From a virus, in the IMG/VR virus record IMGVR_UViG_3300027969_002165, positions 1 through 20,869 of that record: DNA of 20,869 nt, one strand, 5' to 3'. The notes under the pieces are model-generated. The model saw only the letters and a program-made list of their open reading frames with translations, made no database searches and was not told where the DNA came from. Below are positions 1-20,869 of the stretch, piece by piece. The translations under genes were made by a program, and so were the position numbers. The first letter of the stretch is position 1; each line of letters starts with the position of its first letter.

Positions 1-601
1 TGCCAACGCCGATTCTAGTCATAATCATTTTGAGTTGACCAGGTGTTGCATTTTGCGCTTCATCTAACACTACCCAACTATGTTTGAAGTTACGACCACG
101 ACAGAATGCCAATGGGGCAATCTCTATAATCTGTTCTTCCAACATATGGGTTATTTCTGCCTGTGTGTAATACTCACGTAATACATCCATTAATGGTCTT
201 GTCCACGGTTCCATCTTTTGATTGATATCACCTGGCAAGAATCCGTGTTTCTCATCATCCACTCCTACCGCAGGCCTAGATAATATGATTCTATCACATT
301 CTCCGGACCGCATTGCTTTAATAGCTGCCTGCATCGCCAAATAAGTTTTACCTGTACCAGCTGGACCAGTGACAACAACGATATCGGTGTTTTCATCTAG
401 TAGTGCGATAATGTAATTTTCTTGATTTAGAGATTTGGGCACTAACTGTACGGGTCGTTTATTGATCCTTACAGATTTTTGCGCTTGCGAAAAGTCTATT
501 GTTTTTGATTCTTTCATGTAAAAAGTTTGATTTGTTTTTTTGCTTGGAAAGCGAGGATCTTGCTGAGTAGTGCGTAAAGCACTGGTTTTCCGTTTGCTCA
601 A
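1..601 (-). CDS. phoH: PhoH-like P-loop ATPase, 3' end cut by window edge
   Basis: The reverse strand encodes about 200 residues of a PhoH-family ATPase. Walker A reads TGPAGTGKTYLA, followed by LSRPAV and the Walker B region VVLDEAQNATPGQLKM typical of PhoH, up to the motif TRIG at the window edge. The start is inferred as TTG at 601-599, because a consensus AAGGAG lies 8 bases upstream and the frame is open from there; the first ATG (codon 29, near 517) has no comparable ribosome-binding site. The extra N-terminus is basic and hydrophilic. PhoH-like proteins are common in T4-like phages of aquatic bacteria. Their role is unsettled: they are often listed as phosphate-stress genes, but the fold is that of an RNA helicase-like ATPase. 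The gene is divergent from everything else in the window. Confidence 0.9.
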   Translation of the reverse strand, partial: MSKRKTSALRTTQQDPRFPSKKTNQTFYMKESKTIDFSQAQKSVRINKRPVQLVPKSLNQENYIIALLDENTDIVVVTGPAGTGKTYLAMQAAIKAMRSGECDRIILSRPAVGVDDEKHGFLPGDINQKMEPWTRPLMDVLREYYTQAEITHMLEEQIIEIAPLAFCRGRNFKHSWVVLDEAQNATPGQLKMIMTRIGVG

Positions 602-643
602 TGTATTTTCTCCTTCATAAGAGCGTGAGTTCTCATAACACTC

Positions 644-656
644 AATATTATTTAAG
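644..656 (-). promoter_or_regulatory. Candidate late promoter for the PhoH-like gene
   Basis: On the minus strand this reads CTTAAATAATATT, which fits the T4 late consensus TATAAATACTATT at 10 of 13 positions. It lies about 43 bases upstream of the TTG start and AAGGAG site. The match could be chance in an AT-rich gap. Confidence 0.35.
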
Positions 657-703
657 GTTAAATGCATAGTGTAATGTATCAGACTTTTAACGCAATTTTT
701 TAG

Positions 704-711
704 ACTAAATA
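704..711 (+). promoter_or_regulatory. Possible late promoter box ACTAAATA
   Basis: ACTAAATAC in the divergent gap has the same form as the boxes at 9454 and 17757. It lies about 70 bases upstream of the gene at 780, where a second box (767) is better placed. The rest of the 602-779 gap holds no ORF that I can support. Confidence 0.3.
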
Positions 712-766
712 CTTGGCTTAACGCTAAAATACTTCTCATTCTTATTAGTGCTATTAATCAATAAAA

Positions 767-774
767 GATAAATA
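767..774 (+). promoter_or_regulatory. Late promoter box GATAAATA, apparently giving a leaderless mRNA
   Basis: GATAAATA is followed by exactly five bases and then the ATG at 780. In T4 the TATAAATA box covers about -13 to -6, so transcription would start at the A of the ATG. There is no Shine-Dalgarno sequence. ATTAAT at 753-758 and 776-781 forms a weak AT-only inverted repeat around the box. Confidence 0.55.
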
Positions 775-779
775 TATTA

Positions 780-1379
780 ATGAAGCACGAAACCGCCGAC
801 AATTTCTTTGATAATGTTGATTATGTCAGCATTGTTGACACCGTAAAGGGTATATTCACCAGTGATGGTTCAATGAGTACCTTATTGGACTTTGAACGAG
901 TCTTGGATGAATCCGATTTATATGCATTTAGAAATTGGGAATTAGGGGAACTAGTTCAAGGCCCTAATGTAAAACGCTATACAGTTAGTAGTATATTCAT
1001 GTGGCCATACAAATTAATGCCCGATCCAAATGGTGCTAAAAGATTGGTATCTATTGGATGTAAAGTCAAGTTTGCCAAATCAGAGATTGAAGTTCCTGTC
1101 GAAGTTAAAGATTACGAAGATTACGTTGCAGGTACACGTTATCCAAAGATGTCACCAAAGAAAGTTTGGTTTGTTTACATAGAGATACCGAAAGATTTAC
1201 TAGATGATATTAAAGAAGGTTCTATTGACTTAGCTGGACAGACAATTGATTTGGAAGAATTAGATGATTCATATGATGACGATTTAGATCAAAATTCTAC
1301 TACTGACCAAGAAGAACAAGAAGAAGATGCTGGAATGGGTGGAATGCCACCAGCTGCACCAGCTGCACCGGCAATGTAA
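780..1379 (+). CDS. Conserved T4-like phage protein of unknown function with acidic tail
   Basis: The 199-residue protein has a globular part (about 1-150) and a low-complexity tail: an acidic stretch (EELDDSYDDDLDQ, then EEQEED) followed by GMGGMPPAAPAAPAM. The core motifs YAFRNWELGELVQGP and YPKMSPKKVWFVYIEIPKDLL look like a protein conserved among T4-like phages of aquatic bacteria, but I cannot assign a function. No catalytic motif, signal peptide or membrane segment is visible. The start is the ATG directly after a late promoter box, without a ribosome-binding site, so the mRNA is likely leaderless. It is followed after 8 bases by the next gene and probably belongs to a late three-gene unit with it and the membrane protein at 1938. 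Confidence 0.8.
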   Translation: MKHETADNFFDNVDYVSIVDTVKGIFTSDGSMSTLLDFERVLDESDLYAFRNWELGELVQGPNVKRYTVSSIFMWPYKLMPDPNGAKRLVSIGCKVKFAKSEIEVPVEVKDYEDYVAGTRYPKMSPKKVWFVYIEIPKDLLDDIKEGSIDLAGQTIDLEELDDSYDDDLDQNSTTDQEEQEEDAGMGGMPPAAPAAPAM

Positions 1380-1387
1380 GGTATAAC

Positions 1388-1936
1388 ATGACAAGAAGAA
1401 TCATTAATGAAGGTTTAAATTATTTGGATATGGTAGATCAAATAGAACCTATCGTTTCCGTAGATGAATATGCTGCTAAAATGGGCAAAGATAGTGATAT
1501 TGTTACACTAGCATTTACTGTTAATAGTGAAGCGGCCGGCAATGATTTAGTTGATTGGTTTGAACGTGGGTATGATTGGGTACTAGATGCTAATATCAGT
1601 GAGGGTGAATTAAGTCCTGGCAAATATTTAGTATTTGTAGAAATGAAGCGTAGAACAAAAGTTCCAGAACGTATAGTAGAATTGATAACCGATTTGAAAA
1701 CACTTACTGATTTAAGTATAAATGAGTGGACCGTTATAGTTGATGCAGAAGATTATGATGCAGATGAAGATGTATTAAAACAAGTTATACCTATTAGTCC
1801 ACATGAATACCGTGAAGAAAATGAAGATGAAGAAGAATTAAATGAAATGCGTCATCGTGCAGGTTTAGACACAGTAAATATACACGGAGAACCAGATAGT
1901 GAATTAAAAGCATTTATATCAATGGCAGGTTTATAA
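1388..1936 (+). CDS. Conserved T4-like phage protein of unknown function
   Basis: This 182-residue, strongly acidic protein carries the stretches VDEYAAKMGKDSDIVTLAF and DWFERGYDWVLDANISEGEL, which I associate with conserved hypothetical proteins of T4-like phages. I do not recognise an enzymatic motif. The last third is rich in Asp/Glu (DAEDYDADEDV, EENEDEEELNEM), suggesting a flexible or protein-binding end. The ATG follows TAAGGT with 5 bases spacing. It lies between the unknown gene at 780 and the membrane protein at 1938 (one base between stop and next ATG), so the three are probably translated from one late transcript. Co-conservation with its neighbour suggests a shared structural or assembly role, but that is inference. 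Confidence 0.8.
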   Translation: MTRRIINEGLNYLDMVDQIEPIVSVDEYAAKMGKDSDIVTLAFTVNSEAAGNDLVDWFERGYDWVLDANISEGELSPGKYLVFVEMKRRTKVPERIVELITDLKTLTDLSINEWTVIVDAEDYDADEDVLKQVIPISPHEYREENEDEEELNEMRHRAGLDTVNIHGEPDSELKAFISMAGL

Positions 1937-1937
1937 A

Positions 1938-2537
1938 ATGGCAACCATACTAGCACAAAAAACAGTAACAGGTGCTCCGGTAGCAAAAAGTGATGATCAC
2001 CACGAATTGTTAGCCGCTGATCCTTCTATACCTCAATTTCCACAGGGAAGTACTTATGGAACAACAAATACTACAGCAGGCTTTGGTGGAAATTCAACGT
2101 TTGGAACAGGAGCGTCTGGATTCAATCAAAACAGTTTTAACTCCCCCGGATTTAATCAACAATCAAATACAGGATTCGGAAGTACTCAAAACATTAATCA
2201 ATCAAGTGGACAACAACCAGTACTAACTGGTGCTGCTCCTACTAACGCAGCAAGTGGCGCTGATGTATTAGTCGCACATGATAAAGAAAGCGAACATTGG
2301 GTAAATTCAAAATGGCGTCCTGCAATGGGATGGTTATATATGTCCACATGTTTTGCTGATTTCATTTTATTCCCGGTTCTTTGGAGTCTATTGCAAGCAT
2401 TAAATCATGGGCAAGTTACTAGTCAGTGGCAACCCTTGACATTGCAAGGTGCCGGACTATATCATATTGCTATGGGTGCTGTATTGGGTATCGCAGCGTA
2501 TGGTCGTACTAAAGAAAAGGTTGCCGGCGCTAACTAA
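1938..2537 (+). CDS. Two-segment membrane protein with FG-rich N-terminus, putative holin
   Basis: The 199-residue protein has two parts. Residues about 35-95 are low-complexity, rich in Gly, Asn, Gln, Ser, Thr and spaced Phe (TTAGFGG, STFGTGASGF, SPGFNQQ, NTGFGS). The C-terminal part starts with HWVNSKWRPAMGWLYM and has two hydrophobic segments (about 132-155 and 170-190) separated by QWQPLTLQGAGLYH and ending in basic RTKEK. The WRP-GW-Y start and hydrophobic/amphipathic layout are like holin-type proteins of phages and gene transfer agents, so a role in membrane permeabilisation at lysis is plausible. It could also be a virion-associated membrane protein. The gene starts one base after the previous stop and has no clear ribosome-binding site of its own, so translational coupling is likely. 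The lysin candidate is far away, at 16157. Confidence 0.7.
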   Translation: MATILAQKTVTGAPVAKSDDHHELLAADPSIPQFPQGSTYGTTNTTAGFGGNSTFGTGASGFNQNSFNSPGFNQQSNTGFGSTQNINQSSGQQPVLTGAAPTNAASGADVLVAHDKESEHWVNSKWRPAMGWLYMSTCFADFILFPVLWSLLQALNHGQVTSQWQPLTLQGAGLYHIAMGAVLGIAAYGRTKEKVAGAN

Positions 2538-2542
2538 AAGTG

Positions 2543-2571
2543 TTGACACTAGCATAGTAGTATGCTATAAT
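2543..2571 (+). promoter_or_regulatory. Strong sigma70-like promoter of the dnaJ-clpA unit
   Basis: TTGACA (2543-2548), a 17-base spacer and TATAAT (2566-2571) with the extended -10 element TGC. The ATG at 2578 follows after only six bases, so the transcript should start at or next to the ATG. A perfect 7-bp inverted repeat, TAGCATA (2550-2556) and TATGCTA (2561-2567), lies in the spacer and runs into the -10. The 12-mer TATGCTATAATG recurs in the tilS promoter. Confidence 0.85.
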
Positions 2572-2577
2572 GTTTAA

Positions 2578-3384
2578 ATGGACCATTACAGTACTTTAGG
2601 TGTTGCCAAGAATGCAGCACCGGACGAAATCAAAAAAGCATATCGCAAACTGGCTAGTCAGCATCATCCTGACAAAGGTGGCGACAAGGCTAAATTCCAA
2701 GATATTCAAGTTGCCTACGATACACTAAGCGACCCAAACAAACGACAACAATACGACAATCCTGCTCCTCAAGGATTTCATCAACAAGGTGGAGTACCCC
2801 CTGGATTTGAACATATATTCAGTCAGATGTTTGGTGGCGGTAACCCGTTTGACCCGTTTAATCAGCGTAGACAACAACCTCAACAACAAGTATTCCGAAC
2901 AACAATAAATATAACATTACAACAAGCATATCATGGTGGTGAACAAATACTAAAATTACAAACACCTACTAATACACATGCGGTAACCATTCAAGTACCC
3001 AAAGGTATACAAAATGGTAATCAAATGAAAATTGATAACGTATTAGATGGTGCTAGTTTAATAGTAGATTTTCGGGTCGAACCCCATCTTAAATACGATA
3101 GACAAGGTAATGATTTAATTTGTAATCATACTATATCAGTATTTGATTTGATAGTCGGTACAACTTTTGAATTCACTACCTTGTCAGGAAAAACACTTGA
3201 GGTAACTGTAAAACCAAAGACACAACCACACATACAATTAAAATTATCAGGACAAGGAATGCCCATTTATAATACATCGGCGTTCGGTGACCAAATAATC
3301 TTGCTGAAACCGTTTATTCCCGATATAATAGACGAACAAGTTATCAATAGTATTCTTCAACAAAAAACAAAGGAGTCTAAATGA
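2578..3384 (+). CDS. dnaJ: DnaJ-type co-chaperone without zinc finger
   Basis: The 268-residue protein begins with a J domain (about 1-62) with HPD at 30-32, the signature that activates Hsp70 ATPase. A Gly/Phe-rich linker follows (about 68-100, GGGNPFDPF), then a two-part C-terminal substrate-binding region (about 105-255) with GNDLICNHTISVFDLIVGTTFEF, like the DnaJ/CbpA C-terminal domains. The CxxCxGxG zinc repeats of full DnaJ are absent, so this is the CbpA-like class, somewhat shorter than CbpA (306 aa). It would work with host DnaK in the cytoplasm. The ATG is only six bases after the -10, so the message is apparently leaderless. The stop overlaps the clpA start by four bases (ATGA), linking it to an unfoldase. 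Confidence 0.93.
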   Translation: MDHYSTLGVAKNAAPDEIKKAYRKLASQHHPDKGGDKAKFQDIQVAYDTLSDPNKRQQYDNPAPQGFHQQGGVPPGFEHIFSQMFGGGNPFDPFNQRRQQPQQQVFRTTINITLQQAYHGGEQILKLQTPTNTHAVTIQVPKGIQNGNQMKIDNVLDGASLIVDFRVEPHLKYDRQGNDLICNHTISVFDLIVGTTFEFTTLSGKTLEVTVKPKTQPHIQLKLSGQGMPIYNTSAFGDQIILLKPFIPDIIDEQVINSILQQKTKESK

Positions 3385-5642
3385 CACATTCACCCGAAAT
3401 AGATAGTATTATTGAAAATGCTATTCACTATAGCAAAGAACGTAAACACCAATACGTAACCGTAGAGCATCTATTGTTATCACTAATAACCCATACTTCA
3501 TTTAAAAAATGCTTAGTAAGTTTTGGTGCTGATATTGATTCAATGTCACAAGAAATAAGTGCATATTTGGATAGTCTACATGCTATTGTAAGCAAAGATG
3601 ATGAAGTAGTACCCCGTAAAACTAATAGTTTAGAACGTGTAATGAATCGTTCAGTAACACAAGTATTGTTTAGCGGGCGTAGGCAAGTTACTACAATCGA
3701 CTTATACTTAAGTATTGCATCCGAAGGCAATAGTCATGCACATTATTTCTTACTTAAATATGGAATTAATAAAAATGAATTTGTTGGGCATTGGCAAAAA
3801 CATTATAAGCACAATGAAACTAGCAATCTAACTGATACACAAGCGGATGAAATCCTAGAAGAACATACTACTAACTTAACTCAACTAGCAGCACAGGGTA
3901 AACTTGAGCCATTAATTGGTCGTAGTAAAGAACTTGATGATATTATCAATGTCCTAGCTAAACGATTCAAGTCAAATGTATTGATGGTAGGTGACCCTGG
4001 CGTTGGTAAGACCGCTATTGCTGAAGGTTTGGCGCAGATGATGATTAACAAAGAAGTACCTGAATTTCTACAAGATCATCAGCTATATAGTTTAGAGATT
4101 GGCTCATTGCTTGCGGGTAGTAAGTATCGCGGCGACTTTGAAGAAAAAGTTAAAGCAGTATTGGACGCATTGAACACAAAGAAAAAGACTATTCTTTTTA
4201 TTGATGAAGCACATACTATGCAAGGCGCAGGTGGTGCTAACAATGGTAGTGTTGATTTCAGTAACATGATTAAGCCAGCAATTACTAAGGGAACTCTTAA
4301 AGTTATTGCTAGTACAACATGGGAAGAATACTACGAATCATTTGAGAAGGACCGTGCATTGATGCGTAGGTTCTATCGTGTTTCAGTTGATGAACCTAAC
4401 CATGACACAACGATTCGTATTTTGAATGGATTGAGTTTAAGACTTAATGACTTCCACAATGTTGAAATTAGTGATGAGGCAATCAAAGCAGCAGTTGAAA
4501 GTGCTGACCGTTATATTCATGACCGTAAGAATCCAGACAAGTCCATTGACTTGCTTGATGCCGCGTGTGCTAAACAACGTGTAGCAGAGAACAAGGGTGC
4601 AATCATTACTAAAGAATTAGTATTTGACCAAGTTGAACGTTTCACCGGAGTACCCGCTGATAAGATGAAGGGTGACAACTTTGATTTGATTCATAACTTA
4701 GAATCAAACATCAAAGACAAACTATACGGTCAAGATGAAACTGTACAACAAGTGCTTGAACGTATCTATGTTAACTTTGCTGGTATCGGTAACGACACTA
4801 AGCCAACAGGTAGTTTCTTATTTTTAGGACCAACTGGTACTGGTAAGACTGAACTTGCTAAACTACTAAGCAAGAACTTAGACATGCCTTTACTCAAGTA
4901 TGACATGAGCGAGTATGCAGAGAAGCATAGCGTTAGTAGTTTGATTGGGCCTCCTCCTGGCTATGTTGGGTTTGGTGATAGTCAAGTATCCGGTGGACGA
5001 TTGATTAATGACTTAAGTAAGAACCCACATTCAATCATGTTGTTTGATGAGGTTGAAAAAGCACATCCAGATATCTTTAATATCTTCTTACAAATGTTAG
5101 ATGAAGGACATATCACTGGTAGTAACGGTAAGCAAGTTAACTGTAAGAATAGTATCATTATTATGACCAGTAATTTGGGAAGTAGTGATAGTGAGCGCAA
5201 CAACATTGGATTCGGTAGTCAAGAGAAGACCGGAGAAGATGACAGAGCATTAAAAGAATTCTTTAAGCCTGAGTTTCGTAACCGTGTTGACTTGATTTGC
5301 AAGTTTAACAAATTGGATACACTTGCTATTAAGAAGATTGTTATTAAGTTTACCGATGACTTGAAAAAGAGTTTGGTTGACAAACATGATATCACATTAA
5401 ACTTAAGTGAACCGGTAGTAGAATTCTTAGCGAATCAAGGGTACGATAAGAAAATGGGCGCACGACCATTATCACGTAAGATTGATGAATTGATTCGGGT
5501 ACCTCTAAGTAAGAAGGTCTTGTTTGAACGCATTAAATCTGCTACAATTAACTGTGTAATGACAGACGGTGCAATTGATTTTGCAGTAACACATAAACTA
5601 ACAGCTAAGGTGAATGAAGATGGGATTATTGAGGTCAGTTAA
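3381..5642 (+). CDS. clpA: ClpA-like double-AAA+ unfoldase with ClpP-docking loop
   Basis: At 753 residues this matches E. coli ClpA (758). An N-terminal Clp repeat domain (about 1-140) is followed by AAA1 with Walker A GDPGVGKT (204-211) and Walker B ILFIDEAH (D275, E276), and AAA2 with Walker A GPTGTGKT (483-490) and Walker B IMLFDEVEKAHP (D556, E557), sensor region FKPEFRNRVD and arginine motif GARPLSRKI. There is no coiled-coil M domain between the AAA modules, which separates it from ClpB. IGF at 609-611, in the loop before FKPEFRNRVD, matches the IGL/IGF tripeptide by which ClpA/ClpX dock to ClpP. No clpP or clpS is in the window, so a host ClpP is the likely partner. AAAGGAG precedes the ATG. 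It is co-transcribed with dnaJ. Confidence 0.93.
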   Translation: MTHSPEIDSIIENAIHYSKERKHQYVTVEHLLLSLITHTSFKKCLVSFGADIDSMSQEISAYLDSLHAIVSKDDEVVPRKTNSLERVMNRSVTQVLFSGRRQVTTIDLYLSIASEGNSHAHYFLLKYGINKNEFVGHWQKHYKHNETSNLTDTQADEILEEHTTNLTQLAAQGKLEPLIGRSKELDDIINVLAKRFKSNVLMVGDPGVGKTAIAEGLAQMMINKEVPEFLQDHQLYSLEIGSLLAGSKYRGDFEEKVKAVLDALNTKKKTILFIDEAHTMQGAGGANNGSVDFSNMIKPAITKGTLKVIASTTWEEYYESFEKDRALMRRFYRVSVDEPNHDTTIRILNGLSLRLNDFHNVEISDEAIKAAVESADRYIHDRKNPDKSIDLLDAACAKQRVAENKGAIITKELVFDQVERFTGVPADKMKGDNFDLIHNLESNIKDKLYGQDETVQQVLERIYVNFAGIGNDTKPTGSFLFLGPTGTGKTELAKLLSKNLDMPLLKYDMSEYAEKHSVSSLIGPPPGYVGFGDSQVSGGRLINDLSKNPHSIMLFDEVEKAHPDIFNIFLQMLDEGHITGSNGKQVNCKNSIIIMTSNLGSSDSERNNIGFGSQEKTGEDDRALKEFFKPEFRNRVDLICKFNKLDTLAIKKIVIKFTDDLKKSLVDKHDITLNLSEPVVEFLANQGYDKKMGARPLSRKIDELIRVPLSKKVLFERIKSATINCVMTDGAIDFAVTHKLTAKVNEDGIIEVS

Positions 5643-6348
5643 AGACGTTCCGAATATTGATTATTATGAATATAAGGAAAACAACTATTACAACAACTAT
5701 AGATATCGTGCTAAATTCAGAATAGATGGGTTGGGTCTTTCTAGCTATGCTAAAACTCCAGAAGATTTAGTAAAACGAATAGATTCTACTGGATACAATA
5801 GGTTGAGAGTAGATAGAAAAGCTATGGTTGTAGGAAATTTCAACGAAATTACTAACTTCATTGATTGGCGTAATGCTAACAAAAAACCCAGAACGGTGGG
5901 TTTTAGACTTGAGGGTGATACTGCTTCAGTTTACAGCAACGATTTAAATTTGTTACTTACATTGAAGGAACTTGGACCAATTACTGTAAAAATTACTGAG
6001 GTACAATTAGAGCAATTTGCTGGTACAAAGTACTATGTCAATAAGCCAAAGCATAACTACAGGATTTATTTAAAAACTGCTTATATTGAAGATAAGAATT
6101 TTATCAAAGATTTGTGTGATACTGTTAAGAAAAGTAAAGAATTGGTTCCAAGCAATGCGTTACGTGACTGGTTAGATGGGTATATTAAACGGCCAATTGC
6201 TGCACTTAACAGTTGGAGTTATCGCTATACTAGCGGAACTCATTCTATTGATTATGATAGTGAAAGTACATTAAGTTATCTGATGTTAATGTATGGACAT
6301 ATGCTTGGAAAACGATACAAATTAGAAAAACGTCCCGATCCTGTCTAA
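5620..6348 (+). CDS. Phage protein of unknown function overlapping clpA
   Basis: About 242 residues, rich in Tyr, Asn and Lys, with an aromatic N-terminal part (NIDYYEYKENNYYNNYRYRAK). I do not recognise a family or catalytic motif, and there is no signal peptide or membrane segment. The gene overlaps the end of clpA by 23 bases. Two in-frame ATGs exist: 5614 is only three bases from AAGG (5607-5610) and 5620 is nine bases away, so 5620 is preferred. As the third gene behind the sigma70-like promoter it is probably expressed early with dnaJ and clpA. A perfect 8-bp inverted repeat (AAAACCCA, TGGGTTTT) lies inside the gene at 5883-5904. Confidence 0.75.
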   Translation: MGLLRSVKDVPNIDYYEYKENNYYNNYRYRAKFRIDGLGLSSYAKTPEDLVKRIDSTGYNRLRVDRKAMVVGNFNEITNFIDWRNANKKPRTVGFRLEGDTASVYSNDLNLLLTLKELGPITVKITEVQLEQFAGTKYYVNKPKHNYRIYLKTAYIEDKNFIKDLCDTVKKSKELVPSNALRDWLDGYIKRPIAALNSWSYRYTSGTHSIDYDSESTLSYLMLMYGHMLGKRYKLEKRPDPV

Positions 6349-6349
6349 A

Positions 6350-6378
6350 ATGATAAATACTCTACGGAGTATTATCAT
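6350..6378 (+). promoter_or_regulatory. Late promoter embedded in a hairpin that covers the RBS and ATG
   Basis: GATAAATA (6352-6359) is a late box with a predicted start near 6365. In RNA coming from upstream, ATGATA (6350-6355), a bulged A and ATACTC (6357-6362) pair with GAGTAT (6367-6372) and TATCAT (6373-6378) around a C(UACG)G tetraloop, a very stable loop type. The 3' arm holds the GGAG ribosome-binding site and the first bases of the ATG at 6377. RNA started at the late promoter would lack the 5' arm and stay open. T4 genes e and soc are known to work this way. Confidence 0.75.
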
Positions 6379-6544
6379 GGCAAAAATCGTAGAGGACATA
6401 TTAGTTGTCAAATTCAGTAAAATCGTTAAAGATTCAGACACCGACAATGGTGGACTTGTAGGTGCAGATGTTCAGGCTGCGCTAGAACAAGTTGCACAAG
6501 AATTAGTCGGTGAAGCAGTTGTCGTAGAAGTGGTAAGAGCATAA
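6377..6544 (+). CDS. Small phage protein, unknown function
   Basis: A 55-residue protein beginning MAKIVEDILVVKFSKIVKD, acidic in the middle, with a helix-prone end rich in Ala, Val and Glu (VQAALEQVAQELVGEA). No family assigned. The start at 6377 is chosen over the in-frame ATG at 6350 because 6350 lies upstream of the predicted late transcription start, whereas 6377 has GGAG at 6366-6369. The last base of its stop is the first base of the next ATG (TAATG), so the two are translationally coupled. Its position before a virion-like protein suggests a late structural or assembly role. Confidence 0.65.
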   Translation: MAKIVEDILVVKFSKIVKDSDTDNGGLVGADVQAALEQVAQELVGEAVVVEVVRA

Positions 6545-6903
6545 TGAGCCAATCTACAACCCTTATTCTGTTCCCGCAGACAGCCTATGTTAATCCGGGT
6601 AATGCAGCACCCTACACTGTTGTAGGGAATGCTCAGCCTGCTGCTGCTTATTATTTAGGCAACAGAGATTTACAAACAGTCAACCTTAGTGTGTCAAACA
6701 TTATTGGTAACATTGTTATTCAAGCAACACTAGCAAATCCTGCAACCGTAGACAATCAATGGTTTGATGTATATGAGTTTAACGGAAGTGACAATCCAAA
6801 CGCAACACAATATACAAATATAACTGGTAATTTTGTGTATATGAGAGCAAAGATTGTAGACTTCAATCAAGGTGTAGTTAATTACGTTAAGTTAAGTTAT
6901 TAA
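6544..6903 (+). CDS. Probable virion structural protein
   Basis: The 119-residue protein has the alternating pattern of a small beta-sandwich and resembles short structural proteins seen in T4-like phages of cyanobacteria and other aquatic hosts, with motifs such as AAAYYLGNRDLQTVNLSVSN, GNIVIQATLANP and NITGNFVYMRAKI ending in VNYVKLSY. It has very few charged residues and no cysteine, in keeping with an extracellular or virion surface role, perhaps tail or fibre associated. The assignment rests on remembered pattern similarity and not on a search. It overlaps the previous stop by one base and is in the late unit driven from 6352. Confidence 0.65.
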   Translation: MSQSTTLILFPQTAYVNPGNAAPYTVVGNAQPAAAYYLGNRDLQTVNLSVSNIIGNIVIQATLANPATVDNQWFDVYEFNGSDNPNATQYTNITGNFVYMRAKIVDFNQGVVNYVKLSY

Positions 6904-6914
6904 GGAATATTAAA

Positions 6915-7355
6915 ATGAGTACTGAACTTTTTAGAAAATATATTGATATGATAAATGAAGGCATGGATATCAGTCAATTAGCACAAATTAGTGACAAGGC
7001 ATTAGATGATGCATATCATTACGGTCGTAGTAGTCCCGGAAATACATTTGGCTGGCAGGCTAATTTGAAATCAGCAGAATTTGCATTAAAATTAATTAGT
7101 GCAGGTGTTACTGATATTGAAAAGATTAGCGATGCGATACACAATGGATGGAATGTAACCGCTAAACAATTCGTAGAGAATCCAGAACAATTTGATGACA
7201 CTGAAAAATTAAAAGCAGCAGGTAAGTTAGAAGCAAAACTTCAACAACGTGAAAAATTAATGAATATACCTTATGCTCAATTGTCAGATGAAGAACAAGA
7301 AAAAGATCGTGTAGTAGCTAGAGCATTATTACAGGCAATAACTGGTCAGCAATAA
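6915..7355 (+). CDS. RyR-domain-like protein with possible capsid-targeting N-terminus
   Basis: The 146-residue protein starts MSTELFRKYIDMINEGMD, a short helix ending in hydrophobic-x-Glu-Gly that resembles the leader of head-packaged T4 proteins. The C-terminal half carries ISDAIHNGWNVTAKQF and IPYAQLSDEEQEKDRVVARALL, which match the typical PY-x-x-L-x-x-x-E-K-x-x-DR end of the RyR domain found in ryanodine receptors and many phage and bacterial proteins. The function of phage RyR proteins is not known; ligand or nucleotide binding has been suggested for the domain. TAAGGA precedes the ATG. Its stop overlaps the next ATG by one base (TAATG). Confidence 0.7.
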   Translation: MSTELFRKYIDMINEGMDISQLAQISDKALDDAYHYGRSSPGNTFGWQANLKSAEFALKLISAGVTDIEKISDAIHNGWNVTAKQFVENPEQFDDTEKLKAAGKLEAKLQQREKLMNIPYAQLSDEEQEKDRVVARALLQAITGQQ

Positions 7356-8437
7356 TGAGTACAATAGTCGTAATGCCCGGAGGCTTTCACCCGTTTCATG
7401 CGGGTCATGCCTCACTATATCAATCAGCAGTAAAAGCCTTTCCTGGTGCTGATGTATATGTAGCTGCGACTAATAGCCAAGAAGAAAGACCTTTTCCTTT
7501 TAAGATTAAAGAAAAACTTGCTAAAGTAGCAGGTGTTGCTCCTGGACATTTTGTACAAGTTACAAGCCCATTCAAAGCAGAAGAAATCACAAGACAATAT
7601 GATCCTAATAGCGATGTATTGATATTTGTTCGCAGTGAAAAGGATCGTAACGAAAGTCCTAAGCCCGGCGGCACAAAGAAAGATGGTAGTCCTAGTTATT
7701 TTCAACCGTATACAGGTAAAGATTTACAACCTTTTAGCAAACATGCTTACATTGCTTACTTACCAACCATAGAGTTTGGTCCTGGCATTACTAGTGCTAG
7801 TGAGATTCGTAGTATGTGGCCTAAACTAAATGACAAACGTAAAACAGCGATGGTACTAAGTTTATATCCAGCAACACAAAAGAATCCCAAGTTAGCAGCA
7901 AACGTTGTTAAGTTATTGGATGCTGGTATGGGAGTAGAAAGTGTTAATGAAAAGATGAAGATGGGTGCTACAATTGAACCCATTGAAGAAGAAAAAGAAA
8001 TTGACCCAGTTAAAACGGTTATTCAATTTTATGAACCTATCGTACATGATATACATAAAGAAAAGATTGATGATTATGTAGATAAGGCCAGAACTTTATT
8101 ACATAAAACAGATGACCCTGAAGTTCGCTCAAAACTAATTGATATATTCAAAACAGGCAAAGAGAATCCATATATACAAGGTGGTATCATTACTACTGTA
8201 GGTGCCTTGCTTGCAGGTGGATTATTAAGTTCTGCAAGTAAAATGGGACTTAACCCCTCGCAAACAAACATATTATTACAATCAGTATTGAATACAGTTA
8301 TACCAACATTAGTTTCACGTATTAACGGAAAGAGTTGGACAGACACTATAAAATACACATTAGCTAGTGCGGGCATCGGTACAAGTATTGCGGCACTAAC
8401 TGAATCTGAAAATCAAGATTATTTAGACGAAAAATAA
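7355..8437 (+). CDS. HxGH nucleotidyltransferase with hydrophobic C-terminal tail
   Basis: The N-terminal about 190 residues form a nucleotidyltransferase (cytidylyltransferase/NMNAT-like) domain: GGFHPFHAGHASLYQSA with HAGH at 15-18, and GITSASEIRSMW in the position of the conserved ISxTxxR motif. Such domains join a nucleotide to a small phosphorylated molecule; the substrate cannot be read from sequence. About 120 further residues are fused to it, beginning after VNEKMKMGATIEPIEEEK (acidic linker) and containing three hydrophobic, Gly/Ala-rich stretches (GGIITTVGALLAGGLLSSA, NILLQSVLNTVIPTLV, YTLASAGIGTSIAAL) that could be membrane-active. The fusion of a soluble enzyme to a membrane-like tail is odd. 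It starts inside the previous stop codon and ends the operon before the late promoter at 8463. Confidence 0.85.
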   Translation: MSTIVVMPGGFHPFHAGHASLYQSAVKAFPGADVYVAATNSQEERPFPFKIKEKLAKVAGVAPGHFVQVTSPFKAEEITRQYDPNSDVLIFVRSEKDRNESPKPGGTKKDGSPSYFQPYTGKDLQPFSKHAYIAYLPTIEFGPGITSASEIRSMWPKLNDKRKTAMVLSLYPATQKNPKLAANVVKLLDAGMGVESVNEKMKMGATIEPIEEEKEIDPVKTVIQFYEPIVHDIHKEKIDDYVDKARTLLHKTDDPEVRSKLIDIFKTGKENPYIQGGIITTVGALLAGGLLSSASKMGLNPSQTNILLQSVLNTVIPTLVSRINGKSWTDTIKYTLASAGIGTSIAALTESENQDYLDEK

Positions 8438-8451
8438 AAATATTTCATACC

Positions 8452-8489
8452 CCTCTTCCTGATGTAAATAATTATATCTTAACAAGAGG
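8452..8489 (+). promoter_or_regulatory. Late promoter between anti-SD and SD arms
   Basis: TGTAAATA (8463-8470) followed by ATTAT is a variant late box with a predicted start near 8476. CCTCTT at 8452-8457, upstream of the box, is the exact complement of AAGAGG at 8484-8489, the ribosome-binding site of the gene at 8495. Read-through RNA could therefore mask the site, while late RNA would lack the anti-SD arm. Confidence 0.6.
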
Positions 8490-8494
8490 ACCTT

Positions 8495-9421
8495 ATGGCA
8501 ACAAAGAAATCAAAATCAACAGAAGAAAAAACTGTACCCGTAGAAAAAGTACAGGAAATCGCTGAACAAGCGGCAGCAGAACAAGCAGCAAAAGCAGAAG
8601 ATACTCCTGCTGAAGCACCCGCAGCCGGACAAGTACAAGTAAATGTAGACTTTCTACGTACAACCAAAGTGCATATCGCTATGCCTTGCTATGGTGGTAT
8701 GTTGACTGAATCAACATTTATGAGTTTCATTAAGTGGGCTAACACAGCCCGTCAATTAAACATTGACTGGACATTGGAAACAATGGTCAACGAAAGTCTT
8801 ATCAGTCGTGCCCGTAATACACTAACTGCTAAGTTCTTAGACATGCCAGACGCAACACATTTATTCTTTGTTGACGCTGACATTGGTTGGGAGCCATGGC
8901 ACTTACTAGTGTTACTAAACCGTGACGTAGATGTTATTGGTGGATTGTATCCAATGAAGACTATGCCTATCAAGTGGGTAGTTAATGGATTCGAAGGTGC
9001 TGAAGAAGGTGCAGATGGATTACAAGAAGTATCTAAAGCAGGTACGGGTTTCTTGTTAATGAAGAAACATGTATTTGAGAAACTTAAATCTCATCCAGCA
9101 GTTAAGCAATACAAGAACGACATTGGACTTGATCCAAAGTATGATGCACACTTGAAAACATATTTTGACACTGCGGTTCGTCAAAATCGTTATTACAGTG
9201 AAGATTGGACATTCTGTGAAAACTGGCGTGATATGGGTGGACGTATTTGGATGGACAAACGTGTTCTATTACGTCATTCAGGTAGTTATGTTTTCTGTAT
9301 GGAAAATCAAGAACACTTGCTTAAAACAGTCGGACCAATGTTCTTGCAACAACAACAAAGTCTGGGTATGAAATTAGTTGACAAAGACGGCAACGAAATT
9401 AAAAATATTACAGCAGCATAA
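8495..9421 (+). CDS. GT-A type glycosyltransferase
   Basis: A 308-residue protein with an Ala/Glu-rich, flexible N-terminus (1-45) followed by a family 2-like GT-A domain. VHIAMPCYGGMLTESTF is the nucleotide-sugar binding start, and FFVDADIGW carries the DxD-type metal site (D127, D129). IGGLYPMK, TGFLLMKKHVFEKL and WRDMGGRIWMDKRVLLRHSG are typical of the phage glycosyltransferases that resemble glycan-processing enzymes. Likely roles are glycosylation of phage DNA bases, of virion proteins or of host surface sugars; the sequence does not decide. It has its own late promoter and strong AAGAGGA site and is followed directly by a terminator, so it forms a one-gene late unit or the end of the unit from 6352. 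Confidence 0.85.
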   Translation: MATKKSKSTEEKTVPVEKVQEIAEQAAAEQAAKAEDTPAEAPAAGQVQVNVDFLRTTKVHIAMPCYGGMLTESTFMSFIKWANTARQLNIDWTLETMVNESLISRARNTLTAKFLDMPDATHLFFVDADIGWEPWHLLVLLNRDVDVIGGLYPMKTMPIKWVVNGFEGAEEGADGLQEVSKAGTGFLLMKKHVFEKLKSHPAVKQYKNDIGLDPKYDAHLKTYFDTAVRQNRYYSEDWTFCENWRDMGGRIWMDKRVLLRHSGSYVFCMENQEHLLKTVGPMFLQQQQSLGMKLVDKDGNEIKNITAA

Positions 9422-9445
9422 AAAAGCCCCGAAAGGGGCTTTTTT
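9421..9445 (+). terminator. Rho-independent terminator after the glycosyltransferase
   Basis: GCCCC (9426-9430), loop GAAA and GGGGC (9435-9439), flanked by five A and six T. The stem, GNRA-type tetraloop and T tract form a classic intrinsic terminator. Confidence 0.95.
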
Positions 9446-9453
9446 AATATAAA

Positions 9454-9461
9454 ACTAAATA
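9454..9461 (+). promoter_or_regulatory. Late promoter box ACTAAATA, leaderless start
   Basis: ACTAAATA lies nine bases after the terminator T tract, and the ATG of the small ORF at 9467 follows after exactly five bases, the same spacing as at 767 and 17757. It would restart transcription for the nucleotidyltransferase and desaturase genes. Confidence 0.65.
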
Positions 9462-9466
9462 CATAT

Positions 9467-9550
9467 ATGAGTTGGTTTAGACATAAGCCCCCAAAATATC
9501 CCCCCAAACCACAGAAGCCTGATCCAAAAAATGAACCTAAAAGAACTTAA
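9467..9550 (+). CDS. 27-residue Pro/Lys-rich peptide, leaderless
   Basis: The ORF MSWFRHKPPKYPPKPQKPDP and seven more residues starts exactly at the predicted late transcription start and runs 20 bases into the next gene. Seven prolines, seven lysines and an aromatic N-terminus (W3, F4) give it an unusual, strongly basic composition. Similar short basic ORFs occur next to late promoters in T4-like phages as I remember them. Its translation would help ribosomes reach the next gene, which has no ribosome-binding site. It could also be only a leader peptide. Confidence 0.5.
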   Translation: MSWFRHKPPKYPPKPQKPDPKNEPKRT

Positions 9551-11222
9551 CAGTTTTAAACTAAGCGATGCCGTTACATTCCACGATAAACTTAACCCTA
9601 AGTTGTGGAATGGCACTAAGTTGCGACCAGAAGTTAGAGAACAACTACTTAAGATAGCAGAAGATTTCTTGTCAGAATTGGGAGTAAATGATTTAGATGT
9701 AAATGACATTACAATATCAGGTAGCAATGCTGCATACAGTTACACAAAATATAGCGACTTAGATTTACATATATTAGTAGACATGGGTAATTTACCTGTT
9801 GATGAAGTATATAGAGAATTATTTACAGCAAAGAAAACAATATACAATGATACACATGATATAACGATTCATAAAATTCCAATAGAATTATATGTGCAAG
9901 ACAGTAGACAACCTGTTGTAAGTTTAGGTGAATATAGTGTAATGAATGACCAGTGGATAAGAATACCCACTAAGCGTAGAAGTGATTTTGACCAAACCGC
10001 CACTAAAAGTAAGTATGAAAAGTTATTAAGTTTAATAGAGATAGCACTACAGTCCAAAAAGTATAGTAAAGTAAAACATATAATAGACACAATCAAAAGA
10101 TATAGACAAGCAGGTTTAGATAAAGGTGGTGAGTTTGGTCCTGAGAATTTAGCATACAAGATGTTGCGTAGTCAGGGATATATTACAAAACTATATGATT
10201 TGAGAGACAAGTTACATAGTGAGAAGTTATCGTTTGAGACTATGTACCAAAATATAGATGAAAATGAAGAAACAAATCATTGGTACGATGCTGGGGTGAG
10301 GGATGCTACTCGCGGTGCTAGACCTAATCCACGCACATATTTGACAACACTTAAAGACAAGCAGGCTAAACATCCAGAAGAAGTATATTTTTATATGAAT
10401 GGGTACAAGAGTGTTAAAAAAGATGTAGAAGAAAACTACACCATGCAATTTGCTAGTGAAAAGACTCCACCAGTAAGTCCCTATGCTGGCGTTAAAGATA
10501 ATCAATATCGTGGTGGAATATCAGAAGAGGTTTCTCCTAAATATGTAACTAGAGTTGATATGACACCTATTACAGATTTTATGTCTGGTATGAAAACATA
10601 TTATGGGACAGATGATTGGCATGAAAGCGGTTTAGAAAAGAAAGACAACTTTACACAAGAAATGAAGGGTTTATATGCAGGTGAACCACATCGTACAGCA
10701 TTATATGCTAGTGGCAATGCAAGTAAAACTAGATTCTTAGAATTGAATGATCCTAAAACAGGTCAACCTGTTGTATATTTTGACAAGAAAGATATCCCTA
10801 GAATTCGCAACACAAAGACATATGTTAGTGTGTTTGATGCTAGTAGATTTAAAAAGTTACCAACGGGGGAATACTTTAGTGAGAACCCGGGTAAACCATT
10901 GAAACAAGAAGAAATAACTGATCCTTTCAAGTATATGACGAACAATGGTTGGGTAGTAAGAGTAACTGATGATATTCAAAAAGAATTCAAAAAAGCACAA
11001 CAACTACATAAAGCAGGCAAGATAGACCATTATGGTGGTGAAAACTTGACTGAAGCAAGTGGATATATCCCAAGCGAAAAACAAAAGAATGACCCACGAT
11101 TTAAGACAGCATTAACTGTAGATGTACACCCAGATTCTATCAAAAAGAACGCAAAAGCCTTCTATTGGAACACCAGTAGAGCAGGAATCCCCCCAACTGC
11201 TAAAGCAAACGGCAAAATCTAA
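9531..11222 (+). CDS. Nucleotidyltransferase-fold protein with modular C-terminus
   Basis: Residues 1 to about 240 form a polymerase-beta-like nucleotidyltransferase: LNPKLWNGTKLRPEVREQLL, GSNAAYSYTKYSDLDLH with the GS motif at 64-65 and catalytic acids D76 and D78, and a third acid probably in IPIELYVQD. The rest (563 residues in total) looks assembled from modules: WYDAGVRDATRGARPNPRTYL, a middle domain with ALYASGNASKTRFLEL, and after NLTEASGYIPSEKQ a C-terminal piece (KTALTVDVHPDSIKKNAKAF, SRAGIPPTAKANGK) that I recall as a recurrent end in T4-like phage proteins. LTE/A fits the T4 prohead protease rule. Substrate and role are unknown. No ribosome-binding site is seen; it probably depends on translation of the 27-residue ORF. 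Confidence 0.8.
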   Translation: MNLKELNSFKLSDAVTFHDKLNPKLWNGTKLRPEVREQLLKIAEDFLSELGVNDLDVNDITISGSNAAYSYTKYSDLDLHILVDMGNLPVDEVYRELFTAKKTIYNDTHDITIHKIPIELYVQDSRQPVVSLGEYSVMNDQWIRIPTKRRSDFDQTATKSKYEKLLSLIEIALQSKKYSKVKHIIDTIKRYRQAGLDKGGEFGPENLAYKMLRSQGYITKLYDLRDKLHSEKLSFETMYQNIDENEETNHWYDAGVRDATRGARPNPRTYLTTLKDKQAKHPEEVYFYMNGYKSVKKDVEENYTMQFASEKTPPVSPYAGVKDNQYRGGISEEVSPKYVTRVDMTPITDFMSGMKTYYGTDDWHESGLEKKDNFTQEMKGLYAGEPHRTALYASGNASKTRFLELNDPKTGQPVVYFDKKDIPRIRNTKTYVSVFDASRFKKLPTGEYFSENPGKPLKQEEITDPFKYMTNNGWVVRVTDDIQKEFKKAQQLHKAGKIDHYGGENLTEASGYIPSEKQKNDPRFKTALTVDVHPDSIKKNAKAFYWNTSRAGIPPTAKANGKI

Positions 11223-11227
11223 AAATT

Positions 11228-11956
11228 ATGAATTATAAAATCAAATTATTAATAGTGTTTAACCACGTTATTTCAATCGTAGGTTTAATTTATGGAAATT
11301 TATGGTTGCTAGCTGCATCATTAATTGCCTTTTTATTAATTACTAAACTGGGCGGAGAGGTAGGGTTACATAGATATTTCTCTCATCGTAGTTTTAAAAC
11401 GACTAGATTTTGGCATTATACTATGTTAATATTAGGTAGTCTAAATTGTTTTGGTCCACCAATGGCATGGGCAGGCGTACATAGAAAACATCATGCTACC
11501 TCAGATACTGATGCTGATCCACACGGAAATCAACCAGCATGGAAAATATGGTTAACATTATGGAAACCTTTTAATATAGAAGTTAAACATATAAAAGATA
11601 TGTTAAGAGATAAAGAACAAATGATAATGTATAATTATTATTTTTGGTTTATTGGATTAGTCTGGTTATCATTGTTTCTTATTAATTGGCAACTTCCTAT
11701 CTTTTTAATTAGTATCCCTAGTGTTTTGGCATTCCATTCTGCTGGATTAGTCAATACAGTATGTCATATTGCAGGTGAAAAACTATACGAAACCAATGAC
11801 AATAGTTACAATAATCGCTGGGTAAATTTGATTACTTTGGGTAGTGGATTACATAATACCCATCATGCGTTCCCTTCTGGATGGGACAATAGGCGTAACA
11901 AATGGGATATTGATCTCCCCGCAGTCATAATTAAACATATATTGATAAAACAATAG
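11228..11956 (+). CDS. Membrane fatty acid (acyl-lipid/acyl-CoA) desaturase
   Basis: All three histidine boxes of the di-iron delta-9-type desaturases are present: HRYFSH (48-53), HRKHH (85-89) and HNTHH (209-213). Hydrophobic segments lie at about 8-40, 62-82, 133-150 and 152-172, so the enzyme sits in the inner membrane and would introduce a double bond into host acyl chains using oxygen and an electron donor from the host. At 242 residues it is shorter than most bacterial members (about 270-320) but has the whole catalytic core. It follows the nucleotidyltransferase after five bases and has no clear ribosome-binding site. Lying in a late unit, it may alter membrane fluidity before lysis or supply lipids; this is inference. 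Confidence 0.92.
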   Translation: MNYKIKLLIVFNHVISIVGLIYGNLWLLAASLIAFLLITKLGGEVGLHRYFSHRSFKTTRFWHYTMLILGSLNCFGPPMAWAGVHRKHHATSDTDADPHGNQPAWKIWLTLWKPFNIEVKHIKDMLRDKEQMIMYNYYFWFIGLVWLSLFLINWQLPIFLISIPSVLAFHSAGLVNTVCHIAGEKLYETNDNSYNNRWVNLITLGSGLHNTHHAFPSGWDNRRNKWDIDLPAVIIKHILIKQ

Positions 11957-11976
11957 TTTCTATATTATGGTATTTT

Positions 11977-11984
11977 GATAAATA
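11977..11984 (+). promoter_or_regulatory. Late promoter of the 12008-17736 operon
   Basis: GATAAATACTCTAT closely matches the T4 late consensus TATAAATACTATT; the predicted start is about 11990, giving an 18-base leader. GTATTT (11970-11975) and AAATAC (11980-11985) form a 6-bp repeat on the box itself. GTTTC (11956-11960) can also pair with GAAAC (11999-12003) just before the ATG, a weaker version of the masking seen at 6350. Confidence 0.75.
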
Positions 11985-12007
11985 CTCTATAACTTTGGGA
12001 AACCGTC

Positions 12008-14440
12008 ATGAGATTTAAGCAAATACTAGAAACAACCACCGCAGGATCAGTCGCAACCGTAGCACAGCCTATGATGACTCAAACCCGTGAAAATGTCAAT
12101 GTTCCAGGACTAAAACCCGTTCAAAAATTAATGAAGGGCGCTAAAAAGAAAGGTCCTTACGCTAATAGCATTACAGAAAGCAAAGTCAAAGAACTAACAA
12201 TAGATTTAAAAGAGTTAACTACTGCTGAATTTCAAAAGAAATATGGAAAAACAAAAGCTGAAATCAAAGCAAGCATGACGGCAGTTAACGAAGATGATTT
12301 AGCAGAACAAGATTTAATCGTTATTCCAGGTCAAGGCAGACTAAGAAGAACCGGATTCGTTAAGCATGATATGGATCAAGGTGAACATGAAGGTCACACA
12401 TTAAAGAACAGTTTACATACTATTGCCCGTGCTGCTAGTGAATTAGATGAGAGATTGTCTGTTCAATCTGAATTCCCTGAGTGGGTATCAGAGAAGATTG
12501 GTGCAGCAAAAGGCATGATGGTTAGTGTCATGGATTATCTAGTCAGCAGCCAAGAAATGCAACATGATAGTGATGCTATGGAAGGTTCTGATCGCCAATG
12601 GTCTAAAAAAGACATGGAAAGGCTACGAGTCGCTACCAGAGACTTTGATGATATAATGGCCAGTGATGGACCTGACCAAGACAAGCACGATTTAATTAAG
12701 AAGCGAATTCAAACAAAACCAATGGCAGGCCCAAAAGGTGTATTACCCGAAGGCTCACAAAGAGTTGATTCAATTGTTACTGACGCATTACGAGTAATGA
12801 AGGGTCCAGAAATAAGTGATGCTGTACTAGCATTAAAGAGAGTATTGGGCGATAGAGCATATAATGAGCGCCGCGGCTTTTACAGTTTCTATGTTGACCA
12901 AATACATAGAAATTGGCAACTTCCTATGTACGGTCAGCAAGGTATTAATGAACTTAGTTCTGGTCTCTTGGGAAGAGCCGCACAGGCTGCTACAGACAAA
13001 CGTAATCAAGCAATGGAGCCCAAGTTACATGATGCATTAGGTGGAGGCTATATGAATCCATTAGCAAAACATTATGATAATGTATCACAAAAAATGGACA
13101 ATAGGGCAGCACAAGTAAAAAGAAAAGAAACGATACAAAATATTGCTTCTAAAATCGCTTCTCCAGCGGTGATGCGTAAGATAGGTATGAATGAAGGCGA
13201 TGTAAGCACAGGCAACTTACAAACAATGTACAACTTGGCTAGAATGGCTAAAAACTACTGTAGTGATCCTGAAGGAAAAGAAGCACTTACTGAGTTGTTA
13301 AGAATTCTTAAATGGTATATGGATCAAGGTAGTGAGCAAAGTGTCACGGAAGGTTGGAAAGATGAAGCAGATGATTTTACTGGATGGTCTAATCATGTTA
13401 AAGAAAAATTATCAAAGGCAGCACCAGAACAAAGATTAGGCATTGCCAAACAACTTAGCCAAATTGAAGTGAAGAACTTTGGATCTACTATTCAAGGTGG
13501 CTTTAATAGACAAACAGGCAAGGCTCAACCGGGTTTAGGTTTAACTGATACAGTAAGAAACATATTTAAATCTTTTAGTCAGGAACAGCAGGACATTCAT
13601 GCTTATAACACAAAAGATGAAGATGGTAAAGCAGGAACCCCTGACGCAGGAAAATTCCAAACAAAGTTTGGTTCAATTTTTGTATACGGTATGGAAAATG
13701 CAACTCCTATAGAATTAGTATTAATGGGCAAGGCCGTGCGTATGGGACCCGATTATTCTAAAGCAGCACAAGAAATCTACAGAAAAACAGGTACTCTTAC
13801 TGTAGATGATTTAAAAGGTATAAGAAAAGGGTTTGAAGATAATGCTAACAAATTTGCAACTTCAATTGGAGCACAAATATTGCCCAGCAATAGACCAGAA
13901 GAACCAACTGCGCTGACCCAAGCTTCCTTAGCACAACAAGACCAACGTTTAAGAGAAAATTCTATTTCTGCTCTAGGAAGCATTGGAAACAATGAATATA
14001 AACAATGGATGGAAAAAATAAAAAAATATTATCCAACTGCCAAAGTACAACAAAGAAAAAGTCCACCGTTGTTAGTAATAGCATACGATAAGGGAAAAGA
14101 AGTAGGTGTTTTTGATATAGAAAATCAAGAAGTTAAATTCGTGCCCCCTACACCAACGTCACCGCAACAATCTGCGATACCAGCAAAACCGGCAAGTGCA
14201 TTAGATCGGGTTAGATCAAGAATGGATTCTAATAAAGGTGTAGCGGAAGGCAAAATTGACTTTGCTAAAAAGCTACAAGGTAAAGTAGACAAGCACAACA
14301 AAGCCGTAGTAAAAACTAAAAAAGATGTAGGTAGCAGAATTGCTGACATTGGTGCCGGCGGCAAAGAACATAATGAAAAAACTGATGCTGCTTGGGATGC
14401 TGCTAAGAAAAAAGTAGCAGAAAGTTATAAGAAGAAATAA
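12008..14440 (+). CDS. Large modular late protein, possible prohead-processed polyprotein
   Basis: The 810-residue protein starts MRFKQILETTTAG, like a capsid-targeting leader. It has no enzyme motif I recognise and looks like a string of independent small modules. One (about 115-195: HTLKNSLHTIARAASELDER, FPEWVSEKIGAAKGMMVSVM) and another (about 250-312: RVDSIVTDALRVMKGPEISD, DRAYNERRGFYSFYV) recall modules in other T4-like phage proteins. Between modules stand hydrophobic-x-Glu sites, mostly followed by Gly or Ser: ITE57/S, LPE248/G, INE315/L, MNE396/G, VTE448/G, LRE650/N, VAE747/G, VAE805/S. This fits the gp21 rule of T4. The last 65 residues are basic and helix-prone. It heads a late operon with a Dps-like protein and a lysin. 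A tail or head structural role without cleavage is the alternative. Confidence 0.75.
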   Translation: MRFKQILETTTAGSVATVAQPMMTQTRENVNVPGLKPVQKLMKGAKKKGPYANSITESKVKELTIDLKELTTAEFQKKYGKTKAEIKASMTAVNEDDLAEQDLIVIPGQGRLRRTGFVKHDMDQGEHEGHTLKNSLHTIARAASELDERLSVQSEFPEWVSEKIGAAKGMMVSVMDYLVSSQEMQHDSDAMEGSDRQWSKKDMERLRVATRDFDDIMASDGPDQDKHDLIKKRIQTKPMAGPKGVLPEGSQRVDSIVTDALRVMKGPEISDAVLALKRVLGDRAYNERRGFYSFYVDQIHRNWQLPMYGQQGINELSSGLLGRAAQAATDKRNQAMEPKLHDALGGGYMNPLAKHYDNVSQKMDNRAAQVKRKETIQNIASKIASPAVMRKIGMNEGDVSTGNLQTMYNLARMAKNYCSDPEGKEALTELLRILKWYMDQGSEQSVTEGWKDEADDFTGWSNHVKEKLSKAAPEQRLGIAKQLSQIEVKNFGSTIQGGFNRQTGKAQPGLGLTDTVRNIFKSFSQEQQDIHAYNTKDEDGKAGTPDAGKFQTKFGSIFVYGMENATPIELVLMGKAVRMGPDYSKAAQEIYRKTGTLTVDDLKGIRKGFEDNANKFATSIGAQILPSNRPEEPTALTQASLAQQDQRLRENSISALGSIGNNEYKQWMEKIKKYYPTAKVQQRKSPPLLVIAYDKGKEVGVFDIENQEVKFVPPTPTSPQQSAIPAKPASALDRVRSRMDSNKGVAEGKIDFAKKLQGKVDKHNKAVVKTKKDVGSRIADIGAGGKEHNEKTDAAWDAAKKKVAESYKKK

Positions 14441-14441
14441 T

Positions 14442-15707
14442 ATGAAACCTACTGATTTTCTAACAGAACTATCTAACGAAAAGTTATCACAATACAAAAC
14501 TGCTGCCGCGGCAGATGCTAGTAAAGCAGATAAAGCCGGTGACTTCAAAAAAGGTGATAAGCGTTTTAGTGGCATTGTAAAAGCTACTAATAAACAATTT
14601 GATAATGATTCTAAAAAGCCAAAAAATGAAAGTTACACGGTAGAAGATGAACAAATTGATGGCATGGCTCAAGGAGAGATTCGTGAAATTATTAAAAACG
14701 CAATACATATTAAAAATCAATTAGATAAGGGTGTTAGTCTAGATGGTTGGATGTACAGTTATGTTACTACCAGTAATGACCATTTGAATAGTGTAGCAGA
14801 ACAAATTAATAACCCTAATATTGATGAAGAACAACTTGATGAATTAAGTTGTTGGTCCGGTTATCATAGAGTTAGTGGTACCAAAGCAGGCTTTCCGGGT
14901 AGTTGTGCCAAAAATAAAACTAATGAAGAATTAGATATTGAAGAAGATAGAGAAAATTTTAATGGTATAAATTTGTTACTTCAAAAAGATGATGATGAAG
15001 TCTTTGTTAAAGCCTCAGCAGGAAGCAGAGAACTTGGACATGTGTTGTTTGTTATGGACGGAGACTATCTTATGCCCCAAGACTTAGAAGTTGAAGAAAA
15101 GTATCGTGGGCAAGGCATTGCTCAAACTATGTATGACTTTGTAAAAAGCAAAGGATACAAGATACGCCGTAGTGGTCAGCAAACTGATGCCGGTGCCGGA
15201 TTCTGGGCCAAGCATCGTCCTGAGCAAAATGTATGGGAAGAAAAACATAGTAAAAGCTGTCCGCACTGCGGTGGTGAAATGGTTAGTGAAGAATTGATGA
15301 ATGAAAAGAAAGATGCTTGCTATTATAAAGTAAAGAGTCGTTACAAAGTATGGCCAAGTGCTTATGCATCAGGTGCATTAGTTAAGTGTCGTAAGAAGGG
15401 CGCAGATAGTTGGGGCAATAGTAGCAAGAATGAAAGTTCTATACTAGAGGGATTAGAACAAGTAGATGAAAACTTACATCAGTGGTTCAAAGAAAAGTGG
15501 GTACGATTTGGTCCAGACGGAAAGATCCGCGGTGATTGTGCTAGAGGTGATGATAGTGAAGGTAAACCAAAGTGCTTGCCTCAAAGTAAAGCACAGAATT
15601 TAGGTAAGAAGGGTCGTGCAAGTGCTGCTGCTAGAAAACGCAGAGAAGATCCTAATCCTGACCGTAGTGGTAAAGCTATCAATGTCAATACAAAGAAAGA
15701 AAAGTAA
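14442..15707 (+). CDS. GNAT acetyltransferase domain fused to basic phage modules
   Basis: 421 residues. The N-terminus MKPTDFLTELSNEKL resembles a capsid-targeting leader. A small cysteine module follows (CWSGYHRVSGTKAGFPGSC, about 136-156). A GNAT-like domain (about 165-265) has LEVEEKYRGQGIAQTMYDF with the acetyl-CoA loop RGQGIA at 222-227. Next come CPHCGGE (C273, C276), a module KVKSRYKVWPSAYASGALVK (about 295-315) of the DUF5872 type shared with other phages and giant viruses, and a very basic tail (KAQNLGKKGRASAAARKRRE) that could bind DNA. The parts are separated by acidic hydrophobic-x-Glu stretches. It could be an internal head protein carrying an acetyltransferase into the host, as T4 Alt carries an ADP-ribosyltransferase; inference only. 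Confidence 0.75.
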   Translation: MKPTDFLTELSNEKLSQYKTAAAADASKADKAGDFKKGDKRFSGIVKATNKQFDNDSKKPKNESYTVEDEQIDGMAQGEIREIIKNAIHIKNQLDKGVSLDGWMYSYVTTSNDHLNSVAEQINNPNIDEEQLDELSCWSGYHRVSGTKAGFPGSCAKNKTNEELDIEEDRENFNGINLLLQKDDDEVFVKASAGSRELGHVLFVMDGDYLMPQDLEVEEKYRGQGIAQTMYDFVKSKGYKIRRSGQQTDAGAGFWAKHRPEQNVWEEKHSKSCPHCGGEMVSEELMNEKKDACYYKVKSRYKVWPSAYASGALVKCRKKGADSWGNSSKNESSILEGLEQVDENLHQWFKEKWVRFGPDGKIRGDCARGDDSEGKPKCLPQSKAQNLGKKGRASAAARKRREDPNPDRSGKAINVNTKKEK

Positions 15708-15716
15708 AGGATAATT

Positions 15717-16157
15717 ATGTTAACAGAAGATTTAAAAGTATTATTGGCAAGTGTTAACTCATTGTCTATCAAAGCACAAAACTTTCATTGGAATGTAGAA
15801 GGAGACAACTTCCCTCAATATCACGAATTCTTTGGTAATTTCTATGAAGAAGTTTACAGCGCAGTAGATAAAGTTGCTGAATACATTCGTACATTAGATA
15901 GTTATGCACCCGGCAGCTTAACACGCTATGCTGAATTAACTATCATTCAAGACCAACTTAAGATTCCTCGTGCTGAATTAATGTTTGCTGAATTGTATGA
16001 AGATAATAGCAAGATGATTGATTTACTTAATCATTGCTTTGCCTCCGCTTCACAAGAAAACAAACAAGGTATTGCTAACTTTATCGCTGAAAGATTAGAT
16101 GCTCACGAAAAACATCAATGGCAGCTTAGAAGCATCTTGAAAAAAGCCAGAGCGTAA
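15717..16157 (+). CDS. dps: Dps/ferritin-like protein with one altered ferroxidase ligand
   Basis: The 146-residue protein aligns with Dps over nearly its whole length: KAQNFHWNVEGDNFPQYHEFF and YEEVYSAVDKVAEYIR are the signature helices. Of the five inter-subunit ferroxidase ligands of E. coli Dps (H51, H63, D67, D78, E82), H24, H36, D51 and E55 are present, but the position of D67 is Gly40 (HEFFGNFY). Iron oxidation may therefore be weak. There is no long lysine-rich N-terminal extension for DNA binding. Dps forms a 12-subunit cage that stores iron and protects DNA from peroxide. The ATG follows AAAGGAT. It is in the late operon, between the GNAT fusion and the lysin, and its stop overlaps the next start by one base. 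Confidence 0.88.
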   Translation: MLTEDLKVLLASVNSLSIKAQNFHWNVEGDNFPQYHEFFGNFYEEVYSAVDKVAEYIRTLDSYAPGSLTRYAELTIIQDQLKIPRAELMFAELYEDNSKMIDLLNHCFASASQENKQGIANFIAERLDAHEKHQWQLRSILKKARA

Positions 16158-16921
16158 TGAGAGCAAAAGAATTTATATACGAGGCCTCCGAACAAGGTAA
16201 TCGTTGGACAGGTGATGAATATTATCGTCATCTAGTTGAGCAAGGTTATAATCCAGAAGAACTAACTGAACAAGAACTAGAAGAAGGTTGGAAACAATGG
16301 GCAGCAGGTGGTGCATTAGCATTGGGTGCTTTGGGAGCACATCAAGGTATAAATAACAAATCAGTTGATCAACCGCAATTATCACAACAACCCACTATAA
16401 CACAACAATCACCGGCTTCAATGCTAGACGGCACAGAGAAATACTTAGCCAATGTAGCAACACAAGCTGGAATTAAGGGCGAAGAATTAGCACAATTTTT
16501 AGCACAAGTAAAACATGAAAGTTTTGACTTTACTCATATGGATGAGAGAGGTGGTAGTAATTACTATAAACAAAAATATGATCCGCAATTTGCACCCAAA
16601 ACAGCAAAGATATTAGGTAATAAACATGCAGGTGACGGGGAACGATTTCACGGTAGAGGTTATATTCAATTGACTGGTCGTGACAATTATCGTATGGCAG
16701 GACAAGCATTAGGTCTTGATTTATTAAATAAACCTGAAATAGCTGCTGACCCTGCAACAGCAGCAAAGATTGCTGTATGGTTTTGGCAGAACAAAACAAA
16801 AAACATCACAAATTTTGCAGATACTAAATCAGTAACACACAAAATAAATCCTGCATTAAGGGGATTAAAAGATAGACAAGATAATTTTGCAGAATATGCA
16901 AAACTTTTCAAAGTAAGTTAA
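16157..16921 (+). CDS. GH19-type muralytic enzyme (endolysin) with capsid-like leader
   Basis: 254 residues. The C-terminal about 160 residues form a GH19 chitinase/lysozyme-like domain: FLAQVKHESFDF with probable catalytic E121, MDERGGSNYYKQKYD, and GDGERFHGRGYIQLTGRDNY (160-178) followed by AADPATAAKIAVWFW. Such domains in phages cut peptidoglycan. The N-terminus MRAKEFIYEASEQ is strikingly like the T4 internal-protein leader (MKTYQEFIAEA), and a second possible cut LEEGWK is followed by a hydrophobic stretch (AAGGALALGALGAH, about 50-63) that could act as a signal anchor. It may thus be either the lysin, exported through the membrane, or a virion-borne muralytic enzyme. It shares a late operon with a secreted nuclease. 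It starts within the preceding stop codon. Confidence 0.88.
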   Translation: MRAKEFIYEASEQGNRWTGDEYYRHLVEQGYNPEELTEQELEEGWKQWAAGGALALGALGAHQGINNKSVDQPQLSQQPTITQQSPASMLDGTEKYLANVATQAGIKGEELAQFLAQVKHESFDFTHMDERGGSNYYKQKYDPQFAPKTAKILGNKHAGDGERFHGRGYIQLTGRDNYRMAGQALGLDLLNKPEIAADPATAAKIAVWFWQNKTKNITNFADTKSVTHKINPALRGLKDRQDNFAEYAKLFKVS

Positions 16922-16923
16922 AC

Positions 16924-17736
16924 ATGAAAAAAATACTAGCACTAATACTGATGGCACTTTCATTTACCGCATCAGCTTGGACACAACGTCCACCAAATCC
17001 TCCGTCTGCATGTAAAGTACATGCTCCATACGGATTCCCGCAAACACAAAATGTTCAACCTATTTGCCGTCAAGGATATCTAGTTGGATATGATGCTGCT
17101 GCAAAGATACCCAAATTTGTAACATACGAATTAATGCCACCTAACGCATTGGGTTGTGTGGGTAGAACAAATGCTTTTGCAGTTGATCAATCTATACCAA
17201 ATGGTCCTAAACCAGATGATTATGCTGGTACAGGTTTTGATAAAGGACATATGAGTCCAGATGGTGATCTATCTTGGGATGTTCAAGTAGAATATGAAAG
17301 TTTCTTAATGACTAATATGAGTCCTCAAGCCGGTTCATTAAATCGTGGTATATGGAAACTATTAGAAACAAGTGTACGCGGATGGGCTGTTCAACGTAAT
17401 CAAAGTTATACAATTTATGTAGGTGGAGTATATAATGCACAAGATAAGAAAATCGGCAACGGCGTCGTTGTTCCTCATGGTTATTACAAAATTGTTATCA
17501 ATAATCAAACGAACGAAGTAGCAGGATGGGCATTTCCGCATGTTGCACCTTATCCTAACTTAGGTAATGACTTAACTAAGTTTCGTTTACCAATTAGTCA
17601 AATTCAAACAATGGCAGGGGTGAAATATATGTTTCCTGCTAATGCCAAAGAATTAAATCCTGGCCAAGAATGGCCCGTTGACTTTGGTGCTCTTACTAAT
17701 GCTAAACGTATTAAGTGTGGCAAGTCAGACGATTAA
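16924..17736 (+). CDS. Secreted DNA/RNA non-specific endonuclease
   Basis: The 270-residue protein starts with a clear Sec signal peptide (KK, hydrophobic core ILALILMALSF, cleavage probably after ASA at 18). The mature part is a NUC1/EndA-type beta-beta-alpha metal nuclease: FDKGHMSPDGDL with D106-K-G-H109 (general base His109; Lys replaces the usual Arg of DRGH), NMSPQ (N131), and LNRGIWKLLE with metal-ligand N140 and E148. It would be exported to the periplasm or medium and degrade DNA and RNA. Four cysteines in the mature part could form disulfides there. It follows the lysin by two bases in the late operon. It may clear host nucleic acid at lysis, supply nucleotides, or destroy DNA of competing phages. 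Confidence 0.92.
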   Translation: MKKILALILMALSFTASAWTQRPPNPPSACKVHAPYGFPQTQNVQPICRQGYLVGYDAAAKIPKFVTYELMPPNALGCVGRTNAFAVDQSIPNGPKPDDYAGTGFDKGHMSPDGDLSWDVQVEYESFLMTNMSPQAGSLNRGIWKLLETSVRGWAVQRNQSYTIYVGGVYNAQDKKIGNGVVVPHGYYKIVINNQTNEVAGWAFPHVAPYPNLGNDLTKFRLPISQIQTMAGVKYMFPANAKELNPGQEWPVDFGALTNAKRIKCGKSDD

Positions 17737-17753
17737 TATTAATAATAATATTC

Positions 17754-17772
17754 CATACTAAATATCAGTATG
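17754..17772 (+). promoter_or_regulatory. Late promoter box inside an inverted repeat ending on the ATG
   Basis: ACTAAATA (17757-17764) followed by five bases and the ATG at 17770, so a leaderless late mRNA is expected. CATACT (17754-17759) and AGTATG (17767-17772) form a perfect 6-bp inverted repeat with a 7-base loop; the 3' arm includes the whole ATG. Read-through RNA from the nuclease gene would hide the ATG. A separate AT-only 7-bp hairpin lies just upstream (17735-17752). Confidence 0.65.
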
Positions 17773-18222
17773 AACATCACAAAATTAGGTACATTAATCG
17801 GAGATTGGAGTAATGTTAATGACGAATTACTTCAAAAAATAAAGAATCTGTTTAATTTAACAAATTCTGATATCAAATTGGATATACAAAAGCCAAACAA
17901 ACTCAGTCTGATAAAAACAGATGATCTAGAACATTATAATACTGAATATCCCTATTCAATTAAAAGAATCATAATTCATTTAACTGATTATAAACCAGGA
18001 CATTTCTATTGCTTTGATAATGAAATCCATACAAATTGGAAAGCAGGTGATGTATATTCTTACGATTGGCGTACTACTTCTTATGCTAGTGCAAATGCAG
18101 GCGATTCGGATAGAATTATTTTAGTATTGACCGGAGTAACATCAATGGGAAGTAATGAGTTTCTAGCTAGATTAAAACGATTTGATACATATACGTTAGA
18201 ATTAAAAGAAAATACTTGGTAA
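17770..18222 (+). CDS. Jelly-roll/2OG-oxygenase-like protein, probably lacking a catalytic His
   Basis: The 150-residue protein has a C-terminal stretch (about 70-135) like the small 2-oxoglutarate oxygenase or aspartyl-hydroxylase-like cupins of T4-like phages: IKRIIIHLTDYKPGHFYCFD, then WKAGDVYSYDWRTTSYASAN and AGDSDRIILVLTG. In active relatives, as I recall, the segment after the DW motif has a metal-binding His (HxTAN); here it reads SYASAN. It may thus be a binding protein and not an enzyme. The family call is tentative. The gene begins at a leaderless late start and is alone between the nuclease and a structured gap. Confidence 0.6.
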   Translation: MNITKLGTLIGDWSNVNDELLQKIKNLFNLTNSDIKLDIQKPNKLSLIKTDDLEHYNTEYPYSIKRIIIHLTDYKPGHFYCFDNEIHTNWKAGDVYSYDWRTTSYASANAGDSDRIILVLTGVTSMGSNEFLARLKRFDTYTLELKENTW

Positions 18223-18294
18223 GAACACACCTTAGGGCCGTGTAGCCGGCTGCTGGCTGACGAATAGGAATCGCTACCCATTTAGTTCGTCAAA
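18223..18294 (+). other. GC-richer, potentially structured intergenic segment
   Basis: This 72-base gap has clearly more G+C than its surroundings and several possible stems: ACAC and GTGT (around 18226-18243), AGCC and GGCT around a 7-base loop (18244-18258), and a perfect 7-bp TGACGAA (18258-18264) with TTCGTCA (18286-18292) around 21 bases. There is no T tract, so it is not a normal terminator, and it does not fold as a tRNA. It could be an untranslated regulatory RNA upstream of the metalloprotease gene. Confidence 0.45.
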
Positions 18295-18326
18295 GTGAGC
18301 ACTTTTGATAAATACATAATGCTCAC
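18295..18326 (+). promoter_or_regulatory. Late promoter inside a 7-bp inverted repeat covering the ATG
   Basis: GATAAATA (18307-18314) followed by four bases and the ATG at 18319. GTGAGCA (18295-18301) and TGCTCAC (18320-18326) form a perfect 7-bp repeat; the 3' arm contains the last two bases of the ATG. RNA started at the late promoter would lack the 5' arm and be leaderless. Confidence 0.65.
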
Positions 18327-18903
18327 TGAACACATCATTATTGAATCTGCTGCCTTTGAATTAGCGGAAAGATTGCCGTCATTACAAAAACATGACTACA
18401 ATACCATTGACAAATTAATGCAGCAAATTGCTAATAAACATCGTATTACTGGTAAAGCACTACATGACTTGTTCATAAAGAAATTTCATAAAGATCCTGA
18501 TAATTGGATCAAGGATAAATTAGATGAAGCTAATGATGAACCAGACTTCTTAGCAGATAACCCAATAATGCAGAAATTTATTCAATGGGCAAGTCAAAAA
18601 CTTAATCTACAATCTACCCCTAAATTTGAATTTAGCTACAATACTGAAGAAGCACAGGAAGGTCATCACACTGGACGACATTTAGATAGTGATAATAGCG
18701 TTTGGGTATATGTTGCTAATCGTAATATGGTTGATATTATGCGTACCGTTTTTCATGAATTGGTTCATGTCCGTCAAGGAGAATTGGGCATGATTAAACC
18801 GGGTGACAGTTATCCAGGTAGCCCAATTGAAATGCTAGCAGATATGGGTGCGGGCAAATACATGAAAATATTTGGCAAAGACCACCCAGAAATCTTTCAA
18901 TAA
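18319..18903 (+). CDS. Zinc metalloprotease-like protein (HExxH)
   Basis: About 194 residues from ATG 18319. The N-terminal region (NTIDKLMQQIANKHRITGKALHDLFIKKF) is a helical module common in T4-like phage proteins. The C-terminal half carries VFHELVHVRQGELG with HELVH (His146, Glu147, His150 from this start) and a downstream GSPIEMLADMGAG whose Glu is the probable third zinc ligand, as in gluzincin-type peptidases. An in-frame GTG at 18295 would add eight residues, but it lies upstream of the predicted late transcription start and has no ribosome-binding site. The resulting N-terminus MLTEHIIIESAAF again has hydrophobic-x-Glu-Ser/Ala. Substrate unknown; a role in virion maturation or attack on host proteins is possible. 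Confidence 0.8.
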   Translation: MLTEHIIIESAAFELAERLPSLQKHDYNTIDKLMQQIANKHRITGKALHDLFIKKFHKDPDNWIKDKLDEANDEPDFLADNPIMQKFIQWASQKLNLQSTPKFEFSYNTEEAQEGHHTGRHLDSDNSVWVYVANRNMVDIMRTVFHELVHVRQGELGMIKPGDSYPGSPIEMLADMGAGKYMKIFGKDHPEIFQ

Positions 18904-18929
18904 AGATAAATCTATGCTATAATGCATAG
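18895..18929 (+). promoter_or_regulatory. Sigma70-like promoter of tilS with a dyad centred on the -10
   Basis: TATAAT (18918-18923) with extended element TGC and a weak -35 TTTCAA (18895-18900) at 17 bases. The ATG follows after six bases, so the mRNA is probably leaderless. CTATGC (18912-18917) and GCATAG (18924-18929) form a perfect dyad around the -10. The 12-mer TATGCTATAATG is identical to the dnaJ promoter. Confidence 0.75.
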
Positions 18930-19538
18930 ATGCTAAAACTACTCTTTCCATTGCCAAAAGAAATCGTTGTCGCACTTAGCGGTGGCGTAGACTCTGTTGC
19001 TATCACAGATTTCCTTTCACATAAACATAAGGTAGGGTGTGCTTTCTTTCATCATGGAACAGAAAATAGTGAGCGGGCATTTGAATTTGTTGCCAATTTC
19101 TGCACTGAACATAATCTTCCATTGATGATCGGAATGATTAAAAATAGTAAACCCAAAGAACTTAGCATGGAAGAACATTGGCGTAATGAACGTTATGACT
19201 TTTTAGATAGCATTGGCAATTCATTAGGTCCAGTCATTACCGGACATCATCTGGATGACTGTGTAGAAACATATCTTTGGTCAGCGATGCATGGGCAAGC
19301 TAAAGTTATCCCGGCAAAAAGAAACAATATTGTACGCCCATTTTTAACTACAAACAAAAACGAATTTACAAAATGGTGCGAACAGAAATCTATTGGTTGG
19401 TGTCACGACAATAGTAACGATGACACAAAATATATGCGTAACTATGTACGCACACAATTAATGCCACACGCATTACACGTTAACCCTGGACTGCGTACTG
19501 TGGTTAAAAAGATTGTAGAAAAACAGCAAAATGTTTGA
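18930..19538 (+). CDS. tilS: TilS-like PP-loop ATPase (tRNA-Ile lysidine synthetase type)
   Basis: The 202-residue protein is an N-type ATP pyrophosphatase. SGGVDS (17-22) is the PP-loop, and GHHLDDCVETYLW, IVRPFL and WCHDNSNDDTKYMRNYVR match TilS motifs (TilS: GHHLDDQAET, W-x-D-x-SN-x-D-x-x-Y-x-RN). TilS converts C34 of tRNA-Ile(CAU) to lysidine so that it reads AUA. The protein keeps the catalytic domain but lacks the C-terminal domains of the about 430-residue E. coli enzyme, like other short TilS proteins. AUA codons are used freely in the window, which makes the role sensible. It is expressed from an early-type promoter, next to the replication genes. Another PP-loop tRNA-modifying function cannot be excluded. 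Confidence 0.85.
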   Translation: MLKLLFPLPKEIVVALSGGVDSVAITDFLSHKHKVGCAFFHHGTENSERAFEFVANFCTEHNLPLMIGMIKNSKPKELSMEEHWRNERYDFLDSIGNSLGPVITGHHLDDCVETYLWSAMHGQAKVIPAKRNNIVRPFLTTNKNEFTKWCEQKSIGWCHDNSNDDTKYMRNYVRTQLMPHALHVNPGLRTVVKKIVEKQQNV

Positions 19539-19563
19539 CTTTTCTACACAAGTCATGTATACT
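19535..19563 (+). promoter_or_regulatory. Sigma70-like promoter of the dsbA-polymerase unit
   Basis: TTGACT (19535-19540), 17 bases, TATACT (19558-19563). The spacer holds an inverted repeat TGACTT (19536-19541) and AAGTCA (19550-19555). The leader includes AAGGAG (19576-19581), five bases before the ATG at 19587, so unlike dnaJ and tilS this message has a normal ribosome-binding site. Confidence 0.85.
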
Positions 19564-19586
19564 AATTACTTTAACAAGGAGAAACT

Positions 19587-19847
19587 ATGAGTAGTAAAAT
19601 GTTTACCGGAGAGCAAAAGATTAAGTTGACTCAACTTATCAACGAGGGCATGGTAGTCCTACACGAGATTGATACTCTACGTGAGGGTCTATCTGATACT
19701 GTGAAAGCTATCGCAGAAGAACTGGAAGTAAAGCCAGGCATTCTTAAGAAGGCAATATCTGTCGCACACAAAGCAAGTCTTGGTCAAACAAACGCTGACC
19801 ACGAAGAACTAAATACTATTTTGGAAACTGTGGGTAAAACACTTTGA
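19587..19847 (+). CDS. dsbA: DsbA-like small dsDNA-binding transcription accessory protein
   Basis: The 86-residue, mostly helical protein has LREGLSDTVKAIAEELEVKPGILKKAISVAHKASLGQTN, which parallels T4 DsbA in length (89) and in the pattern of its C-terminal half (KDELGV, a helix with Lys, then a variable acidic end). T4 DsbA binds double-stranded DNA near late promoters and is thought to aid late transcription. It lies just upstream of the DNA polymerase, with its TGA stop overlapping the polymerase TTG start, so the two are coupled. The link to late transcription fits the many late boxes in the window. Identification is by pattern and could be wrong at the family level. Confidence 0.6.
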   Translation: MSSKMFTGEQKIKLTQLINEGMVVLHEIDTLREGLSDTVKAIAEELEVKPGILKKAISVAHKASLGQTNADHEELNTILETVGKTL

Positions 19848-20869
19848 GTTACGTTGATGCTATTCATAGCAGGGATGAGGATCGTATCTACGTTGTAGAA
19901 CGAGACCAGAACGGAAAGCGTCAATACAAAGAATATCCCACAAATTATGTACTATACTATCCCGATCATAAGGGAAAGTATCGCAGTATATATGGTGACC
20001 CTGTAAATCGTTTCAGTACACGCAAACGACAAGAGTTTGAAAAGGAAAGACGCATCCATTCAGGTAAGAAATTATTTGAAAGTGATGTACCAGTAGTGTT
20101 TCGCTGCCTAAGTGAAAACTATCTTAAGGCAGATGTTCCTAAACTTCATACTTGTTTCTTTGACATTGAAGTAGACTTTGATCCTGAGAAGGGTTTCAGT
20201 CCCACAACTGATCCATTCAATCCAGTAACTGCTATTTCATTATATTTGGATTGGCAAGATACATTGGTTACATTGGTCATTGCCCCAAAGCACATGAGTC
20301 CAGAGACAGCACAAGAGATTTGTAATGAATTTGAAAACTGTATGCTTTTCACAAATGAGAAGGATATGTTTGATGTTTTCTTTCAACTCATTGAAGATGC
20401 TGATGTAATGACTGGCTGGAACTCTGAGGGCTATGATATACCTTATATGGTTAACCGTGTCACACGAGTAATGAGTAAGGATGACACACGCAAGTTTTGC
20501 TTGATGGGTCAACTTCCCAAAGCAAGGGAATACGAAAGATTTGGCAAAAGTGAAACTACATACGACTTAGTTGGTCGTATTCACTTAGACTATTTACAAC
20601 TCTACAAGAAATATAACTATGAATCACGACATTCATATAAGTTAGATGCTATTGGTGAGATGGAAGTAGGTGAGAACAAAACTCAATATGAAGGTACTCT
20701 TGACCAGTTGTATAACAAAGACTTTAAAAAGTTTATTGAATACAATCGTCAAGATACCATGTTATTAGTGAAGATTCACAACAAACTAAAATTCTTAGAA
20801 CTAGCCAATCAGCTAGCACATGAGAATACAGTATTACTGCCAACAGTAATGGGTTCTGTAGCTATGATT
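19844..20869 (+). CDS. 43: T4-type family B DNA polymerase, N-terminal part
   Basis: The frame is open from TTG 19844 to the window edge (342 residues). It begins SYVDAIHSRDEDRIYVVERD after the initiator and lines up with T4 gp43. The 3'-5' exonuclease domain is complete in its motifs: Exo I CFFDIEVDF (D107, E109), Exo II GWNSEGYDIPYMVNR (D198) and Exo III EYNRQDTMLL (D304). The polymerase palm lies beyond the edge. No ATG is available near the start; TTG overlaps the TGA stop of the preceding gene (TTGA), so it is probably translated by coupling from that gene. It replicates the phage genome with sliding clamp and other proteins not in this window. Confidence 0.93.
   Translation, partial: MSYVDAIHSRDEDRIYVVERDQNGKRQYKEYPTNYVLYYPDHKGKYRSIYGDPVNRFSTRKRQEFEKERRIHSGKKLFESDVPVVFRCLSENYLKADVPKLHTCFFDIEVDFDPEKGFSPTTDPFNPVTAISLYLDWQDTLVTLVIAPKHMSPETAQEICNEFENCMLFTNEKDMFDVFFQLIEDADVMTGWNSEGYDIPYMVNRVTRVMSKDDTRKFCLMGQLPKAREYERFGKSETTYDLVGRIHLDYLQLYKKYNYESRHSYKLDAIGEMEVGENKTQYEGTLDQLYNKDFKKFIEYNRQDTMLLVKIHNKLKFLELANQLAHENTVLLPTVMGSVAMI

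Follow-up and report, generated by a model that had tools for sequence, protein, structure and literature searches.

In phage T4, a handful of genes are described as being under the control of a translational switch, in which the ribosome-binding site is sequestered on one transcript and available on another. Genes controlled in this way include T4 e, soc, 49 and I-TevI as well as Aeh1 mobE (PMC3014915; PMC2988022). In T4 I-TevI, I-TevII, I-TevIII and soc and in Aeh1 mobE, the site is sequestered on early or middle RNA and freed late (PMC2988022). For the lysozyme gene e, repression of early transcripts has been measured, with early e synthesis cut 100-fold, and the sequence that specifies the 5' strand of the masking helix also contains the late promoter (PMC3014915).

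Here we describe a hairpin that joins this switch type already known in T4. It was found in a 20,869-base uncultured virus record, a genome fragment from a large T4-related phage; we refer to this record in its entirety as the window. A preliminary description had likened the hairpin to the T4 switch, rightly, and had presented the merging of promoter and anti-ribosome-binding sequence as a novelty. The latter claim falls, because in three T4 leaders, those of e, 49 and I-TevII, the masking arm of the hairpin already includes the late box. The leader of T4 gene 49 resembles that of the window in having ATAAATA in the 5' arm, the Shine-Dalgarno sequence and ATG in the 3' arm and the previous stop codon just upstream, but the gene is unrelated, the loop is longer and the stem reads ATAAATACCCTTA/TAAGGGTTTAT. 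T4 e differs in having two late boxes and in being a lysis gene, and its repression is measured whereas that of the window gene is predicted only. The I-Tev, soc and mobE leaders mostly belong to homing endonucleases, unlike the window leader, and the soc box is located just outside the stem.

Late promoter box within a predicted start-masking hairpin

Positions 6350-6378 of the window read ATGATAAATACTC-TACG-GAGTATTATCAT and comprise the following features, given together with the gene they precede:

6350-6362, + strand: 5' arm of the hairpin, with one bulged A, including the late box (sequence, fold, relatives)
6352-6359, + strand: late promoter box GATAAATA (sequence; ATAAATA enrichment and a gp55-like sigma factor in large relatives)
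6363-6366, + strand: UACG loop, with the predicted late transcription start at ~6365 (sequence; spacing from box to leaderless start in relatives)
6367-6378, + strand: 3' arm GAGTATTATCAT, with Shine-Dalgarno GAG and the start-codon A and T (sequence, fold, opening cost)
6377-6544, + strand: gene predicted to be controlled, 55 aa (MAKIVED...; 194 sequence relatives in IMG/VR; alignment)

All coordinates given earlier were right, and we confirmed a 12-bp stem that is capped by a C(UACG)G loop, bulges one A (at 6355 or 6356) and has the late box in its 5' arm. The pairing partners are ATGATA/TATCAT and ATACTC/GAGTAT. The 3' arm had been said to contain GGAG and the beginning of the ATG. This was correct for GAG and for the A and T that open the ATG (6377-6379), both of which are paired, but the first G of the Shine-Dalgarno GGAG (6366-6369) is in the loop.

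The RNA fold of 6340-6400 reached -14 kcal/mol (z -3.2), a value equalled by none of 200 shuffles. Among the 22 gene starts of the window that were examined, the hairpin start had the highest opening cost (14.2 versus 10.2 for the next). Shuffling the upstream part masked the start equally in 35 of 2000 cases, and in 155 of 2000 when the box was kept. Judged from this single sequence, the fold is only moderately unlikely to arise by chance; we consider the hairpin secured by its conservation in relatives. No Rfam family scored above its gathering score in the window. As a covariance-model search of the closest relative returned no other strong copy, the hairpin is not a repeated element. Initiation at the in-frame ATG at 6350, which would add nine residues, was rejected: this codon has no Shine-Dalgarno sequence, and the leader lengths of relatives differ by non-multiples of three.

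We propose that the hairpin acts as a start-site lock that would tie translation of the 55-aa gene to late transcription. Early RNA reading through from the upstream dnaJ-clpA-orf244 unit would contain both arms and fold, hiding the Shine-Dalgarno sequence and the start codon. Late RNA would start in the loop, at ~6365, and its leader of ~12 nt would lack the 5' arm and remain open. The folding predictions agree with this. On the longer RNA the Shine-Dalgarno sequence and AUG are placed in a helix whose 5' arm includes the box, and the predicted cost of opening the start is 12.5 kcal/mol on the read-through RNA versus 1.0 kcal/mol on RNA starting at 6365. Across 63 homologous loci the median costs are 13.5 and 2.7 kcal/mol, respectively. 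T4 controls treated in the same way gave read-through and late values of 15.8 and 0.9 for e, 14.4 and 2.8 for 49, 13.3 and 0.4 for I-TevII, and 7.5 and 4.8 for soc, so that the window is comparable with e and 49. Of the switch as first interpreted, a closed read-through RNA and an open late RNA is the best-supported reading, while the novelty attached to it did not stand. We regard a start-site lock that depends on late transcription as the best explanation of this locus, and as a probable one. The sequences show the hairpin with its conservation and covariation, its association with the upstream unit, the sigma-70 promoter of that unit and the late-transcription proteins of relatives. What we infer is where late RNA starts, that read-through occurs during infection, that it leads to actual repression, and the purpose of the lock, which would be to prevent early expression of two adjacent genes that are probably virion genes.

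Leader hairpins in related phages

To determine how the leader varies, we retrieved 80 homologs through their similarity to the 55-aa protein, without selection for the hairpin. These yielded 55 distinct leaders, 42 with orf244 directly upstream and 13 without it. All 42 leaders with orf244 upstream were locked, with start opening costs of 7.1-19.8 kcal/mol, and the lock persisted even where orf244 identity was only 25%. The UACG tetraloop is not conserved among homologous leaders, and loop length ranges from 4 to ~10 nt.

Covariation of the two arms, proposed earlier as a check, was analysed in the 37 distinct leaders with an ATAAATA box. Standard pairs occupied 93.7% of stem cells, compared with 39-53% when the register was slid. 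Eight stem cells carried double changes versus 3.4 in shuffles, and one of 500 shuffles reached eight, with the qualification that the shuffles ignore kinship. Most change in the stem is one-sided, because the late box cannot vary. In one group of leaders GGAG has become AGGG, with pairing held by U-A and U-G exchange. From an exact-pattern scan of IMG/VR, which itself selects for pairing, we took only features that the pattern does not fix. Among the matches listed, inner pairs outside the search pattern covary (~60 protein starts), and an ATG follows within 9 nt in 87 of 120 distinct ATAAATACTC-loop-GAGTAT sites. GGAG occurs in 50 of these 87 sites versus 3 of the other 33, again among the matches listed.

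Of the 13 leaders without orf244, 12 had opening costs of at most 8.1 kcal/mol. Six (L127, L129, L142, L143, L160 and L163) have a GC-rich hairpin and a T run just before a CTAAATA box, and by eye these hairpins read as intrinsic terminators. Three have no late box (L132, L133 and L139). The thirteenth, L184, carries CCTCCGCTAAATAGTCGCGGAGGTTTTTT (~4960-5000), a terminator-like hairpin whose loop includes the late box and whose 3' arm includes Shine-Dalgarno GGAGG; judged by its sequence, this is a terminator version of the switch at the homologous gene. Retention of the box with loss of the complementary 3' arm had been named as the pattern that would speak against the switch. It occurs in none of the 42 leaders with orf244, but the remaining three leaders without orf244 (L155, L164 and L195) lack a hairpin, although a CTAAATA box is placed 7 nt upstream of their ATG. 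These three, which have dnaJ-clpA upstream, count against the lock; in them, the Shine-Dalgarno sequence is missing instead.

Gene neighbourhood

The genes around the hairpin are arranged as follows:

2543-2571, + strand: TTGACA-17-TATAAT promoter of the sigma-70 type, TG preceding its -10 box (12/12 consensus matches)
2578-3384, + strand: dnaJ-like gene, first in the upstream unit (translation, PHROG matches; upstream position kept in relatives)
3381-5642, + strand: clpA/clpB-like ATPase gene (phrog_4871, E-value of 1.9e-234)
5614-6348, + strand: orf244, last gene of the dnaJ-clpA-orf244 unit (reading frame; its stop ends 1 nt before the hairpin)
6544-6903, + strand: orf119, whose start overlaps the stop of the 55-aa gene (AlphaFold model, mean pLDDT 87.6; structure comparison)

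The genes of the dnaJ-clpA-orf244 unit are co-directional, as judged from sequence, and no terminator was found between them and the 55-aa gene. Given this and the sigma-70 promoter at their head, early RNA could reach the hairpin. The -10 box of the promoter ends 6 nt short of the dnaJ ATG, and a TTGA-N18-20-TA promoter is found immediately 5' of dnaJ in 34 of 41 distinct relatives. In these 34, the predicted dnaJ start lies at most 2 nt from the ATG, so the early dnaJ mRNA also looks leaderless. An inverted repeat, TAGCATA/TATGCTA, which may be an operator or an RNA structure, is located between the -35 and -10 boxes (window 2551-2568). Its arms differ yet stay complementary in many relatives (TAGCACA/TGTGCTA, TTAGCAGA/TCTGCTAA and TAACGCA/TGCGTTA), and a DNA-symmetry test on this palindrome gave a weak signal (z up to 2.7). 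A second palindrome, CTATGC-TATAAT-GCATAG, surrounds a -10 box at window 18912-18930; a TilS-like PP-loop gene has its ATG 6 nt downstream of this box.

The 55-aa protein had no Pfam or PHROG match, and tblastn against 50,697 phage records likewise returned no match. Its structure model consists of one helix with poorly defined flanks. The orf119 model is a predicted beta-sandwich resembling XepA/YomS (Z 10.2 and 10.0) and, less closely, a phage cement protein; tblastn of the phage records gave no match for orf119 either. We suggest that the 55-aa gene and orf119 form a probable virion gene pair. Elsewhere in the window, the late-gene region includes a Dps-like gene (15717-16157; PHROG 'DNA binding protein') and a nuclease gene (16924-17739). 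Another gene of this region, at 11228-11956, was read by eye as fatty-acid-desaturase-like; its only PHROG match is weak, to a family with no assigned function.

Late promoters and predicted leaderless late genes

Components of late transcription of the T4 and cyanophage type are present in this clade. ATAAATA is strongly enriched before gene starts in the large relatives, and in three relatives the box-to-ATG distances of NATAAATA stood far above those of permuted 7-mers. A gp55-like late sigma factor (phrog_234) was detected in 6/6 large relatives and in 0/14 control genomes, and the gp55-like protein of G002 matches phrog_12791 (E-value of 4.5e-73). The window itself encodes one such component:

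19587-19847: DsbA-like late-transcription protein (25% identical to KVP40 DsbA)

Three large relatives were analysed for their late promoters: G002, which shares 87% identity with most of the window length, G004 and G005. They contain a sharp class of late genes with the box 4-6 nt before the ATG, comprising 9, 23 and 4 genes, respectively (36 in total); in G004, 17 of 58 boxed genes have a spacing of exactly 5. A Shine-Dalgarno-like sequence precedes only 1 of these 36 genes versus 55 of 71 leadered late genes, and we predict that the close-box genes make leaderless late mRNAs. The pieces assigned to this class are L211-L222 in G002, L224-L240 in G004, L241-L252 in G005, and positions 768-780 and 18308-18319 in the window. 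Here, a GATAAATA box precedes the ATG at 18319 by 4 nt, and the GTG at 18295 given as the ORF start is probably wrong (window 18295-18319). The excess of 4-6 nt spacings was also observed in G003, G007 and pelagiphage HTVC008M, and was absent from T4, S-PM2, P-SSM2, KVP40 and Aeh1. Because the sharp box-to-ATG class fits a start six nucleotides after the end of the box, the T4 spacing, a late start at ~6365 is supported indirectly.

Alternative explanations for the hairpin

The proximity of orf244 raises the question of translational coupling, in which the hairpin blocks free initiation and ribosomes ending at the orf244 stop open it. The early product would then be proportional to orf244, and late translation would be uncoupled. 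The distance from the orf244 stop to the hairpin is tightly kept (median 1 nt over 42 relatives, mostly 0 to 6), and a 5' arm at this distance would fall inside the footprint of a ribosome terminating at that stop. With the stop 1 nt from the hairpin, as in the window, a terminating ribosome might melt the 5' arm and couple both genes. Short distances are, however, expected from close gene packing alone. Moreover, T4 e, in which nudE stops 37 nt and the stem begins ~36 nt ahead of the e start, has about the same geometry, yet its early synthesis falls 100-fold (PMC3014915). Early repression at similar spacing in T4 e favours the lock as the probable reading for the window gene, and we consider coupling unlikely.

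Three further explanations were weighed against the lock. A by-product of composition, with chance pairing of GGAG and an AT-rich leader to the late box, would be in line with the 155 of 2000 shuffled leaders that mask the start as strongly when the box is fixed. Other late promoters of the same genomes, however, have the box and a Shine-Dalgarno sequence and no hairpin, and CTC follows the box in 3 of 43 such G002 promoters versus 36 of 37 homologous leaders. Together with conservation and covariation, this comparison strongly disfavours a chance origin, which we regard as very improbable. An intrinsic terminator halting read-through before the 55-aa gene would suit a hairpin directly 3' of orf244, and terminator-like hairpins occupy this site in some other lineages. 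Yet the window hairpin has only three G-C pairs and no T run after its stem and is absent from the list of a terminator scan, leaving this reading with hardly any probability. The same low probability attaches to an element acting in DNA, either a palindromic operator or a bidirectional promoter. It draws on GAGTATTTAT, which in some relatives is a late box on the opposite strand, but the reverse box is missing from the window and most relatives, and the range of loop lengths could not be tolerated by a dimer on two half-sites. The bidirectional promoter in particular was rejected because the reverse box occurs in only part of the relatives.

Predicted locks at other late genes of the clade

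We also determined how often other late genes carry a lock. In G002, G004 and G005, 75 late promoters had a suitable leader length, and a leader was called locked when its start was masked more than in 95% of shuffles. By this measure, 17 of the 75 were locked versus 3.75 expected. An upstream gene on the same strand was present for all 17 locked promoters versus 45 of the 58 others (Fisher p 0.025). Several of these locks differ in geometry, with arms that flank the box on both sides. Orthologous genes are locked by unrelated stems, namely GTGTTACCT/AGGTAACAC in G002 and GTGCGTTTCCT/AGGAAACGCAC in G004.

These observations might point to a clade-wide design in which many late genes depend for their translation on the late start, either through locks in box-containing hairpins or through leaderless starts that lack a Shine-Dalgarno sequence; we put this forward tentatively, at somewhat below even chances. 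If true, both classes would be poorly translated from read-through RNA, and the ribosome, in addition to the promoter, would enforce timing. In a limited search of the open-access literature, we found no description of either the recurrence of locks across a clade or their coupling with leaderless genes. Locks and leaderless starts would also offer a simple mark in the sequence by which late genes and their start sites could be recognised in uncultured phages. The lock is kept over large divergence, rebuilt with unrelated stems, and substituted by terminator-like hairpins in some lineages with a different neighbour. This suggests that read-through from early units into late genes is a real cost, which phages repeatedly solve.
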